This document shows positions 1 through 64,000 of a stretch of DNA of 64,000 nucleotides, in pieces. This DNA is from Bdellovibrio sp. NC01. GTDB taxonomy: Bacteria > Bdellovibrionota > Bdellovibrionia > Bdellovibrionales > Bdellovibrionaceae. Below the pieces are notes generated by a model. That model was not told where the DNA came from, did not search any database, and worked only from the letters and a program-made list of their open reading frames with translations. Positions within the stretch are counted from its first letter, which is position 1. Each line of letters opens with the position of its first letter. Both the position numbers and the translations under genes were made by a program. The stretch spans positions 2,604,001 through 2,668,000 of the forward strand of contig NZ_CP030034.1 of the NCBI RefSeq assembly GCF_006874625.1. Reading direction: 5' to 3'.

Positions 1-20
1 CATACTAAGAAGGAGATAGC

Positions 21-743
21 ATGAAACAATATATTCTGACTTCACTACTTGCTGTTTCTTTGATTTCATCAGCCGCGTTTGCGCAAGAGACCAAAACAGA
101 CGAGGCCGCACCAAAGGCTGAAGCTGAAAGTGCTGCGATGGCGCCTGAATCGACGGAGGCAACTTCTTCGACTGAAACTGCTGCGCCCGCGGAAAATACT
201 TCTGTAACGGAAATCAAACCGAAGAAAAAAGTGTCTTCGATTTCTTCTTACGCTGTGGGTCTTTCAACTTTGCAGTGGAACGAACCGTTGATCTTGAAAC
301 AAGCGGGTCAAACTTATAACGACGTTGCGAACTACAGCGGTCTTTCGATCAGCTTCCAGAAAGAAGTTGTGTATTACCGTTGGGGTTGGAACTTTGGTGG
401 CTTCTTTGGTACGGGACGCGCTAATGGTGGCGGCAACGTTTCTGCGATTACTTATCAAAAAGACAAACAAGCTTTTACAATTTTGGGGATCAGCCCGCGC
501 GCATTCTGGCGCCTGTCTGGTCGCGTGAATGTTGGCGTTACTGGCATGGCTTACATGCGCAGCGTAGACTGGCCTTCAGATACACCGGGCTTAACAGTTG
601 ATACGACTCGCAACTTTACTTTGACAGCTCTTGCAGATTTGAATTTGCGTCTGACTGACACGATTGATTTTTATCAGGGGATTGGGCCTTTGGATAAAGG
701 TGCCACGTTCTGGAAGATTGGATTAGCTTACAGATTCTATTAA
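21..743 (+). CDS. Outer-membrane beta-barrel protein
   Basis: This is an exported protein of 240 residues that probably forms a small outer-membrane barrel; no specific function is recognised. A clear signal peptide ends in SAAFAQ at about residue 22. Residues 23-75 are a low-complexity Ala/Glu/Thr linker, and the rest alternates polar and aromatic residues as barrel strands do. The protein ends in RFY, the terminal aromatic expected for BAM-dependent insertion. The ATG follows an AAGGAGA ribosome site at 10-16. It is followed by a strong terminator shared with the converging YceI gene. The barrel call rests on composition and the C-terminus, not on a recognised family. Confidence 0.75.
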   Translation: MKQYILTSLLAVSLISSAAFAQETKTDEAAPKAEAESAAMAPESTEATSSTETAAPAENTSVTEIKPKKKVSSISSYAVGLSTLQWNEPLILKQAGQTYNDVANYSGLSISFQKEVVYYRWGWNFGGFFGTGRANGGGNVSAITYQKDKQAFTILGISPRAFWRLSGRVNVGVTGMAYMRSVDWPSDTPGLTVDTTRNFTLTALADLNLRLTDTIDFYQGIGPLDKGATFWKIGLAYRFY

Positions 744-750
744 AAATAAA

Positions 751-778
751 AAAAGCCGTCAGAGATGACGGCTTTTTT
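751..778. terminator. Bidirectional intrinsic terminator
   Basis: An 11-bp perfect stem (751-761 with 766-776) has a GAGA loop, with A-run on one side and T-run on the other. It can therefore end both the barrel gene on + and the YceI gene on -. Confidence 0.9.
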
Positions 779-798
779 CTTTTTAAATTTCGTACAAA

Positions 799-1284
799 TT
801 AATTTTTCACTGGCACGGCTACATGAAGAACCACTTCGTCTTCAACACCGACACCCATGTAATTGATGTCTTTGATACCGTAATCAGCAATATTTACTTT
901 GAAATCTGCTTTCAAAACTTTGCCTTCGATTTTGTAAGTACCTTCGACTTCTTTTTCGATACCACGAACTTTTAGAACACCTTTACCCTTACCACCTTTA
1001 CCTGTCGCAGAGACAAGAACTGCTTCTGGGAATTTATCTGTTTCAAGATGCTTTTGCGTGTGCTTATCACGAAGCTCTACGCCCGTTTTCAAAGACTTCA
1101 AATTGACGACGATGTTTTGTGCAGAAACTTCGTCACCTTTAACGACAGCTTCGCCTTTTACTTCTGAAGTTTTCGCTTTGAAATCACCCATCGGGTTCAA
1201 TGTCACATCAACAGTTACTGACTGAGCAAATGCAGCGCTGCTAATTCCCATCGCGACAATCAATGATGCAAAAGTAAGTTTCAT
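799..1284 (-). CDS. YceI family periplasmic protein
   Basis: This 161-residue protein belongs to the YceI-like family, secreted lipocalin-fold proteins that bind polyisoprenoid or other lipids in the periplasm. The signal peptide ends at SAAFAQ (about residue 21). The family pattern is visible: an early strand with VDVTLNPMG, the LKTGVELRDKH segment matching the family motif around the ligand entrance, then FPEAVLVSATG and a C-terminal beta-rich half. The length is usual for the family. It is transcribed alone and converges on the preceding barrel gene. The ligand cannot be read from the sequence. Confidence 0.85.
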   Translation of the reverse strand: MKLTFASLIVAMGISSAAFAQSVTVDVTLNPMGDFKAKTSEVKGEAVVKGDEVSAQNIVVNLKSLKTGVELRDKHTQKHLETDKFPEAVLVSATGKGGKGKGVLKVRGIEKEVEGTYKIEGKVLKADFKVNIADYGIKDINYMGVGVEDEVVLHVAVPVKN

Positions 1285-1340
1285 TTCTAAGATCTCCTGT
1301 GGTTTTAATGCTTTCGAAAAAAATTATACCTTAATAATTA

Positions 1341-2321
1341 CTATTTAATACTCAGAATCCAGTCAGCGATCTTCTGTCTGTCCGCTGCACTTAACTGCCC
1401 GCCTTGTGGCATGTCGTTACGACCACCTGACACGCCCGCACCTTTTAAAGCAGAATAAAGCTTCGATCCACTTAAGCTTCCTTTTACAACCCAGCCACTG
1501 CTAATAGCTTTACTAAGGGTCAGGTTTACAAGGTTCGAGTGACAGCTTGTGCAGTTCGTATCTACAACCGCTTTCGCAGCAACCAACAATGGATCAGGTG
1601 CAACTACTGTCGAATCGTCCTGATAATTCATCAAAGACGGATCGTAGATCACGTTCGCAATTGAATTCTCACTCGCGATATAACGAGACATCACGTTCAA
1701 CTGCGGAGGCGTTAACAACAAATTTTCATCTGCTGGCACCGAGTACACCATAGCATCAAGAACATTTCCCAATGTCACGGTTTTATCTACATATGAAAAC
1801 TCAGTGGGAACGCCGGTTGTTGTGATTGTTCCTGTTTGGACAACACCGTTTACTAAAAGTGTGATGTCCTTCGGCTGAATACCAAACGAAACCGCGATAA
1901 CCATTTTATCGCCTTCGCTTGGAACATTTGCTGTTAATGAGGTGTAACGAGAAGCATCGGAAAAATGATACGCCGTAATTTTATTACTACTGACAGAAAC
2001 GCGTCCTTCATCTAATCCGGTACCAGAATTGATAGACAACAAAGTTCCAGTCGCCGATTTATTTGCCGCGATCACTGCACTGAAACGCTCTGCCATAAAC
2101 AGCGCGTTTTTCGTAACGGACCCACCACCTGAATAAGCCAAACGATCTGTCGTCAAAAGAGTCGAAAGATTTTCATTATCTATGTTCGAGGCGTATTCAG
2201 CCAGACTCGACTGATAAACGACGGAGTCCTGTACGACCATGTCGCTACAGTTTTGGAAACAGAGGATCAACACACTTGCCGATAGCAAGCCAGTGATTTT
2301 AAAAAAGTGCTTCTTCATCAT
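1341..2321 (-). CDS. Lipoprotein with LamG-like region and C-terminal heme c site
   Basis: This 326-residue exported protein has three parts. The N-terminus (ILCFQNCS) is an atypical lipobox with Cys25, a form shared with the gene at 6699. Residues about 70-225 look like a concanavalin/LamG sandwich, ending in a DAMVYSVPADENLL...MSRYIASE stretch typical of the last strand of such domains. The C-terminus has a single CTSCH heme c site (residues 257-261) and a possible axial methionine in NDMPQGG (about 304), as in small class I cytochromes. A sigma-28 type promoter lies just upstream. It probably sits in the outer membrane and carries electrons, but its partner is unknown. The CxxCH region resembles the one in the operon at 3392. 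Confidence 0.7.
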   Translation of the reverse strand: MMKKHFFKITGLLSASVLILCFQNCSDMVVQDSVVYQSSLAEYASNIDNENLSTLLTTDRLAYSGGGSVTKNALFMAERFSAVIAANKSATGTLLSINSGTGLDEGRVSVSSNKITAYHFSDASRYTSLTANVPSEGDKMVIAVSFGIQPKDITLLVNGVVQTGTITTTGVPTEFSYVDKTVTLGNVLDAMVYSVPADENLLLTPPQLNVMSRYIASENSIANVIYDPSLMNYQDDSTVVAPDPLLVAAKAVVDTNCTSCHSNLVNLTLSKAISSGWVVKGSLSGSKLYSALKGAGVSGGRNDMPQGGQLSAADRQKIADWILSIK

Positions 2322-2339
2322 TCCCCCGAGGTCTAGTTC

Positions 2340-2366
2340 TTATCGGCAGACCGCGAGAAAATTCCA
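2340..2366 (-). promoter_or_regulatory. Sigma-28 (FliA) type promoter
   Basis: On the minus strand, GCCGATAA (2340-2347) matches the sigma-28 -10 element in all eight positions. TGGAATTT lies 11 bases upstream (2359-2366) and matches TAAAGTTT at five of eight. The predicted start is near 2333, leaving a short leader with a GGGGGA ribosome site before the ATG at 2321. Confidence 0.6.
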
Positions 2367-2435
2367 TATCTAAATGCTCCATGTTTTTTCTGAGTAAATA
2401 GAACGTCTCATATTGCGAATTTACCAGCTAACTAT

Positions 2436-3305
2436 GTGAAGACACGGCTTAAGTTGATTCAAAAAATGACGATAAACCAATTGATGAAAACACTAATTGC
2501 AGCACTGACAATCTTCTTTGTTTCTTTCCATGCACAAGCGATGAAAATCACCGTCGTTAAAAATGGCAAGGCCTTGATCGATCTCGAGGGAGAAACAGCA
2601 AAAGTGGGTGACCAATTTTTTGCCATTAATGAAGAAGGCAAAAAGAAAGGTCTTTTGCAAATTCGCCAAGTTAAAGGTTCACGCGCTATCGCAGGTATCG
2701 TAAAAGGTAATGCCGCCGAAGGCTTTGTCCTTGAACCTCGTGATGAAAGCAGCACAAGAGGTTCTCACCGTTCAAAAGATAAAGCCGCTTGGGGTTTGTC
2801 TGCGGGTTATTCAATGAATAAGATGACTGTCAAACCAGCAAGCAGCTCTGTTGATTTGTCGGGCACGAGTTACAATCTTTTAGGCTTCTATCAAATGCAG
2901 CTGGATAAAAATATCAGTGTCAAATTCTCTGGCGGTTATCAAACGTTGGTTGCTAGCGGCACTGCTAGTTCTGCGATTTGCAATGGCTCGACAGATTGTA
3001 AAGTGGAACTTTCTTATCTGGGTGTCGATGCTCTGGTGCGCTACTCTTTCGTGAATTCTAAGACGATGGAATTCTGGGGTGGTGCGGGTCTTGGCTTCTT
3101 GTTTGCGATTGGTAAAACAAGTAACGTGCTTGATACAAGCAAAGTGACGACTAACCAAACTATCTTGGGATCTTTGGGCGTTGACTATAAGTTAAACAAG
3201 GACCATTTCATACCGTTCCAATTTGAATATGCCATGTTCCCTAACAACAGCACCTCATCTGCGAATCAAATGATTTTCTCAGTTGGGTACGGTTGGAACT
3301 TATAA
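2436..3305 (+). CDS. Exported outer-membrane beta-barrel protein
   Basis: This exported protein of up to 289 residues has a small N-terminal module and a C-terminal barrel. Residues about 36-110 form a compact beta-rich part (KITVVKNGKALIDLEG onwards); residues 115-289 alternate in the pattern of an eight-stranded barrel and end in GYGWNL. The start is uncertain: GTG at 2436, ATG at 2466 and ATG at 2484 are all in frame and none has a convincing ribosome site. The ATG at 2484 gives the neatest signal peptide (MKTLIAALTIFFVSFHAQA). Two cysteines (in ICNGSTDCK) could form a loop disulfide. The function is unknown. Confidence 0.7.
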   Translation: MKTRLKLIQKMTINQLMKTLIAALTIFFVSFHAQAMKITVVKNGKALIDLEGETAKVGDQFFAINEEGKKKGLLQIRQVKGSRAIAGIVKGNAAEGFVLEPRDESSTRGSHRSKDKAAWGLSAGYSMNKMTVKPASSSVDLSGTSYNLLGFYQMQLDKNISVKFSGGYQTLVASGTASSAICNGSTDCKVELSYLGVDALVRYSFVNSKTMEFWGGAGLGFLFAIGKTSNVLDTSKVTTNQTILGSLGVDYKLNKDHFIPFQFEYAMFPNNSTSSANQMIFSVGYGWNL

Positions 3306-3391
3306 AAATTTGAGATCTGTTCCATTAGCTGTCCAAAAGTCTTTAGTGTTACCAAGAACATACCGATTCGTTTAGACAGGGGGAACGAATC

Positions 3392-4990
3392 ATGAACGGT
3401 ATCTTATTGAAGATCGCTGTAGCGACAGCTTTCACTTCAACGGCTTCTGCTCAAGACCTCACTCCACAAGCTTTCTTTAATCGTTGTTATGTTCAGTTGA
3501 CTGGTAAACCAGTTCCTCTCAATCACGCATTGATGAAAAAAGTTATCGCCGGTCAAACGACGGCGCAAAGTGCATGCAGTGAGGTTCTACGCAAAGGCTT
3601 GCTTGCGAAATCTGGAGCATTAAACACGCCAGGCGATACTGAAAGTAAGGCCGTACTGAATACGTTCTATACGTTCCACCGCACGTGGTTCCCTACTAAC
3701 AATATCAATTCGATTTCGGGTTATTCCTCTGGCGAACAAAACGGCACAGCCGATCTTTATGATGCCTCAGAGCCCGCTCTTGCTGTTACTTATTCCGTAT
3801 TTGGTGTGGGTCAGAAATACTCTGACGTCTTAAACCGTACTACTGGTGTTCATGCCATGCGTTCTGAAGATGCGGCGGTCGCTGCCCGTATGAAATGGGT
3901 GGCTTCTCATCCAGGTCGTTTCATTAGAAATGATGCAGCTCAATCAACGTCGATGTTTTCGTTCCGTGAACCGTCTTCTGTAAATACGACGATCAGTCGT
4001 AACATCAACAAGCATCTTTCAACGAAAATTAAAATGCCACAAATCGAAGTGGGCACGCTGATTGGTATTCGTCCGACGACGGAGTCTGTGATGGTGCCAA
4101 ACATTTCACTCACTCCATTAGGTAGTGCCGCGACTGATAAAGGTTCGTATGCCGCTGGCAAATTGAATTATTCGTATGACTTCTTTAAACCGTTTGGTGG
4201 CGGTGTGCTTGGTTCCCCGATCTATGTTTTGCAAAACTTAGGTCACGGTTACAATATGAAGTTCAACGGCCAAACAAAAGTGGCGCGTCGTTGGTCACAA
4301 GCAAACATGAATACATTCTTGTGTGCGAGCCTACCCGCTTTGCGTGAAGCTGACGTTAAAAGTTTTGTAAGCACAACATCAACTGCTCCGTTTAGAAATT
4401 CCACTAGCTGCGTGATGTGCCATGCGACTTTAGATCCCATGGCTTACACGGCCCGTAACATCACTGTCGGTGCGACAGATATTTTCTTACCTAATAAAGA
4501 CGGCGATGACACCCGCGATGCAGCTGGTAAATTAATCGCCGCGCCACTTGCTTATGTCAGAACGGCTGTGGCAGTGACGACTTACAAACCCTTAAATGCG
4601 TCTGTCAGCGGCTGGCCGACAGAACCTGTGACGGATTTCCATTTGCAAAAACCAACGGGTCGTTTGTTCTTCCGTTCCTTCACAGGCGCTCTTGTTGATA
4701 AGTCCGTCGCTGATATGGCAGGCCTTGGTAAAGCGATGTCCGAAACGGATGACTACTACTTGTGTGCAGCGAAAAGATATTTCGAGTTTATGACTGGGAT
4801 TTCCGTGCCGTTGTACGATCGCACCGATCCACGCAACGCAGACATGAATAAGTCACTGACTGCGAATGACATTGCCGATCGAAACTTTATTGATGATCTG
4901 GCAAGCAAACTGCGCAGCACAGGTTCGGTGATCACGTTACTTGAAGATATTATGGCTTCTGATTACTACAAAAAAGAAAACTACAGATAA
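3392..4990 (+). CDS. Exported CxxCH protein, first gene of DUF1501-type operon
   Basis: This 532-residue secreted protein has a signal peptide ending at STASAQ and one heme c-type motif, CVMCH, at residues 340-344 followed by LDPMA. Its layout resembles the DUF1592/DUF1588/DUF1585 proteins, which pair with DUF1501 or DUF1552 proteins: a helical N-terminal repeat with regularly placed cysteines, the CxxCH followed by LDP, and a C-terminal CAAKRYFEFMTG...LLEDIMASDYYKK segment like DUF1585. The next gene is indeed DUF1501-like. The ATG follows a GGGGGAA ribosome site. The three genes 3392-7415 have gaps of only 8-12 bases, so they form an operon. The biochemical role of such pairs is not established; family assignment is by motif pattern only. 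Confidence 0.65.
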   Translation: MNGILLKIAVATAFTSTASAQDLTPQAFFNRCYVQLTGKPVPLNHALMKKVIAGQTTAQSACSEVLRKGLLAKSGALNTPGDTESKAVLNTFYTFHRTWFPTNNINSISGYSSGEQNGTADLYDASEPALAVTYSVFGVGQKYSDVLNRTTGVHAMRSEDAAVAARMKWVASHPGRFIRNDAAQSTSMFSFREPSSVNTTISRNINKHLSTKIKMPQIEVGTLIGIRPTTESVMVPNISLTPLGSAATDKGSYAAGKLNYSYDFFKPFGGGVLGSPIYVLQNLGHGYNMKFNGQTKVARRWSQANMNTFLCASLPALREADVKSFVSTTSTAPFRNSTSCVMCHATLDPMAYTARNITVGATDIFLPNKDGDDTRDAAGKLIAAPLAYVRTAVAVTTYKPLNASVSGWPTEPVTDFHLQKPTGRLFFRSFTGALVDKSVADMAGLGKAMSETDDYYLCAAKRYFEFMTGISVPLYDRTDPRNADMNKSLTANDIADRNFIDDLASKLRSTGSVITLLEDIMASDYYKKENYR

Positions 4991-5002
4991 GGAGTTTCGA
5001 AA

Positions 5003-6688
5003 ATGTGTGATAGTCCAAAGAAAACACAAATGAATCGTCGAAACTTCCTTGGCAGTGCCCTGACAATCGGTGCCGGAACTTTTTTGTTCGATCCATTTCG
5101 TGCATTGACAGAAGGCATTGTCGACAATTTGATTTTGCAAGCTCACGCGGAAACGACAGGTACGCAAGGCAGTCGTAACTATGTGAATATTCAAATGTCA
5201 GGCGCACCTATTCGCTACCAATTTGACCAATGGTTAAGAACAGCGTCCAGTGACCCTGCCCTTGCCACAGTGTCGTCGACGAAAATGGTCAATCCGATGA
5301 TCTGTAACGCATTCGAATGGAATTCATCAGGTGTGGCGACGCCGATTTATAAGACCACGACTTATCGTGGCATCATCGTTCCCATTTTATTTAGTCAAAA
5401 CGTTTACAATTCCAAAGGACAAAAACGTCCGTTAACGGATCTTTTGAATCACATGCTTGTGGTTCGTGGCTTCGGTTCGGGTCTTGATGGTCATCAATTC
5501 AATATGTTGATGCAGCAACAACCGATCGGCGGTGTCGCAACGATCAACGCAGTCAGTGCTGAAAGTAACAAAATGACTTTCGATGCCATTCAGTGGCCTG
5601 ATCGCGGCGGTAATAGCTCTTTCGTATCGCCGTCAGGAAAAGCGCAAAGTAAATTAACGGGCTCGACTCCCCTGTCAGCTTTGATGGAAGGTTTTGCAGC
5701 ACCGGGAAACAAAGGCGCTTCCAATCTGAAGGCGAACTATAAAGATGCGATGGAGTTGGCGCAAGCACGCTTGAAAGCTTACTCACGCTCTGAAAACTCG
5801 GGGGCGAAAATCGTGGGTCAGAATCTGACGAACGCGACCGAAATGATGAAAAAAGGCGTGTCGAATTTAACAAGCTATTGGGCGGCAGCAGTTCCACGTT
5901 ATAAAGCTGCGATTGAATCTTCGGTTCGCGAATCCAATCTTGCATACATCAGCGACAAAGTTTTGAAATCGTCTGAAAGTGCGCAATGGGCTGTCGGCAC
6001 TGGCGACATTCTTAAAATTAGCAAAGAATTTGACGTTCGCACTGCCATTGAAAATGCAACGATTCAGAATCTTGCAGAAAGCTTGGCGCTTGCCGAATAT
6101 ATTTTGAAAGAAGGCTTAGCGGCTTCCATCGATGTGCGTTCTGATTCTTTGAATGGTCTTATGCTTCGTGGTGTTGGTGAAACAGCAGCCACAGCACGAA
6201 ATTTAGGTCTTGATATGCATGCAACAGGCTCACCGATGGTGGTGCTTCTTGCAACAGCCTACTATCGCGGTTTGACTGCGGGTATTTTGGAATTGATGGA
6301 TCAGTTGGGCCCAACTATCTGGGAAAACACCGTGGTGCAAGTTCAAGGTGACTTCGGTCGCACCGGCCGCACGAATGGCACTGGCAGTGACCACGGTTAC
6401 AATCAGATGGTGACATCTGCATTCTCTGGCGCATTCAACAATGGTCCGATCGTTGTTGGTAATATCTCTTTGAACGGCCCGGGTACTAATTACGAAGGTA
6501 CGCAAGGTGTGGGCGCTGCGATCAGTGGCTACAATCAAAAAGGTATTCCGACTCCGACAATGGCGGCTTCGACTGTGACAACTCTTTTAGGTGTTGATCA
6601 CAATCCGTTCACGAACACGGCGGCTTCGCTTGTGAATTTATCGGGTGGCCAATTAAAAGCACTCGCAACACCGAAGATTGTGACTTAG
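5003..6688 (+). CDS. Tat-exported DUF1501-like protein
   Basis: The 561-residue product begins with a twin-arginine signal (NRRNFLGSALTIGAG), so it is exported folded, probably with a metal or cofactor. Near the C-terminus the FGRTGRTNG...GSDHGYNQ stretch (about 450-470) matches the hallmark of DUF1501 proteins, which have a sulfatase/alkaline phosphatase-like fold. The middle region is helical and Ala-rich. It is the second gene of the operon, 12 bases after the CxxCH gene. Pairing of a DUF1501 protein with a cytochrome-like partner is a recurring arrangement in environmental bacteria, with no settled function. The start has an AAGGAG site; a later ATG (MNRRNF, residue 11) is also possible. 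Confidence 0.7.
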   Translation: MCDSPKKTQMNRRNFLGSALTIGAGTFLFDPFRALTEGIVDNLILQAHAETTGTQGSRNYVNIQMSGAPIRYQFDQWLRTASSDPALATVSSTKMVNPMICNAFEWNSSGVATPIYKTTTYRGIIVPILFSQNVYNSKGQKRPLTDLLNHMLVVRGFGSGLDGHQFNMLMQQQPIGGVATINAVSAESNKMTFDAIQWPDRGGNSSFVSPSGKAQSKLTGSTPLSALMEGFAAPGNKGASNLKANYKDAMELAQARLKAYSRSENSGAKIVGQNLTNATEMMKKGVSNLTSYWAAAVPRYKAAIESSVRESNLAYISDKVLKSSESAQWAVGTGDILKISKEFDVRTAIENATIQNLAESLALAEYILKEGLAASIDVRSDSLNGLMLRGVGETAATARNLGLDMHATGSPMVVLLATAYYRGLTAGILELMDQLGPTIWENTVVQVQGDFGRTGRTNGTGSDHGYNQMVTSAFSGAFNNGPIVVGNISLNGPGTNYEGTQGVGAAISGYNQKGIPTPTMAASTVTTLLGVDHNPFTNTAASLVNLSGGQLKALATPKIVT

Positions 6689-6698
6689 GAGATTGCTG

Positions 6699-7415
6699 AT
6701 GAAAAAAAGAATTTCCTTATCCGTTTTATTGTTACTTGGCGTAGTGACGACACAGTTCTATCAAAACTGTGCGCCGCTTGAACAAATGAATGATTTGGCG
6801 TCCATGAACTCGGCAAGTTCAGCGGACTCAGCCGCCGATGACACGGCTGTGGATTCTCCGGGTATTCACCCCGTCGAAGCTGCAACGAAAGTTTCAGCGC
6901 GCAAAGTACACGTTGTATCGAAAGATTATGTTGCAAGCATTTTCAGAGAAGTCTTTACGTCAACTGCAACACCCGTCACAAACCTTGATGCACTTATCGA
7001 TAAATGGGTGACGTTCAAAGGGGCACAGTTCGGCGGTTCGTGCGATATGTATTCAAGCTTTTCGACAAGAGATTGCAACGGTTCGATTTCGAACACAGAT
7101 CTTGGGTATTTTACTGACGACAATACTGTGCGCGAATCATTCCGTGTGCAAATGTGCGAAAACGTTTTAGGTGTGGATGCTGGTGTTTCAGCTGCACTTG
7201 AAAAAGTCAGTCTGACGATGGCGTCACCTATCAACCCAACGAATGTGGCGCTAGCTCACAGCTTGTTCTATCGTGGCAATCCGCCTGAAGAACTCACTGT
7301 GAATACGTTGATTGATTTAAACACGACTTTGACTGCTGCCAATGCGCCTTTAAAAGAGCGCTGGAGAGCCGTTTTAACCCAAGTTTGCGAATCCCCAGGC
7401 TGGCAGTTATTTTAG
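6699..7415 (+). CDS. YQNC-type lipoprotein, third gene of DUF1501 operon
   Basis: This lipoprotein of 238 residues has a hydrophobic N-terminus ending in TTQFYQNCAPL. The cysteine follows Asn rather than the usual Gly/Ala/Ser, like the lipoprotein at 1341. After a Ser/Ala-rich linker the mature part has several cysteines (GGSCDMY, RDCNG, VQMCEN, TQVCES). Its C-terminus (KERWRAVLTQVCESPGWQLF) resembles the last helix of DUF1585/DUF1800-type proteins. I start it at the ATG 6699, 7 bases after AGGAG; a TTG at 6693 is also in frame. Its position suggests it anchors or accompanies the two preceding exported proteins. No catalytic motif is seen. Confidence 0.65.
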   Translation: MKKRISLSVLLLLGVVTTQFYQNCAPLEQMNDLASMNSASSADSAADDTAVDSPGIHPVEAATKVSARKVHVVSKDYVASIFREVFTSTATPVTNLDALIDKWVTFKGAQFGGSCDMYSSFSTRDCNGSISNTDLGYFTDDNTVRESFRVQMCENVLGVDAGVSAALEKVSLTMASPINPTNVALAHSLFYRGNPPEELTVNTLIDLNTTLTAANAPLKERWRAVLTQVCESPGWQLF

Positions 7416-7499
7416 CTGACTGTGCTTCGGCTTCGCCGGGGCTTCACTGCCGAGTGTTGGCAAGTGTCTCATCTTTAGACAGCTGACCAAGAGTCAGCT
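7414..7499 (+). other. Structured 3' region downstream of the DUF1501 operon
   Basis: An 8-bp inverted repeat (AGCTGACT 7414-7421, AGTCAGCT 7492-7499) brackets a GC-rich stretch with a smaller GTCT/AGAC hairpin inside. It begins inside the last codons of the operon and ends just before the terminator. It could stabilise the mRNA end or be a processed small RNA. Confidence 0.4.
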
Positions 7500-7504
7500 C
7501 AAAC

Positions 7505-7532
7505 AAGAGCCCGTTTCGGGCTCTTTCTTTTT
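7505..7532 (+). terminator. Intrinsic terminator of the DUF1501 operon
   Basis: AAGAGCCCG (7505-7513) pairs with CGGGCTCTT (7517-7525) over a TTT loop and is followed by a T-rich run. This is a standard rho-independent terminator. Confidence 0.9.
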
Positions 7533-7613
7533 GGAATCTCCTTTGCTTAAAAGGCAAACCCCCAACCCCTGAAGACATGGAGTTGGGCGCACTTTATTCG
7601 TGGGAGATAGCCG

Positions 7614-9338
7614 ATGGTAGTACGTCGTTTAAACAAATCGACTTTATTACTTCCTTTGATGTTAACACTTCAAGGGTTCAATGCATTTGCGGGTGATGCA
7701 AATCCGCAGATTTCAAATCCTCATCTGCTATCCAAAGCGGTGCAGTTGCAAATCACTCCACGTGGAATGAAGTACTTCGACCAAAATCTTAGTAATATCC
7801 TGGGTAACATGGGTGTGAAGCTTGATGAAGGCTATTTCCCTGCAATGTCATGGAAAGCAGATAAGCCCATCAATCCTGACGATTATACTAAAGACAATCC
7901 AGAGATGGTTGCGACTTACAAACAAATCAAAGATATGTTGAGCACATGGCTTGTGGGTTTTTCTTTGAATCCGCACTTACCGACTGTGCAAATCGGTGAA
8001 TCTGGTTATGTGGCGCAATTTTCTAAATTCGGTTTAGTGACGGATGAAGCTTTGATGCGCCAATTAGGCAAACGAGATGGTGCCGTGCTTGCCATTGAAT
8101 TGGAAGTGAAGAAATTCACTCTTTCCTCTCAATCTATTATTGCGTGGGACTTAAATAATGAATTCCTAGGCAAAGCCGGTTTAGAAAACGTCACGCTTTC
8201 AATTGGTGACGGCACAACGCCACTCAAAATGCGTCTGCCATTTTATATTCGCATGAATGCCAGTGGCCAAATGGAATTCGAAGCGCTTGAACTTGAAAAC
8301 AACTTGGATCAAACAGCGATTGCTTTCCAATATCAAAAGCTAATCATTCCAACTTTCGCAGTGGAAGTGAACGGTAAGAAATTCTATTTGAACACGCAAG
8401 AAGTCGACAAGCTTTTGACGAAACAAGCTCCGCTGTTGATTGAAAAAGTTCGTTCAAATTTAGGTGAGCTGACTCGCAAAACTTTGCCAGAGATGTTGAA
8501 TCAAAAGGCCAAAGAGTTTTTGGCTGGTAACTTGGAGCAGATCCAAGACATGTCGCCTCCGGGTAAAGAAGCCAACGACAACCGCCCTGATTTTAAATGG
8601 GGCTTGCGTCTACAAAACATTAATTTGAATAAATCTCTGAATGTGGATGTGACGGCGTACGTAGAAGATACTTTGAACTCCAAAAGTGCTCCGCGCGCGA
8701 TTGATAAATCACGTGGTGACGTTGCTTTGAATCTTCTGCCAATGGAGCAATATGACATCGCTTTGAGCCTGGATCGCTCGGTGATCAACCGTGTTTTGCA
8801 ATTATCTTTTGAGAGAAAGAACTTCGAAAAAATCGAAAATGGCGGCGATGTCATGAAGTTGGTAGCCATGCCGACGATTGACTATGTAAAACCTCTAACG
8901 GACGTGGCTTTGAAACCACAAGAAACGTTCGTAAAACTGCACGTTTCCATCGAAAACAAGCCAGATTCAACGTTCTTGAAAGAGACGATTGTTTTGGACT
9001 TCGATATCGTTGCAAAACTAGCGCAAATGAAGGATAAGGACGGCCTGCAACTCATCCTTTACAAAATCGATGAAAACACGATGACGATGGATGAGAAATA
9101 CCTTTCTACAGCCGGGAAACTTTTGAACGGCATCTGGAGAGGTAAAGTCTATGCTGGCATCCGCGAAGAACTTAAAAAGAAATGTGCGACTTGGGCCACG
9201 ACTCAAGCAAACATTCCTGGTTCGTTGCCATTGCCACCGGAAGTTTTGGGCATGAAGCTCGACATCAATCGCCTGTTGATGGATTCCACGGGTCACTTAG
9301 TGATGTACTTGAATTACGCGAAAACAGGAGCGAAATAA
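7614..9338 (+). CDS. BPI/LBP-like (TULIP) exported lipid-binding protein
   Basis: This 574-residue protein with a signal peptide (ending at FNAFAG) appears to be a two-domain relative of bactericidal/permeability-increasing protein. I compared it by eye with remembered BPI. The N-terminal VQLQITPRGMKYFDQNLSNI resembles the opening helix of BPI. A helix-rich segment near 275-330 matches the end of barrel 1. Then YDIALSLDRSVINRVLQLSF matches the start of the C-terminal barrel, and SLPLPPEVLGMKLDINRLLM plus a terminal strand matches the end of BPI. Such folds bind lipid acyl chains or LPS in a tubular groove. The start has a GGGAGA site. It is followed after 1 base by another exported gene. The fold is inferred; the ligand is unknown. 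Confidence 0.55.
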   Translation: MVVRRLNKSTLLLPLMLTLQGFNAFAGDANPQISNPHLLSKAVQLQITPRGMKYFDQNLSNILGNMGVKLDEGYFPAMSWKADKPINPDDYTKDNPEMVATYKQIKDMLSTWLVGFSLNPHLPTVQIGESGYVAQFSKFGLVTDEALMRQLGKRDGAVLAIELEVKKFTLSSQSIIAWDLNNEFLGKAGLENVTLSIGDGTTPLKMRLPFYIRMNASGQMEFEALELENNLDQTAIAFQYQKLIIPTFAVEVNGKKFYLNTQEVDKLLTKQAPLLIEKVRSNLGELTRKTLPEMLNQKAKEFLAGNLEQIQDMSPPGKEANDNRPDFKWGLRLQNINLNKSLNVDVTAYVEDTLNSKSAPRAIDKSRGDVALNLLPMEQYDIALSLDRSVINRVLQLSFERKNFEKIENGGDVMKLVAMPTIDYVKPLTDVALKPQETFVKLHVSIENKPDSTFLKETIVLDFDIVAKLAQMKDKDGLQLILYKIDENTMTMDEKYLSTAGKLLNGIWRGKVYAGIREELKKKCATWATTQANIPGSLPLPPEVLGMKLDINRLLMDSTGHLVMYLNYAKTGAK

Positions 9339-9339
9339 A

Positions 9340-9852
9340 ATGAGATCCCTCAAACTCATTATCATCAATGCACTTACTTTAATCATCGGCTTGGGTCTGA
9401 TGAGTGGTTCAGTTTCGCAAAGAAACGCAGAAGCAGCACGCTTCGAAACTATTCCTTCAATCCAAGTGAATCGCCTTGGTAACTTGCGCGGTCAGTACCT
9501 TACAGTTTTATATGCCGTAGGTTCACGTCCGTTCATTTCTACAGACGCTTCACAAATCAACATCTCGCAAGTGAAAGAGTCGCGCACGGTGTACGTGACT
9601 TCAGACGCTGTGACATTGCCAGCAGTCCAAGTTGAAAAAGAAGGTTTCCGTCCTTCTTACAACATCGTGGTCTTCGTGGTTTCACCTCAATCGAATTATT
9701 CTTGGGTGAATGCTGACGGTTCAGTACCACAAGGTATCTCTGCAACAGGCAATCACATGAGCAGCAGCATTAGCAGCATCAACAAAACTGATGTTGATAG
9801 CTTCATCACTGCTCAAGGCGAAAACGCTGTCTTGAATGTTAACTTGAACTAG
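9340..9852 (+). CDS. Exported protein of unknown function
   Basis: This 170-residue protein has a long hydrophobic N-terminus (residues 8-24) that is a signal peptide or anchor, then a mostly beta-rich domain without cysteines. I recognise no family. Its ATG lies one base after the stop of the BPI-like gene, so the two are surely co-transcribed and may act together. The stop codon overlaps that of the converging amine oxidase: the four bases CTAG at 9849-9852 serve both genes. Confidence 0.6.
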   Translation: MRSLKLIIINALTLIIGLGLMSGSVSQRNAEAARFETIPSIQVNRLGNLRGQYLTVLYAVGSRPFISTDASQINISQVKESRTVYVTSDAVTLPAVQVEKEGFRPSYNIVVFVVSPQSNYSWVNADGSVPQGISATGNHMSSSISSINKTDVDSFITAQGENAVLNVNLN

Positions 9853-11354
9853 ATGTTCACTAAGGAAGCGGCAGTGATGCCGCTTTCAAGGGCCCCGTGC
9901 AAAGTTCCCGCGAAACGCACACTCGTGTGTTCCCCTGCAAATAAGAATCTGCCACCATATTCTGGCTCTGCCGCCACACCTTTATAGCGCATATACTGAT
10001 TCTTTTTAAAATACGCCATCGAACCTTCAACCCAGGTACGTTGACTCCAGTTCAATACTTGCGAAGTTAAAAGTTCCTGTTGTTTCACGTCTGAATAAAT
10101 CAAACTTAAATCTTGAATCGCCAGTTGTGGAGCTCCACCACCCGTTTCCGCACCCGATTTACCCGCGCGCAAGTATGTCATCAGACCTTGCTGGCCGTCT
10201 TGGGCACGTCCCGAATCCCAGAATTTTTGCGATAAGAAGTCACCCGTGAAATTGCCGAGATTCGCTGGCGTTTTGCCATTCTTCTTTTTCCAAAAAGCTT
10301 CACTGAAAGCCAACACGCCTTTTGAATGAGTCGCATAATCTTGCGTCAGAATCGCTTCCTTCTTTAAACTTGAAAAACTCAGGTCTTGCAGACCACTCAC
10401 TTGGCGAAGTTTCGAGAATGGAATTGTGCAGATCACATTTTTAGTCGTGTATTTTTCACTGCCATTCGGAGTTCTGAAAACCAAAGTGAAGACACCTTTT
10501 TTTTCTGACAGCTCTGTCAAAACATTGTTGGTCTTAACAAAGTAATCTGGAATAACGCCAGCGACACGACCGTACAATGTCGTCATCAAATTACTTAAGC
10601 CGCCCTCCATGCGATACGTTGGGCGCCCCGTTAGTAACGAACTGCCTTCAGAATCAATGGTTTCTAAAAAATGAATAGACGATTGCGACTCTGCATCGAC
10701 ACCGAATCTGGCAACCGCTTGAGCTTCGATTAGTTTCAGAACCAACGGATCGACTTCTGTCGACCAATTATTCAGAAGGTCTCTTAATGACAAGCTGTCA
10801 TAGTAACTGGAACGCTCGTATTGCAGAGCATTCTTGTAAGTCAGAGTCACTTCTTGTTGGCGATACAAATCGGCAAGCACACGACGAATCGGTCCCTGCA
10901 GCGTCTTCATTTTGGCTTGAATATCTTTGGCGCGATAGATCTGTCCGTTGAACGAGAAGATCTGCGTTTCAAGACCACTTTGGGTTTTGATTTCGCGGAC
11001 CGGCAGATTCAGTTCTTTTGCCAGAGCAAAAATAGTCTGATGAGACTCTTCAAAAAATTCTGCACCTAACTCCCCAACTGGGCCTGTTTCAGGAAAAAGA
11101 CTGACCGTTTGCACTCGTCCGCCCACGCGTGCTGAGGCTTCAAAGATACGAAATGGAATTTTCTTCTTTTTTAAAGCGTATGCCGCTGCAAGTCCTGCGG
11201 CACCTGCTCCGATAATGATCACTTCATTCGAAAGATCGCGCTTATCGCCCATGAATAGGCGATCCAAACTTGCGCAGGCACCCAAAGCAAATGCGGAAGA
11301 ACTCAGTGCAGAAATTTTTAAAAACTCGCGACGACTGAAAGTATTTTTTGCCAT
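9849..11354 (-). CDS. Tat-type flavin amine oxidase
   Basis: This is a 501-residue FAD-dependent oxidase of the flavin amine oxidase / phytoene desaturase superfamily. The N-terminal twin-arginine signal (FSRREFLKIS) is followed by ALGACAS, which could also be a lipobox. The dinucleotide-binding motif VIIIGAGAAGLAAAYALKKK is near residue 45, with the usual GGRVQT after it. The C-terminal FLFAGEHTSVRFAGTLHGA is the second FAD-binding signature. It probably oxidises an amine in the periplasm; the substrate is unknown. I start at 11354, after AGAGG, because upstream in-frame sequence lacks a ribosome site and overlaps the divergent gene at 11386. Confidence 0.85.
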   Translation of the reverse strand: MAKNTFSRREFLKISALSSSAFALGACASLDRLFMGDKRDLSNEVIIIGAGAAGLAAAYALKKKKIPFRIFEASARVGGRVQTVSLFPETGPVGELGAEFFEESHQTIFALAKELNLPVREIKTQSGLETQIFSFNGQIYRAKDIQAKMKTLQGPIRRVLADLYRQQEVTLTYKNALQYERSSYYDSLSLRDLLNNWSTEVDPLVLKLIEAQAVARFGVDAESQSSIHFLETIDSEGSSLLTGRPTYRMEGGLSNLMTTLYGRVAGVIPDYFVKTNNVLTELSEKKGVFTLVFRTPNGSEKYTTKNVICTIPFSKLRQVSGLQDLSFSSLKKEAILTQDYATHSKGVLAFSEAFWKKKNGKTPANLGNFTGDFLSQKFWDSGRAQDGQQGLMTYLRAGKSGAETGGGAPQLAIQDLSLIYSDVKQQELLTSQVLNWSQRTWVEGSMAYFKKNQYMRYKGVAAEPEYGGRFLFAGEHTSVRFAGTLHGALESGITAASLVNI

Positions 11355-11385
11355 CAATGCCTCTGGGGAATAGGATGACAACACT

Positions 11386-11994
11386 TTGGAACAGAAGCAA
11401 ATCAATCCGACAATTTTAGAGGGTATGTTGCAGGAATTGGCCGAAAAAAATTGGGCAGTTTCTAAGCAGATTTTTTCCAAAGACTACTGCCAAGCTCTTG
11501 CCCACGAGTGTCAAAATCTTGCCCTACAAGGACAATTGAATAAGGCCTCGATCGGCAAAGGTTCGACCAAGCAAATTCAAGGCGATGTGCGCGGGGATTT
11601 TATCCTGTGGCTTGATCAGCACCCGTTCTTGAATGCACTCGATGAGATTCGTCAGGAATTAAATCGCTTCTTTTTTTTAGGACTAAAACGAGTCGAAGCA
11701 CACTTTGCTCTGTACCCGCCTGGTGCGGGATATGACAAACACATTGATAATCATCGCGGCGCCAACCACCGCAAGATTACTTTTGTGCTTTACTTAAATG
11801 AGAATTGGCAAAAGAGCCACGGCGGACAACTCAGCATTTTCAATCCAGAACAGGAACATGAGAAAATCGCTGAAGTAGAACCGACGCTTGGAACGCTGAT
11901 CCTTTTCCGCAGCGACCTTTTCCCCCACCAAGTGGAAAAGAGTGCGGCGGATCGCATGAGTTTAACTGGTTGGTTTAGGGACGATGCATTATGA
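11386..11994 (+). CDS. 2OG-Fe(II) oxygenase, prolyl 4-hydroxylase-like
   Basis: The 202-residue product has the iron and 2-oxoglutarate ligands of the prolyl hydroxylase family: HID in YDKHIDNH (about 119-121), a distal His in LFPHQVEKS, and the Arg of DRMSLTGWFR ten residues later. The jelly-roll strands ITFVLYLNENW and TLILFRS fit. It likely hydroxylates a protein or peptide side chain. The start is a TTG at 11386 preceded by AGGA; an ATG at 11425 is the alternative. The stop overlaps the start of the ABC exporter gene by 4 bases, so the oxygenase and exporter are translationally coupled. The gap to the divergent amine oxidase is only 31 bases. Confidence 0.85.
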   Translation: MEQKQINPTILEGMLQELAEKNWAVSKQIFSKDYCQALAHECQNLALQGQLNKASIGKGSTKQIQGDVRGDFILWLDQHPFLNALDEIRQELNRFFFLGLKRVEAHFALYPPGAGYDKHIDNHRGANHRKITFVLYLNENWQKSHGGQLSIFNPEQEHEKIAEVEPTLGTLILFRSDLFPHQVEKSAADRMSLTGWFRDDAL

Positions 11995-13769
11995 AATCGC
12001 TTTTTAAAGAGGTCATCTTTACCCGCTTTCACGCAAGACTTTTGATCTTGTTTTGTTCTTTTGCAGCTGCGGTTTTCGGTCTGGCGGGGCCCTTCTTTCA
12101 AAAAGAGTTCATCGACCAACTGACTCACGTGCAAACGAAATTGCACATCATCGAAGTGAGCACACCCCTGTGGTTTGTGGTCGGCGCCTTTGCCTGCATC
12201 TTACTAGCTCAAGCTTTTTCACAATTAACCAATTACTTGAGTGCGAAAGAAGCTTTGCACATGCAACGCGTGTTCGCGGAACGCTTGTATGAAAAAACAT
12301 TGAACCTGCGAGTGGACACCATGAGCCATCGCCCGGTCGGGGAAATCGTTTCTCTTTATGCCACAGACGTTCAAGGTGCGACGGTGTTTCTGGATCAAAC
12401 ATTGCCGGCGGGGGCTTCAACACTCTTCCCGTTGATACTAGCTCCATTTGCGATTTCAATGCTTTTTGAGATTCCACTGTGGCCGACGGTCTTTGTGATG
12501 GTCGCAATCACAAGCCTTAATACGTTCATGGGACTTCGTCAGTCGAAGTTCTTTTTTAAATTTAAAATGCTGGCGGCAGAACGTATCGGACTTGTGAACG
12601 AGTGGATTCAAAATATTCGCACGATCCGCATTCTGGGTTGGATTCACCACTTTGAAAAAAATATTTTCGTAAAACGCGAAGTGGAAACTCGCAATCGTGT
12701 GATGATGGTGACAAACGGCCAGGTGATGAATGCGATTGCTTCATCGATCACGTTTATTTTGAATGTTGTCGCCCTTGCCAGCTTGGTGCTTTATTCGAAA
12801 CAAACTTTATCTGGCGGCGAAGTTTTGGCGCTGTTGTGGATTGTGGGTATCTTCCTGACTCGTCCGTTCCGTCAAATGCCGTGGTTCTTTACTTTCGCAT
12901 TCGATTCATGGACTTCATTGAAACGCCTGGAAGAGTTCTTTTCTGTGCGTAACAACCAAACTGAAAATCCCAACGACAACTTAGCGAAAATGCGTGCTCG
13001 TGACGAAGCTTACGCGTTGCAAGTGCGCGGCCTCAATTTAAAAATTGGTCAGCGCCATATTTTAAACGATATCAATTTGGATGTGGCTCACGGTGAATTT
13101 GTGGCCGTGGTTGGCGAAGTCGGTTCAGGCAAGTCGATGCTCTTGTTGTCACTGCTTCGTGAAACAGGTGCACGCTATGATTTCTATCACATCGGTGACA
13201 AGGATGCTTTAGCAATACCACCGGATGAAGTGCGCGGCTTTTTCTCATATGTTCCGCAAGAAGGTTTTATCATGAGTGCAAGTCTGCGTGAAAACGTCGC
13301 GTTCTTGTACGACATCGATCCAGATCGTGATCCGATGGTTGAAGAATCTTTGAAGCTTGCACAATTCGATCTAAGTACGGAACGCGTGGAAAAGGGTTTG
13401 AATACTGAAATTGGCGAACGGGGTGTGAACCTTTCCGGTGGTCAACGTCAGCGCGTCAGCCTTGCACGCGTGCATTTCCATCAAGCGCCCGTCTTGTTAT
13501 TGGATGACTGCCTCAGTGCCGTTGACGTCGATACCGAACAAAAATTATTTGAGCAATTATTGTTAGGCGCGTGGGATAACCGCACGCGTTTATTGGTCAC
13601 TCACCGTCTGAGTGCTCTTCACAAAGTGGATCGCATTTTGTTCATGGAAGAAGGACGTATCATCGACGAAGGCAGTTTCGAAGAGCTGCTCGCTCGCAAT
13701 GCAAAGTTCCGCGAATACACGACAACTGTTGCGAAAGAAGCTGTAAAAACGGAGGTGCAAGGTGGCTAG
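11991..13769 (+). CDS. ABCC-type ABC exporter half, first subunit
   Basis: This 592-residue half exporter has a six-helix membrane domain (about 10-300) and an ATPase domain (about 335-592). Walker A is GEVGSGKS, the signature LSGGQRQR, and Walker B LLLDDCLSAVD. Asp replaces the usual catalytic Glu after Walker B, as in the first nucleotide domain of MRP/ABCC proteins, so one composite ATP site is probably non-hydrolytic. It pairs with the next gene; together they equal one full-length ABCC protein like that at 46444. It overlaps the oxygenase upstream and the partner downstream (8 bases). The substrate is unknown; coupling to a hydroxylase hints at a modified substrate. Confidence 0.85.
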   Translation: MKSLFKEVIFTRFHARLLILFCSFAAAVFGLAGPFFQKEFIDQLTHVQTKLHIIEVSTPLWFVVGAFACILLAQAFSQLTNYLSAKEALHMQRVFAERLYEKTLNLRVDTMSHRPVGEIVSLYATDVQGATVFLDQTLPAGASTLFPLILAPFAISMLFEIPLWPTVFVMVAITSLNTFMGLRQSKFFFKFKMLAAERIGLVNEWIQNIRTIRILGWIHHFEKNIFVKREVETRNRVMMVTNGQVMNAIASSITFILNVVALASLVLYSKQTLSGGEVLALLWIVGIFLTRPFRQMPWFFTFAFDSWTSLKRLEEFFSVRNNQTENPNDNLAKMRARDEAYALQVRGLNLKIGQRHILNDINLDVAHGEFVAVVGEVGSGKSMLLLSLLRETGARYDFYHIGDKDALAIPPDEVRGFFSYVPQEGFIMSASLRENVAFLYDIDPDRDPMVEESLKLAQFDLSTERVEKGLNTEIGERGVNLSGGQRQRVSLARVHFHQAPVLLLDDCLSAVDVDTEQKLFEQLLLGAWDNRTRLLVTHRLSALHKVDRILFMEEGRIIDEGSFEELLARNAKFREYTTTVAKEAVKTEVQGG

Positions 13770-15648
13770 TCGTAATCAAAATATCAAAACCTCGCAGCCC
13801 ATTCGTCCAAAATATCTTTCTGATGGCGAAACCAAACGCGAAGGTGGATACAACAAAACGATCTACACGACTCTGCGTATGGCTTATGGCCCGTTCATCG
13901 TGCGCATTAGTTTGTGTCTTATTTTAGGCATCGTGGGTCGCGGTCTTTTGCTTGCGAACACCAACGTCATTGGTTATTGGGTTGACACTCTGGTTGGCAA
14001 AACGTCGCCGCTAACGGGTATGACGAATGCCCACATCGTGGCGCTGCTGATGACCATGGCCGTAACTGGTTTCGTCATGACTTTGATTTATCGCGTGGGC
14101 TTTTCGCGTCTGTCAGCGCAAGCTATTTCAAGTTTTTACGACGAAGTGACGTTACGCACGTCGCGCCTGCCGATGAGTTTCTTTGATAACACTCCGGCCG
14201 GTCGTATCATCACGCGTTTTTCCAGCGACTATGGTAACGTGTTCCGCTTGTTCGGTGGTCCCTTGGCCGAATTCTTGGCAATCATCTTTGATTTGATCAT
14301 GATGGTGATCCTTATCACCTTGGCGAATCCGATTTATTTGTTATTCGTGATTTTTGTCGGCGTGATGAATTTTATCGTTTATAAATTGAATCAAACACGT
14401 CTTCGCCAGGCCCGCCGTGACCTTTCAGCCAGTCGTTCACCAAGTATTGCGCATTTCGCGGAAACGACTCAAGGTGCTAGCACGATTCGTTCGTTCCGTC
14501 GTCAAAGCTCGTTCACTGAACGCTTTGAAAGCTTGGATCGTTATTATTTGTCGCAACGTCTGTACACAACTCGTCAGATCATCAGCTTTTCATTCCAAAT
14601 GAACAGCTTGAGTGCTTTCTTGTTGTTGGTCACAGGGATTTCTTCGTACTTCATGGTGGAAAAGGGCTGCGCAAGTATCGGCTCTGTGGGTGTGGCTTTC
14701 ACATTCATCGCTCTTTCAGGGAATACCGTACAAATGTTCTTTGAGTGGCTAACACAATTTGAAGAAGCCATGATCGGGGTTGAGCGTTTGGATCAATACA
14801 TGCGCATGGAGATGGAAAAAGGCAGTCATTTGCCGGCCTCCTCACATTTCGCGACTGGCCACCCCACTTATTCCGAATCGGTCGAAAAGTATCTGCACAA
14901 TCGCCGTTTAACTGAAGACCGCAGTGCTTCCGTTGAGATTAAAGATCTGTGGTTCCGTTACCGCGACGATCTGCCATGGGTGATCAAGGGTTTGAATCTG
15001 CAAGTTCACGCGGGCGAGCGTTTAGGCATCGTGGGTCGCACGGGTTCGGGCAAATCCAGTTTGATCCAGGCATTATTCTATTTATATCCAATCGATAAGG
15101 GACAGATCTCTATCAATGGCCACTCGCCGAAATTGGCAGAGGCCGAACACGGTGTAGATCTGAATCTCTATCGCAAATCGATTGCCTTTATCGCCCAAGA
15201 ACCGATTCTGTTCCAAGGAACTCTGCGCTCGAATTTGGATATTGAAGGTGAAATCCCTGAAGAAAAATTGCGCGCGGTCCTACAACAAGTGGGTCTGTTG
15301 GATTGGGTTCTTGCGCAACCGAACGGTCTCGATATGAGAATCGAAGAGCGCGGTAAAAATCTTTCATTGGGTGAGCGCCAATTATTATGTATGGCTCGCT
15401 GCCTTTTGCAGCAGTCCCCGATCGTTATTATGGATGAGGCAACGTCCTCTGTAGACCCGCAATCAGAGGAGATTTTGGTGAAAGCGACCGAGGAATTCTT
15501 CTCAGATCGCACTCAAATCATTATCGCGCATCGTTTGTCGACACTTGCTAAATGTGATCGTATTTTGTGGCTTCAAAATGGTGAGGTCGTTGCGTTGGGA
15601 CCAACTGCTGAAGTTCTTCCGCGCTTTAAAAAAACAGAATTGGTCTAA
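13762..15648 (+). CDS. ABCC-type ABC exporter half, second subunit
   Basis: This 628-residue half exporter complements the first subunit. After a polar N-terminal tail come six membrane helices (about 35-330) and an ATPase domain with Walker A GRTGSGKSS, a degenerate signature LSLGERQLLCMAR and a complete Walker B VIMDEATSSVD. This is exactly the second-domain pattern of ABCC exporters, so the pair has one canonical and one degenerate ATP site. It begins with GTG at 13762 behind a GGAGG site inside the preceding gene. A sigma-28 promoter for mgtE overlaps its stop codon. A signal-like dicistronic heterodimer is more likely than two homodimers. Confidence 0.85.
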   Translation: MASRNQNIKTSQPIRPKYLSDGETKREGGYNKTIYTTLRMAYGPFIVRISLCLILGIVGRGLLLANTNVIGYWVDTLVGKTSPLTGMTNAHIVALLMTMAVTGFVMTLIYRVGFSRLSAQAISSFYDEVTLRTSRLPMSFFDNTPAGRIITRFSSDYGNVFRLFGGPLAEFLAIIFDLIMMVILITLANPIYLLFVIFVGVMNFIVYKLNQTRLRQARRDLSASRSPSIAHFAETTQGASTIRSFRRQSSFTERFESLDRYYLSQRLYTTRQIISFSFQMNSLSAFLLLVTGISSYFMVEKGCASIGSVGVAFTFIALSGNTVQMFFEWLTQFEEAMIGVERLDQYMRMEMEKGSHLPASSHFATGHPTYSESVEKYLHNRRLTEDRSASVEIKDLWFRYRDDLPWVIKGLNLQVHAGERLGIVGRTGSGKSSLIQALFYLYPIDKGQISINGHSPKLAEAEHGVDLNLYRKSIAFIAQEPILFQGTLRSNLDIEGEIPEEKLRAVLQQVGLLDWVLAQPNGLDMRIEERGKNLSLGERQLLCMARCLLQQSPIVIMDEATSSVDPQSEEILVKATEEFFSDRTQIIIAHRLSTLAKCDRILWLQNGEVVALGPTAEVLPRFKKTELV

Positions 15649-15672
15649 AAAAAAGTTTGCGACTGCCGATTA
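15646..15672 (+). promoter_or_regulatory. Sigma-28 (FliA) type promoter of mgtE
   Basis: TAAA (15646-15649), 15 bases, then GCCGATTA (15665-15672) fits the consensus TAAA-N15-GCCGATAA with one mismatch. The TAAA overlaps the stop codon of the upstream ABC gene. The predicted start is near 15679, giving a leader of about 108 bases. Confidence 0.6.
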
Positions 15673-15716
15673 ATAGGAGTATTTCTTCAGCACACAAAAG
15701 TGAATATCAGCAACGT

Positions 15717-15779
15717 ACTCTGATTGCTGTCAGAGTGTAGGAACAGCCTCCATAAAATGGGGGCCCAGACCGAAAGGGC
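15717..15779 (+). promoter_or_regulatory. Structured leader of mgtE
   Basis: Two perfect or near-perfect 7-bp hairpins lie in the untranslated leader: ACTCTGA/TCAGAGT (15717-15736) and CCTCCAT/ATGGGGG (15747-15763). A third possible stem, GCCC/GGGC (15763-15779), shares a base with the second and ends just before the start codon. The alternative pairing and position suit a cis-acting regulator, perhaps of magnesium response. It does not match the M-box that I remember. Confidence 0.4.
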
Positions 15780-15786
15780 GCGAGAG

Positions 15787-17130
15787 ATGGAAGATAACAA
15801 CCAAATCCTCGACGAGAAGCAAGATCAACAAGACTCTGTCCTAAGTTTGACGGATGAGTGGTCATCATTAACCCCTGAAGAGCGCCGCGAGAAGTTCAAA
15901 GAACTGCCCCGTACCGATGCTGAAGAGTTATTTCTTAATCTGAAGACCCATGACCAGGCCGAGCTTATTTCCGAAGCGTCTCACCTTGAGAAGCGCTCTT
16001 GGGTGCGTTTGCTTGCACCCGACGACGTGGCCGACTTGATTCAAGAAGTGGGTCTTGAAAGCAAAGACGAATTATTATCGCTCCTTGATCCGCAAACGAA
16101 ACGCGAAGTGATCGCCCTGTTGGCTTATGCCGAAGACGCAGCCGGTGGTTTGATGAGCACGCGTTTCGTGCGCCTTCGTCCCGACATGACAGTCGATGAA
16201 GCGATCAGCTATTTGCGTATTCAAGCGAAGACTCATGTTGAATCGATTTATTATGCTTACGTTTTGGATTCAGACCAAAAACTATTGGGCGTAATTTCAT
16301 TCCGCGAAGTGTTCTCCGCTGCACCGGGCACGAAGATCAACGATATCATGCACACTGAAATCATGAAGCTTCCGCCAGAGATGGACCAAGAGGAAATCGG
16401 TCGCATCTTTTCACAACATGATTTGATGGCCCTGCCCGTTGTTGATGAAGCCGGTATCATGAAAGGTATCGTTACATTCGACGACATCGCGCACGCGATT
16501 CAAGAAGAAGCCACAGAAGACATCCATAAACTGGGTGGTGTGGAAAGCTTGGATGCACCGTACATGAAAATCTCGATGATCGAGATGATCAAAAAGCGTG
16601 CGGGCTGGTTGTTGGTTCTTTTCTTGGGCGAGATGTTCACGGCAACAGCAATGGGCTACTTCCAAACAGAGATCGAACGCGCTGTCGTCTTGGCGTTGTT
16701 CATTCCATTAATTATCTCTTCTGGTGGTAACTCGGGTTCACAAGCATCGACATTGATTATTCGTGCGATGGCCTTGGGCGAGGTGCGCTTGCGTGACTGG
16801 TGGCGTGTTTTAGGTCGCGAGCTGCTTGCGGGTCTGGCACTGGGTGTGTGTTTGGGTCTTGTCGGTTTGTGCCGTATCTTGATCTGGCCAACGCGTGAAT
16901 CATTGTATGGTCCTCACTATGTGCTTGTCGCTGTGACTGTGATGTTGAGTTTGATTGGTATCGTTCTGTGGGGAACAATTTCAGGTTCGATGCTGCCATT
17001 CTTACTTAAGAAAGTAGGCTTTGACCCGGCCAGCGCTTCGGCTCCGGCAGTTGCGACTCTTGTGGACGTAACAGGTTTAATTATTTACTTCAGCGTTGCC
17101 AGCGTGATCTTACACGGCGTGCTTTTGTAA
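15787..17130 (+). CDS. mgtE: Magnesium transporter MgtE
   Basis: This 447-residue protein is a Mg2+ channel of the MgtE family. It has the cytosolic N-domain (about 20-130, with DDVADLIQEV), two CBS domains (about 135-255, with LMSTRFVRLRPDMTVDEA and DIMHTEIMKL) that gate the pore by sensing Mg2+, and five membrane helices. The pore signature is PLIISSGGNSGSQASTLIIRA. I start at ATG 15787, because the longer in-frame extension lies in the structured leader. Transcription seems to come from a sigma-28 type promoter, which is unusual for this gene and would tie magnesium uptake to motility or to the attack phase. Confidence 0.93.
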   Translation: MEDNNQILDEKQDQQDSVLSLTDEWSSLTPEERREKFKELPRTDAEELFLNLKTHDQAELISEASHLEKRSWVRLLAPDDVADLIQEVGLESKDELLSLLDPQTKREVIALLAYAEDAAGGLMSTRFVRLRPDMTVDEAISYLRIQAKTHVESIYYAYVLDSDQKLLGVISFREVFSAAPGTKINDIMHTEIMKLPPEMDQEEIGRIFSQHDLMALPVVDEAGIMKGIVTFDDIAHAIQEEATEDIHKLGGVESLDAPYMKISMIEMIKKRAGWLLVLFLGEMFTATAMGYFQTEIERAVVLALFIPLIISSGGNSGSQASTLIIRAMALGEVRLRDWWRVLGRELLAGLALGVCLGLVGLCRILIWPTRESLYGPHYVLVAVTVMLSLIGIVLWGTISGSMLPFLLKKVGFDPASASAPAVATLVDVTGLIIYFSVASVILHGVLL

Positions 17131-17158
17131 ACTGCCTTACAAATTTAAAAATAATGCG

Positions 17159-17190
17159 AAGGGCTCGGCTATACCGAGCCTTTCTTTTTT
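17159..17190 (+). terminator. Intrinsic terminator after mgtE
   Basis: A 10-bp stem (17159-17168 with 17174-17183) with loop CTATA is followed by a T-rich tract. Confidence 0.9.
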
Positions 17191-17252
17191 GAAACTTGCT
17201 CTCCCCTTCTGCGCCCTCTATTCCTGGTCTTCATTCACACTGAAAGGCCTGT

Positions 17253-17738
17253 ATGAAAAATTTAATTCTTTTCTGTGCTCTCGTTTTATCTGCAACAACA
17301 TCATTCGCTTATGAAATCAAAAGCAGCGACAAAGAGGCTGAAACAAACATCGCACGCGTTGTGCAGTTGTTTAATCTGGTGAATAAACCCCAATTAGTTG
17401 CAAACATCGTGGTCCGTGATAGTGGTGGCTCGACGGATCTTTCCCCGACTCAACAGGCCTTTTTCACTTTGTACGTGAAAGGTGAAATGTTCAGCACGGA
17501 CGCCGCCTTCGATTTAGGTCCGGTCTTTGCTGTGAAGTCTGCAAAACGCATTGACGGTGGGATTTATGAAACAGTGGTTGAACGCTATGACTACGACGCC
17601 AATAAATTTCACGACGTGACTTTGCGAATTGATGCCGTCAAAGCGATCCGAGCTATTCAGGCGGTCGACTGTGGTGGCGACTTCGATTGCCCCGCATCGA
17701 ATAATTTTGAAACGTCCATTTCAGTGACTGAAAAATAG
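17253..17738 (+). CDS. Exported protein of unknown function
   Basis: The 161-residue product has a classical signal peptide (ending TTSFAY, about residue 20) and a mixed alpha/beta mature domain with two cysteines close together (VDCGGDFDC), probably a disulfide. No family is recognised. It stands alone between the mgtE terminator and the next barrel gene. Its codon usage and style match neighbouring exported proteins, so I take it as a real periplasmic protein. Confidence 0.6.
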   Translation: MKNLILFCALVLSATTSFAYEIKSSDKEAETNIARVVQLFNLVNKPQLVANIVVRDSGGSTDLSPTQQAFFTLYVKGEMFSTDAAFDLGPVFAVKSAKRIDGGIYETVVERYDYDANKFHDVTLRIDAVKAIRAIQAVDCGGDFDCPASNNFETSISVTEK

Positions 17739-17858
17739 TCACTTTATTGAACTTAAGGACCAGTTTGTAATCCCTCGATAAAACAACATCTCATTTTCCT
17801 TTCAATACTGAAACCCGCTGGATAAAATTATCGCTGGGGCTGGTTTAAGGAGGATGAG

Positions 17859-18437
17859 ATGTTCAGAAATGTTAAGGCATTCGCAGCAACAGTATTGGTT
17901 ATGGGCATCGGTAGCATTTCTTCTGCGGCTTCATTTACCCTCACAAAAGGTGCGGGCTATCAGATTGAACCGATCTATGGTTACGAAACTGTGTTTCGTG
18001 ATTACCCAACGAACCATCTTACAACCCACATGATTTACGGTGCTCGTGTCAGCCTGGGCGTGGATTTGCTATCGGCAGAACTTGAATACACGAAATCATC
18101 CGATACCGAGGATTACTCCACAGCGCCAGAACAAATCAAGACTGACGATGAAAAGTTCAAATTAGGTATTCGTTCGACTTATCGTTTTAACAATTACTTT
18201 TTCATGACGGGCCGTGCAGGTGCTCAGGCGACAAAAGAAACTCGTACTGAAACTTCGGGTGGCGTGACTACCTCAGAAGAACAACCGATCAAATACAATC
18301 CCTATGCCGGAGCTTCTGCTGGGGTTCGTTTTGGTCCCATCTCGATCAACCTCAACTCCACTGTCGTGTTCCGCGATGGTTCTGATATGTCCAAAAACGA
18401 TTATCAAAACACGTTCTCTGTGGGTATCGGCTACTAG
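17859..18437 (+). CDS. Outer-membrane beta-barrel protein
   Basis: This 192-residue protein begins with a signal peptide (ending SSAASF) behind a strong AAGGAGG site. The mature part alternates hydrophobic and polar residues over about eight strands, with charged loops rich in Thr, Glu and Asp, and ends in FSVGIGY, the terminal aromatic of barrels. It resembles small OmpW/OmpX-like porins only in general form. The upstream gap contains GATAAAATTATC, which may hold a -10 element. No transport function can be assigned. Confidence 0.7.
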   Translation: MFRNVKAFAATVLVMGIGSISSAASFTLTKGAGYQIEPIYGYETVFRDYPTNHLTTHMIYGARVSLGVDLLSAELEYTKSSDTEDYSTAPEQIKTDDEKFKLGIRSTYRFNNYFFMTGRAGAQATKETRTETSGGVTTSEEQPIKYNPYAGASAGVRFGPISINLNSTVVFRDGSDMSKNDYQNTFSVGIGY

Positions 18438-18509
18438 GACGGTCTATTCTTTCGTCTTATAGACTTCCTGTAACGTGACAGCTCCTTAACAACAGGCCAA
18501 TCTCGGAAA

Positions 18510-19172
18510 ATGTTTTTTGAATCTTTCCTGAATTATGAAAAGCGTTTCCGCCCCGTCACATTTTTACTTATGGCGATCTTGCTATGTTATGCCGTGTGGT
18601 TGTCTTTTGCGATTGAAAGCACGGCAGATTCGCGCTTCGATTCGCTGCAACTGGCAGAGGAACTGCGCCACTCTTCTCGCGATCTTACAAAAAATGCTCG
18701 CGCTTATGTCGTCACTGGCGACATTCGTTATTACGATGACTACAAAAAAGTTTTGGCCACGCGTGACGGCAAGGTGGCTCGTCCCGATGGCAGAACTATT
18801 CCTTTGCAGACATTGATCAAAAATTCTGGCGTCACAAATAACGAGCTTGCGCTTCTCACAGAGGCACAAAAGTTATCGGACCAACTGAGTGCCGTTGAAT
18901 TTACTTCGATGAACTTGGTGAAAGATAATCCTGGCCCAGCCTCAAGAGATGCGGCGACCAGAACCCTGTATGGTGTCGGCTATTCTCGTACGACGGAAGA
19001 AATTGTTTCGCCGATTGTGAATCTTGAAAACTCCATCAACATTCGTACGAAAGAGGAAATTGGAAAATCCAGCTTCCTCTTACGCACAGTTTTAGTTCTC
19101 GTTCTCGGCTTGCTGGCTCTTCTTAAGTTCGCAAGCTATGCCCTTCACAATAAAAGTAAAAACCAATTATAA
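18510..19172 (+). CDS. Orphan membrane-bound four-helix sensor domain
   Basis: This 220-residue protein has a transmembrane helix (about 17-36), a periplasmic helical region (37-190) and a second transmembrane helix (about 193-212), and then stops. The region LTKNARAYVVTGDIRYYDDY is the pattern seen in the ligand-binding four-helix bundles of chemoreceptors and some histidine kinases. There is no HAMP, kinase or methyl-accepting domain. It may pair with another receptor, or be a remnant. The start has no strong ribosome site. Its stop overlaps that of the converging dehydrogenase in TTATAA (19167-19172). Confidence 0.65.
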   Translation: MFFESFLNYEKRFRPVTFLLMAILLCYAVWLSFAIESTADSRFDSLQLAEELRHSSRDLTKNARAYVVTGDIRYYDDYKKVLATRDGKVARPDGRTIPLQTLIKNSGVTNNELALLTEAQKLSDQLSAVEFTSMNLVKDNPGPASRDAATRTLYGVGYSRTTEEIVSPIVNLENSINIRTKEEIGKSSFLLRTVLVLVLGLLALLKFASYALHNKSKNQL

Positions 19173-19943
19173 AGACGGTGTTCTGCCACCATCGACAGGG
19201 ACGTTGATACCTGTGATGTAAGAAGCCGCGGGACTTGCTAAGAATGCAATCGCTTCCGCAGCTTCGTTGGGCTCACCCACACGACCCATTGGAATTGCAC
19301 CAGCGAATTTTGCTTCCGCTTCCTCTGCAGAGATATTTTGTTTCTGGGCACTGGCATCGCGAATGCTTTCAAAACGTCCCGTGCGAATATAACCCGGCAA
19401 CATGTTGTTCACCGTAATACCGAATGGTGCAAGTTCCCCGGCCATTGTTTTTGCCCAGTTACCCATGGCGCCGCGAACCGTATTTGAAACACCCAAACCT
19501 GGAATCGGAGTTTTCACCGAGGTCGAAATGATATTGATAATGCGCCCGTATTTCGCAGCTTTCATCGACGGCACACAGGTTTGCATCAACAAATGACTTG
19601 CGATCAAGTGCGCATCCAACGGATTTTTAAACTCGCTGATAGAAGCTTCTAACAACGGACCGCCTTTAGGGCCGCCGGAGTTATTCACTAAAATAGTTGG
19701 CTTTTCATTCGCGATCGCAGGCAATACTTTTTGCAGTTCTTCGGTGTTACCAAGATCGACCACGAAATATTTGTGGCCTTGGCCTTTAAGCTCCGTCATT
19801 AACTGTTTTAATTTTTCTTCGTTACGCGCAAGAGCCACGATGCGCGCGCCTCGCTCTGCCATAAGCACGGCAGTCGCTTGTCCCATGCCTTGAGATGCGC
19901 CACATACCACTGCTGTTTTTCCAGTTAAATCCCATGAGTGCAT
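19167..19943 (-). CDS. Short-chain dehydrogenase/reductase
   Basis: This 258-residue enzyme is a classical SDR. The cofactor motif is CGASQGMGQATA near residue 18; NNSGG follows beta-4. The active-site region has Ser in IISTSVKTPIPGLGVSN, where the usual Tyr-x-x-x-Lys is replaced: GVSNTVRGAMGNWAK has no Tyr at the expected place, though the Lys of WAK follows. The C-terminal ASYITGINVPVDGGRTPSL is typical. It resembles FabG-type reductases, but the absent YxxxK makes the activity uncertain. I start at ATG 19943 behind GGAGA rather than at the TTG four codons upstream. Confidence 0.85.
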   Translation of the reverse strand: MHSWDLTGKTAVVCGASQGMGQATAVLMAERGARIVALARNEEKLKQLMTELKGQGHKYFVVDLGNTEELQKVLPAIANEKPTILVNNSGGPKGGPLLEASISEFKNPLDAHLIASHLLMQTCVPSMKAAKYGRIINIISTSVKTPIPGLGVSNTVRGAMGNWAKTMAGELAPFGITVNNMLPGYIRTGRFESIRDASAQKQNISAEEAEAKFAGAIPMGRVGEPNEAAEAIAFLASPAASYITGINVPVDGGRTPSL

Positions 19944-19961
19944 AACATTCTCCAAAATAAA

Positions 19962-19990
19962 AAAGACCGTCTTGCGACGGCCTTTTTTTT
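19962..19990 (-). terminator. Intrinsic terminator of the protease-PilZ gene
   Basis: GACCGTC/GACGGCC arms (19962-19971 with 19976-19985) form a stem with a four-base loop, with T-runs on both strands. It lies just past the end of the minus-strand protease gene. Confidence 0.85.
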
Positions 19991-20021
19991 ACTTTGTAAA
20001 GATGCCTTCGCATCTAGAATG

Positions 20022-21911
20022 TTATGACTTAACTAGGTTCTGTGTCCATTGTTGGATCATAGCCAGAGTTCCTTGACGAGCATTGGCAAATTGGACGCCG
20101 TACGCTTGGTTTTGCTCGCTCCACACCACTTGACCTTGAACTTCGATCATCTCGTGTCCATCTGGGCTTGTGATGCGCATTGTGATGATGCCGCCTTTTT
20201 CCAACGCTTCTTCCGTGTTGAAAGACAGACCCCCTTGAGAGATCGTGTTCATAGATCCCACAAGCTCTTTATCACCAACCATCACACGGATTTGCGAACT
20301 CATACGGAAGCGCTCATGCTTACGTTGATGTTTCGGATCACGACGACGAAGGACAAACCATACAGCTAATGGTAAAGCCATTAAGCCCACCATCACACCT
20401 GCCATCGGTGTTGGACCTTGTCCATTACCCGGGCCATTGTGAATTGCTGTGGAGACCAAACCACAACCACCGGCACTTCCACCAGAATCACTTGCGACAC
20501 CACGAAGTTGTGCTTTGTATTCCGGTTGATAAGAAGACACGGTTGCAACGGCATTTTTTGCATCGACAATCAACGCGTTCGCATTAATACGACCGCTTGT
20601 TGAAACTAAACCGTTATATGAACTGCGCACATCGACACTGTTCATCACGGCTTGTTTGAGCTGATAACCTGTCATGTTCGGCGCTTCACGTAAAGCCATC
20701 GCTGCCATACCGGCAACAAATGGTGCCGCCATACTTGTTCCATCCATATAACCATAAACGTCGCCAGGCAAAGTACTAAAGATACGCTCGCCCGGACTTG
20801 CAACGTGAACAAGGTTTGCACCGTAATTCGAAAAGTTTGAAAGAGTATCGTACTGTGAAGCCGAAGCCACTGCGATGTTACTTGGAACATCGTAGTTCGC
20901 GGGATACATCGGATAATCGCTTGAATCGTTATTCGTATGATAATTGCCAGCCGCTGTCACAATCAGTACTTGTTGATCGTAAGCGTAAGCCAAAGCCTCA
21001 TGCAATGAACGCGAATAGTTCGGTCCACCCCATGAGTTATTAATCACTTTTGCGCCGTTATTAACAGCGTAATAAATCGCATTGATCGCTGCCGCTGTCG
21101 TTCCTGAACCGTTTGCATCCAAGAATTTCAAAGGCATGATTTGAATTGGCGATTCCTGCAAAGGACGCGCAAACATATTCTGCGCAACACCCGCAATAAT
21201 ACCCGCGACGTGAGTACCGTGATCGTCATCATCCAAAAAGTTATTCGTGTTTGAAATAAAGTTCCAACCACTGACGTCATCGACATAACCGTTTTGGTCA
21301 TCATCCACGCCCGCTGTTCCGTTGTACTCGCGAGTGTTCACCCACAAGGCACCCGAACCACCATTGGCGACTGATTTAAAGAAAGTATGATTTTTATCAA
21401 GACCGGTATCAACGACTGCGACCACAACTTTATTTGTCGGACTTACAGGTGTGATTTGCGACCATGTCGAAGTCACGCCCACATTGATCGGAGCTTGGTG
21501 ATAGAGGTTGTCGTTTTGAGCAATATTGTTAGTGAGCACTTCATTATACGTGTACGAACTTTGGTAAACGTATAGCTGCGCATTATTCGAAGAACTTGCG
21601 TCATCAACTTTAGTGAAGATGTAGTTCGGCTCTACGAACTCAACATCTGGGTCATTTTTGATGTCTTCAAGATTCTGAGCCTCGCCCGCCTGAGCTTTTA
21701 ATGAAATATGGTACATGCCCATGCCGGCAAAAGCCTTCTGAACACTCGCCGATTTCATCGCAAGCTTGGTGCGCACCTTGGCAACGCTCGAACTTGATGA
21801 TGTTGATTTGTACTTTACGATGAATTCACCTGGAACGGCCTGCGCGCTCTGCGCCAATGAAGACGCAGGAGCTGTAATAGAGAATATAAGACCTATTAGA
21901 AACCGTTTCAC
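20022..21911 (-). CDS. Subtilisin-like protease fused to cytoplasmic PilZ domain
   Basis: This 629-residue protein joins three parts. A signal peptide (to SLAQ, residue 21) is followed by an I9-type propeptide (27-100, ending VEFVEPNYIF). The S8 protease domain (about 160-450) has Asp168 in VVDTGLD, His231 in HGTHVAG, an oxyanion Asn in NNSWGG (about 292) and Ser393 in DGTSMAAP. Then a Gly-rich linker (GGSAGGCGLV), a membrane helix (503-521) and RRR lead to a C-terminal PilZ-like domain (530-629). PilZ has RxxxR (Arg530, Arg534), but TISQGG replaces the usual D/N-x-S-x-x-G. Topology puts the protease outside and PilZ inside. GTG start with a GGAGAA site. Confidence 0.85.
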   Translation of the reverse strand: MKRFLIGLIFSITAPASSLAQSAQAVPGEFIVKYKSTSSSSSVAKVRTKLAMKSASVQKAFAGMGMYHISLKAQAGEAQNLEDIKNDPDVEFVEPNYIFTKVDDASSSNNAQLYVYQSSYTYNEVLTNNIAQNDNLYHQAPINVGVTSTWSQITPVSPTNKVVVAVVDTGLDKNHTFFKSVANGGSGALWVNTREYNGTAGVDDDQNGYVDDVSGWNFISNTNNFLDDDDHGTHVAGIIAGVAQNMFARPLQESPIQIMPLKFLDANGSGTTAAAINAIYYAVNNGAKVINNSWGGPNYSRSLHEALAYAYDQQVLIVTAAGNYHTNNDSSDYPMYPANYDVPSNIAVASASQYDTLSNFSNYGANLVHVASPGERIFSTLPGDVYGYMDGTSMAAPFVAGMAAMALREAPNMTGYQLKQAVMNSVDVRSSYNGLVSTSGRINANALIVDAKNAVATVSSYQPEYKAQLRGVASDSGGSAGGCGLVSTAIHNGPGNGQGPTPMAGVMVGLMALPLAVWFVLRRRDPKHQRKHERFRMSSQIRVMVGDKELVGSMNTISQGGLSFNTEEALEKGGIITMRITSPDGHEMIEVQGQVVWSEQNQAYGVQFANARQGTLAMIQQWTQNLVKS

Positions 21912-22064
21912 GGGTTCTCCTTTGATGACTATGTCTTTTCGGATACAAATAGAAGGGGGTTGAGGGGAAAAAGCGCCTCATTTTAAGACGACAATGCCTT
22001 GATGGCTTACCGTGAAACTGATATTTTTTAATAACGAAATGCCCCACAACTAGGACATCTAAGT

Positions 22065-22670
22065 ATGAAACAGCTTCAGAAAATTTTCTTGCAAGGTCTT
22101 GTCACTTTCCTACCCGTCGCTTTAACGATTTATATCATCTATGCGGGTATCTCTATCGTCGACAGTCTCCTTGGAGATTCACTTCGCCTGATTATGCCGG
22201 TGTATATCCCTGGTCTAGGCTTCCTGCTTACAATTTTGCTTATCTTCCTTCTGGGCTTCTTGCTGAACAGCTTGGTGGCGGCGGGTGCTTTCCATAAACT
22301 TGAGCATCAACTTATGAAGGTTCCTTTCATTAAGGCGATCTATGGACCTCTTCGCGACTTGATGAACTTGTTTTCTAAAGGTGGTGGCGCAGGTCACGCG
22401 ATGCAAACGGTTGTTTTCGTCGATATGGGCGAAACTGGTGTGCGCGCCTTGGGTCTTGTGACTCGTGAAAACTTCAAAGACATTCCTGCGATTGAAGCCA
22501 ATGCGGGCGATCGTATCGCAGTTTATATTCCTATGAGCTATGGTCTGGGCGGATTTACTTTGATGGTTCCCCGCTCTAAAATTACTCCGTTAGATATGCC
22601 AATTGAAAAAGCGATGAGTCTAGCCATCACAGGCTGGGTCAAAGCTGAAAAGAACGACGAGGTTCCGTAA
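22065..22670 (+). CDS. DUF502 family membrane protein
   Basis: The 201-residue product matches the DUF502 family: two transmembrane helices (about 10-32 and 45-72) joined by a short loop with IPGLGFLLTILLIFLLGFL, then a soluble beta-rich domain with the family segments KAIYGPLRDLMN and TVVFVDMGETGVRALGLVTR. Members are conserved inner-membrane proteins of unknown function. It heads a tight three-gene operon: the next start follows its stop directly, and the third gene comes 9 bases later. Confidence 0.85.
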   Translation: MKQLQKIFLQGLVTFLPVALTIYIIYAGISIVDSLLGDSLRLIMPVYIPGLGFLLTILLIFLLGFLLNSLVAAGAFHKLEHQLMKVPFIKAIYGPLRDLMNLFSKGGGAGHAMQTVVFVDMGETGVRALGLVTRENFKDIPAIEANAGDRIAVYIPMSYGLGGFTLMVPRSKITPLDMPIEKAMSLAITGWVKAEKNDEVP

Positions 22671-24101
22671 ATGCCAGATTCCGCGCAAATGAATATTGAA
22701 TGCAATACTGATACGACATTAGGTAAAGCTCTTCGCATCAATCAGGATCTTTCGCGTTACGGTGCTTTCGCAGAAATCGGTGCCGGTCAAGAAGTAGCTC
22801 GTCACTTCTTCCAAGCTGGCAAAGCTTCACAAACTATCGCAAAAACTATTTCTGCTTACGATATGATCGTAAGCGATGATATTTACGGTCGCGAAGCCAA
22901 CGGTCGTTACGTGTGTGAATCACGCGTGCTCAAAATGTTGACTCACGAATATCGTCTGTTGGAAGAGCGTTTGACTTCACATCGCGGGAAACAATCGCGT
23001 TTCTTCTCTTTCGCCAACACAGTGGCGACAGCTTCAACCGGTGGTTCAAAACAATCGCATGGTTGGATGGGTGTGCGCTTCCAAAAAGAACCGGGTGCTC
23101 CTCACAATGATATTATCTTGCATGTGCGCATGTTGGATCGCTATCGCCTGCAACAACAAGAAGCTTTGGGCATCTTGGGTGTGAATCTTTTGAACTGCGC
23201 TTTCTATCACTCGGATACGGCTGAAGATTTCATTTCTTATTTGGTTGAAAATTTAAAAGACGGCCAAGTCGTGATCGACGTGATCAAATTCAACGGCCCG
23301 GATTTAAAACACTTTGATGCCCGTTTGATGAATTTGGAATTGGTGCGCAAAGGTTTGGCGGAAGCGATTCTGTTTTCACCGCAAAATGAAATCTTAAATG
23401 TGTCTGATGCTATTTACGGCAAGTCTTTGCTGATCCAACGTGGCACATTCCGTCCGTTGACGATCACGCACTTGGATGTTTTGCAAAAAGGACTTGTGCA
23501 AAGCCGCGAAGACATCATGCAAAGCGAAGGCAAAGAAATCCCTGTGCTTCCGATGATGGAAATCACGATGCAGAATTTGCAAGCCGATGGTCACATCAAC
23601 GAGCGCGATTTCTTAGATCGCATCGAAACGATCACCAGCCTTGGCTTTCACGTTTTAATTTCTAATTTCACTTTGTTCTATTCATTGAAACGTTTTATTC
23701 GCAGATACAACCCGCATTTCTTGGCGTTGGTTGTTGCGGCTTCTTCTTTGGATAAGTTGTTTAAAGAAGAACACTACAGCGATCTTGAAGGTGGCCTTCT
23801 GGAAGGCCTTGGCAAATTGCTCGAACAAAAAACGAAACTTTACGTTTATCCACACAAAACACCGATGTTGTGTATGACTTCGAAAAGTTTCTTCCCGGTT
23901 CCACACTTGCGCCATATTTATTCGTATTTTACCGAGAATAAACAAATCGTCGACATCTCTGGTTGCGACGAAGCGGACGAATATCTGCACTCTAATGACG
24001 TGATGGATTTGCTCGAAAACGGTGATGCGAAATGGGAATCATTGGTTCCACCAAAAGTTCGCGATTTGATTAAAAGTAAAAAGCTTTTTGGCTTGAAGTA
24101 A
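22671..24101 (+). CDS. Conserved cytosolic protein, often mislabelled TonB receptor or nicotinate adenylyltransferase
   Basis: This 476-residue protein has no signal peptide or membrane segment. It belongs to a widespread family recalled from many genomes by the segments INQDLSRYGAFAEIGAGQEV, ISAYDMIVSDDIYG, WMGVRFQ, and DIILHVRMLD followed by QQEALGILGVNLL. Databases give these proteins misleading names such as TonB-dependent receptor or nicotinate-nucleotide adenylyltransferase, but neither a plug/barrel nor an HxGH motif is present. The length is usual. It sits between DUF502 and an LtaS-like gene without spacing, so a role near the envelope is possible. Function unknown. Confidence 0.75.
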   Translation: MPDSAQMNIECNTDTTLGKALRINQDLSRYGAFAEIGAGQEVARHFFQAGKASQTIAKTISAYDMIVSDDIYGREANGRYVCESRVLKMLTHEYRLLEERLTSHRGKQSRFFSFANTVATASTGGSKQSHGWMGVRFQKEPGAPHNDIILHVRMLDRYRLQQQEALGILGVNLLNCAFYHSDTAEDFISYLVENLKDGQVVIDVIKFNGPDLKHFDARLMNLELVRKGLAEAILFSPQNEILNVSDAIYGKSLLIQRGTFRPLTITHLDVLQKGLVQSREDIMQSEGKEIPVLPMMEITMQNLQADGHINERDFLDRIETITSLGFHVLISNFTLFYSLKRFIRRYNPHFLALVVAASSLDKLFKEEHYSDLEGGLLEGLGKLLEQKTKLYVYPHKTPMLCMTSKSFFPVPHLRHIYSYFTENKQIVDISGCDEADEYLHSNDVMDLLENGDAKWESLVPPKVRDLIKSKKLFGLK

Positions 24102-24110
24102 GAAGGTTCC

Positions 24111-25946
24111 ATGGCTCTGCTTGCCCGTTCTGTGTCTTATGTTTTGCGTGTCACTTTGTTAGGTTTTTTCATCCGCGCAGTGGTGGCCGTTTATCTTAAT
24201 TACTGGAACTTGCAAGCGCCTTCGACGATTTCGCAAACGTGGCAGCCTTATTTGTACGGTTGGCATTTTGATCTCGCGATGGCGGGTTTTGCGTGGTTCT
24301 TGCTTTTCGGTTCCCAACAAATCTTCAACTGGAGCAAAGGCACATTCAGATTCTTTAACTGGGTGCTGATGCTGATCTATGTTGTGTTCGCAACAACAGA
24401 TGCCCTTTACGCCAAAGAGTCTGCCCGTCACGTTTCTTATGAAGTTTATAACTTGATGTCGATTGAATCGACGATTCCTGCTTTACTGGCGCGCTTCTGG
24501 TTGCCCGTGTTGTTCGCTCTTTGCGCTGCAAGTCTTGCGAACTGGTTTACTCGTCCTTCATTTAAAGAAGCACGTGGCTTGTTCTCGCGTGTTTTTTCAT
24601 TCTTATTCATCACGGCGATTTCATTAGTATTCATTCGTGGCTTTGAAGGTATTCCACAAGATCCGTCATGGGCTTACCGCGCGGGTGGCGAAAGTTCTGG
24701 TGCGACGGTCGCCTTGAATGGTGCTTACGGTATCACGTGGGGTATTTTCGCCGGAAAAAAATCCAGCAAAGAAAATATCGTTGTGCCTGCCGAAGTTAAA
24801 AGTGCTGACATTTTTAACGAATGGCGTGCTCGCCGTGGCATCAAACAAGCCATTGGCAATTTTGACGGCAATATCGTGATCGTTTTCCTTGAAGGTTGGT
24901 CAGGTATTCTAGTCGACAAAAAGGCAGAAAATGGAATTGAGATTCTGCCGTTCTATAACTCTTTAAAAAAGCAATCGATGCATCCCGAATTGATGCTGGC
25001 TGGTGGTCACAGAACGACGGAAGGTTTGTTTGCAAGCCTGTGTTCGCTTCCGAATCCTCCCGGCAAAAGCATCATGTTCACAGAGATCGAAAACAAACCT
25101 TTCGTTTGCCTGCCGCAGTTGTTAACTAAAAAAGGTTATTCTTCCGCATTCTTCCAAGGTTCTGATCAATACACTTCAGGTGTGGGTCTTTTAGTTTTAA
25201 AAACAGGTTTCCTTGCTTCTTACGGCAAACGCGAAATTCCTGACTGGGAGAAAAAAGAACTCAACGCCTGGGGCGTCTTCGACACGGACTTGTACAAATT
25301 TGTCGAATCCAAAATGGATACGATGCAAGAGCCCATGTTGATTGGTATCAACACCAACACAACTCACGATGTGATCTTGCCAAAAGGTGTGACGACGGAT
25401 TTGGGTATTAACAACATCCATTACGCCGATTCTGAACTGCGCGTCTTTTATGAAAATTTAAAGAAAAGAAAATGGAAGAAGGATTGGTTGTTGGTTTTAG
25501 TGGCCGACCACACTTCTTATTCACCGAACGGTATTTTCGAAAACTACGCGATTCCGTATTTGATGAAAAATCACCCGGTCAGTGGGTCAAAAACAAAAGC
25601 TTTATTTAAAGACACCGAAGTCAAAGGCGCCTTCCATCAAAATGATATTGCCGCAACTTTGGCTGACTTAACTGGAGCGAATGCCCCTGAATTCCTAGGT
25701 CGCTCTATGCTTCGTCCACAGGACTTCAACGATGGCACAAGCATCTTCCACTTGGGTGAATCGGCGTGGTTTAAAAATAACTGGGCTGTTGTTTTCAACA
25801 TCAGAAAATACCCTGAATACAAATGCTTCGACTGGCGCAAAGACATCACGTTCAGAACTCCAATGACATGTCCTGCAGATGGCGAGCAGATGTATAAAGA
25901 AGGCTTAAGCTTCGTCAAAGAGTCTCAAGAGCTGCTGTTTAAATAA
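24111..25946 (+). CDS. LtaS-like membrane-anchored sulfatase-superfamily transferase
   Basis: This 611-residue protein has five predicted membrane helices (first 180 residues) and an extracytoplasmic alkaline-phosphatase-superfamily domain. The catalytic region includes NIVIVFLEGWSG (metal-binding Glu) and the nucleophile Thr in GGHRTTEGLFASLCS; later metal ligands occur in FDTDLYKFV and VADHTSYSP. This is the layout of lipoteichoic acid synthase and of phosphoglycerol or phosphoethanolamine transferases. A Gram-negative cell lacks teichoic acids, so it more likely decorates periplasmic glycans or lipids. Last gene of the 22065 operon. A second family member lies at 41144. Confidence 0.85.
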   Translation: MALLARSVSYVLRVTLLGFFIRAVVAVYLNYWNLQAPSTISQTWQPYLYGWHFDLAMAGFAWFLLFGSQQIFNWSKGTFRFFNWVLMLIYVVFATTDALYAKESARHVSYEVYNLMSIESTIPALLARFWLPVLFALCAASLANWFTRPSFKEARGLFSRVFSFLFITAISLVFIRGFEGIPQDPSWAYRAGGESSGATVALNGAYGITWGIFAGKKSSKENIVVPAEVKSADIFNEWRARRGIKQAIGNFDGNIVIVFLEGWSGILVDKKAENGIEILPFYNSLKKQSMHPELMLAGGHRTTEGLFASLCSLPNPPGKSIMFTEIENKPFVCLPQLLTKKGYSSAFFQGSDQYTSGVGLLVLKTGFLASYGKREIPDWEKKELNAWGVFDTDLYKFVESKMDTMQEPMLIGINTNTTHDVILPKGVTTDLGINNIHYADSELRVFYENLKKRKWKKDWLLVLVADHTSYSPNGIFENYAIPYLMKNHPVSGSKTKALFKDTEVKGAFHQNDIAATLADLTGANAPEFLGRSMLRPQDFNDGTSIFHLGESAWFKNNWAVVFNIRKYPEYKCFDWRKDITFRTPMTCPADGEQMYKEGLSFVKESQELLFK

Positions 25947-25986
25947 CTTCCGCAGATACGCCCTTAAGCTAGATTATGCAATCCAT

Positions 25987-26010
25987 TGGATAATGTTTTC
26001 ACTTTATCCA
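25987..26010. repeat. Inverted repeat upstream of pirin gene
   Basis: TGGATAA (25987-25993) and TTATCCA (26004-26010) form a perfect 7-bp dyad with a 10-base spacer. No T-run follows. It lies between the LtaS-like gene and a likely -10 (TATATT near 26036) of the pirin gene, so an operator is possible. Confidence 0.4.
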
Positions 26011-26069
26011 GTCTAATCAGGAAATGATAAATCGCCTATATTAACTGAACGAACAAAGAAAGGACTGTT

Positions 26070-26954
26070 ATGAAAAAACTCCTCTATGCAAAACAATCAA
26101 CAGACAGTCATTGGGTTGGCGATGGCTTTCCTGTGCGACAAATTTTCTCTTATAGTGATCTTGCGAAAGACATTAGCCCGTTTCTTTTGATGGACTACGC
26201 GGGACCAGCAAACTTCCCTCCTTCTGAACATCGTCGTGGTGTTGGCGAACATCCGCACCGTGGTTTTGAAACCGTCACGATGGCTTATGAAGGTGAAGTT
26301 GAACATCGTGACTCGGCAGGCGGTGGTGGTTTGATTCGCTCTGGTGACGTGCAATGGATGACGGCGGCATCAGGTCTTGTGCATCAAGAATATCACGGCA
26401 CTGAGTATGCGAAAAAAGGTGGCCCGTTTGAGATGGTGCAACTGTGGGTGAATTTGCCTCGCAAAGACAAAATGACGAAACCACGATACCAAGGCATCAG
26501 CACGACAGACATTCCGGTGGTGAAGTTAGCCAACGATATGGGACACGTGCGAGTGATCGCCGGTCAATACCAAGATGCCAAAGGCCCAGCGAAAACGTTC
26601 ACACCCATTAATTTGTGGGATGTGCGCTTGAAAGCCGGCGCGACTTTGGAAATCACACAACCAGCAGGTCACACAACAACTGTGTTTGTGTTAGCGGGCG
26701 AGGTGAAAACTGCTGAAGGCGAACTTTTACGAGATGCCACACTTGGTGTTTTTGAAAAAGACGGCGACCGTTTGACGATCACTGCAACTCAAGACACAAA
26801 AATGATGTTCTTGGGTGGTGAGCCGATTGATGAACCGATTGTAGGTTATGGTCCGTTCGTGATGAACTCGATTGGCGAAATCAAGCAAGCGTTCATTGAC
26901 TTCCAAGACGGCAAGATGGGAACCATCGGCCAAATCGAAGGCTCGGAAGTTTAA
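26070..26954 (+). CDS. Pirin family protein
   Basis: This 294-residue bicupin is a pirin. The N-terminal cupin carries the metal ligands in the segment HPHRGFETVTMAYEGEVEH, followed by RDSAGGGGLIRSGDVQWM, both highly conserved. The C-terminal domain with FEKDGDRLTI and the FVMN segment is typical of pirin C domains. Bacterial pirins are quercetin dioxygenase-like or regulatory proteins, and the natural substrate is usually unknown. It is monocistronic, with a ribosome site AAAGGA and a bidirectional terminator at its end. Confidence 0.92.
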   Translation: MKKLLYAKQSTDSHWVGDGFPVRQIFSYSDLAKDISPFLLMDYAGPANFPPSEHRRGVGEHPHRGFETVTMAYEGEVEHRDSAGGGGLIRSGDVQWMTAASGLVHQEYHGTEYAKKGGPFEMVQLWVNLPRKDKMTKPRYQGISTTDIPVVKLANDMGHVRVIAGQYQDAKGPAKTFTPINLWDVRLKAGATLEITQPAGHTTTVFVLAGEVKTAEGELLRDATLGVFEKDGDRLTITATQDTKMMFLGGEPIDEPIVGYGPFVMNSIGEIKQAFIDFQDGKMGTIGQIEGSEV

Positions 26955-27006
26955 GGGCCGGAAGGCCGCAGTGTCGGCGCGACGGCAGTCGCAAAGGCTG
27001 GAGCAA
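26955..27006 (+). repeat. Degenerate copy of intergenic hairpin repeat
   Basis: About 39 bases here (from GCAGTG to GGAGCA) match the element at 34159 closely, including the identical core GCGACGGCAGTCGC, a 5-bp hairpin with GGCA loop. A GGCC-ggaa-GGCC hairpin precedes it. The outer arms seen in the other copy are not complete. Confidence 0.6.
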
Positions 27007-27015
27007 CTCGAAAAT

Positions 27016-27050
27016 AAAAAAGCCGCAGACTCCCCATCTGCGGCTTTTTT
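27016..27050. terminator. Bidirectional intrinsic terminator
   Basis: A 13-bp stem built on AGCCGCAGA/TCTGCGGCT, with A-run before and T-run after, separates the pirin gene from the converging gene at 27075. Confidence 0.9.
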
Positions 27051-27074
27051 ATTTTTCAATATTTTCAATTCAAA

Positions 27075-27671
27075 CTAGTAAGCTTCGCAGCGAATTTCAG
27101 CTTTGCAGTACGTTGAAGACACGCTGTCGTTGCAAGATTTACGAGCGTTGTACTCTGCTTCGATGAATGATTTGCCATCACCTTTGTAAGTGCGAGAAAC
27201 CAAAGAATCCTTCAACACACAGATGACACCTTGGCGGACAGTTTGTTCTCTTTCATCCGAACATTTGGCAGCGGCATTACAGTATGTTGAAGACACAGAG
27301 CCCGCACATGATTGGCGAGCATTGGCTTCCGCTTCAATGCGTGTGCGACCTTTACCCATGAACGCACGTGATACTAACGTGTCCATGATAAGACAGGCCT
27401 GCTCCGTAGGTTGAGTTGGATATTGCGGATATTGTGGAGGACGTTGTGCTTGTTCTAAATTCACAAGGCGTTGATTGAGCTGATAAAGATTTGCTTCAAG
27501 TTGACCCACGCGCGCTTCTAACGTGCGAACACGTTCTTCTGTTTGACCAGATCCTACACCTACTCCAGCACCAGGGCGACCCGGAACGATTTGCGCTTGC
27601 GCAGTTGTAGCTCCAAGTAAAAGTGCGAATGAAAGACCAAGTACGATTGTATTTCTAAGAACTGCCAACAT
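27075..27671 (-). CDS. Secreted protein with coiled coil and two Cys-rich repeats
   Basis: The 198-residue exported protein (signal peptide ends TTAQAQ) has a heptad coiled coil (about 46-75, RVRTLEARVGQLEANL), a Pro/Gln-rich hinge, and two tandem copies of a 48-residue repeat. The repeats share the pattern LVSR-x5-G-x4-IEAE-x-NAR-x-SC-x2-SVSSTYC-x-A-x3-C, so each has three or four conserved cysteines. No known family is recognised. The coiled coil suggests an oligomer. The ATG is preceded by GGGGGAA, a ribosome site shared with several exported genes here. Confidence 0.65.
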   Translation of the reverse strand: MLAVLRNTIVLGLSFALLLGATTAQAQIVPGRPGAGVGVGSGQTEERVRTLEARVGQLEANLYQLNQRLVNLEQAQRPPQYPQYPTQPTEQACLIMDTLVSRAFMGKGRTRIEAEANARQSCAGSVSSTYCNAAAKCSDEREQTVRQGVICVLKDSLVSRTYKGDGKSFIEAEYNARKSCNDSVSSTYCKAEIRCEAY

Positions 27672-27689
27672 TGTTTCCCCCGGTGTTTT

Positions 27690-27775
27690 GTACTTTCCTC
27701 CCCAATGAAGAAAGTACTAACGTCTAGAGCAAACGTCGGGCCAGCGACATTGGTGTCATCAAGACACCATTTTTT
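27690..27775 (+). ncRNA. Candidate small RNA with its own terminator
   Basis: A perfect 8-bp hairpin (GTACTTTC 27690-27697, GAAAGTAC 27710-27717) and a canonical terminator (TGGTGTC 27751-27757, GACACCA 27763-27769, then six Ts) lie on the plus strand in a gap between divergent genes, with no upstream coding sequence that would need this terminator. A transcript of about 80 bases is implied, partly complementary to the leader of the gene at 27075. The promoter is not identified. Confidence 0.4.
27751..27775 (+). terminator. Intrinsic terminator without an upstream gene
   Basis: A 7-bp perfect stem with loop ATCAA is followed by six Ts. Only the plus orientation has a T-run. It insulates the fibre gene promoter at 27857 or ends the small RNA candidate. 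Confidence 0.8.
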
Positions 27776-27856
27776 CGACCAGAGCAATCCCCACAAAATC
27801 GTAGCGATTCGATACATTTGCGGCATATGGGAGTTCATTAAATCCTCGTCATACCC

Positions 27857-27883
27857 TTAAAAAACCGGTTAAAAAGCCGATAA
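27857..27883 (+). promoter_or_regulatory. Sigma-28 (FliA) type promoter of the fibre gene
   Basis: GCCGATAA (27876-27883) is a perfect sigma-28 -10 element. A TAAA lies 14 bases upstream (27858-27861; consensus spacing 15). The expected transcription start falls at about 27889-27891, on or next to the GTG start codon. Confidence 0.65.
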
Positions 27884-27890
27884 GTTCAGA

Positions 27891-30800
27891 GTGAAAACTT
27901 GTACGTCTCTTGTATCCATTCTGGTTTTTCTATTCTGTTCGCTATCCTTAGCGTCGCCGAACTCTTTTAACTATCAAGGTCGTATCTTAAAAACGGATGG
28001 CACTCCGCTAGAGTACGCTCACGTCAGTTTTCTTTTCGAGATCACCAATCCAACTGGAACTTGCGTAATCTATCGAGAGCAAGTGGATGACGTAAACATG
28101 GTGAATTCAAAGGGTGTCTTTGACGTTCCGATCGGTACAGGAACAAAGCTTTTCCCCGCTGACCCGACCTTTAAACTTTTAGATGCCTTCAAAAATTCAA
28201 CGGTTCAAAATTGTTCGGGAGGCTCGACTTACACGGCAGCCTCGGGTGACACACGTTTATTAAAAGTGCAATTTCATGACGGCATTGGTTGGAAAATCAT
28301 TTCACCATCCAGCGAAATTCGTTCGGTGCCTTTTGCAGCTTATTCACTTTCTGCCGAAACATTGGGTGATAAAAGTGCTTCCGATTTTATTTTAAAAACA
28401 GGCGTGCCGACTTGTGCCGCCAATGAGTTTTTAAGCTGGAATGGTTCGGCCCTTTATTGTTCGCCGGTCAGTGGTGCAAGTGGTGGGACCGTGACCAATG
28501 TCAGTTCCGCGAACGGCTATGTCACAATCACAAATAATACGTCCACGCCCCTTGTGACTTTGAATGTCGGTACAACTTCAGGAACGGTGGCGGCTGGTGA
28601 TGATGCGCGCTTTACAAATGCGCGCACTCCAACGGGTTCTGCTGGCGGAGATTTAAGTGGCACTTATCCCAATCCAACTTTAGCAAACACAACGGTCAGT
28701 GCTGGCAGCTATGGCTCTGCAACTCAGGTCGGAACTTTTACAGTCGATGCCAAAGGCCGCCTGACATCCGCATCCAACACGGCGATTACATTTCCAGTCA
28801 CTTCAGTTGCAGGAAAAACTGGTGCGGTGACACTTGATTATGGCGACATCAACAGTGCTGCTTCAAAATATCTGACTTACAAACCAAACAATGTCGCGTG
28901 TGCAGATGGCCAAGTGATGAAATGGGTCGCGGCAAGTTCACGCTGGGATTGTGCGAATGATACTGACACCAATGCAGGCGGCACGGTTACGAATATCGCG
29001 ACCGGCACTGGTTTAAATGGTGGTCCGATCACAACCACGGGAACTATTTCTTTGGCAAATACGGCAGTCACTGCGGGCTCTTACACACGAGCTAATATCA
29101 CTGTCGATGCGCAAGGCCGCTTAACCTCCGCAAGCAATGGTGCCGCTGTAAACTTAGCCAGTGAAATCACGGGAACTTTGCCCATCGCAAATGGGGGCAC
29201 AGGACAAACAACTGCAACATCGGCCTTCAACTCTCTTTCTCCACTAACGACAAAGGGCGATGTCATCGCGTTTGATGGTTCGAACAATATTCGTGTGCCT
29301 GTTGGATCTAATGGCCAAGTTCTTTCGGCGAACTCAGCTCAAGCGTCAGGTTTACAATGGATCACTCCAACAAATGGCACCGTAACAAATGTCACGGGCA
29401 CAGCTCCGATCGTTGTTGCGACGGGATCAACGACGCCAGCTATTTCGATTAACGATGCGACGACATCTACGAAAGGTGCTGTTCAAGTGGGTGCAGGTCT
29501 TACGGTGTCTTCAGGAACGATTTCTGCAGATCCGACAAATTTCCCTGCGACTGTACCGGTGGCTAAAGGTGGTACGGGTACAACATCCTTCACCGCAGAT
29601 CGTATGATTGTTTCTAATGGAACGGGTTCAGCCTTGACTACATTCAACTGTGGTGTGGGTCAATTGATCACGTTCAATGCCTCGGGTGTGATGGGATGTA
29701 CAAACTATTCAGCGTCTGGTGTTTTTGCAAACGGCGGCAATAGTTTTGGTGCTGATGGATCCATCGGAACAAATGATGCATTTGGATTGAATATCGAAAC
29801 GAACAATACAACTCGTATGTATGTTAATTCATCGGGCAATATTGGGATGGGGACGTTGACGCCAAGCTATCCTCTTTCCGTCTATCGCCCGTCCGCTAGT
29901 TCGACCGTGAATATCGAAAGTGGTAGCAACGGTTTAGCGGCACAAACTCGATATGCGGGATTGACCGCTGCAGCTGCAGCACAAGTCTATGGAACTGGCG
30001 TTAATTTATCGAATGGCAATGGCGGTTATGAACTCTACGACTACACCGCAAGTGCCAGCAGAGTTTACGTCGGCACCGGTGGTCACGTTGGTATCGGAAC
30101 AAATTCACCCACTTCGCGTTTAACGGTGCAAGGAGCAAGCGGCTCGCAAGCACTTATGCAAATTCAAAATGGTGATTTCGTAAATGGCACTACCGGCTCT
30201 GGTGCTTACCTCGGCACAACGAGTGGCACTGGTAGCGTCAGCTCCATGGTTCAGGCATTTATCGGTGGTAACGTCACTGCGGCTCCATTTTTAATCAACC
30301 CATTTTCAGGCAACGTCGGTGTCAATGTGGGCATTGGTACAACTGTCGACAAACCGCTGGTTGTGAATGGTGATGTCGCAGTTGGCGTCACTAAATCTGC
30401 GGGCGTGCAAGGCTACGGAAATGCATTGTGGTTCCGCGGTGTCGAATCAAGTACCGACGAAGTGTGGGCTTCAAAATTCGTGAATGCCACGGATCAAACA
30501 TATCTACGCGTCAACATCGGCGATGAAGGCAGTGACTACTTTGTCTTGGGCTACTCTGTTGGTGGGGCTCCGGGTGGTGCGTGGACGAATGCCTTTTATG
30601 TCAAAATGGATGGTAACGGTTGGATGGCTGGTACACTCGGTCAGGCCTCAGACAGACGCCTTAAAAAGAACATTCAACCGATCGAAAATTCACTTGAAAA
30701 AATTCTGCGCATTGAAGGTGTGACATATAACTGGATTGATCCACACAAACCAGAAAAACAAATCGGTGTGATCGCACAAGAGGTTGAAAAAGTTTTTCCT

Positions 30801-31052
30801 GAAGCCGTGGCTGAAAACGTCGATGGCTATAAATCAGTGGCTTATCAAAACTTGGTGGCGCCGATTATTAATTCGATTAAAGAGCTTTATGCTTTGATGA
30901 CGTCAGAAAATCAAAAACAAGATCGCGAGATTGCTTCATTGAAGTCTAACAACGCGGCTTTAAACTCGAAAGTTGAAAGCCTTGAAAAACAAAACCAAGC
31001 GCTTAAAGAATCATTATGTCAGATGAATCCGAAAGCGAATGTCTGCAAATAA
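27891..31052 (+). CDS. Surface fibre protein with peptidase S74 chaperone domain
   Basis: This 1053-residue exported protein looks like a phage-type trimeric fibre. The signal peptide ends at SLSLAS. A globular N-terminal part (about 25-190) is followed by long Gly/Thr/Ser-rich beta repeats, including several tail-fibre-like units such as [13 protein letters not shown] and [12 protein letters not shown]. The C-terminus (about 930-1025) is an S74 intramolecular chaperone: [20 protein letters not shown] and [16 protein letters not shown], with the self-cleavage Ser-Asp at its start. A coiled coil ends the protein. Chimeric fibre proteins of this design are known in Bdellovibrio and implicated in prey recognition. 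GTG start with no ribosome site, perhaps leaderless. Confidence 0.85.
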
Positions 31053-31088
31053 AAAAGGCCCCCACTTCTGGGAGCCTTTTTCTTTTTT
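31051..31088. terminator. Bidirectional intrinsic terminator
   Basis: AAAAAGGC-CCCCA pairs with TGGGA-GCCTTTTT, with one mismatch, between the converging fibre and aminopeptidase genes. Confidence 0.85.
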
Positions 31089-31093
31089 AAATA

Positions 31094-32656
31094 CTACACA
31101 CGAGCATTCAAGAATTCGATCAAGCATTGCACCGGTTGACCGCTGCCACCACTCGACAACAACGCACCTTGGACTTTATCAGTCCAAGCGTAAACGTCTA
31201 AATGCGCCCACTTCTTACCGCCCACAAATTTTTGTAGAAACAAAGCCGCAGTGATCGCACCACCGAAACCTCCACCCGAGTTTTTAAAATCTGCGAATGG
31301 CGAAGACATCTCGCCCCAGTATTTTTCAAACAACGGCATACGCCAGTTCAAATCACCGGCACGTTGACCCGCACGAGTCAGTTCCGTCGCCAATTCATCG
31401 TCGTTCGAGAAAAGACCTGCGATTTCAGAACCCAAACCCACTTTAATTGCACCCGTCAAAGTGGCAACGTCGATGACGTATTCTGGTTCGTCAGCACCTT
31501 TTGCAGTGCAAGCCACATCCAAAACGTCAGCCAAAACCAAACGACCTTCAGCGTCTGTGTTGTCGATCTCAACACGCAAACCATTACGTGCCGTGATCAC
31601 ATCACTTGGACGGAATGATTTTCCATCCACAGCATTTTCAGCCAAGGCCAAATAGAAATCCAAAGGACCTGGATAATTTGCTTCTGCTGCCCACGCGGCC
31701 ATCGCCAAAACACTGGCTGCGCCACCCATATCTTTTTTCATCAAGCGCATGCCGGCTGAAGGTTTGATATCCAAGCCGCCCGTATCAAATGTGATCCCTT
31801 TACCAACGAAGGCCACCGGCTTCATTTTTGATTTTTTAGCAGGACGGTATTTCAAGTGAACCATGCATGGACCGTTGTCAGCACCCTGACCAACCGCCGC
31901 GTGCAAGCCCATACCTTCTTGAATCAAACGGCGTGTATCCCAAACCGCTACTTTCAAAGTCGACGGGAAAGAAAGCTGTCGAGCAGCAAGGTTTGCGAAA
32001 GTTTGCGGATTCAAATCATTCGGTGGCAAGTTGACCAAGTGACGAGCTAAGTTTACGGCACGCGCACGCGCCATCGCATCTTTCAAAACAGATTTATCAA
32101 GTTCGCCCAAAGTTTTACGAAGTGCGACACGTGGAAGATCAAGCAACTGCTTTCCGTCAACAAACTGACGGAAGTTGTAAGGAGCGATATCCAAACCAAC
32201 CAAAGCACCCAAATCCTGTTCAGCTTCTGTACCATGGAATTCGATTTGTACGGCCTTCAAGTGATGAGCCTTGAATTGATTTACTAAGCCACCAAATTGA
32301 TCACGCGCCCAAGTGTAAGTCGCTTCATCGATCAAGCCATCATGACCCACAGAGTTTTTAGAACGTGGACGAAGAATCCATACCGGCCCTTGTTGACCTA
32401 CGAAATAGATGAACTCGCGCTCTGATTTATGCAACGATTCTGATTGCCAGTTCAAAGAGTGATCTTCAATCAAGCTTTTTACTTTGTTTGAATCATCAAC
32501 ACCCAAGAAATAGACGAAACCAGTAAGTTCACCTTTAACTTTAAGTTCCTTACCGAAATCGAAGGTTTCAATCCAAGATTGAAATTGTAGTTTATTAGAC
32601 GCTGATTTTTTCACCGTCTTTTTTGGAGCTGCTTTAGAAGCTGCTTTTTTTGCCAC
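31094..32656 (-). CDS. M17 leucyl aminopeptidase family protein
   Basis: This 520-residue cytosolic metallopeptidase belongs to family M17. The metal and catalytic residues occur in VGKGITFDTGGLDIKPSAGM (Lys, Asp), KKDMGGAASVL and the signature NTDAEGRLVLADVL. It opens with a lysine/alanine-rich tail (about 20 residues) absent from typical PepA. The N-terminal domain (about 25-200) is divergent. It removes N-terminal residues from peptides and would serve turnover of prey-derived peptides. It is divergent from the EEP-family gene at 32711, with a 54-base shared promoter gap. Confidence 0.9.
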   Translation of the reverse strand: MAKKAASKAAPKKTVKKSASNKLQFQSWIETFDFGKELKVKGELTGFVYFLGVDDSNKVKSLIEDHSLNWQSESLHKSEREFIYFVGQQGPVWILRPRSKNSVGHDGLIDEATYTWARDQFGGLVNQFKAHHLKAVQIEFHGTEAEQDLGALVGLDIAPYNFRQFVDGKQLLDLPRVALRKTLGELDKSVLKDAMARARAVNLARHLVNLPPNDLNPQTFANLAARQLSFPSTLKVAVWDTRRLIQEGMGLHAAVGQGADNGPCMVHLKYRPAKKSKMKPVAFVGKGITFDTGGLDIKPSAGMRLMKKDMGGAASVLAMAAWAAEANYPGPLDFYLALAENAVDGKSFRPSDVITARNGLRVEIDNTDAEGRLVLADVLDVACTAKGADEPEYVIDVATLTGAIKVGLGSEIAGLFSNDDELATELTRAGQRAGDLNWRMPLFEKYWGEMSSPFADFKNSGGGFGGAITAALFLQKFVGGKKWAHLDVYAWTDKVQGALLSSGGSGQPVQCLIEFLNARV

Positions 32657-32710
32657 GCGATCCTCACTTTTAGTTTGAGCTTAGCCTTTAAAAAACCATA
32701 AAATCATAAT

Positions 32711-33742
32711 ATGACGTGGACAGAGACCACAAATTTAAAATTTTGCTTACTCAATGCAGAGAACTTGTTTCTGCTGTTTGATGGTGAGCCAACGCCTGAG
32801 TTGCTAAAGCTGAGTGAAACTCAGTGGCAACGCACGAGTATCTCTGTATACGAGAATAAATCTCTAAAAAAATGCCGTGATATTGCGAAGTGCCTGATCG
32901 ACATCAACGCCGATATCATTATGCTGTGCGAGGTAGGCGGTTTAGAGTCACTTAAAAACTTCAACAAACTCTTTATGAATGAAGCCTATTCACCAGTATT
33001 GGTTGAGGGAAATTCAGATCGCAATATCGATGTCGGTTTTTTAATTCGCAAGAACCATCCCTATTACTACGACGTTCTTTCTAACAAAAGCCGCCCCATC
33101 AATTACCTCTACCCGCACGAACGCCAAAGCCTTGAACACGGTTATCAAGTGAAAGGTGGCAAGGTAACGACGAGTCATAAGTTCTCACGCGATGTTGCGG
33201 AGCTAAGATTATTTATGAACGACAAAGAAAAGCCGTTCATGATCATCCTGTTGACTCATTTAAAATCACGCCTGGATCCGGAACGCATTGATCCCAATGG
33301 TTTTGAAAGAAGACAGGCAGAACTTCGAACTCTTTTAGAAATTTATAAAGAGCTGGAAGCAGTTCATCCCAATGTGCCTATTATGATTGCAGGCGACTTC
33401 AATGGAAACGCCAGTATCACGGGAACTGATGAAGAGTTTAAAGAGATTTACACGACAACCAAGCTTCAAGATGTTTTTGAAGTTGCGCAATTACCTGCTG
33501 AAAAACGCGCCACTTTTTATCAAGTTAAAAACAATACGCGCACAGAAGGTCGACAAATTGACTTTACGTTTATGTCACCGTTGATGGCGCAATACTTAAA
33601 AGCGCAAAGCGCGTTAGCGTATCGTTACAAAGATGAATTCGGAATGGAACACAGCATCCCGCATAATATGGAGGCCAAACTTCGACTTCCGAGCGATCAC
33701 TATCCCATTGTCTTTGAGATTGAGAATCTGCCAATTCGGTAG
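32711..33742 (+). CDS. Endonuclease/exonuclease/phosphatase family protein
   Basis: The 343-residue product has the EEP fold residues: CLLNAENLF (Asn), IIMLCEVGG (metal-binding Glu), LLTHLKSR (His), IMIAGDFNGNAS (Asp, Asn) and the terminal LPSDHYPIVFEI (Asp-His). No signal peptide is visible, so it acts in the cytosol unless exported by another route. Substrate could be nucleic acid or a phosphodiester of a lipid or nucleotide; sequence alone does not decide. ApaG follows by 13 bases and probably shares the transcript. Confidence 0.87.
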   Translation: MTWTETTNLKFCLLNAENLFLLFDGEPTPELLKLSETQWQRTSISVYENKSLKKCRDIAKCLIDINADIIMLCEVGGLESLKNFNKLFMNEAYSPVLVEGNSDRNIDVGFLIRKNHPYYYDVLSNKSRPINYLYPHERQSLEHGYQVKGGKVTTSHKFSRDVAELRLFMNDKEKPFMIILLTHLKSRLDPERIDPNGFERRQAELRTLLEIYKELEAVHPNVPIMIAGDFNGNASITGTDEEFKEIYTTTKLQDVFEVAQLPAEKRATFYQVKNNTRTEGRQIDFTFMSPLMAQYLKAQSALAYRYKDEFGMEHSIPHNMEAKLRLPSDHYPIVFEIENLPIR

Positions 33743-33755
33743 TAGCATTTTCCCC

Positions 33756-34145
33756 ATGTCGACGCAGAAAAGTGTATTTCCAGAGTTCCAAATCACAGCC
33801 AAAGTTGTGTACGTTCCTTCAGAATCAAGACCCGAACAGTCTTATCATTTTTTTGCTTATAAAATCGCGATCACTAATTTAGGAAGCTCCCCTGCACAAT
33901 TGATGAGCCGTCACTGGGTCATCACGGATGCCTTCGGAACAAAAGAAGAAGTGCGCGGTCCTGGCGTCATCGGCATTCAACCTAAAATCCAACCTGGTCA
34001 AACTTTCGAATACGACTCTGCCTGCCCACTTCACACAAACACTGGCAGCATGAAGGGTCGCTATTTCATGACCGCTGAAAACGGCGAAAGTTTTACAGTG
34101 GAAATCCCTGAATTCTATTTAATCGCCCCTATGGCGATTCACTAA
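33756..34145 (+). CDS. apaG: ApaG protein
   Basis: This 129-residue protein matches ApaG (DUF525), a fibronectin-III-like fold found alone or with ApaH. The family segments are ITNLGSSPAQLMSRHWVITD, EVRGPGVIGIQPKIQPG and the last part with GSMKGRYFMTAENGESFTVEIP. Its cellular role (once linked to cobalt and magnesium resistance) remains unsettled. I start at ATG 33756; the longer in-frame stretch overlaps the previous gene and is not expected to be translated. No strong ribosome site is visible, so translation may couple to the upstream gene. Confidence 0.92.
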   Translation: MSTQKSVFPEFQITAKVVYVPSESRPEQSYHFFAYKIAITNLGSSPAQLMSRHWVITDAFGTKEEVRGPGVIGIQPKIQPGQTFEYDSACPLHTNTGSMKGRYFMTAENGESFTVEIPEFYLIAPMAIH

Positions 34146-34158
34146 CCGGCGGCAGCCG

Positions 34159-34213
34159 GCAGTGCTGGAGCGACGGCAGTCGCGCAAGCTGGAGCAGCGC
34201 TCCGCAGCACTGC
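34159..34213 (+). repeat. Intergenic repeat able to form a three-way cloverleaf
   Basis: Outer arms GCAGTGCTG (34159-34167) and CAGCACTGC (34205-34213) are perfect complements. Inside lie two further hairpins: GCGAC-GGCA-GTCGC (34170-34183) and GGAGC-AGC-GCTCC (34191-34203). A second, degenerate copy is at 26955. It has no coding capacity and resembles REP-type palindromes or small nonautonomous elements. Confidence 0.65.
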
Positions 34214-34298
34214 AGCCGAGGTCTAGTTTTTCGACAACTCCCCTGGCTTTTCGCTCCAGCTGTGATATTTCCTTCGCCGACTTCGGTGGAGGACTACA

Positions 34299-34628
34299 AT
34301 GGTTTGGTTCAAAAACTTAAGAGAACTTCTTGGAACTCGCGTGCAGGAGCCTGCGAAAGACATGTGCCTGTGCATGGTCGTTTCTGAACAAGAAGGTGCG
34401 GAAATCTGGATTAACGGAGAACGCACGAATTACGTCACACCGAAATTAGTCGCCATTCCCAAAGATGAAAGTGTTAATGTGGAAGTTCGCTTAGTCGGTC
34501 ACCTTGATCACAAAGCGGTCGTGCGCAGTGCTCACAATTTAACTTATTATTATTGCAACCTAGAGCGCATTCCCCTGAAACTAATCCCCGGGGGACTTTA
34601 TGAAAAGCAAACAGCTGCCTATCTTTAA
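34299..34628 (+). CDS. Small PEGA-like domain protein
   Basis: The 109-residue protein has no signal peptide. Its centre, AEIWINGERTNYVTPKLVAI followed by PKDESVNVEVRLVGH, matches the PEGA pattern: a beta-sandwich strand pair with NG at a turn, then tP at the next strand, usually found on surface proteins. Here it stands alone in a small cytosolic protein. Ribosome site GGAGG. It overlaps the following acetyltransferase start by 29 bases, indicating translational coupling. Confidence 0.65.
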   Translation: MVWFKNLRELLGTRVQEPAKDMCLCMVVSEQEGAEIWINGERTNYVTPKLVAIPKDESVNVEVRLVGHLDHKAVVRSAHNLTYYYCNLERIPLKLIPGGLYEKQTAAYL

Positions 34629-35205
34629 AAAAACCGAGCGTCTGATTTTACGTCCGCTTGAGTTGTACGATTATGAAAATTGGGCGCAGGCTTATTCATC
34701 AATGCGCCCTCCGCAAAATGAATGGGATGAAACCAACTGGGTTGATTCCGAACTGACTTTAAAAAAATTCAAAGAACTTTTGAAAAAACAAAATCTTCTG
34801 CGTGCCCAAGATAAGTTTTATGAATTCGGTATCTTCAGAAAAGACGATGGCATGTACATCGGAATGGTGACTCTGATGGATATTTCGCGCGCGATTTTTC
34901 AAAATGCCTATTTAGGTTATCGCATCTTCAATAATCACTGGAATAACGGTTACGCAAGCGAAGCCTGCGAAGCTGCGATTCATATTGCCTTTAAAGATTT
35001 AAAACTTCATCGCATCGAAGCGGGAATTTCTCCGCAAAATAAAGCTTCGATTCGTGTCGCGAAAAACATAAAACTCCGCAAGGAAAGCTTGAGTCCTCGC
35101 CGTTTGTACGTTCATGGGAAATGGCAAGACATGGTTCTGTACGTTGCAACTTGCGAAGAATTTGGATTTAAGTTTAGACAGCCAAATAAATTAACTGCGC
35201 GATAA
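34600..35205 (+). CDS. GNAT-family N-acetyltransferase, RimJ/RimL type
   Basis: This 201-residue enzyme belongs to the GNAT fold, Acetyltransf_3 subgroup. It opens with TERLILRPLELYDYENW, has the central FGIFRKDDGMYIGMVTLMDI strand pair, YLGYRIFNNHWNNGYASEAC in the acetyl-CoA loop region and LHRIEAGISPQNKASIRVAK as the final conserved motif, as in RimJ/RimL and related acyltransferases. The substrate could be a protein N-terminus or a small amine. It starts within the PEGA-like gene with a GGGGGA site and ends in a terminator. Confidence 0.88.
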   Translation: MKSKQLPIFKKTERLILRPLELYDYENWAQAYSSMRPPQNEWDETNWVDSELTLKKFKELLKKQNLLRAQDKFYEFGIFRKDDGMYIGMVTLMDISRAIFQNAYLGYRIFNNHWNNGYASEACEAAIHIAFKDLKLHRIEAGISPQNKASIRVAKNIKLRKESLSPRRLYVHGKWQDMVLYVATCEEFGFKFRQPNKLTAR

Positions 35206-35228
35206 CAGCGCTTTTCGGCGCAGTTTTT
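35193..35228 (+). terminator. Intrinsic terminator overlapping GNAT stop codon
   Basis: AACTGCGC (35193-35200) pairs with GCGCAGTT (35218-35225), with a 17-base loop containing an extra GCGC, followed by Ts. The left arm lies in the last codons of the gene. Confidence 0.7.
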
Positions 35229-35322
35229 GAACCATGACAAGTTCATGAAACTTCTCTGGAGCCTCGTGGCTCTTCCTCTCACAATAGGAGCTAAGGCTGT
35301 CACCATTTAAAAGGAGGATCCT

Positions 35323-35619
35323 ATGGCAGAACCATCAAGAGAATTTGTGAATGACATTAAGTCTACTGGTAAACAAGCCCTCGACACAGGCAAAAGCATC
35401 TACAACGATGCAAAGTCTGAAATCAAATCTAAAGCTGAAGACATGCAATCAGATATGAGAAGCATGTGGGCAGATCGTTACGATCAAATCAAAAGCAGAG
35501 CGAAAGACGCTTACTCTACTTCTGAAGACTTCGTAAAAGATCACCCTGTAGCAACTGTGCTTGGCGCTTGCGCTATCGGCTTCGTTGCGGGTCTTCTTGC
35601 TCGTCGCTCTCGCGATTAA
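35323..35619 (+). CDS. DUF883 / ElaB-YqjD-like tail-anchored protein
   Basis: This 98-residue protein has a long amphipathic helix (about 5-75) with regular Lys/Asp/Ser and a C-terminal membrane helix VATVLGACAIGFVAGLLARR. That is the layout of the DUF883 family, which in E. coli (YqjD, ElaB) is anchored to the inner membrane and binds ribosomes in stationary phase or stress. The start lies behind an AAGGAGG site. A terminator separates it from the two-helix membrane protein at 35695. The pair probably serves stress or envelope maintenance. Confidence 0.85.
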   Translation: MAEPSREFVNDIKSTGKQALDTGKSIYNDAKSEIKSKAEDMQSDMRSMWADRYDQIKSRAKDAYSTSEDFVKDHPVATVLGACAIGFVAGLLARRSRD

Positions 35620-35625
35620 TTTATT

Positions 35626-35658
35626 AAAGAGCGAAGGTGCTGCCTTCGCTCTTTCTTT
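35626..35658 (+). terminator. Intrinsic terminator
   Basis: AAAGAGCGAAGG (35626-35637) pairs with CCTTCGCTCTTT (35643-35654), a perfect 12-bp stem with a TGCTG loop, followed by a T-rich tract. Confidence 0.92.
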
Positions 35659-35694
35659 TAACTCCAGAAAATTTCTAACACTGAGGTACGTGAT

Positions 35695-36240
35695 ATGATG
35701 AAGTGGCTTTCTCTTGCACTGAGTTTCTTATTCGGCTCAAAACCATCAAACGATTTAAACATCAAAGCAATTGCCCTTGAGGTTTTAGATGAAGTGGCTT
35801 CGCGCAGTCGCAAACCCATCGCTCTTATTCTCCTGGGATTCGCTTCGATCATCTTCACTTGCGGTGGACTTTTATTAAGTCTGATCAGCGCTACTCATCA
35901 ATACGATACTGTCGGCTATTTCAATCCCGGCGCCCAGTTTTGGTCGGGAATTATTTTAGCGGCCGTTTGTATCGCCGGTTACATGTACATGTTCATGCAT
36001 GCATGGCCCGGAGTAAAAGCGCAAAAAGCTAAGAAGGAAGAAAAAGAAAAAGCCGAACAACAAAAACACTCGGGCGCTCCCGGATTGGACGAAGCTTTAT
36101 CTTTATTCATTATGGATCACATCGATGCACGCAAAGAACGACGTCATCGTCGTCAAGCTCGCCACAGAGAAGATATGATGGGACCAGTGAAACCGACAGA
36201 GCGTGGCGATCAGCCAGTTCCGCCTACGGGTTTCGCATAA
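35695..36240 (+). CDS. Two-helix inner-membrane protein of unknown function
   Basis: The 181-residue product has a short hydrophobic N-terminus, two membrane helices (about 41-65 and 80-101) and a long basic cytosolic tail rich in Lys, Glu, Arg and His (ARKERRHRRQARHRED). This resembles the actin-like or DUF1469/YqjE companions of YqjD, but the sequence is too divergent to be sure. Start: ATG at 35695, with another ATG at 35698; a GAGG site serves either. The 3' end overlaps the converging pdxH by 17 bases. Confidence 0.6.
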   Translation: MMKWLSLALSFLFGSKPSNDLNIKAIALEVLDEVASRSRKPIALILLGFASIIFTCGGLLLSLISATHQYDTVGYFNPGAQFWSGIILAAVCIAGYMYMFMHAWPGVKAQKAKKEEKEKAEQQKHSGAPGLDEALSLFIMDHIDARKERRHRRQARHREDMMGPVKPTERGDQPVPPTGFA

Positions 36241-36811
36241 GAGTCTTCCAACCAGAAGACGTTTTTTGATAGATGTATCTTTCATGAAGACGGCCTGTGA
36301 GACCGAACCAGAATTCAATTTCTGTCGGGATCACTCGCCATCCGCCCCAATGCGGAGGACGTGGAACCTCTTGCCCATCGAATTGTTTTTCATACTCTTG
36401 AACACGTAATGCTAAGTGATCGTAGTGTTTCAACTCTTCACTTTGATTTGAAGCCCAGGCTCCAATTTGACTAAGACGTGCGCGAGTTCTGAAATATTTA
36501 TCGCTTTCAGCTGCAGAGATCTTTTCGGCTTTACCAGTGATACGAATTTGCTGCCACAGAACGGGCCAATGGAAATTCAAACAGACGTTTGGATTTACTG
36601 AGATGTCATGTCCTTTATGACTGTTGTAGTTGCCATAAAAAACAAAACCCCCAGCCGATAGTTCTTTAAAATAAACTATGCGTGCTGAGGGCACGCCCTT
36701 TTCATCCACTGTTGCCAACGTCATTGCGTTGGCTTCAGGGACATTTTTCTCTCCGGCTTCATTAAGAAGTCGCTCGAAGTGAAGAAAAGGGTCTTGGCTT
36801 AAATCAAGCAT
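36224..36811 (-). CDS. pdxH: Pyridoxamine 5'-phosphate oxidase
   Basis: This 195-residue FMN enzyme oxidises pyridoxamine or pyridoxine phosphate to pyridoxal phosphate in vitamin B6 synthesis and salvage. Signatures are ATVDEKGVPSARIVYFKEL, FYGNYNSHKGHDI, RITGKAEKIS and RARLSQIGAWASNQS, and a C-terminal PTEIEFWFGLTGRLHERYIY segment that holds the substrate-binding residues. The end is KTLMRNP rather than the common RLNP, a small deviation. It lies 6 bases after the FKBP-type gene stop on the same strand, so the two may share a transcript. Confidence 0.95.
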   Translation of the reverse strand: MLDLSQDPFLHFERLLNEAGEKNVPEANAMTLATVDEKGVPSARIVYFKELSAGGFVFYGNYNSHKGHDISVNPNVCLNFHWPVLWQQIRITGKAEKISAAESDKYFRTRARLSQIGAWASNQSEELKHYDHLALRVQEYEKQFDGQEVPRPPHWGGWRVIPTEIEFWFGLTGRLHERYIYQKTSSGWKTLMRNP

Positions 36812-36817
36812 CAGAAA

Positions 36818-37510
36818 TTACTTCTTAGCTTTTTTGTCAGCTTTTACGATATCCATCAATTCAACTTCGAAAACCAAAACTGAATTTGGTGGGATACCTG
36901 GGCGACCTGATGGGCCGTAAGCAAGTTCAGGTGGGATGAAAAGTTTAGCTTTGCCGCCAACTTTCATCAATTGAAGAGCTTCAGTCCAACCTGGGATTAC
37001 GCCACCAACTGGGAATTCAGCTGGTTGACCACGGTCGTAAGAAGAATCGAATTGTTCGCCATTAGTCAAAGTACCTTTGTAGTGTACTTTTACTACGTCT
37101 TCTTTCTTAGGAGTTGCGCCAGTGCCTTCTTTTTCAACGATGTATTGAAGACCAGAAGCAGTTGTTTTCACGCCCGCAGCTGTTTTATTTTTTTCCAAGA
37201 ACTCTTTACCAGCTTTTGCATTTGAATCAGCTTGTTCTTGTTGTTTTTTCATCGCCATTTCTTGAAGCTTCATCATAGCTGCTTGCATGTCTTCTTTAGA
37301 CATTTCATTTTTACCAGCTGAAGCATCTTTCAACGCTTGTGACAAAGCGTCTGCATCGAACTCGATGTTTTGTTGTTTCAAGTTACCACCGATTTGCTGG
37401 CCAATTGCATAGCTCGCTTTTTTAATATCGTTGTCCAACTTTACTTTTCTGTTACAAGCAGTTGTGAATGCCATTGCAAGTACAAGGCTTCCCAATACCA
37501 ACTTATTCAT
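36818..37510 (-). CDS. FKBP-type peptidyl-prolyl isomerase lipoprotein
   Basis: This 230-residue periplasmic isomerase has a lipobox (FTTACN, Cys about 19), an N-terminal helical dimerisation domain of FkpA/Mip type (about 28-110), and a C-terminal FKBP domain with VVKVHYKGTLTNGEQFDSSY, GGVIPGWTEALQLMKVGGK and PPELAYGPSGRPGIPPNSVL. It assists folding of exported proteins. I start at ATG 37510 behind GAGGAG, because the signal begins there; upstream in-frame codons are untranslated. pdxH follows 6 bases after its stop. Confidence 0.93.
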   Translation of the reverse strand: MNKLVLGSLVLAMAFTTACNRKVKLDNDIKKASYAIGQQIGGNLKQQNIEFDADALSQALKDASAGKNEMSKEDMQAAMMKLQEMAMKKQQEQADSNAKAGKEFLEKNKTAAGVKTTASGLQYIVEKEGTGATPKKEDVVKVHYKGTLTNGEQFDSSYDRGQPAEFPVGGVIPGWTEALQLMKVGGKAKLFIPPELAYGPSGRPGIPPNSVLVFEVELMDIVKADKKAKK

Positions 37511-37623
37511 TGCTGTCTCCTCATTAAGGTTGTTATTTTCACAGACCACTCATCTTGCGATGATTTCTTGAATTTTCAAATAGATGATGCGCTCCGACAT
37601 CAAATGTTAAGACCTTCGCGCCT

Positions 37624-38031
37624 TTATTTTGCAGAGTCTTTGGCCGCGAATTCCACAGCAAAATCTTCGAGCATCGCCAAACGCAAAGCCTTAAAATCTA
37701 AAGGCTTCGTGAAAAAGCGCAAAGCCCCTTTTTCCGCTGAGTTCTTACGCAAAAAGGGAGTATCAAAAGCGGTGCAGATATACACCTTAACTTGCGGAAA
37801 TCTTTTTTGAATCACTTTAAGAAGCGCAATGCCGTCCATTTCGGGCATGCTCAGATCGGAAACGACTAGAACTCGCGAACACTCGCCGCGATTTTCAAGG
37901 TAGGTCAAACATTCTTGCGCATTGGCCGCCGTCGCAATAGTCACCCCATCCGCGGACGTCTCGCCTTCAAATTTTACTTTCGCAAGCTGGAGCGTATCCA
38001 ACTCGTCATCCACGAACAACACTTCAATCAT
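37624..38031 (-). CDS. Single-domain response regulator
   Basis: This 135-residue receiver domain lacks an output domain, like CheY. Acidic residues open strand 1 (FVDDE), the phosphorylated Asp lies in VVSDLSMPEMDG, Thr in YICTAFD and Lys in FFTKPLDF, so it is likely active. No cognate kinase lies nearby. It may act by protein contact or on flagellar or predation machinery. I start at ATG 38031, the first ATG; the TTG two codons earlier is less likely. It sits alone between the FKBP and the small exported gene. Confidence 0.9.
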   Translation of the reverse strand: MIEVLFVDDELDTLQLAKVKFEGETSADGVTIATAANAQECLTYLENRGECSRVLVVSDLSMPEMDGIALLKVIQKRFPQVKVYICTAFDTPFLRKNSAEKGALRFFTKPLDFKALRLAMLEDFAVEFAAKDSAK

Positions 38032-38083
38032 GTGCAACCTATTGATGTGTTCATGCTCTCAGCTTCGATTTTGGAGCGCAAGG

Positions 38084-38115
38084 AATAAAAAAAGGGAGAG
38101 TCGAAACTCTCCCTT
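38084..38115 (-). terminator. Intrinsic terminator
   Basis: AAGGGAGAGT (38092-38101) and ACTCTCCCTT (38106-38115) pair perfectly with a four-base loop; the minus strand continues into a T-run. It ends the small exported gene at 38127. Confidence 0.88.
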
Positions 38116-38126
38116 GCTGCCGTCCA

Positions 38127-38492
38127 CTAGTAGTTCAAGATATCTTGAGCCAATTTCTCGTCCGAAGACGTGTTTGACGGATCCATTTGGCGAAGAACTT
38201 CAAGTGCGCGTGTCAATTTCACGCCTTTTTGTTCGCCACCCGTTGCCAAGTACAAAGCCGCGTCGTCTTTTGATTCAACGATGATTTCTTTGTAGTAACA
38301 GCCAGGACCATCTGCGCACATGCTTGCAGACGTCAAAAGAAGAGAACCAGAATACGCGCTCAAGATTGAAGCGACATCATTGGCGTCTGAACGACCGCAA
38401 TTGTAGCAACCGCCACCATGGTAGTGACCTGGATGAGCCACTGCCGCGATACCTGCCAATAAAATAGATGCTGAAAGAACAAGTGATTTCAT
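38127..38492 (-). CDS. Small exported Cys/His-containing protein
   Basis: This 121-residue protein has a signal peptide (ending AAVAHP) and then HPGHYHGGGCYNCGRSD, a His- and Cys-rich start that could bind a metal. Another CADGPGCYY pair follows. The rest is helical, with DPSNTSSDEKLAQDILNY at the end. No family is recognised. It lies 18 bases after the DUF4105-type gene on the same strand, so the two probably form an operon of periplasmic proteins. Confidence 0.6.
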   Translation of the reverse strand: MKSLVLSASILLAGIAAVAHPGHYHGGGCYNCGRSDANDVASILSAYSGSLLLTSASMCADGPGCYYKEIIVESKDDAALYLATGGEQKGVKLTRALEVLRQMDPSNTSSDEKLAQDILNY

Positions 38493-38510
38493 GTGTTTTC
38501 CTTTCGGGGG

Positions 38511-40484
38511 TTAGTTTCCTTTTAATAGTTTCTTTAACAATTCAATATTGGTCTTAATCAAATCGGCCTCTTGCAAAAGAACGTCTGACGTTAATTCCTT
38601 CGTCAGTTTCTGCGTTTCTTTTGCCGTTTCAGAGGCGTGTTGCGCTTTCGCATCAATACCCGCTTGGGCTTGAGCAAGCTCTGCTTTATCCGGCAATCCA
38701 TAACCTAAGTCTTTCGGCAAAAACGATGAGGCTTTCGCAAAAAGCTGTGACAACTCTAAGTAATTATCGACGATCGTTCCCTCAGCAGAGTTCGAACGCT
38801 TTTCACCCTTGTTAGCGGCATTGATTTCTTCCATCAAAGCGCTTTGCAAATCACTCAGCATCGCCGATTGCAAACGGCGTTCAGCTGCAAGCTCTAACAA
38901 ATACAAGGCGGCAACCGCTTTCAAACGATCGGGCGTTTCAGGCTGAATACTGCGAATGACAAACGATCTTCGCGAGGCTGAAAGCTTGAAATACTCCTCG
39001 AAGTTTTGTGCTGGCATCTTCGGCAAAGCTTTTTTAGCGACCGCAAAACTCGTATTATAACGCTCTTTAAAAGAGTCGAAATAATAGCCCCACTGAATCG
39101 CGCGTTGATGATCTTTCAACACACTTTCGTCAGCTAATTTCTTTTTAATCAAAAGATCATACAAGGAAATCGGCGTCTTAATTTCCGAGAACATGATGTC
39201 TGGCAATAACAATGAGGACTGCAAAAGATTAAATGCTTCCGTCGCGCAGTTATTCGATACGAAGTAGTATTTGCCCTCGTAAGACCAGTGCACTTCCACC
39301 GAGCGAGTCAGGACATTCGTGATTTGTTCACGCGAAAGTTTTAGCGGCAAACTTCTTAACGCGCGGAATTCGCCTTTAGTGTATTCATCAATAACCTGAT
39401 TCATTGGCAGAATGAATAACCGCGAAGGGTATTTACCACTCAGCCCCGCCCACGTGCTGATCGACATCGAATCGACGAAGGCGCGGAAGCTTAACACCAA
39501 ATGACTTTCGATATCGCGCAGACACTCAGGGCCCACTTCTTTACGTTGCGGCGAGCACACCACAAGACGAATCATTGCGTGCCCCCAACCACTCATCATC
39601 GCTTCGCCTTTTTCTGCAAAAAGATAATGAACTTGGTAAACGCGTGCTGGATCAATATTCAGCATTTGCGCCATTTTATAAGAGCTATTGGGAACGACAT
39701 ATCCTAATTGCTGATCACACGTCACATCCGCAAACGGAACGTGTTTAAAGTGCGAAGACAAGAAACGATACATCCCAGGACGACGACATTTGTATTGTGA
39801 ATCAAGAAGGAAGTACTCCATGTTCACTGCTAAATATTCTTTAGGATCTGTCAGTTCGTAAGCGTCTGGTGTGCGACCGGAAAAGCCGTTATCAGACATC
39901 CCCATCCATCCTGCGATCTGCAAGAAGTATGGATTACCTGACAGTGACGTATGCATTTTTTCGTAAGACTGACACTCTGCCGGGCGCATTCTGGTGCGGT
40001 CATCTTTACTTTGTTCAAACGTGCGATCGCACTCTGAAATCCACTTCCACTCTTCTGCGGAGTGAACATTCACGTAATCGTACAAGTGAGTTGTTTCGTG
40101 CAATACAGTTGCAAGAGCTTCTTGATACGCGGTTTTATGAGTGCGCCCTGTCTTTGCAGAATTTTCGGAGCCTGCGATGAGTGCAGGTAAAATACTTGGC
40201 GCTAATGTGATGCTGCGATTGCGACCTGATGAAACACCAATAGCGCGACCATCCCCGCCTTTGATGTTTTCAACTTTCACTGTGACTTCTTGCAGGGCTT
40301 GCTTCAAAGTCGCGGGCAATAGGCTATCCGCTTTGAGTAGAAGAGTTTTGACGGCCTGACGTTCGGTTGCAGGCATTGAAGTCGCTAATTTATACTCCAA
40401 AGCATGGGCCGGCGTCGTTGCCATAAGGGCAAGCGCTAGAACCCAGTTTTTGCTTTGCATAGCTAAAGCTTGAATCTTCAACAT
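38511..40484 (-). CDS. DUF4105 domain protein with N-terminal HExxH motif
   Basis: This 657-residue exported protein has a signal peptide (ending PAHA) and two recognisable regions. Residues 129-133 are HETTH in VLHETTHLYDYVN, the zinc motif of gluzincin-type metalloproteases, on a helix preceded by SITLAPSILP. The middle (about 275-430) matches DUF4105: GWGHAMIRLVV, MNQVIDEYTKGEFRALRSLP and YYFVSNNCATEAFNLL, the His/Cys pair expected of an NlpC/P60-like or Lnb-like fold. The C-terminus is a long helical region. It may act on the peptidoglycan or lipoproteins. Start is ATG 40484 or the ATG at 40460, which gives the neater signal peptide. Confidence 0.7.
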   Translation of the reverse strand: MLKIQALAMQSKNWVLALALMATTPAHALEYKLATSMPATERQAVKTLLLKADSLLPATLKQALQEVTVKVENIKGGDGRAIGVSSGRNRSITLAPSILPALIAGSENSAKTGRTHKTAYQEALATVLHETTHLYDYVNVHSAEEWKWISECDRTFEQSKDDRTRMRPAECQSYEKMHTSLSGNPYFLQIAGWMGMSDNGFSGRTPDAYELTDPKEYLAVNMEYFLLDSQYKCRRPGMYRFLSSHFKHVPFADVTCDQQLGYVVPNSSYKMAQMLNIDPARVYQVHYLFAEKGEAMMSGWGHAMIRLVVCSPQRKEVGPECLRDIESHLVLSFRAFVDSMSISTWAGLSGKYPSRLFILPMNQVIDEYTKGEFRALRSLPLKLSREQITNVLTRSVEVHWSYEGKYYFVSNNCATEAFNLLQSSLLLPDIMFSEIKTPISLYDLLIKKKLADESVLKDHQRAIQWGYYFDSFKERYNTSFAVAKKALPKMPAQNFEEYFKLSASRRSFVIRSIQPETPDRLKAVAALYLLELAAERRLQSAMLSDLQSALMEEINAANKGEKRSNSAEGTIVDNYLELSQLFAKASSFLPKDLGYGLPDKAELAQAQAGIDAKAQHASETAKETQKLTKELTSDVLLQEADLIKTNIELLKKLLKGN

Positions 40485-40674
40485 GCAAGGTCACAGGCAA
40501 GATTTTGGCCAAAGCAAAACCGTCTCAAAATGAAACCTATTGCATTACAGTCCCAGAGGCAGAGTTAGAAGTCTGACACCTGCCAATTCACGCTGTTCCA
40601 ATAGTGGAAAAGACTCCATAAACGACTACTGCAAGGCGCCAATTTTTCCGAAAAGAACCCTAAGGAGCCACTCT

Positions 40675-41091
40675 ATGTTGACCATCATTTTGACCGTCGT
40701 TCTTGGGAGTTCTGCGCATGCCGGAGACACGCCTGCTGCAAAACCGAAATCACAGTACAACGCCAATCTTTATGAGCAAGAAGAGAAAAACACGGACAAG
40801 TCCTTCAGTGCCAAGGTGCGTATCGTGCGCGATATTTCTGATGATATCGAGGTGATGTTCGAGGGCGATTCCGTGAAAGGCATTTATTCTTTATCACGCA
40901 ATCGTTCAAACTTTGCTGCAATGCTCAAAGCTTTGGAAGCCAGCAAAAAAGCAGATGGTGGCGCTGTCACTGTCACTGCCGACGAAGATAAAAACATTAA
41001 GACCGTTGAGGCCGCAAAGAACACCGGTCGCACCTTTGTTCCACCCACAGATCCAAATAAAAAATGGGACTTCGGTAAGTTAGCTGAATAG
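40675..41091 (+). CDS. Small exported protein
   Basis: The 138-residue product has a short signal peptide (ending SAHAGD) behind an AAGGAG site at 40662. The mature part is polar, with a central beta segment SAKVRIVRDISDDIEVMFEG and a C-terminal KNTGRTFVPPTDPNKKWDFG. No family is recognised. I begin at ATG 40675; in-frame upstream sequence lacks a ribosome site. It stands divergently from the DUF4105 gene and precedes the LtaS-like gene by 52 bases. Confidence 0.6.
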   Translation: MLTIILTVVLGSSAHAGDTPAAKPKSQYNANLYEQEEKNTDKSFSAKVRIVRDISDDIEVMFEGDSVKGIYSLSRNRSNFAAMLKALEASKKADGGAVTVTADEDKNIKTVEAAKNTGRTFVPPTDPNKKWDFGKLAE

Positions 41092-41143
41092 ATCCTTTTT
41101 AAAGTTGCGTAAGAGCCAGCAAAGTGAGATTTTCGCTGTCTAG

Positions 41144-43249
41144 ATGGAAAAATCTCGCGCCCGCTGGCTGAACGCATTTTGGCTTTATCTTAAACGCATC
41201 CTGATCGTAAATGTCGTCTTCATTGGCATCGGCTTTTTATGGCGCCTTGCCTTTCTTGCTTACTACGGAAATTCACAAGATCTTGCGAACGTTCATAGCG
41301 ATGTTGTGCAAGCGTTTATCTTAGGCGCACGCTTCGACAGCACCATTTTATTTTACATCAATGCCGTGCCGTTATTGATTCTGTTTTTGGTGAGCTTTTT
41401 TGCGGGCTTTAAATTTTGCGAGCCACTTTTAGAGCGCATCTACACACGCTTCGCTAAGTTCTTGATTCCTTTTTACACCGTCTTTTTGTTCATCGTGACT
41501 TACATCACGGCGGTGGACTTTGGTTTCTACAGTTTCTATCAAGATCGCATCAACGTTTTGATCTTTGGTTTCTTTGAAGATGATACGACGGCCTTGATCA
41601 AAACCATCTGGCGCAACTATCCAGTGATCTGGATTTTCGCAGGCCTGATTTTATTCACGTGGCTTTTGTGGAAGGGCTTAAAGTTAAACTTCACTCAAGG
41701 CAAAGAGTGGGTTCCTTTAAAAGCAACCAAAGTTTCTTATCCCGTATTCGTGCTTTTTGCTTTGGCGATTTTCTTTTTGAACGGTGTTGGTGCACGGGGT
41801 TCTTTAGGATTATTTCCTTTAAGCGAAATGGATACCGGGATTTCAAAAAATATTTTCGTGAATCACTTAAGCTTCAACGGCACGCGCGCCTTCACACGTG
41901 CCATCGAATTAAAATCACAAAGCAACAGTCGCTGGGACAGCAATCTGCAACACTTCGGTTATGGCGAAAATTATCGCCAAGCTTTTGCTGATTTCTTTAA
42001 AGTTCCGGTTGAGCAAGTTCCGCAAGAACCGCTGGATCTTCTGAAACATATGACTGGTAAAAACCCGTGGGCTGAAAAAACAAAGCCGCATGTGTTGTTG
42101 CTGGTGATGGAATCCATGGGTGGCTATTGGCTTAAATACGATAAGCCTGAATTCGACCTGGTTGGAAGTTTGCGCAAGCACTTTGAACAGGACACTTACA
42201 TCACGAACTTCCTTTCAAGCACGAACGCAACGATTGGCTCACTAAGCTGCTTGATGATTGGTTCTCCGCAACGCCCGATCAGTGAATTTTTAACGGAAAG
42301 TGGTTACTTGCAAGTGCCTTTCCGCTCCTCCCCGGCCCGTACCTTCAAAAATGCTGGCTACAAAGCACGCTTCATTTACGGTGGTAATCCGGGATGGCGT
42401 GAAGTAAATAAATTTGCTCTTCGCCAAGACTTTGACACGGTTGAAGGTGAAGCGGAAATCGCTGACTATTCGGGTGTTAAAGAAAAACATGATTGGGGAA
42501 TTTACGACGAAGATCTTTTTGATTACGTCTATAAAACTTTGACGGAAGCAAAAACGCCGCAGTTTTTATTGACGATGACGACGACAAATCATCCTCCGTA
42601 TCAATTGCCGTCAACGTACAAGTCACCTGAATTTAAAGTTCCCGCAGAGTTGGAATCACGCCTTATCGCTGACAAAGCTTTGGCGCAAAATCGTTTTAAA
42701 ACTTATCGCTATTCAACAGAACAATTGGCGAAGTTCTTAGACCGCGTGAAGAACTCCCCGCTGAAGGATAATTTGATTATTGCGGTGACCGGCGATCATA
42801 CATTCTGGATTGTGAACTTTGGCGAAGACGAAGTTCTGCAAAAAGGTTCCGTGCCATTGTATATGTATATGCCTGCTGCCATTCGCAAAAAATTGCCGCC
42901 GAATTCATTTGGCTCGCATGCGGATATTTTGCCGACTCTTTACAATTTGGCGTTGTCAGAACGTCCTTACTACAGCCTTGCGCGTGATTTGTTTTCTAAT
43001 ACCCCTGATTACGCCGTGAATGCTTCGAATTTGATCGCGAATCAGCAAGGCGCGGTTCTGGTGGCAGGTCAAAGCAAAGACGATCACGCCATGAAATGGC
43101 AAAGCACAGCGGACAATCAATTTGCGAAATTAGCCCCTGCCGATATCACTGAAAACGAAAAAGAGCTCTCGACGAAATATAAATCCTTGATGAGTGTCCT
43201 GGATTACTATTTCATGAAAGAGAAGCAAGAGAACAGAAAGGATCACTAA
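41144..43249 (+). CDS. LtaS-like phosphoglycerol-type transferase
   Basis: This 701-residue protein has five membrane helices (about 15-210) and an extracytoplasmic catalytic domain of the alkaline phosphatase superfamily. The metal and nucleophile residues sit in HVLLLVMESMGGYWL (Glu) and SSTNATIGSLSCLMIG (Thr), then GIYDEDLFDYV and VTGDHTFWIV. It resembles the paralogue at 24111 but is longer and only distantly related. It probably transfers a phosphoglycerol or phosphoethanolamine group to an envelope acceptor. The two-component genes start 3 bases after its stop, so it is co-transcribed with its likely regulators. Confidence 0.85.
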   Translation: MEKSRARWLNAFWLYLKRILIVNVVFIGIGFLWRLAFLAYYGNSQDLANVHSDVVQAFILGARFDSTILFYINAVPLLILFLVSFFAGFKFCEPLLERIYTRFAKFLIPFYTVFLFIVTYITAVDFGFYSFYQDRINVLIFGFFEDDTTALIKTIWRNYPVIWIFAGLILFTWLLWKGLKLNFTQGKEWVPLKATKVSYPVFVLFALAIFFLNGVGARGSLGLFPLSEMDTGISKNIFVNHLSFNGTRAFTRAIELKSQSNSRWDSNLQHFGYGENYRQAFADFFKVPVEQVPQEPLDLLKHMTGKNPWAEKTKPHVLLLVMESMGGYWLKYDKPEFDLVGSLRKHFEQDTYITNFLSSTNATIGSLSCLMIGSPQRPISEFLTESGYLQVPFRSSPARTFKNAGYKARFIYGGNPGWREVNKFALRQDFDTVEGEAEIADYSGVKEKHDWGIYDEDLFDYVYKTLTEAKTPQFLLTMTTTNHPPYQLPSTYKSPEFKVPAELESRLIADKALAQNRFKTYRYSTEQLAKFLDRVKNSPLKDNLIIAVTGDHTFWIVNFGEDEVLQKGSVPLYMYMPAAIRKKLPPNSFGSHADILPTLYNLALSERPYYSLARDLFSNTPDYAVNASNLIANQQGAVLVAGQSKDDHAMKWQSTADNQFAKLAPADITENEKELSTKYKSLMSVLDYYFMKEKQENRKDH

Positions 43250-43252
43250 GCC

Positions 43253-43936
43253 ATGCGGATTCTTGTCGTCGAAGATCAAGTCAAAATGGCCAATTTCCTT
43301 AAAAAAGGCCTGAACGAAGTCGGCTATGCAGTGGACGTCGCTGAAAGCGGTACGGCTGCGGAATCGTATATGGCTCAAGGTGAATACGACCTTGTGATTC
43401 TGGATGTGATGTTGCCTGATCAAAACGGTATCGATACCGCAAGACACTTGCGCCGTGACGGTTATGAAGGTCCGATTCTTATGGTCACGGCCCTTTCAAC
43501 GACAAAAGATAAAGTTCACGGTTTAGATGCTGGTGCTGACGATTATTTGACGAAGCCTTATTCCTTTGATGAGTTGCATGCGCGTGTGCGTGCTTTGCTT
43601 CGTCGTAAATCACCGAACGGTGGTGCCGTTTCTAATACTTTGAAATATGCCGACCTTGAACTTGATTTGATTCAAAGAAAAGCTCGCCGTGCGGGACAAG
43701 AAATTTCTTTGACGACAAAAGAGTTCGCTCTTCTTGAATACTTCTTAAGAAATCCGGAACGTCCATTGGGACGTGTTTCTATTGCAGAGCATGTATGGGA
43801 CATTCACTTCGACTCTGAAAGCAACGTGATCGACGTTTATATCAACTTGCTTCGTAAGAAAATTGATGCGCCTTTCTCTAAGAAACTCATCCACACAGTT
43901 GTAGGTACCGGATATGTTCTTAAAGAGAATTTATAG
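43253..43936 (+). CDS. OmpR-family response regulator
   Basis: The 227-residue regulator has a receiver domain with phospho-Asp in LVILDVMLPDQNG (Asp51), Thr in MVTALS and Lys in DDYLTKPYSFDEL, and a winged helix of OmpR/PhoB type with ISLTTKEFALLEYFLRNPER, VYINLLRKKID and VVGTGYVLKENL. It starts 3 bases after the LtaS-like gene and overlaps the kinase gene by 23 bases. It probably binds DNA as a dimer in response to the kinase; the signal could relate to the cell envelope. Confidence 0.95.
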   Translation: MRILVVEDQVKMANFLKKGLNEVGYAVDVAESGTAAESYMAQGEYDLVILDVMLPDQNGIDTARHLRRDGYEGPILMVTALSTTKDKVHGLDAGADDYLTKPYSFDELHARVRALLRRKSPNGGAVSNTLKYADLELDLIQRKARRAGQEISLTTKEFALLEYFLRNPERPLGRVSIAEHVWDIHFDSESNVIDVYINLLRKKIDAPFSKKLIHTVVGTGYVLKENL

Positions 43937-45371
43937 ATTCTTTTCTGGTTTCAGTATCCGCCTGCGCTTGTCGATCATTTTCGTCGCGATCTTCGGGGTC
44001 ACGACGATCTTGTTCAACACTTTCGTTTTTAAAATGATGATCGATAATCTTCAGCAAGATTTCGACGATGCCCTATTCAATTATGCCGTCGACGTTTCTG
44101 AAGGTGTTGAAATCGGTGTCAAAGGTGACTTGAACTTCCCGCCTTTGCGCCTAGATCACGGTAAGATCCTGCCTTTTCCTTTGGGTACGGCATTGATTCA
44201 AGTGCGCCACAGCTCGGGCGCCGTCCTTGCGCGTGTGGGAAATTTCGGTGAATTCAATCCGCCTTATAAAAAAGATTTCGAACGCATCTGGTCCGGTGAG
44301 GAAGCGACTTATCGTACGATTGAGCACATCAGCAATATCCCGTCTGCCGAAGCCGATTCGTATCGTTTGATTTCCTTCCCGCTAGATAATGCCGCCAAAC
44401 CGCAACTGCTTTTGCAAATCGCAGTGCCAATGACCTTGCTTGAAACTCAGATTTCAAAACGTCTGACGTTACTTGAGCTAGGTATTCCCTTTGTGTTGCT
44501 GATCGCCACTTTCGGCGGATTGTTCTTATCCGCTCGTGCCTTAGCACCGGTGAATCGCATGATCGCGATTGCCCAAAGAATTCGCGCCAGCGAATTGTCA
44601 GCGCGTATTCCTGTGCCCCATGCAAAAGATGAAATTAATAAGCTTGCTTTAACTTTGAATGAAATGCTCGACCGCATTCAACAAGCCTTCCAAAGTCAGG
44701 AACGATTTGTTGCCGATGCTTCACACCAACTTTTGACGCCACTGACGATCATGCGCCAAGAACTCGAACTGTTAAGCAAAAGCGAAAAGCGCGATGTCGA
44801 TCAATTTATTAAAAGCTCTTTGCAAGAAGTTGATAATCTTTCGAACATCGTGCAAGAGATGTTGTTGCTCGCACGTGCCGATGCCGGCCTTGGTGCTTTG
44901 AATTTGCAAGAGCTGTCTTTGGATGAGTTGGTCTTCGAGGCCCTGACTCGTTGTGAAAAGTTGGCGAATTCAAAATCTATTAAGCTTAAATTGAACATCG
45001 ACAATCAGTCAGATGAAGATCGCAAACTTGTTCGCGGCGATAAAGATCTACTGGAAAATTTGATCTTTAATATTATCGAAAATGCGATCAAGTACTCGCC
45101 GAACAATGAATCTGTTTCGATCGTTCTAACTTATAAGAATGATACAAGTGCGTTGGTGGTTGAAGATAACGGCCCGGGCATTCCCGAAGAACAATTGCCG
45201 TTTATCTTTGAACGTTTCTCGCGCGGATCTAATATGGAAAGTCGCGTAAAGGGCTTCGGTCTAGGTCTAGCTATTGCGCAGAAAATCGCGAATCTTCACG
45301 ACGCCAAGCTAAGTGCTGAAAATCACACGGGAAGCGGAGCGCGGTTCATCTTTGTAATGAAAAACATTTAA
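43914..45371 (+). CDS. Sensor histidine kinase
   Basis: This 485-residue kinase has a first membrane helix (about 16-38), a periplasmic sensor domain (about 40-180), a second helix (186-206), a HAMP linker and a HisKA/HATPase core. The phosphorylated His is in VADASHQLLTPLTIMRQELE. ATP-binding boxes are IENAIKYSPNN, VVEDNGPGIPEEQ and GFGLGLAIAQK. It pairs with the OmpR-type regulator overlapping it. Together with the LtaS-like gene they form one operon. The periplasmic domain has no recognised family. Confidence 0.95.
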   Translation: MFLKRIYRFFSGFSIRLRLSIIFVAIFGVTTILFNTFVFKMMIDNLQQDFDDALFNYAVDVSEGVEIGVKGDLNFPPLRLDHGKILPFPLGTALIQVRHSSGAVLARVGNFGEFNPPYKKDFERIWSGEEATYRTIEHISNIPSAEADSYRLISFPLDNAAKPQLLLQIAVPMTLLETQISKRLTLLELGIPFVLLIATFGGLFLSARALAPVNRMIAIAQRIRASELSARIPVPHAKDEINKLALTLNEMLDRIQQAFQSQERFVADASHQLLTPLTIMRQELELLSKSEKRDVDQFIKSSLQEVDNLSNIVQEMLLLARADAGLGALNLQELSLDELVFEALTRCEKLANSKSIKLKLNIDNQSDEDRKLVRGDKDLLENLIFNIIENAIKYSPNNESVSIVLTYKNDTSALVVEDNGPGIPEEQLPFIFERFSRGSNMESRVKGFGLGLAIAQKIANLHDAKLSAENHTGSGARFIFVMKNI

Positions 45372-45458
45372 TCTGCTTTTAATCACGGTTTTAACCTCCT
45401 TTGTTAGTCTAAGCATGTTCCGATTGAGGCTAACTAAAAATAACCATTGGAGGTTACA

Positions 45459-45671
45459 ATGAAAATCGCTTCTGTTTTGATGTCTATCGTATTCGCAGGT
45501 GTTATCGCTCAAGCTAACGAAACTGCTCCAGCTGCAACAACTACAACTGCTGCTCCAGCGGCTGCTGCTCCTGCAAAAGAAGAAGTTAAAGCTGAGAAAA
45601 AAGCTGCTAAAAAACACCACGGTAAAAAAGCCGCTAAAACTGAAGAGAAAAAAGAAGAAGCTGCTCACTAG
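45459..45671 (+). CDS. Small exported Ala/Lys-rich protein
   Basis: This 70-residue protein has a signal peptide (ending IAQA) and a mature part of about 50 residues made almost only of Ala, Lys, Glu, Pro and Thr, with KHHGKKAAKTEEKKEEAAH at the end. It is highly basic and probably disordered, like small histone-tail or periplasmic buffering proteins. The ATG at 45459 follows GGAGG directly; the in-frame TTG 12 bases earlier is part of that ribosome site. A strong terminator follows. Real, given signal and ribosome site; function unknown. Confidence 0.7.
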   Translation: MKIASVLMSIVFAGVIAQANETAPAATTTTAAPAAAAPAKEEVKAEKKAAKKHHGKKAAKTEEKKEEAAH

Positions 45672-45700
45672 TCTGAGTACTTCGAGCTTTGCTCTTAGTT

Positions 45701-45731
45701 AAAAAGGGACCTTCGGGTCCCTTTTTTTTTA
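45701..45731. terminator. Bidirectional intrinsic terminator
   Basis: AAAAAGGGACC and GGTCCCTTTTT form an 11-bp stem with a TTCG loop followed by a long T-run. It separates converging genes. Confidence 0.93.
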
Positions 45732-46322
45732 CATCTGTGCTTCGTTTTGTTTTTGTTGTTTTGGCGAAGTCGTCTGTTCGTGCGCTTTTAAAAACTTCTC
45801 AAAAGCGGTCCAATAATCTTTTGCAAACTTCAGCGTGCTTTCGTCTTTGCATTCGCCTTGTTCATTGAAGGCTTTTCCGGCGTTGAAATAAAATTCGGGT
45901 TGGCCCATCACTTCAACATCCAGATACGCCAGAACTTGGCGCAGATGGTGTTGTGCGCCGAATGTACCGATGGCACCAATGGATGCGCCCATGACAGCAG
46001 CCTTTTTGCCCTTCCATTTACTTTGACCATAGGGACGCGAAGCCCAGTCGATCGCATTTTTTAAAACGCCTGGGAACGAGCGATTGTATTCTGGAGTGAT
46101 AAATAAAATAGCGTCAGCTTCTTCGACCATCTTTTTAAAGTCTGCTGCGACTTGAGGAGGATTATTTTCATCGTCATAGTTAAAGAATGGAAGCTTCGTG
46201 ATATCGAAGGTCTGTAGCTCGAATTCTTTCGGCGCCAATTCCTTCATCATTCTGAAAGCTTTTTGATTTAAAGAATTTTTACTGATCCCACCCACTAGCG
46301 TCAGAATTTTCTTTGCAGCCAT
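45729..46322 (-). CDS. NADPH-dependent FMN reductase family protein
   Basis: This 197-residue flavodoxin-like oxidoreductase has the FMN phosphate loop LVGGISKNSLNQKAFRMM and the motif ITPEYNRSFPGVLKNAIDW, typical of NAD(P)H-dependent FMN reductases and quinone or chromate reductases (YieF/ChrR type). The C-terminal tail is polar (EQTTSPKQQKQNEAQM). It provides reduced flavin or quinone protection. It lies downstream of the 14-bp inverted repeat at 46402 and of the ABCC exporter, on the same strand. Confidence 0.92.
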   Translation of the reverse strand: MAAKKILTLVGGISKNSLNQKAFRMMKELAPKEFELQTFDITKLPFFNYDDENNPPQVAADFKKMVEEADAILFITPEYNRSFPGVLKNAIDWASRPYGQSKWKGKKAAVMGASIGAIGTFGAQHHLRQVLAYLDVEVMGQPEFYFNAGKAFNEQGECKDESTLKFAKDYWTAFEKFLKAHEQTTSPKQQKQNEAQM

Positions 46323-46401
46323 GACTCACCTCTTTTCAAGGTTTCATTTTATCAATTTAAAATGGGGCGACAAAGATTCGGGGCTTAATATGATAAAGGA
46401 C

Positions 46402-46440
46402 AATCAGCTGTTTACCTCTCACGGAAGTAAACAGCTGATT
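46402..46440 (-). repeat. 14-bp perfect inverted repeat
   Basis: AATCAGCTGTTTAC (46402-46415) and GTAAACAGCTGATT (46427-46440) are perfect complements with an 11-base spacer. It lies four bases past the end of the ABCC gene and about 80 bases before the FMN reductase start. No T-run follows on the minus strand. Operator, mRNA end structure or atypical terminator are all possible. Confidence 0.55.
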
Positions 46441-46443
46441 GGG

Positions 46444-49400
46444 TTAGACAAGACTTTCTTCGATTTCTTTTTGTGAAATTTCATGTGGCTTGCGAATTGA
46501 TTTCACCGTACCAGCAGAAATCTCAACGATTTGGTCACAGTCAGCAATCGTTCCCAAACGATGGGCGATAATCAACATTGTGACGCCACTGAACGCTTCG
46601 CGGATGACTTTTTGAAGAATGGCATCCGTTTGTACGTCCACACTGGCTGTCGCTTCGTCCATCACGATAACTTTTGCTTCTGTCAAAAGTGCGCGCGCTA
46701 AACACAACAACTGTCTTTGACCTTGGCTTAAATTCAAACCGCCTTCAGTCACAACAGAATTCAACGATTGTGGAAGAGTGTCTACGAACTCCCACATCGA
46801 TGCGTGTTTCAACGCCGTGATCACTTCACCGTCCGTATATTCATTGTAGCGATCCAAGTTATTGCGGATCGTACCCATGAATAAAGTCGGATCTTGCGGA
46901 ATGATCGCAAGACTGCGGCGCAATCGCTCCAACGGAACACCTGCGATATTCACGCTATCAATAGCAATACTTCCTTGTTCAGCCTCAACGAAGCGGAACA
47001 ATGATTGGAAGAAAGTACTTTTACCAGAACCGGTTCTGCCAATGATACCAACTCGTGTCCCCGCTTGAACTTTGAAAGTGATACCTTTCAAAACCAACGG
47101 TAAGTGCGTGGCATAGCGCACTTGCAGATCTTGCACTTCGATTTCACCTTTTTCCGGCCATGTTTCACTCAGTGGCTGCGGCAATGAAATCAAGGTGTCT
47201 TTTTCCGCTGGCAAATTCGCAAAGAACTTCAAACGTTCGATGGAAGTCATGCGCGATTCGATATCAGCAAAAATTCTGACACCCCAATTTAGGAATGCCC
47301 AGAATGACAACGAATACATCGTCACCAAACCTGCAGTCCCCGCCTGGATCAAACCGTAATGTGCTGACAACGTCACACCAATGGCGGTTGCAACCGAAAT
47401 CAAACCACCGACCATCGGGATGCGCGAAGAAAACCAACGGTTCAACATATAGTGCGAAAAAAACATACGCTGTGAGTGCGCAAGCTTTTCGTAAAAGTTC
47501 TGCAAGAACCAATCACTCTTGTTGAAGCCACGAATCACCGCAAGGCCCTGCAAACTTTCCTTAAAGTGAGCATAACGAGGTGAACGCGCAATACTGTCCA
47601 AACGTTTTACTTCACGTGCAGGTCTACGATAGTCACGTTGAAGCAAGTAATACATGAACATCACTGGTGCGATCACTAACGCCATATACGGCATCACACC
47701 CAAGATCAAAATCAACGACGCTAAAACTTGCATCGCACAGTTGACCGCGGAACTAAAGCTCCATTGCAGATACACGTCGACCGATTCAATGTCGCGTGAA
47801 AAGCGTTGCAAGATACGACCCACCGGAGTCGAGTCAAAGAAACGTACTGGCGCCTTCAAAACGCTCTTCAACATTTTATCATGCATGTCTTTACCGGCTT
47901 GGATACCACGGCTTAGCCAGAACAAGTTATCAAGTAAGCTTGCAAGCAAAACGATGACACCCAAAACACCGTAAATCCCTACAGCAGTTAAAGCCACCCA
48001 TTCACTTTGATGACTTGAATAATATGACAACCACCACTTTTGCAAAAGCGGCAGTGCCGTCACAGCAACTGCGCCCAAGAATAATAATGACAAAATAATT
48101 GGATTCCATGTCGGATGATCCCCGCCCAAAGAGCGAATGTAATCCCAATACACTGATCCTTTAACAGCGCCCACTTCGCGGTCTTCGTCTTCAGTGACAC
48201 GCGATTCATTCAGTTCAGGTGCTGCCGTCGTTTCCGCAACCGGAGCATGAACTTCGGCCGCTTGATGCTCAGCTTCACCTTGTGTTTTGCCGTGCTCTGA
48301 ATAGAATTCGACAAATTCAGGACAGCTTGCCTTTAGATCTGCGAACGTGCCTTTGCCTTTGATCTCGCCGTCTTCTAGATAGATCACTTGATCGAAGGCA
48401 TTCAAATGTTCCAGACGATGAGTCACAACAATACGCGTTTTGTCTTTCCATGCGCCAAAAATCAGACGTTGCACTAACAAGTTTTCAGTTTCAGCGTCGA
48501 CTGCCGACAATGGATCATCTAACAACACCACTTGCGGATTTGATAAAAACGCACGCGCTAAAGCGACACGTTGTTTTTGACCGCCGGAAAGATTCACACC
48601 TTTTTCGCCGATCTCGGTACGCAGTCCTGCTTTCCACTCTTTTAAGTCTTTATCTAAGCAGGCGTTGTGAAGTGCACGGCGCAGCTCTTCACCGCTCACG
48701 TCTTCACCGAATTTTAAGTTTTCAAGCAACGACGCATTGACGATGTACGCTTCTTGCGGAACGTAGGCTGTCTTGGGACGAAGTGCATTGGACTCCAAAC
48801 CCGAATACGTGATGCTGCCCGCAGAACTTGTGATTTCGCCAAGCAACGTATGAATCAAAGAGCTTTTGCCAGAACCAACGGGTCCGACGATCGCCAAAGA
48901 TTTTCCCGGCGCCACTGTGAAGTTCAAATCTTTCAACACAGGCGTTGCCGCATTTTCATACGACACTGTCAAATGCTCAACATGGACACCCGTTGCGCGA
49001 CCTGAAGTATCGACTTGGCCTTTTTTCTCTGACACTTCTTCTTGTTGAAGGAATGCCAAAATACGACGAGCACCGACAAGGGCTTGGGTATAGCGTGAAA
49101 TCAGTCGTGAAAGCTCGCCGAAGGGACCTTCAAGCAATCCAAACAACGAAATACACGTAAAGATCAATGCGGCATCCAGTTTTTCCCCGCGCCAGGCATG
49201 GGTCGCCAGGGCCACGAACAATACAAATGTCGAAACACCTAAGTAGCCTAGCGACGAATAAGTTTCAGCGCGCGCCAAATGACGACGTGCCGACAATTCT
49301 TTTTCACGCACTTCGTTCACTTCTTTCGCGACACTTTTTTCCCACGCGAAGTATTTCACAACACGGATCGCACCCAACGCCTGGGTCATCAACGTCACGC

Positions 49401-50136
49401 GGTGATCACGTTGTTTCATCATCTCGTCATCAAGACGCGTGAAGGCCTTGCCGATGAACTTCGTCAACGGTGCCAGTGTCAATAAAACGACAACGGCCGC
49501 AATCGTCGACAGACCGATATAATAGAACAGCATTCCCACGATCGCGATAATCATGAAGAAGGCATAAAAAATCTCGGCCATGATCAATGCGATATCGGCG
49601 ACGGATTCACTATCACTGCCCATGTAGTTCACAATGTCGCCCAATTGATTTTTTTGGCGGGCTTGCAGACTCAGTTTTAAGCTGTGACGGAAAATCTTTT
49701 CATTCAGCAAGTTTGTGACAAGCTGATACGTGCGAAGTGTGCGCGCGAAATAATGTTGAATCGCGAAACCAGATAAGAAACCGCAAATTCCCAGCAAAAC
49801 GCCATAGAATAATGTCTCTTTAAGATTTGCTTCCGTAACTCCGGAAGAAATCAATCCGACAAAGCGATGCACAAGCACCGGTGTACAAAGCGAAAACAAG
49901 GCGCTGGCCGTATACCAAAGATAAGCCGGCACCGCGAGTTTTCGAGCTGCAAAAATCAACGAATAAAGATGCTTCTGCGCCGACTGCCAATTGATCTTTG
50001 CAAGATCTAAAGTTGTCGTGCGCGGATCAAGATCCGGTGGTAAAGGAAGCAAGTCCGTTTCATCAATGATCTTGTGCTTCGCTTTTTGCACAAGCGGACT
50101 GACTTCTGTAAAGAACAAACGTCTAAAAAAATTCAT
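46444..50136 (-). CDS. Full-length ABCC-type ABC exporter (two halves fused)
   Basis: This 1230-residue exporter carries both halves in one chain, as MRP/ABCC proteins of eukaryotes do. The first membrane domain (about 55-330) precedes NBD1 with Walker A GPVGSGKSS, signature LSGGQKQR and Walker B VVLLDDPLSAVD, whose Asp replaces the catalytic Glu. A linker with acidic and Ala-rich sequence follows (about 620-690). The second membrane domain precedes NBD2 with GRTGSGKST, a modified signature LSQGQRQLLCLARALL and complete VIVMDEATASVD. One ATP site is thus degenerate. It resembles the split pair at 11991/13762 domain by domain. A 21-codon ORF precedes it. Substrate unknown; exporters of this class handle amphipathic anions or conjugates. 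Confidence 0.92.
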   Translation of the reverse strand: MNFFRRLFFTEVSPLVQKAKHKIIDETDLLPLPPDLDPRTTTLDLAKINWQSAQKHLYSLIFAARKLAVPAYLWYTASALFSLCTPVLVHRFVGLISSGVTEANLKETLFYGVLLGICGFLSGFAIQHYFARTLRTYQLVTNLLNEKIFRHSLKLSLQARQKNQLGDIVNYMGSDSESVADIALIMAEIFYAFFMIIAIVGMLFYYIGLSTIAAVVVLLTLAPLTKFIGKAFTRLDDEMMKQRDHRVTLMTQALGAIRVVKYFAWEKSVAKEVNEVREKELSARRHLARAETYSSLGYLGVSTFVLFVALATHAWRGEKLDAALIFTCISLFGLLEGPFGELSRLISRYTQALVGARRILAFLQQEEVSEKKGQVDTSGRATGVHVEHLTVSYENAATPVLKDLNFTVAPGKSLAIVGPVGSGKSSLIHTLLGEITSSAGSITYSGLESNALRPKTAYVPQEAYIVNASLLENLKFGEDVSGEELRRALHNACLDKDLKEWKAGLRTEIGEKGVNLSGGQKQRVALARAFLSNPQVVLLDDPLSAVDAETENLLVQRLIFGAWKDKTRIVVTHRLEHLNAFDQVIYLEDGEIKGKGTFADLKASCPEFVEFYSEHGKTQGEAEHQAAEVHAPVAETTAAPELNESRVTEDEDREVGAVKGSVYWDYIRSLGGDHPTWNPIILSLLFLGAVAVTALPLLQKWWLSYYSSHQSEWVALTAVGIYGVLGVIVLLASLLDNLFWLSRGIQAGKDMHDKMLKSVLKAPVRFFDSTPVGRILQRFSRDIESVDVYLQWSFSSAVNCAMQVLASLILILGVMPYMALVIAPVMFMYYLLQRDYRRPAREVKRLDSIARSPRYAHFKESLQGLAVIRGFNKSDWFLQNFYEKLAHSQRMFFSHYMLNRWFSSRIPMVGGLISVATAIGVTLSAHYGLIQAGTAGLVTMYSLSFWAFLNWGVRIFADIESRMTSIERLKFFANLPAEKDTLISLPQPLSETWPEKGEIEVQDLQVRYATHLPLVLKGITFKVQAGTRVGIIGRTGSGKSTFFQSLFRFVEAEQGSIAIDSVNIAGVPLERLRRSLAIIPQDPTLFMGTIRNNLDRYNEYTDGEVITALKHASMWEFVDTLPQSLNSVVTEGGLNLSQGQRQLLCLARALLTEAKVIVMDEATASVDVQTDAILQKVIREAFSGVTMLIIAHRLGTIADCDQIVEISAGTVKSIRKPHEISQKEIEESLV

Positions 50137-50219
50137 GCGAATCCATTCGGAAATTAAAATTTTATATCAAAGGAAGCCGGGTTTGGTGTCTTGTTTAGTC
50201 CTGAAAAAAGACTGCGACC

Positions 50220-50285
50220 TTAGAATGCGGAAAGAGAAGGAGCATCTTTTTTAGACTTCATATTGATTGAATCAAACAGAATCAT
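50220..50285 (-). CDS. 21-residue small ORF upstream of ABCC exporter
   Basis: A 66-base ORF encodes MILFDSINMKSKKDAPSLSA plus a final Phe. It starts with ATG 5-6 bases after an excellent GAGGAGG site and ends with TAA, 83 bases before the exporter start. A sigma-70-like promoter lies just upstream. It may be a small protein, a leader peptide governing the exporter, or a secreted peptide cargo. No homologue is recognised. The strong ribosome site is the main evidence that it is translated. Confidence 0.5.
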   Translation of the reverse strand: MILFDSINMKSKKDAPSLSAF

Positions 50286-50313
50286 CGTGTCCTCCTCTCT
50301 GTTGGGTGAAGTT

Positions 50314-50342
50314 AGGATAGTGAACGGAAATAGCTTTGTCTA
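50314..50342 (-). promoter_or_regulatory. Sigma-70-like promoter of small ORF and ABCC gene
   Basis: On the minus strand TAGACA (50337-50342) and TATCCT (50314-50319) are spaced by 17 bases, matching -35 in five of six and -10 in four of six. The predicted start is near 50307. Confidence 0.45.
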
Positions 50343-50347
50343 CTATT

Positions 50348-51640
50348 TCATAGCACCCATAAAAAGAAAATTGCGACCGCTGTCGGCAAAAGCGCTGCAA
50401 TCAACAGATTTAAGGGCTTGATTCCTCCGGGGAATTTTTGACTTAAAATCGAATAACCAGCGGCATTGGGTGCATTGGCAATGATTGTCAAACCACCGCC
50501 CGCGATGGCTCCCCCGACCAGCGCGTATTTGCTCGCTTCCGTTAAACTTTCAACCTGAGATCCCAAATATGTTAAAGCCGCATTGTCCGTGATCGCGGTC
50601 AATGCCACCGCTCCTTTAAATAAGATCACGTCGCTCATACCCGCCAAAAGCGGAGCCAACCACCATTTTTGAAAAGCACCGAATTGAATAATCCCGCCCA
50701 AGAACATGGATACGAGCAAGCTTTCTTTCAAACGCAGGTGATCTTGATAACGTTGAGTCACACTCGCGACACCCATAAATAAAAGGAAAATTCCCAAGAA
50801 CGCATTTTGATAATGGGCGGTCGCTACAATCCCCGCCACAAAAAGCAAATGCACCAACGTCACAGTCCACGGAATTTCCGCGTGTGCGGCATTCAAACGG
50901 CTTTCAACTGTTTTCAGCGTAATGCAACTTTCAGAAAACTGTTTTCTAAAAATTAAAATCAAACCCAGCGCATTCACCATGACAGCCAAGGCACTTTTCC
51001 AACCGAAATGAGTCATGATGAATTGGAAATCCCAATTCCATTTAGTTGCAACCATCAAAATCGGAGGTGCAGCAAACGGAGTTAAGGCTCCACCAATCGA
51101 TACGTTCACAAACAGCACCGCAATCAATGCGTAAATCAATTTGCTCGATTCTTTTTGCAACATTGAATTCAGCATGAAAGCAGTCACCGTCATGGCTGCT
51201 GGTTCCGTGATAAAACTGCCACTTAGTGGCCCCACGATAAGCACCACCGCAAGATCGGTCAAAATGGCTGGCGTTCTAAATATTTTTTGTAAGACAGAAC
51301 TAAGGAACAAAATCCCTTGGCGTGCTGCGGTTAATACCGGACGAGTCGAACACACCACCATAATCGCAAAAATAAAGAACGGTTCGATAAAGTCCAAAGA
51401 CTTTTGATACGTGATCGCCGGAGTCCAACCCTCAATCGCAATGAAGACCGCCATAAACAGTGCAGCCCAAATAGCAAAGACTGCTTCAATCTCGCCCAGA
51501 AGATGCAAGATATTTGAGGTCATCGAATGCTTGGGAAATTTATGCGAATACGCAAGAATACGTCCCACTAAAAACGTGTGAACGACTGCGATTCCAAAAA
51601 ATGCGGCACCAAGAATTTCGATAGTATGAGAGTATGTCAT
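50348..51640 (-). CDS. Putative Na+/H+ antiporter (PF07399 type)
   Basis: The 430-residue membrane protein has about ten to twelve helices. It matches the family of putative Na+/H+ antiporters (formerly DUF1504): the N-terminal HTFLVGRILAYSHKFPKHSM, LLGEIEAVFAIWAALFM and DFIEPFFIFAIMVVCSTRP, then a central EPAAMTVTAFMLNSMLQKESS, GGALTPFAAPPILMVATKW and a C-terminal ITDNAALTYLGSQVESLTE with a possible ion-binding Asp-Asn pair. It belongs to the ion transporter superfamily with CitM and ArsB. It probably exchanges sodium for protons. It is monocistronic and located just beyond the ABCC promoter. Confidence 0.82.
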   Translation of the reverse strand: MTYSHTIEILGAAFFGIAVVHTFLVGRILAYSHKFPKHSMTSNILHLLGEIEAVFAIWAALFMAVFIAIEGWTPAITYQKSLDFIEPFFIFAIMVVCSTRPVLTAARQGILFLSSVLQKIFRTPAILTDLAVVLIVGPLSGSFITEPAAMTVTAFMLNSMLQKESSKLIYALIAVLFVNVSIGGALTPFAAPPILMVATKWNWDFQFIMTHFGWKSALAVMVNALGLILIFRKQFSESCITLKTVESRLNAAHAEIPWTVTLVHLLFVAGIVATAHYQNAFLGIFLLFMGVASVTQRYQDHLRLKESLLVSMFLGGIIQFGAFQKWWLAPLLAGMSDVILFKGAVALTAITDNAALTYLGSQVESLTEASKYALVGGAIAGGGLTIIANAPNAAGYSILSQKFPGGIKPLNLLIAALLPTAVAIFFLWVL

Positions 51641-51663
51641 ACCTTCATACTACTCAAAGAAGT

Positions 51664-52581
51664 TTAGTGCTGTCTAAAGAAAGCGCTAATTAATTGCTGA
51701 ATCTCGTTTTTGTACTCTAATTTGTTAAGCCAACGTGCAGGAACGGCGCGACTTCCGTAAAAGGCACCACACAAGGCCCCTGTCACGGCTCCGCAAGAAT
51801 CAGAATCATCGCCACGATTAATGATCGCAGTCACCGCATCTTCTAAAGAGTTGTAGTTCATGAAGGCCCACAAACTTGCAGTTAATGTATCAATACAAAA
51901 TCCTGAGGTTGGAACTTCACTCCACGAAAGTGGCAAAAGCTTTTCTAAACGTTCGGCAATCACAGGCGACACTTCTTGAGCTTTACGCTGGGCCGCTTTG
52001 AAAACCGTCAGCTTATTTGCACCATCTAAAATCGCTTTCAATGCCGCGATAAAGACGACATCAGTTTCAACGCAATAATGGTGACCGTGAGTCATCAAGG
52101 TTTGTGTTTTTAAAACTTCACGCAACGAACTGCCTTCGCTGCGTCCTTGATAAGTGCTGATCACGTGTGCGTCATCCAATAACACCATCGGCGCCACACG
52201 CATCACCGAACCGTTACCTTGAAACGCATTATTCACAAAACCACAATCACGTAACGGCAGGCCGTTTTTAAGATTGCGCAAACCTTTAATCGTCGTTGTG
52301 CCAATATCCGGAGGATTGCTAGCAAACCACGCCAACATCTCTTGTTTTAAAATATCGAAGGAAAATTTATGTGGACCTTGGATCGCCTTCAAAACACACA
52401 ACATCAAGTCCGTGTCGTCAGTGGCCTCGCCGGCTTTCCAACAAAACTTTCCCCCACCTGTGATCTCGGTGACGGAGTTCCAAGTTGCAGACGGGTCTAA
52501 AAATTCTAAGGGGGCTCCTAGTGAATCACCAGCGTGCAGCCCCCATAACATACCTAAAATTTTATCTTCGGAATTATGCAT
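51664..52581 (-). CDS. ADP-ribosylglycohydrolase family protein
   Basis: This 305-residue enzyme belongs to the DraG/ARH family, which removes ADP-ribose from proteins or small molecules using two Mg ions. The motifs are LHAGDSLGAPLEFLDP, ATDDTDLMLCVL (metal-binding Thr-Asp-Asp) and INRGDDSDSCGAVTGALCGAFYG, near the C-terminus. Length is normal. It may regulate a host target or process ADP-ribose derivatives. It starts behind AGGGA and lies 9 bases after the secreted nuclease gene, so both share a transcript, an unexpected pair. No ADP-ribosyltransferase gene is nearby. Confidence 0.92.
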   Translation of the reverse strand: MHNSEDKILGMLWGLHAGDSLGAPLEFLDPSATWNSVTEITGGGKFCWKAGEATDDTDLMLCVLKAIQGPHKFSFDILKQEMLAWFASNPPDIGTTTIKGLRNLKNGLPLRDCGFVNNAFQGNGSVMRVAPMVLLDDAHVISTYQGRSEGSSLREVLKTQTLMTHGHHYCVETDVVFIAALKAILDGANKLTVFKAAQRKAQEVSPVIAERLEKLLPLSWSEVPTSGFCIDTLTASLWAFMNYNSLEDAVTAIINRGDDSDSCGAVTGALCGAFYGSRAVPARWLNKLEYKNEIQQLISAFFRQH

Positions 52582-52590
52582 TCCCTGAAA

Positions 52591-53448
52591 TTACTGACAC
52601 AAATTCATGTTGTCAGCCATAAAGGTTCTTTGCGCTTTCAGATCTTGCGCTGAATAAACGAAGCCTTTCAGGTCACAACGATTTTGCTCGATCAATTTAA
52701 CAACCGCGTCTTTTTCTGGCGGAGTCAGACCCAGCTCCCAAATCATTTTCACTTTCAACCATTGTTGCAAGTACTGACAGGCGTATTCTTTATTCGGCGG
52801 CATGTACAATTCTGGAGAGCTATCGCTTTTCTTTTCATTTTGCGAACCGTCTGCAGAAATCAAATGAAAGCTGTTTCCTAAGAAGTTGGCGTACAAGCAG
52901 CGTTTAGAATAGTCCCATTTATAAGCGCCACTCACATAGGCATTTTTCAAAGGAACGAAGTGATCGATTTGGATGTCGCTAGCTTTTGTGATGTGGTGAC
53001 CTGCATAAGGTTCATCCCATGTGCCCGTGCTGACCGTGCAACCTGAACTTGTAAACGTCACTTCCGTCGATGAATCGCGAATCAAAACTTTCGCACGCGT
53101 ATTGTAACAAGTGTCATCGTGTTTATCGTTAATCCACGTACCGAAATGTTTTTTGCGATTATAGGGTTCGTTCACATCGCCATAGGTTTCATTATGATGT
53201 GCAAATTGGAGCAGAGAAAAAACTTTGGCTTTTAGATCACTGACCCACTCTGGCGCATTGGAAAAAATATTTTCAACGGAGTTAATGGGATTCAACTGAG
53301 CTGCGGCCTCATCGGAAGAAGAAGTCGATTCTTCACTGACAGTATAATAGTCGTCGTAACGAGTATTATTTCCTAACGCCTGGCTGTCTTCTGCCAAGGC
53401 TTTCATGCCACATGTTGTTAAAGCGATCACTAGAAGAAGCTTTTTCAT
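52591..53448 (-). CDS. Secreted HNH (DUF1524-like) nuclease
   Basis: The 285-residue exported protein (signal peptide ending KALAED) has the conserved core of secreted HNH nucleases related to the GmrSD C-terminal domain DUF1524. The start is YNRKKHFGTWI; then DTCYNTRAKVLIRDSS, GCTVSTGTWDEPY, DIQIDHFVPLKNAYVSGAY (Asp-His of the HNH site), a later SADGSQNEKKSDSSPE with Asn and a C-terminal cysteine pair. It probably degrades DNA or RNA outside the cytoplasm, for instance prey nucleic acid. I start at ATG 53448 behind GGAG; the longer frame has no ribosome site. It precedes the ADP-ribosylglycohydrolase gene. Confidence 0.87.
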   Translation of the reverse strand: MKKLLLVIALTTCGMKALAEDSQALGNNTRYDDYYTVSEESTSSSDEAAAQLNPINSVENIFSNAPEWVSDLKAKVFSLLQFAHHNETYGDVNEPYNRKKHFGTWINDKHDDTCYNTRAKVLIRDSSTEVTFTSSGCTVSTGTWDEPYAGHHITKASDIQIDHFVPLKNAYVSGAYKWDYSKRCLYANFLGNSFHLISADGSQNEKKSDSSPELYMPPNKEYACQYLQQWLKVKMIWELGLTPPEKDAVVKLIEQNRCDLKGFVYSAQDLKAQRTFMADNMNLCQ

Positions 53449-53663
53449 ACATCTCCAAGTCCATTTGGGGCCTGCTAAGTGAAACATCCTGTTGCAGAAC
53501 AAGCCGGTTTCCCCATTAGAAACAGACCTTCGACTATTGGCAACTCGATTATTGTTAGACTTTTGTTAAGTGTTCTTTTACTAGACCATATGCGCCGTTC
53601 GCATTATGTTACGGTCAGTGAAATTTCCGACGAGAACGCAAGATTTTTGCTAAACTAATAAAT

Positions 53664-54374
53664 ATGTCTAATACCAAGTCCGATTGTCATAAAAGTTCAA
53701 CTTCCAGCTCTTGTCAGTTCTGTGACATGAAAGATGAAAGTTTGATTTGCTCTCACCCTGGCGCCATCGACATTATCGATAAAGCTAAAGTGACTGCGCG
53801 CTTTAAAGCGGGGCAAACCATTTTTTATGCCGGCAACGATCCGATCGGTATCTTCACAATTCAAAAAGGCTTAGTAAAATTAGAGGTCACATCCCCGTCT
53901 GGGTCTGCGCACACATTGCGTTTGATGGGACCGGGTGCGGCTCTTGGTTATCGTTCGATGTTTGCAAACGAACCTTATCATGCGTCAGCGGTTGCCGTTG
54001 AAGACTGCGAACTGTGCTTTATCTCTAAAGCTGACATGATGAATATCTTTTCTAAGTATCCAGAGATTGCGTTGAAATTGCTTGAGCATATTTCTAAGGA
54101 TCTACGTGTCGCTGAAGAAAAGTGGATGGGGCAAATGGACAAGGGTGCAGCAGAACGTATTGCTGACGCTCTATTGTTCTTGCAAGATCACTTCGCTCAT
54201 CAGAACTGGACACGTCGCGAGATCGCACAATGGGCAGGAACAACGCCTGAAACAGTGATCCGCACGTTGTCTCAATTTGAAAAAGAAGGCCTGGTTGACC
54301 AAACAGATGGCCGTAATATCCGCATCTTATCTAAAGAAAAACTCAAAATTAGAGCCTCCACCCCTGGGGTGTAA
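53664..54374 (+). CDS. Fnr/Crp-family regulator with N-terminal cysteines
   Basis: The 236-residue regulator has an effector domain (about 45-150) and a winged helix-turn-helix (about 190-230). Cysteines at 8, 17, 20 and 29, and at 115 and 118, recall the iron-sulfur ligands of Fnr (three N-terminal plus one central), but with different spacing: C17-x2-C20-x8-C29. The recognition helix TTPETVIRTLSQF keeps the Glu and Arg that read TGA half-sites. It probably senses oxygen and controls the adjoining cbb3 oxidase cluster. A matching dyad stands at 54388. The stop overlaps a GGGGTG/CACCCC hairpin (54366-54383). Confidence 0.87.
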   Translation: MSNTKSDCHKSSTSSSCQFCDMKDESLICSHPGAIDIIDKAKVTARFKAGQTIFYAGNDPIGIFTIQKGLVKLEVTSPSGSAHTLRLMGPGAALGYRSMFANEPYHASAVAVEDCELCFISKADMMNIFSKYPEIALKLLEHISKDLRVAEEKWMGQMDKGAAERIADALLFLQDHFAHQNWTRREIAQWAGTTPETVIRTLSQFEKEGLVDQTDGRNIRILSKEKLKIRASTPGV

Positions 54375-54387
54375 TTCCACCCCAAGC

Positions 54388-54399
54388 TGATGGCCATCA
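54388..54399. promoter_or_regulatory. Fnr-type box upstream of ccoI
   Basis: TGATGGCCATCA is a perfect 12-bp palindrome and fits the core of TTGAT-N4-ATCAA. It lies about 50 bases before the ccoI ATG; with -10 GATTAT at 54423 the centre is about 42 bases before the start, the position of class II activation. Confidence 0.6.
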
Positions 54400-54448
54400 T
54401 GTTATCCGCCACCGTTGTCCCCGATTATAGGGATACCAAGGCGGACAG

Positions 54449-56710
54449 ATGGAATTGGCGATACAGAATAAATGCAAATACTGCGGAGTTCTTTCACAGA
54501 AAGAATACTGCTGTGATGCTTGCGAACTTCTTGATCAGCGAATTTCTAAAGCTCTTCACTTAAGCGCTGAAAATCCATTTAGTTATTTAGACAAAGACGA
54601 CTTTCGCGAAACTTTCCGTCAATCCGGTGAATTTAATTACATTTTCTTTGCCGAAGGTCTGCACTGCTCGTCGTGTGTTCATCTATTAGAAAAACTTCCT
54701 GAGTTTTGTGACGGAGTTCGCGAAGCCCGCGTGAACTTCGGTCAATCCACAGTCGCGATTCATCTTGAAGAGGGCAAATCATTAGGCCAAGTGGCGTTAG
54801 CGATCCAAGAGCTTGGTTACAAACCAAGTTTGCTGGGTCCCCAAGATGATCTGGTTGAAAAATACAAAAAAGAAAATCGCAGTTTTCTTATGCGCATCGG
54901 AGTTGCCGGTTTCTGCGCTGGTAACACGATGCTTTTCGTGGTGCCCATCTACGCAGGCCTAGCAGGAGAATGGGCTCGAGCTTTTCATTGGCTAAGCTTC
55001 GCACTGTTCTTGCCAATTTTGTTTTACAGTGCTGTGCCTTTTTATCAAGGCGCTTGGAATTCTTTGAAGTACAAAGTCGTGAATGTCGACTTACCAATTA
55101 CGATTGCGATGTTATCTGGATTCTTTCTTTCCACTTTCAACCTTGTGCGTGGTGAAGGCGCGATTTACTTCGATAGCACTGCAAGTTTTTTGTTCTTTAT
55201 CTTGGGTGCGCGCTATCTTTTAAAACGGGTCCAACAAAATTATTTAGCTCCTGCCCGCTCGTCTTCTTTCTTTAAAGGTGAAAAATATCTTCGCCATACA
55301 GAACTGGGTGACGAATTTATTCCGTGGAATAAAGTGAAAGCCGGCGATCTCTTGACGTTGAAACGTCAACAAAACATCCCTGCTGATGCTGTGCTTGTCA
55401 GTTCGCAGGCAACTTTGGATTTGTCTTTATATAATGGTGAATCACTACCTAAAGATTTTAGTTCCGGAATGATCTTATTCGCGGGAACGAAAGTTTTAGA
55501 TGAATCCATTCAAGTTCGTGTGCAATCGACATTTGAAGAAAGCAAAATGGGTCAGTTGTTTAAGCAACTTGATCAAGATGCTTATTTGAAAAGTCAATTC
55601 GTAGCTCTGACAGACCGCCTCGCACAAAAGCTGATCATCACAGTGTTTGCGATCGCGATTGTGTTTTTTGCCGTTTACTCTTTCATCAATGTTGAAGAGG
55701 CCTTTCATCGTTCGTTGGCATTGATCGTTTTAGCATGCCCTTGCGCCTTGGCGTTCGGGTCACCGTTGACATTAGGCCTGGCCCTTAAAAAAGCACAAAG
55801 CCTTGGCATTTTACTTAAAAACGCCAACAGCCTTGAACGCATTTTAAAAGTTAAAAACATCTTCTTCGATAAAACAGGAACTTTGACTGAAGGCTCTTTA
55901 AGCCTGGTGCATACGGCTCCAGAATTTATTTCTGAAGATCTTCGTAAAGTCATCTTAAGTCTTGAAGCTCATTCTTACCACCCGGTGGCTTTTGCACTTC
56001 GCAAAGCTTGGAAAATAGACGGCGAACTTTTTAAAGTTCTAGCGGCTGATGAAATTTTAGGTAAAGGCGTTCACGGTTACATCGCCGAAGACCTTTACGA
56101 GATCCGTCACTTGTCAGAAACAACTCATGACTCTGAAATCGGTATTGAAGTTTTCAAAAATCATCACAGCTTGTGTCGTCTTTACTTTGTCGACAATCTT
56201 CGTTCTGATTCGGCACAACTTGTGCGCACTTTGACAGAGCGTGGTTTACAGACTTACCTGTTATCTGGTGACAAATGTTCGCGTGTTCAAACTATCGCGA
56301 AAGCTTGTGGCATTCAGAAGGATCATAGCTTTGGTGAATTATTCCCGGAAGATAAAAAAACTTTGATCGAGCAGCACACCAGCACTTGCATGATCGGTGA
56401 CGGTGCTAACGATTCTTTGGCATTACAAAAAGCCGACGTGGGTATCGCAGTGAAAGGCAGTGTTGATCTCAGTTTGCAAAGTGCCGACGTCTATTTCACA
56501 CGCGGTGGTTTGACTCCTCTTTTAGATTTCCTGGGCGTCGCGGAACAAGCGCGCAAAGTCTTAGTTAGAAACTTAACAATCTCTTTGGTCTACAACTCGA
56601 TCGGCGGCGTTTTGGCTTTGCTTGGATTTATCAATCCGATGATGGCAGCGATTCTGATGCCGATCAGTTCAATCGTTATTATCGCATCCGCGCTGTGGGG
56701 GTTCCGATGA
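54449..56710 (+). CDS. ccoI: Copper-transporting P-type ATPase CcoI
   Basis: This 753-residue P1B ATPase supplies copper to the cbb3 oxidase. The N-terminus has a Cys-rich segment (CKYCGVLSQKEYCCDAC) and a heavy-metal domain with GLHCSSCVHLLEKLP. Eight membrane helices follow. Catalytic motifs are ACPCALAFGSPLTLGL (metal-binding CPC), FFDKTGTLTEG with the phosphorylated Asp, HSYHPVAFALR (the HP of P1B pumps) and MIGDGANDSLALQKADVGIA. It is the first gene of the oxidase cluster, behind an Fnr-type box, and its stop overlaps the ccoS start (ATGA). Confidence 0.93.
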   Translation: MELAIQNKCKYCGVLSQKEYCCDACELLDQRISKALHLSAENPFSYLDKDDFRETFRQSGEFNYIFFAEGLHCSSCVHLLEKLPEFCDGVREARVNFGQSTVAIHLEEGKSLGQVALAIQELGYKPSLLGPQDDLVEKYKKENRSFLMRIGVAGFCAGNTMLFVVPIYAGLAGEWARAFHWLSFALFLPILFYSAVPFYQGAWNSLKYKVVNVDLPITIAMLSGFFLSTFNLVRGEGAIYFDSTASFLFFILGARYLLKRVQQNYLAPARSSSFFKGEKYLRHTELGDEFIPWNKVKAGDLLTLKRQQNIPADAVLVSSQATLDLSLYNGESLPKDFSSGMILFAGTKVLDESIQVRVQSTFEESKMGQLFKQLDQDAYLKSQFVALTDRLAQKLIITVFAIAIVFFAVYSFINVEEAFHRSLALIVLACPCALAFGSPLTLGLALKKAQSLGILLKNANSLERILKVKNIFFDKTGTLTEGSLSLVHTAPEFISEDLRKVILSLEAHSYHPVAFALRKAWKIDGELFKVLAADEILGKGVHGYIAEDLYEIRHLSETTHDSEIGIEVFKNHHSLCRLYFVDNLRSDSAQLVRTLTERGLQTYLLSGDKCSRVQTIAKACGIQKDHSFGELFPEDKKTLIEQHTSTCMIGDGANDSLALQKADVGIAVKGSVDLSLQSADVYFTRGGLTPLLDFLGVAEQARKVLVRNLTISLVYNSIGGVLALLGFINPMMAAILMPISSIVIIASALWGFR

Positions 56711-56862
56711 ACATTTTATTTCTGATGATCCCCATGGCCCTGCTTCTGGGAGTTGGCTTTGTCTCGGCCTTCCTGTGGGCGACATCCAAAGGTCAATTTG
56801 ATGACCTCGAGACTCCTGCACACCGAATTTTAAAAGATGAAAACGAAAGGAACAAATCGTGA
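56707..56862 (+). CDS. ccoS: Cbb3 oxidase maturation protein CcoS
   Basis: This short gene encodes 51 residues. It starts MNILFLMIPMALLLG and continues through one membrane helix into WATSKGQFDDLETPAHRIL, the clear CcoS signature. It is required for correct insertion of heme and copper in the oxidase. The start lies at the ATGA overlap with ccoI and the stop overlaps the GTG of ccoNO (GTGA), so all three are translationally coupled. Confidence 0.92.
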   Translation: MNILFLMIPMALLLGVGFVSAFLWATSKGQFDDLETPAHRILKDENERNKS

Positions 56863-58982
56863 ACACATCGAACTCTGTCATCGAAAAAATATTTTACGAT
56901 GACGACATTGTTAAGAAATTCACCCTGGCTACCATGATCTGGGCCGCCGCTGCATTTATCTTCGGATTACTGGCAGCTTTACAATTGGCTTATTGGCCGA
57001 TGAACGCGAATCTTGAATGGATTACCTTCGGTCGCCTTCGCCCGCTTCATACAAATGCGGCGATCTTTGCTTTTGCAGGGAATGCGATCTTTGCGGGTAT
57101 TTACCACTCGTCGCAACGCTTGTTGAAAACGCGCATGTTTTCGGACTTGCTTTCTAAAATGCATTTCTGGGGTTGGCAGTTAATTATCTTATCTGCCGCA
57201 ATCACTTTGCCATTAGGATATTCGCAAGCAAAAGAATATGCTGAACTTGAATGGCCGATCGACATTGCCATTGCCGTGGTATGGGTGATCTTTGCGATCA
57301 ACTTCTTTGGAACAATTCGCAAACGTCGTGAAAAACACATGTACGTTGCGATCTGGTTCTATATCGCAACGATTATCACAGTCGCAGTTTTGCACATTGT
57401 AAACTCTATCGAAATTCCTGTTGGCTTCATGAGATCTTATCCAGTGTACGCCGGCATCCAGGATGCCCTGGTGCAATGGTGGTATGGTCATAATGCCGTT
57501 GCCTTCTTCTTGACGACTCCTTTCTTGGGATTGATGTACTACTATGTACCAAAAGCAGCGAACAGACCGGTGTATTCGTATCGCTTGTCGATTGTGCACT
57601 TTTGGTCATTAGTATTTATCTATATCTGGGCTGGTCCCCATCACTTGCTTTACACTTCTTTGCCAGAATGGGCACAAACTCTGGGCATGGTTTTCTCGAT
57701 CATGTTGTGGGCACCGTCTTGGGGTGGCATGATCAATGGTCTTTTGACGTTGAAAGGTTCTTGGCACCTTCTTCGTACAGAGCCGTTAATTAAATTCTTC
57801 GTAGCCGCTTTGACTTTCTATGGTATGGCGACTTTTGAAGGCCCCCTTCTTTCCATCAAATCAGTTTCAGCACTGGGTCACTATACAGACTGGATTATCG
57901 GTCACGTTCATTCGGGCGCGCTTGGTTGGAATGGTTTCCTTACTTTCGGTATGATCTATTATCTTGTACCAAAATTGTGGAACACACAGTTGTACTCTAA
58001 AAAATTATTAGAGAATCACTTCTGGATCGGTTTGACCGGTGTGCTTCTTTATTACATCTCGATGGTAACTGCCGGCATCACTCAAGGTTTGATGTGGAGA
58101 GCCGTCAATAAAGATGGCACTTTGATGTATCCTGATTTTATCGAAACAGTGGTGCGTATCGTGCCATTGTACTGGGTGCGTGCTTTAGGTGGATTGTTAT
58201 TCATCGTGGGTTTTGCGTTGATGTGTTACAACATCTACAAAACAATCAAACTTGCTCCGAAAGAACAAAAAGCTGTTGCTCAAGAAGTTGTGCGCAGTGG
58301 TTATGATGAAGTTTCTAAAGAAAGCCATCGCAATCTTGAAGGCATGGGTTTGACTTTCTCGGTTTTGGCATTCCTTGCGATTGCAGTGGGTTCTGTGATT
58401 GAGATCTATCCAACACTGTCGTTGCATAAATATATTACGCCAGCCAATATCGTGGACCCTTACACTCCCCTTGAGCTTGCGGGTCGCAGTATCTATATCA
58501 AAGAAGGCTGTTACGTCTGTCACTCGCAGCAGATTCGTCCGATTGTTTCTGAAGTTCTTCGTTACGGTAAAGCTTCGACAATTGAAGAGTCTATGTACGA
58601 TCATCCCTTCCAATGGGGTTCGAAACGTACAGGCCCGGACTTGTCTCGCTTGGGTAAGAAATATCCAAATCTATGGCACTTAAGTCACATGATGGACCCC
58701 CGCGCGGTGACTCCGAAATCAATTATGCCGAACTATCCGTGGTTGGCTGAAAAAGACACAGACTTCTTGGTCCTTCGAAAAGATCTGTCTGTGATGAAAA
58801 CTTTAGGCGTTCCTTACGGTGACGAGATCGTCGCGAATGCAGATATTCACGCACAAAAACAAGCTAAAGAAATTGCCGCCGATCTAGAAAAAAATGGCGG
58901 ACCAAAAGGTCTTGAGAAAAAAGAAATCGTCGCTTTGATCGCCTACCTTCAATCGTTAGGTCAGAAAGGAAAAGCACAATGA
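56859..58982 (+). CDS. ccoNO: Fused cbb3 oxidase subunits CcoN-CcoO
   Basis: This 707-residue protein joins the catalytic subunit CcoN (about 1-475) to the cytochrome subunit CcoO (about 490-707). Heme and copper ligands are visible: His in LRPLHTNAAIFAF, HNAVAFFLTTPF, GPHHLLYTSLPEWAQ, and GHVHSGALGWNGF near residue 350. The CcoO part has one membrane helix and the heme c site CYVCHSQQ (about 551) with an axial methionine likely in SIMPNYPW. Fusion of N and O is known from Bdellovibrio and some Bacteroidetes. GTG start with an AAAGGA site. It reduces oxygen at high affinity. Confidence 0.95.
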   Translation: MNTSNSVIEKIFYDDDIVKKFTLATMIWAAAAFIFGLLAALQLAYWPMNANLEWITFGRLRPLHTNAAIFAFAGNAIFAGIYHSSQRLLKTRMFSDLLSKMHFWGWQLIILSAAITLPLGYSQAKEYAELEWPIDIAIAVVWVIFAINFFGTIRKRREKHMYVAIWFYIATIITVAVLHIVNSIEIPVGFMRSYPVYAGIQDALVQWWYGHNAVAFFLTTPFLGLMYYYVPKAANRPVYSYRLSIVHFWSLVFIYIWAGPHHLLYTSLPEWAQTLGMVFSIMLWAPSWGGMINGLLTLKGSWHLLRTEPLIKFFVAALTFYGMATFEGPLLSIKSVSALGHYTDWIIGHVHSGALGWNGFLTFGMIYYLVPKLWNTQLYSKKLLENHFWIGLTGVLLYYISMVTAGITQGLMWRAVNKDGTLMYPDFIETVVRIVPLYWVRALGGLLFIVGFALMCYNIYKTIKLAPKEQKAVAQEVVRSGYDEVSKESHRNLEGMGLTFSVLAFLAIAVGSVIEIYPTLSLHKYITPANIVDPYTPLELAGRSIYIKEGCYVCHSQQIRPIVSEVLRYGKASTIEESMYDHPFQWGSKRTGPDLSRLGKKYPNLWHLSHMMDPRAVTPKSIMPNYPWLAEKDTDFLVLRKDLSVMKTLGVPYGDEIVANADIHAQKQAKEIAADLEKNGGPKGLEKKEIVALIAYLQSLGQKGKAQ

Positions 58983-59161
58983 AACAAGACGGCTTATTGT
59001 ACTTCACAGACACCTATTTAACGGCCGTGGGCTTACTGATCTTTTTCTTGTTCTTTGTTGGCGTAGTCATTTGGGTGAACCGCAAACAAGGTAAAACCTA
59101 TTACAAACGCATGGAACAGATCCCACTTAACGACGAGGAATTAGCGTATGAGCGAATCTAA
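58979..59161 (+). CDS. ccoQ: Cbb3 oxidase subunit CcoQ
   Basis: A 60-residue protein with one membrane helix (about 16-34) and a short polar tail (WVNRKQGKTYYKRMEQIPLN). Size, topology and place between CcoO and CcoP mark it as CcoQ/FixQ, which stabilises the complex. The start overlaps the ccoNO stop in ATGA; the end overlaps ccoP by 14 bases. Confidence 0.9.
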   Translation: MKQDGLLYFTDTYLTAVGLLIFFLFFVGVVIWVNRKQGKTYYKRMEQIPLNDEELAYERI

Positions 59162-59702
59162 CAAACATCACGAGTATGACGGTATCGTCGAGCACGACAA
59201 TCCACTTCCGACTTGGTGGTTGTGGACGTTCTTTATCACAATTATTTTTGGCTTCATGTACTTCATCCACTATCAATTTGCCGGTGGTCCGACTTTGAAG
59301 GAAGAGCTCAGTGTCGCGATGGCGCAACTTGAAAAAGAACAAGCTGCTGCTCAATCAGCAAGTCCGATGGAGACAGAAGAGTCTTTAGCGGAAGTCTTCA
59401 AAAAAGATGGCATTGTGCAATTAGGTGCAAGCACGTTTGCATCAAAGTGTGCCGCATGCCACGGCGCCGAGTTGCAAGGTTTGATCGGTCCAAATCTGAC
59501 TGACAAATTCTGGTTGCATGGCAAAGGCACGCGCATGGATATCGTAAAAACCATTCGCGACGGTGTCTCTGATAAAGGTATGCCACCGTGGGGACCTGTT
59601 ATGAAAAAAGAAGAAGTCTATGCTGTTGCTGCTTTCATCTTGTCTAAAAAAGGTAGCAATCCGCCAGGAGCCAAAGCTCCTCAAGGAGAAGAAGTCCCAT
59701 GA
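59148..59702 (+). CDS. ccoP: Monoheme cbb3 oxidase subunit CcoP
   Basis: This 184-residue protein is CcoP with one heme c. The N-terminal EYDGIVEHDNPLPTWWLWTFF followed by a membrane helix is the CcoP signature. One heme site, CAACHGAELQGLIGPNL (Cys about 101), is followed by an axial Met in KGMPPWGPVM. Typical CcoP has two heme sites and about 300 residues, so the second cytochrome domain is absent. The C-terminus is Lys/Pro/Gly-rich. Its stop overlaps the ccoG start by 4 bases. Confidence 0.93.
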   Translation: MSESNKHHEYDGIVEHDNPLPTWWLWTFFITIIFGFMYFIHYQFAGGPTLKEELSVAMAQLEKEQAAAQSASPMETEESLAEVFKKDGIVQLGASTFASKCAACHGAELQGLIGPNLTDKFWLHGKGTRMDIVKTIRDGVSDKGMPPWGPVMKKEEVYAVAAFILSKKGSNPPGAKAPQGEEVP

Positions 59703-61105
59703 ACCCATTAGATCCCAGCATTTTAACATCCGTTGATGAACAAGGGGACCGAGTCAACATCATCCCTGCCGAAGTGCGTGGCTTCTATCGCAAGCATCGC
59801 ACCTGGACCCAATTGGTATTGCTGACGATCTTTCTTGCTCTGCCGTGGATTAAAATTCACGGCAGACAAAGTATTTTTATTAATATCGCAGATCGCGAAT
59901 TTTCATTCTTTGGGTTATTTTTAAAATCGCACGATGCTCCGTTATTATTCTTTGTCTTAGGAACTTTGACTTTGGGATTAGCCTTTGTCACTTCCATTTG
60001 GGGTCGTGTGTGGTGTGGCTGGGCGTGCCCCCAAACTGTATTCATTGATGCCGTCTATCGCCGTATTGAAGAATGGACTGAAGGCAACTATCTTAAACGT
60101 CGACAATTGCGCCAAGGTCCACTGAATAGCGAGCGTGTCTTTAAGTCCGGCGCGAAGTGGATTCTATTCATTATAGTCTCTTCGTTGATTGCTCATTCCT
60201 TTATTGCTTACTTTGTCGGTGCAGACCCATTGGCAGAGATGGTGCAAAAACCACCGCAAGAGAACTGGACGTATTTTTTATTAGTCTTCATTTTTACTGC
60301 GGCAATTCTTTTTGACTTCGCATGGTTCCGTGAACAGTTCTGCGTGATCATGTGTCCTTATGGCCGTATTCAATCCTTGCTTCTTGATCAGAAATCATTG
60401 GCCGTTGTTTACGATGTCAAACGCGGTGAACCACGTAAAAATCCCGGCGTTGATAAATCTCAACAAGGCTCGTGTGTCAGTTGCAATCGCTGTGTGCAAG
60501 TCTGCCCGACAGGGATCGATATTCGCAATGGCTTACAAATGGAGTGCATCGCTTGTACTGCGTGCATTGATGCTTGTGATGAGATCATGGAAAAAACCAA
60601 ACAACCAAAAGGTCTCATCCGTTATGACACTTTGGACGGCAGTAAAATCACACTGAAACGCCCTCGTTCTTTAGCTTATCTTGCCGCGATACTCTTAATG
60701 ACTGGCGGCTTAACTTACGCCCTTTCAACTCGAGAGCCCGTCGATTTAACATTGTTACGTGGTCAGGGCCTGCCGTATTCTTTCGTCAAAAATGAAGCCG
60801 GTGAAGAAGTCATTCTAAATCAATTTAAACTGCATATTCAAAATCAGTCAGACCACGCTGGGGACTATAGATTAAGTCTGGATCAAGCCTTATTGGACAA
60901 AGGCATTCAATTAACCGTCGGTGAAAATCCGTTGCACCTTGAGGCCGGTCAAAGTCACGAATGGTACTTCTTCTTACGCTCAAATCCAAAGATTTTTCAG
61001 GGTGCAAATGGCAAGCTTAAAGGTCTGATTTGGGTCGAGAACACAGAAGCAAAAGAAAACTTCAAAACTAAAAAAGAAATTATTGTAGTAGGTCCCAAAG
61101 AATGA
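59699..61105 (+). CDS. ccoG: Cbb3 assembly iron-sulfur protein CcoG
   Basis: The 468-residue membrane protein has five helices, two ferredoxin-type clusters, CVSCNRCVQVCPTGID and CIACTACIDACDEIM, and an earlier WCGWACPQTVF and MCPYGRIQ. The C-terminal part (about 355-468) is an immunoglobulin-like domain. CcoG (RdxA) reduces copper for transfer to the oxidase. It is coupled to ccoP and its stop overlaps the start of the next gene. FixH/CcoH, which usually comes next, is missing here. Confidence 0.95.
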   Translation: MNPLDPSILTSVDEQGDRVNIIPAEVRGFYRKHRTWTQLVLLTIFLALPWIKIHGRQSIFINIADREFSFFGLFLKSHDAPLLFFVLGTLTLGLAFVTSIWGRVWCGWACPQTVFIDAVYRRIEEWTEGNYLKRRQLRQGPLNSERVFKSGAKWILFIIVSSLIAHSFIAYFVGADPLAEMVQKPPQENWTYFLLVFIFTAAILFDFAWFREQFCVIMCPYGRIQSLLLDQKSLAVVYDVKRGEPRKNPGVDKSQQGSCVSCNRCVQVCPTGIDIRNGLQMECIACTACIDACDEIMEKTKQPKGLIRYDTLDGSKITLKRPRSLAYLAAILLMTGGLTYALSTREPVDLTLLRGQGLPYSFVKNEAGEEVILNQFKLHIQNQSDHAGDYRLSLDQALLDKGIQLTVGENPLHLEAGQSHEWYFFLRSNPKIFQGANGKLKGLIWVENTEAKENFKTKKEIIVVGPKE

Positions 61106-61737
61106 GCACACTGATCATTGCTGTCAGCATTCTTTCATCAAGTTTTTTAGGCAGTTGGCACTGTGCCGGTATGTGCGGTCCTATCGCCAGCTTGATGGCG
61201 CAAAGAAAGGGCTTGGTGTGGTATCATCTGGGCCGCCTTCTTTCTTATGTCGCTTTGGGAATTCTTGCCGGATCGTTGGGTCAGTTTTTCTTAAATAGCG
61301 ATTTCATCTTTCTTCGCTATGTCAGTGCCTTTTTATTTTCGTTCATGCTGATCTTTATGGGTTTACGCTGGCTGGCCCCGCGCTTTGCCTTGAAATACAT
61401 GCCACGCATACAGGGGCATTTTCTTTTTCAATTTCTTCATCGCATTCAAAAGTTTCACTTGAATCAATCAGCCTTCATCGTTGGTCTTTTGACGGCGCTT
61501 CTGCCCTGCGGATGGCTTTACACTTATGTCACTGCCGCGATTGCAACTCGCAGTCCTTTTGCCGGCGCAATGATTATGAGTTTGTTCTGGTTAGGTGGAA
61601 TGCCTGCCCTTTCAGCTCTTCCAACAATGGTCAGAAAAACAATTCAATCAGCACCTATCCCCCAACAACGAGTCGCAGGTGGTGTTCTTATTTTGGCGGG
61701 ACTGTATTCAGTGTTCAGTTTTATGACTCTTCATTAA
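61102..61737 (+). CDS. SafE/DsbD-like membrane protein of the cco cluster
   Basis: The 211-residue protein has five or six membrane helices. It opens with SSFLGSWHCAGMCGPIASLM, with a Cys-x3-Cys pair, and has TALLPCGWLYTYVTAAIA later, the second cysteine helix of the DsbD/CcdA-like fold. These proteins (SafE-type, once called UreH-like) recur next to cbb3 genes and are thought to deliver copper or reductant. The start overlaps ccoG by 4 bases. It is the last gene of the cluster. Confidence 0.85.
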   Translation: MSTLIIAVSILSSSFLGSWHCAGMCGPIASLMAQRKGLVWYHLGRLLSYVALGILAGSLGQFFLNSDFIFLRYVSAFLFSFMLIFMGLRWLAPRFALKYMPRIQGHFLFQFLHRIQKFHLNQSAFIVGLLTALLPCGWLYTYVTAAIATRSPFAGAMIMSLFWLGGMPALSALPTMVRKTIQSAPIPQQRVAGGVLILAGLYSVFSFMTLH

Positions 61738-61899
61738 GCCAGTTCTTAAATTACCTGCAAGAATTTGGACTGATCTAAAGAATTGTCGTTCTGTGCGCGG
61801 GCATACAAGCCTTCTTGAATTTCAAAAACAATTTCCTTCCAACCGTGCTCGGTTTAATTTGATGAGTGGATGACTTATTTATTCCTTAAGGAGGAATTT

Positions 61900-63216
61900 A
61901 TGTTTCCGCAAAAAATCTCAGCCCTGCTTGTCTTCATGTTAGCAACTGGATTTATTGGCTGCGCAAGCACTCCACCGAATGCAATTCCGATCGCTCAAAC
62001 GGCAAACCCTGCTGCCGAAATTGAAAAAACTCAAAAGCTGATCAATGAAGCTCGTGAGCGTCAAATGGACGTGTTATCGCCTACGAATTTCACTAAAGCG
62101 GAACAAGCCTTGAATAAAGCCATCGATAAAAAATCGTCCGGCAAATCGAATGAAGATATCTTAGAGCAGATTTCTTATTCTCGTACTTATTTAAAACAAG
62201 CCGCTGACTCCACTCAGCTTGCGATACGCCAACTGCCTGGAATTCAAGATGCCCGTCGTGGTGCGATGATCGCAGGTGCGAATGAAGCCTATCCTCGCGA
62301 CTGGAACAGAGTCGGCAAAGAGTTAGAATCCGTGACTAAAAGTATTGAAAAAGGAAATTTAAGTCCGTCCGATAAAAAATCCGCAGCGATCATTGGCGAG
62401 TACCGACAACTTGAAATCGATGCGGTTACAAAACGTGTATTAAGTCAGGCTGATAATAATTTAAAAGCTGCTGAAAAAGATAAAGCTGAAAAAATGGCGC
62501 CTCGATCTTACACGGCAGCGACAATGAAATATCAAAATGCCGCGAAGATTATCGCTGCGAATCCGCGTAATGCGATGGCGATCAACAAGGCTTCGCAAGA
62601 CGCTACCCGCGAATCTTTGCATCTGGTTGAAGTGATGAACAAAGTGAAACAAGGCAACACCGAAGACTTGGTTTTACAATCAGAAAAACAACAGCGTGCC
62701 ATTTCCTCTTTGCGCAAAGAAAACAACATGAATGAAGCAGAGATGAACGAGATGGCTCGTCAACAAGCTGAACTGCAACGCAGTCAAATGCTGATCAATC
62801 AAGCCGCGAATATTCGCAGCCAATTCAAACCCAGTGAAGCCGAAGTCTTCACTGAAAAAGGCCGTGTGACATTGCGTTTGAAATCACTGCAGTTCCCACC
62901 CAACCAAGCTTCGTTGGGACGAAAAAATGAAGCCCTGCTTGAGCGTGTGAACGAAGCCATTGAGACAACGGGACCAGCTCGAGTAATTGTCGAAGGACAT
63001 ACAGATTCAACCGGAAATCCGAATAGAAATATGACTCTTTCCGAAAGACGCGCGAAATCGGTCCAAGACTATCTCGTCGCGAACGGAGCTGTTACACTAG
63101 CCAATGTTGAAGCGGTTGGCTTAGGTTCCACAAAACCAGTGAGCGACAATAAGACAGCAACGGGTCGCGCACAAAACCGCCGCATCGAAATCATCATTGA
63201 ACCGCTGTCTCGATAG
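61900..63216 (+). CDS. OmpA-family lipoprotein with N-terminal helical domain
   Basis: This 438-residue lipoprotein (lipobox FIGCAS) has an N-terminal DUF4398-like helical region (about 35-110), a long helical middle rich in Lys, Ala and Gln (coiled coil near 230-315), and a C-terminal OmpA domain with ALLERVNEAIE, ARVIVEGHTDSTGN, LSERRAKSVQDYL and GRAQNRRIEIIIEP. It tethers the outer membrane to peptidoglycan. I start at ATG 61900 after AAGGAGG; the extra upstream frame lacks a signal. The CsbD-like gene follows in 9 bases. Confidence 0.92.
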   Translation: MFPQKISALLVFMLATGFIGCASTPPNAIPIAQTANPAAEIEKTQKLINEARERQMDVLSPTNFTKAEQALNKAIDKKSSGKSNEDILEQISYSRTYLKQAADSTQLAIRQLPGIQDARRGAMIAGANEAYPRDWNRVGKELESVTKSIEKGNLSPSDKKSAAIIGEYRQLEIDAVTKRVLSQADNNLKAAEKDKAEKMAPRSYTAATMKYQNAAKIIAANPRNAMAINKASQDATRESLHLVEVMNKVKQGNTEDLVLQSEKQQRAISSLRKENNMNEAEMNEMARQQAELQRSQMLINQAANIRSQFKPSEAEVFTEKGRVTLRLKSLQFPPNQASLGRKNEALLERVNEAIETTGPARVIVEGHTDSTGNPNRNMTLSERRAKSVQDYLVANGAVTLANVEAVGLGSTKPVSDNKTATGRAQNRRIEIIIEPLSR

Positions 63217-63225
63217 GAGGTGTTT

Positions 63226-63540
63226 ATGGCAACAATTCCTGGCCACGGTTGGACGGACCTCAAACGTGAACTCATGTCGAAGTGGCATGAACTTACTGAA
63301 AACGACATCGACAGCACTCAAGGCAGTAAAGCATCGCTGATGGATCTTCTTGAACGCAAAATTGGAATGAAGATCGAAGATGCCAGTGAACGGATCGAAG
63401 AGATGGCTGAAAGATATCATCTCTATGAAGAGCCGGAAGAAACACAACGTGAATTAAGTAAACAAAAAAAGGAAAGAGTTTTGGAACTTTCACCAAGTCC
63501 TGAAAAGGAATCCGAGCGTGATATTCCTAAAACTCCTTAA
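63226..63540 (+). CDS. CsbD-like stress protein
   Basis: The 104-residue protein has the CsbD-like helical repeat: GWTDLKRELMSKWHELTEND followed by the second repeat LLERKIGMKIEDASERIEEM. These small proteins are general stress proteins of unknown role. The C-terminal tail is charged (Glu, Lys, Arg). I start at ATG 63226, 5 bases after AGGAGG, not at the GTG two codons earlier. It follows the OmpA lipoprotein by 9 bases, so they share a transcript. Confidence 0.82.
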   Translation: MATIPGHGWTDLKRELMSKWHELTENDIDSTQGSKASLMDLLERKIGMKIEDASERIEEMAERYHLYEEPEETQRELSKQKKERVLELSPSPEKESERDIPKTP

Positions 63541-63566
63541 GGAAGGCCCTGCTCACCGACCCTTTT

Positions 63567-64000
63567 TTAAAGAGTCCCGTCTTCTTGGCGGGATTCTTTG
63601 CTACGAACCACCGACACAAACGAACATGGCATCGAGATCTTTGTTTCGGCTTGGCCATTTTTCTTTTTGATAACTTCTAACATGTCGGCATGATGATTGC
63701 GCTTGCGCACAAAAACCATGACTCCACTGTTTTTCAGATTTGCAAACAACTGCGTGGGAAATTCGTCGGCTCCCGCAGTAAAAATAATGCGATCAAAAGG
63801 TCCCTTTTCTTCCGCCACTTCAAATCCGTCTTGCGCCAAGACTTCCACATTTTCGACGTCAAGATTGTGCAGCAGTTCACGCGCAGACTTCGCAAGTTCC
63901 GGAATAATTTCCGAAGTAATTACTTTTCCTGTGGGCCCGACAAGATAAGACAGAAGGGCAGCATTCCAACCACTGCCCGTTCCTAACTCGTAAACGCGTT
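63567..64000 (-). CDS. pcm: Protein-L-isoaspartate O-methyltransferase, 3' part
   Basis: This gene runs off the right edge of the window; 143 C-terminal codons are visible. The segment VYELGTGSGWNAALLSYLVG is the SAM-binding motif I of PCMT, followed by GKVITSEIIPELAKSA and, near the end, FDRIIFTAGADEFP (motif II-like region) and GVMVFVRKRNH. It repairs isoaspartyl residues in aged proteins. The N-terminus, including the substrate-binding part, lies outside. A weak hairpin overlaps the 3' end. Partial, but the family is clear. Confidence 0.88.
   Translation of the reverse strand, partial: RVYELGTGSGWNAALLSYLVGPTGKVITSEIIPELAKSARELLHNLDVENVEVLAQDGFEVAEEKGPFDRIIFTAGADEFPTQLFANLKNSGVMVFVRKRNHHADMLEVIKKKNGQAETKISMPCSFVSVVRSKESRQEDGTL
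63569..63599. terminator. Weak hairpin between converging genes
   Basis: AAAGAGTCCCG (63569-63579) pairs with CGGGATTCTTT (63589-63599) with one wobble. Only short T-runs flank it on either strand, and it overlaps the end of pcm, so termination is probable but not certain. Confidence 0.4.

Follow-up and report, generated by a model that had tools for sequence, protein, structure and literature searches.

The window, a stretch of 64,000 nucleotides of the Bdellovibrio sp. NC01 genome, contains on its forward strand an open reading frame at positions 7614–9338 (ATG to TAA) encoding a protein of 574 aa with a predicted two-domain TULIP-like fold. The original prediction had placed a gene of an exported, BPI-like protein at exactly these positions, and the signal peptide together with the full-length conservation throughout the family confirmed that the gene is real. 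A sequence resembling a ribosome-binding site, GGGAGA (7602–7607), is located 6 nt 5' of the ATG. Export of the protein, which had also been proposed, is predicted from a signal peptide read by eye (residues 1–26, 7614–7691) that ends near AFA/G. No lipobox pattern was found in this protein, and the pattern is present in three of the 47 family members. The mature part comprises a putative N-terminal barrel (residues 27–260, 7692–8393), modelled with low to middling confidence, a long helix closing the N-terminal domain (model residues 235–277, 8394–8522, according to the secondary structure of the model), and a putative C-terminal barrel (residues 331–568, 8604–9317), delimited by the alignment and the model, with a conserved ending after LPLPP.

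On the same strand, a terminator-like hairpin with a 9-pair stem followed by TCTTTTT (7505–7525) is found where such a site would be expected and divides the upstream gene 6693–7415 from the TULIP cassette. Taken alone, the terminator-like sites give weak support, since four were observed versus 2.8 expected in shuffled sequences. Three consecutive genes of the forward strand lie upstream (3392–7415); one of them matches PSD2/DUF1585 weakly, another matches DUF1501, and the remaining one gave no hit in Pfam. These genes were rejected as a part of the system, because they do not recur beside the relatives of the TULIP gene and the terminator-like site intervenes.

The second gene of the cassette (9340–9852, forward strand) has its ATG one base past the TULIP stop codon and encodes a partner protein of 170 aa, predicted to be exported and beta-rich. 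The sequence AGGAG (9327–9331, forward strand) lies within the last TULIP codons, 8 nt 5' of the partner ATG. About 33 N-terminal residues (9340–9438) were identified by eye as a signal peptide or an N-terminal anchor.

The neighbourhood of the TULIP genes was analysed in fetched loci with flanks of about 1.5 kb (L001–L030) or up to 7 kb (the others), some of which end at contig ends; the open reading frames were given the longest start, and some overlaps are therefore too large. An iterative profile search of these loci found the partner directly 3' of the TULIP gene in most of them. When neighbouring genes were clustered, the TULIP cluster covered 37 lineage labels and the partner 23, the next recurrent neighbour being an amine oxidase with seven lineage labels, all in the window's own family. 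Partner matches were detected in 63 of the 368 genomes of the phylum, and 62 of these 63 also carry the TULIP gene. The pair count, which took the leading 79 of the 115 genomes with a TULIP profile match and all partner matches, showed that 61 of 64 partner matches adjoin the TULIP gene, downstream and on the same strand. The exceptions to adjacency include genome G075, with the partner on a contig other than that of the TULIP gene, and G120, with a second piece on another contig. No partner was found in 17 of the 79 leading genomes, in several of which the contig ends at this place; the other 36 TULIP genomes, with weaker matches, gave no partner match (0/36). The Fisher test applied to this co-occurrence takes no account of the relatedness of the genomes. 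The conserved partner gene, which is absent from the original prediction, is the strongest clue to function.

The third exception is a partner-like piece in genome G168 (locus L104, 4887–5327, forward strand), where no TULIP match is present. Its frame starts within the antisense of a neighbouring gene, and for this reason it looks like a relic left after loss of the cassette.

A single-sequence search detected the TULIP gene in all 24 genomes of the window's genus and relatives in 79 of the 368 phylum genomes; in the NC01 genome itself, the protein is the sole match to itself. With the family profile, relatives were found in 115 of the 368 genomes, the weaker matches corresponding to diverged relatives. 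Full-length relatives occur across the phylum at identities down to about 20%, and the alignment of the 47 family members is likewise full length, with D179, P246, D352, and N392 invariant. A scan of a genome collection that also returned relatives rested on genus-level motifs. According to the protein tree, the members from family f1 (14 rows) form one side of a branch with support of 100/99 and those from family f12 (18 rows) one side of a branch with support of 100/100; family f26 requires four changes on the tree, and the branches are long. The clean f1 and f12 branches, together with the presence of the gene in a part of the phylum, suggest that the TULIP cassette is old in the phylum, vertically inherited, and repeatedly lost. 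A recent transfer or a mobile origin was rejected, since no relatives were found in the plasmids, phages, and viral contigs searched and the tree groups the sequences by family. The gene pair is absent from many phylum genomes, so its function is dispensable in some of them. One genus of the window's own family (g17, 13 genomes, G173–G185) gave no TULIP match by profile; the epibiotic predator Pseudobdellovibrio exovorus may belong to this genus.

TULIP-like genes in tandem or in neighbouring positions were observed in three loci, L059 (4743–8395), L050 (4485–8623), and L106 (3563–7152). In L050, the partner gene is located between two TULIP-like genes. The TULIP genes of L059 (a tandem pair) and L106 (a more diverged pair) have no detected partner.

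The original prediction rested on an alignment by eye with BPI and had named comparison with BPI/TULIP profiles as a check. This comparison gave no match above the cut-off. Neither the whole-family profile (up to E = 10) nor the profiles of the opening segment (20 of 47 family segments, residues 37–70) and of the segment from LPLPP to the end (16 of 46 segments, residues 530–570) found a BPI chain in the PDB, and phmmer of the 7614–9338 protein against the PDB and its NCBIfam search showed no link to BPI. The Pfam family PF01273 has no match in the protein and none in its own genome up to E 10. A single member of the 47 (L067) touches PF01273, with E = 0.16 and 12.1 bits versus a cut-off of 28.8; its residues 179–310 fall on profile positions 39–154, which is the right place in the N-terminal half. 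No Pfam family covers either the TULIP protein (47 members) or the partner. A weak DUF2785 match, seen in four of the 47 members and with E 0.0061 for the 7614–9338 protein, which is under the cut-off, was rejected as chance. Since the whole-family and segment profiles find no BPI chain, the alignment by eye is a good guess at the fold, without a significant sequence match.

Structure prediction, the other check named, gave a result in agreement with the proposed BPI/LBP/CETP-like two-barrel architecture, which is thus supported as a prediction by AlphaFold2, Foldseek, and VIA-align. The AlphaFold2 model of the mature TULIP protein was built from 10 sequences and has a mean pLDDT of 73.0 and a pTM of 0.60. 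Its C-terminal half is good (pLDDT mostly 80–93), and the N-terminal barrel is weak in places, with block values of 39–85; four ten-residue blocks of the model are below 50. The first five Foldseek matches in the PDB are CETP, BPI, LBP, BPI, and LBP (E from 4.5e-13 to 1.9e-11, probability 1.00). In VIA-align, the highest similarity was noted with BPI 1bp1 (Z 14.2, 388 residues aligned of the 456 of BPI, rmsd 7.1), followed by BPI 1ewf (Z 13.0), LBP (10.8), CETP (10.4), and YceB (3l6i_B, 8.2). The order of the segments relative to BPI, proposed from the alignment by eye, holds in the structural alignment (model 13–547 on BPI 1–456) and is not recovered as a sequence signal. A tubular domain with a sheet wrapped round a long helix, as in TULIP proteins, is seen in the model, with low confidence for the N-terminal barrel, and two such domains are arranged head to head in one chain, their relative placement being loose.

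It may be argued that the match to BPI is a generic one between beta-rich proteins and that the true fold is unrelated. The middling quality of the model, the Foldseek TM-scores of 0.33–0.42 to BPI, LBP, and CETP, and the lack of sequence support are consistent with such an explanation. However, the top five PDB entries all come from a single family and span the chain from end to end with its parts in order, and Foldseek ranks 6–21 are also TULIP-fold entries, those of the OrfX group and BPIFA1/SPLUNC1 coming after the top five. Moreover, each half separately aligns to single TULIP domains: model residues 347–546 alone to one TULIP domain of OrfX2, and residues about 43–279 alone to Takeout, juvenile-hormone-binding protein, and SMP (Z about 5–6.6). 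We consider an unrelated fold unlikely. The high rmsd and the low TM-scores leave the relative placement of the barrels unsettled, and a 10-sequence model with such TM-scores does not establish the geometry of the barrels or the continuity of a pocket. When the profiles of the two halves were compared, a score of 22.7 was obtained with the corresponding strands and the next helix aligned; this score was reached by four of 100 block-shuffled controls, and an internal duplication of the halves is only suggested by the sequences.

As for the partner, its modelled portion starts at position 9439, and the structure, built from 8 sequences, is a predicted small beta-rich domain with a pLDDT of 75.6. 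A sequence search against the PDB found nothing beyond four weak ORC1 rows (E about 0.5), and Foldseek gave no match for the partner model at E 0.001. The best VIA-align Z was 4.9, the rows lying mostly over residues 1–90.

The pairing raises another explanation, namely, that the TULIP-fold protein is a scaffold holding proteins rather than lipids, similar to OrfX/P47 proteins. In the OrfX/P47 group, a two-domain TULIP protein likewise pairs with a small protein, and the PDB titles show OrfX3 solved in complex with OrfX1. OrfX1–OrfX3 and P47 are indeed among the fold matches of the model (8fbd_B, Z 7.0; 8bgm_B, Z 6.7; 6ekt, Z 6.6), and the partner gene is nearly constant. Nevertheless, BPI, LBP, and CETP match far better (Z 10.4–14.2), and the partner model could not be matched confidently to any known fold, which makes a protein scaffold rather improbable. 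P47, OrfX2, and OrfX3 resemble the TULIP protein in being bacterial proteins with a two-domain TULIP fold, as found by a public fold search, but differ in their lower fold scores (Z about 6–7) and in the Clostridium neurotoxin-cluster context. Pfam searches up to E 1, in a library that may lack such a model, gave no match with a P47/OrfX name for the TULIP protein.

Comparison with other known families shows a similar combination of likeness and difference. The TULIP protein shares with BPI, LBP, and CETP (PF01273, PF02886) the predicted fold of the whole chain, two domains in the same order, and export, but it has no profile match above the cut-off, shows 8–12% identity in the fold alignments, is longer (574 versus about 456 residues), has an acidic N-terminal barrel without cysteine, and has a dedicated partner gene. 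YceB (DUF1439) is similarly a bacterial envelope TULIP protein with a fold match, but is single-domain, whereas the protein analysed here has two domains; DUF1439 has no match in the NC01 genome, with a positive E. coli control. The original prediction had held that full-length two-barrel TULIP proteins are known mainly from eukaryotes. Levine 2019 (PMC6791001) already describes a full-length pseudodimeric TULIP protein in bacteria, DUF4403 (PF14356). DUF4403 proteins are likewise bacterial, with two TULIP domains per chain, and the family has no match in the 7614–9338 protein or in 10 distant relatives, none above the cut-off in the 368 phylum genomes (0/368), and none in the NC01 genome at E 0.001. 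Separation by profile from DUF4403, DUF1439, and PF01273 is the reason to place the TULIP protein, with its predicted TULIP-like fold and conserved partner gene, in a putative new family that stands beside DUF4403 and outside the BPI family; this status is defined by these three comparisons. According to the lipocone paper (PMC12419801), TULIP-bearing ClaspCone-1 and two-gene CapCone-2 systems are present in Bdellovibrionota, and the pair might be one of them. A search of the literature on Bdellovibrio with TULIP or BPI found no report of the TULIP protein among the articles listed.

The mature TULIP protein has a pI of 6.27 and one cysteine. The charge of its N-terminal barrel, counted over the whole domain, is acidic (pI 5.29, 22 K+R versus 26 D+E), and this barrel has no cysteine. 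Among the 47 family members, the median pI is 6.4, and a pI > 8.5 is found in 10. Killing by BPI depends on a cationic N-terminal tip, and the N-terminal domain of BPI has a disulfide; neither the disulfide nor a cationic charge, as judged over the whole domain, was found in the N-terminal barrel of the TULIP protein. Judging by these residues, BPI's antibacterial chemistry is unsupported, and the charge and cysteine content favour carriage over BPI-type killing. The same data bear on the possibility that an exported LPS-binding protein acts on the outer membrane of prey, in attack or inside the prey periplasm. This possibility agrees with a fold nearest to BPI, LBP, and CETP, with the occurrence of the gene in all sequenced members considered of a predatory genus, and with predicted export. 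At the same time, the protein is not cationic, and its vertical inheritance through the phylum with patchy presence argues against such a role, which we consider unlikely.

Taken together, it is reasonably probable that the 7614–9338 protein is a Sec-exported soluble two-barrel TULIP lipid carrier with the 9340–9852 protein as its dedicated partner. The conserved gene pair and its inheritance are consistent with this reading; the lack of profile homology above the cut-off to any TULIP family counts against it. Lipid binding by each barrel and carriage between membranes are deduced from the fold family. The protein would work like CETP and LBP in a general sense, with its barrels placed head to head and a lipid pocket in each. 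It would take up a lipid at one membrane and deliver it to another across the aqueous periplasm, or across that of the prey. The partner, most likely a beta-sandwich, would bind the carrier and either determine where it docks or keep the pocket closed. We would favour envelope housekeeping, with the predator's own lipid as the cargo, over the handling of prey lipid.

A more specific version of the carrier reading is that the pair serves Bdellovibrionota as a lipid shuttle in place of the soluble carrier MlaC and would move phospholipid or prey-derived lipid between the outer membrane and MCE machines during growth inside prey. The NC01 genome has six matches to the MCE (MlaD) domain and no MlaC match, the E. 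coli and Caulobacter controls being positive. MCE matches without MlaC or DUF1439 leave room for a different soluble carrier. Several MCE proteins elsewhere function without a carrier, so this pattern is a lead only, and the specific version has little probability.

Two-barrel TULIP proteins are textbook lipid carriers of animals, and the proteins described here may constitute a separate bacterial family of the same predicted architecture in the phylum that holds the best-studied bacterial predators. What is new is the conserved small partner, predicted to be exported and beta-structured, encoded directly downstream of the TULIP gene. The pair may serve as a small testable system for lipid choice and handover by bacterial TULIP proteins and is a candidate for lipid handling by a predator in a foreign periplasm.

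Several other genes of the window were noted for the domains of their products. The gene at 20022–21911 (reverse strand) encodes a subtilase, its N-terminus resembling a propeptide, fused to a PilZ domain at the C-terminus; PilZ is usually seen as a cyclic-di-GMP sensor. The 1053-aa product of 27891–31052 (forward strand) contains, near its end, a Peptidase_S74 domain (endosialidase chaperone), as in self-trimming fibre proteins. The 1230-aa product of 46444–50136 (reverse strand) contains two ABC transporter halves in a single chain. In 56859–58982 (forward strand), COX1 and FixO are found in one frame, and two subunits of a cbb3-type oxidase are apparently fused.

Follow-up and report, generated by a model that had tools for sequence, protein, structure and literature searches.

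Can a single polypeptide let a bacterium set, through a second messenger inside the cell, the proteolysis that takes place outside it? This question is raised by a gene at positions 20022..21911 of the window (the whole stretch of 64,000 nucleotides of Bdellovibrio sp. NC01 DNA analysed here), which encodes, from a GTG start and with the stop codon included, a protein of 629 amino acids that we refer to as the S8-TM-PilZ protein. An initial annotation proposed that c-di-GMP in the cytoplasm controls a subtilase outside it, and this proposal stands as our leading hypothesis. A system of this kind is known in two-protein form: LapD is an inner-membrane receptor with a degenerate GGDEF-EAL module, acting on a separate cysteine protease. 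In LapD-LapG, cytoplasmic c-di-GMP controls the periplasmic protease across the membrane (PMC3032545). The S8-TM-PilZ protein resembles this system in that c-di-GMP inside would govern proteolysis outside the inner membrane, whereas it differs in that receptor and protease, separate in LapD-LapG, form one chain made of a PilZ receptor and a serine protease; its domains are PilZ and S8, with neither a GGDEF-EAL receptor nor a LapG-type cysteine protease. If the proposal is true, one protein does what LapD-LapG needs two for, with a second messenger inside setting proteolysis outside, and protein cleavage outside may be switched by the cell from its interior. In the predators that host this gene, c-di-GMP determines whether the cell attacks, replicates or exits, and few of its receptor outputs are known.

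Architecture of the S8-TM-PilZ protein

The initial annotation gave no strand; positions 20022-21911 hold a single intact open reading frame, in one frame, on the minus strand, on which all the features of the protein given below lie. The order along the chain is signal peptide, fervidolysin-type prodomain, S8 domain, disordered linker, one membrane helix, RRR and PilZ domain. The domains were called by Pfam, where Fervidolysin_NPro-like, Peptidase_S8 and PilZ all scored above their own cut-offs, and the AlphaFold2 model (47 orthologs) has a mean pLDDT of 86.6. The predicted Sec signal peptide (residues 1-21; 21849..21911) comprises a hydrophobic helix at residues 2-13, which is present in the AlphaFold2 model, and would probably be cleaved at an LAQ-like sequence; the N-termini of the orthologs are similar. 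The prodomain (residues about 22-99; 21615..21848) matched the Fervidolysin_NPro-like profile at residues 16-96 (E=6e-9), as did 44 of the 47 orthologs.

The subtilase catalytic domain (residues about 146-448; 20568..21476) matched Peptidase_S8 (PF00082) at residues 160-426 with E=5.6e-54. The catalytic residues had been numbered correctly, namely Asp168 (21408..21410), His231 (21219..21221) and Ser393, which lies in the GTSMA motif (20733..20735); all three are invariant in 58/58 homologs, and the oxyanion-hole Asn323 (20943..20945) is invariant in the 47 orthologs. Profile, Asp-His-Ser triad and fold matches to subtilisins all place the domain in family S8 and, with every catalytic residue conserved, we predict that it is an active protease. 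Deseasin MCP-01, an S8 enzyme that, unlike the S8-TM-PilZ protein, has neither a PilZ domain nor a cytoplasmic part, provides the closest solved structure of the catalytic domain (PDB 3vv3, 36% identity).

Downstream of the protease, the linker (residues 449-503; 20403..20567) is predicted to be disordered at residues 476-503 (pLDDT under 50 in the AlphaFold2 model) and leads to a membrane helix (residues 504-523; 20343..20402), which was delineated from the AlphaFold2 model and hydrophobicity. This helix is hydrophobic in every homolog measured (best 19-residue Kyte-Doolittle mean of 1.44-3.12), carries an invariant proline, Pro514 (57/57), and is followed by a positive-inside Arg cluster (residues 524-526; 20334..20342), basic residues being found after the helix in all homologs. 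Sec export combined with a positive-inside Arg cluster places the S8 domain outside and the PilZ domain inside. The proposed topology is thus supported by the signal peptide, the single helix and the Arg cluster, from which we infer it, and the proposed architecture of S8 domain, membrane helix and PilZ domain in one frame is borne out.

The PilZ domain (residues 529-623; 20043..20327) was recognised by Pfam with E=1.7e-18 and 67.3 bits against a cut-off of 22.5, and is the highest-scoring PilZ in its genome. AlphaFold2 folds it as a barrel (residues 535-608) followed by a C-terminal helix, with a pLDDT of 90.2 when the domain is modelled alone. Its sequence alone gave only weak matches in the PDB, and the fold search decided the identity: the best match is the c-di-GMP-bound PilZ domain of Alg44 (4xrn; rmsd 1.9 Å over 101 residues, Z 15.6), ahead of MotI/DgrA, MapZ, PP4397, YcgR and BcsA. 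A lack of PilZ similarity, which the initial annotation had named as fatal to its reading, is excluded by profile and structure alike. Alg44, a component of the Pseudomonas alginate machinery (PDB 4rt0, 4xrn), also has one helix between its PilZ domain and a periplasmic domain, whereas its PilZ domain is N-terminal and its periplasmic part is no enzyme; the orientation is reversed in the S8-TM-PilZ protein.

PilZ domains bind c-di-GMP through an RxxxR motif and a second motif, the usual form of which is D/N-x-S-x-x-G. The RxxxR pattern that had been reported here is R530-R534 (20310..20324), seven residues past the end of the helix, and the second motif is TISQGG at residues 556-561 (20229..20246). 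R530, R534, S558, G560, G561, V596, W597 and G605 are invariant in 55/55 sequences.

Distribution and history of the fusion

About 55 of 60 relatives (35 genera) have an ortholog that spans almost the full chain in a single stop-free frame; in the others it is truncated at a contig edge, lacks PilZ or is missing altogether. Both S8 and PilZ were matched in 47/47 members of the alignment. A strong match occurs in 91 of 291 genomes of the phylum, all of them in the class, i.e., in the order and in two genomes of a sister order. When 369 genomes of the phylum were searched with a profile of this PilZ domain, strong matches (E of 1e-17 or better) were almost confined to frames of about 600-700 amino acids within the class, one per genome; outside the class, the matches listed for these 369 genomes were weak only, in frames of at most 369 amino acids, with no long fused frame among them. 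Five more fused copies with named records came from a scan of GTDB contigs; all belong to Bdellovibrionales or to Bdellovibrio/Bdellovibrionota MAGs. Because an identical fusion without interruption is found again and again in the order and the class, we ruled out the artefact that the initial annotation had itself raised, a frameshift joining two separate genes. The fusion is neither local nor a product of frameshift, and is conserved as a single chain through the class. Constraint on the PilZ domain is similar to that on the protease (mean pairwise identities of 0.51 and 0.56, respectively, vs. 0.33 for the helix), and two constrained domains are kept on opposite sides of one helix in one chain.

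Four homologs possess the protease, the cysteine and the helix and lack the PilZ domain, namely L057 (491 amino acids), L058 (521 amino acids), L183 (505 amino acids) and L109, from the MAG GWA2_38_16. When a maximum-likelihood tree was built from the S8 region, with L183 left out, the fused proteins formed one clade with L057, L058 and L109 (99/98), in which L109 branches off from all the others (81/92, an open fork) and both L057 and L058 fall inside the fused group. The simplest history suggested by these sequences is that the tail came first and the PilZ domain was gained once, then lost on at least two occasions without loss of the tail, i.e., that a receptor domain was added onto an older Cys-membrane tail; the deepest step of this history is set by one sequence, L109, with moderate support. 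L057 (positions 2319-3791, genome G016), a PilZ-less paralog in the genus of the window, groups with sequences of another family, f10, in the same tree, which suggests horizontal acquisition, before or after the loss of PilZ.

The genomes that lack the S8-TM-PilZ protein all keep GGDEF genes, and we therefore dropped PilZ loss as a readout of lost c-di-GMP signalling. Two of these genomes, G149 and G039, keep five PilZ each, in a comparison confounded by genome reduction. In five others that lack the protein, reduced genomes of family f4 (G203, G233, G242, G251 and G283; 1.2-2.0 Mb), we noticed 0-1 PilZ and 1-2 GGDEF genes, i.e., makers of c-di-GMP that remain almost without PilZ receptors.

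The bare S8-PilZ pair has been known since 2008, when a survey in BMC Genomics listed "Subt-PilZ", NP_969350.1 of Bdellovibrio bacteriovorus, among many subtilase architectures; its table files the pair under "Signalling", and its text counts it with the domains whose function is unknown or indeterminate (PMC2605481). This protein has the same domain pair, is very probably an ortholog of the S8-TM-PilZ protein, and is only tabulated there; the table and text passage that name it give no topology, distribution, motif or mechanism. The literature searched, which covers few subscription journals, returned no experimental work on the S8-TM-PilZ protein. What is new here is the conservation, the history of the tail and a probable link to attack-phase expression (through a probable identity with Bd2545, see below). 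Together, we regard the S8-TM-PilZ protein as a real, conserved and underexplored variant of c-di-GMP control of outside proteolysis, the coupling of which we infer.

Coupling across the membrane

We propose, with modest confidence, that the S8-TM-PilZ protein is a periplasmic subtilase tethered to the inner membrane and placed under direct control by c-di-GMP. The signal peptide would export the chain and the prodomain would then be removed. The single helix would leave the active S8 domain flexibly leashed on the periplasmic side and the PilZ domain on the cytoplasmic side. Binding of c-di-GMP to the RxxxR and SxGG residues, seven residues beyond the helix, would shift the position of the helix, its oligomeric state or its partner contacts, and this change would turn the protease, or the access of substrates to it, on or off, the sign being not predictable. 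As with the coupling itself, the sign, the substrate and expression in the attack phase are points on which we can offer presumption. The 28-residue disordered stretch (476-503) adjoining the helix argues against rigid coupling, as it offers no rigid path for a signal; given this floppy linker, oligomerisation, positioning or regulated release is more likely than a rigid push. Three features speak against direct control, namely Thr or Ser at the usual Asp/Asn position, a damaged PilZ in a few orthologs, and the four homologs without PilZ.

The most serious rival, which we nevertheless consider unlikely, is that the tail composed of the cysteine, the helix and the basic residues is a dedicated signal for processing or lipid anchoring, Cys483 being lipidated or the chain being cut near GCGLV. 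The mature protease would then leave the helix, a PilZ stub would remain, and the two domains would be coupled only before cleavage, if at all. The following lines of evidence bear on this rival, which had been voiced as a worry in the initial annotation. First, the GCGLV island (residues 482-486; 20454..20468) has a mean pairwise identity of 0.85, vs. 0.34 and 0.23 for the parts of the linker on either side of it, and G482 and C483 are invariant in the 47 orthologs. Second, Cys483 is the sole cysteine of the window protein, and exactly one cysteine occurs in the mature outer part of 40/58 homologs; an intramolecular disulfide through Cys483 is therefore unlikely, and we discarded this role. 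Third, the PilZ-less L057, L058, L183 (in which GGC is kept) and L109 end right after the tail. As the tail probably predates PilZ and survives in PilZ-less copies, it makes this rival a serious one, and the conserved island could mark a cut that separates the two domains. Fourth, MYXO-CTERM tags offer a comparison, in that they have an invariant Cys, a helix and an Arg cluster, and are cleaved by an intramembrane protease, myxosortase (PMC11980579). An extracytoplasmic domain followed by a conserved short motif (here G482-C483), a helix and an Arg cluster is a likeness to both MYXO-CTERM proteins, which also share the Cys, and VesB with its GlyGly-CTERM.

On the other side, MYXO-CTERM and GlyGly-CTERM tags stand at the very end of many proteins, whereas the S8-TM-PilZ tail has a domain after it and its Cys is farther from the helix: in the homologs, the island Cys precedes the start of the best 19-residue hydrophobic window by 12-31 residues (median 20). 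No CTERM model of NCBIfam matched the tail above its cut-off, the best being MYXO-CTERM (8.2 bits vs. 20), which had no match over its cut-off in 20 relatives either. A profile of the tail run across 20 genomes found only the S8-TM-PilZ family and no other protein type, whereas sorting tags usually serve many proteins, and a strict GGCG pattern found no further C-terminal tail in the genome of the window; a general, genome-wide sorting tag was rejected on these grounds. Finally, a cut would leave the lasting fusion and the conservation of PilZ unexplained. What stands of the sorting-signal worry is thus the conserved island with its invariant Cys, along with the tail of the PilZ-less homologs; what does not is the match to a known tag. 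Both ideas could be joined, in that c-di-GMP at the juxtamembrane PilZ domain would gate processing at the Cys483 island and decide whether the protease is tethered or shed or lipid-anchored; we hold this combination to be doubtful. If true, it would make the protein a signal-gated, single-protein sorting tag with its receptor on the cytoplasmic side.

A somewhat less probable rival than the tail signal is that the PilZ domain does not sense c-di-GMP and serves as a module for partner binding or localisation at the cell pole, attached to a constitutively active protease. Partner-acting PilZ domains exist, such as the Xanthomonas PilZ-FimX pair, which is among the fold matches, and Thr stands in the second motif where Asp/Asn is usual, from which the initial annotation concluded that binding may be altered. 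TISQGG does depart from the full D/N-x-S-x-x-G consensus; of 55 sequences, 33 have T at position 556, 20 have S, and D and C occur once each. Of ten other alignable PilZ of the genome of the window, six have D/N at this position, two have S and two have E, as read from the alignments. Inside one divergent genus (g3), L241, L245 and L047 carry D and other members carry T or S; RxxxR is retained in the members read. Because T/S occurs in 53/55 sequences and toggles with Asp inside one genus, Thr556 is no sign of lost binding; as judged from the alignment, it is a family habit interchangeable with Asp and not decay, and the concern about altered binding is weakened. A minority of orthologs do have damaged motifs (L247 is without RxxxR, and L236 and L243 have Ala for Ser), whereas RxxxR and SxGG, which rarely move, are invariant in the 55 sequences across distant genera. 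Furthermore, the fold is closer to Alg44 and other ligand-binding PilZ domains (Z 11-15.6) than to the non-binding PilZ of Xanthomonas (Z about 6-7). We expect this PilZ domain to bind c-di-GMP, as the proposal of direct control requires.

A highly improbable third rival runs from the outside in, the protease cutting itself or being cut in the periplasm and the helix then being processed to release a soluble PilZ domain as output: the conserved linker island lies beside a helix with the invariant Pro514, and proline is a frequent feature of helices cut in the membrane, whereas no processing enzyme is tied to the locus and the PilZ-less homologs keep the same tail with no signal domain to release.

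Genomic neighbourhood, expression and other PilZ genes

The divergent neighbour of the fused gene (22065..22670, plus strand) encodes a DUF502 membrane protein (PF04367, E=6e-21) and adjoins the ortholog in 31 loci, within the family. A second kept neighbour encodes a conserved protein of 476 amino acids without Pfam match; the two genes together span window 22065-24101 and adjoin the fused gene in about 30 genomes of the family. Neither neighbour was found beyond the family in the stretches examined. Such conservation only suggests a functional link between the DUF502 neighbour and the fused gene.

In genome G005, which we take to be that of B. bacteriovorus HD100, with the fused gene presumably being Bd2545 by position, this gene is located at 2.4547 Mb, 24 kb after another PilZ gene. 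Lambert and colleagues reported that the pilZ genes Bd2524, Bd2545 and Bd3100 are down-regulated when the attack phase ends (PMC2797640), and 15 PilZ proteins were counted in HD100 by Hobley and colleagues (PMC3271064). Since both the location in G005 and a gap of 21 locus numbers agree with Bd2524 and Bd2545, the HD100 ortholog is probably Bd2545, in which case the fused gene would be expressed in the attack phase. In the literature searched (few subscription journals), Bd2545 is relevantly named solely in PMC2797640.

Two further loci outside the window deserve a mention. In the probable HD100 genome, a PilZ match at G005:C1:2052890-2053195 crosses two TGA stops and may be a broken gene. At L251 (G000:C1:2763800-2768500), a second S8 protease gene (514 amino acids; 2765616-2767160, minus strand) sits upstream of a separate PilZ gene with hydrophobic N-terminal segments (2764714-2765508, minus strand), at a distance of about 107 bases, so that protease and PilZ stand side by side as two genes.
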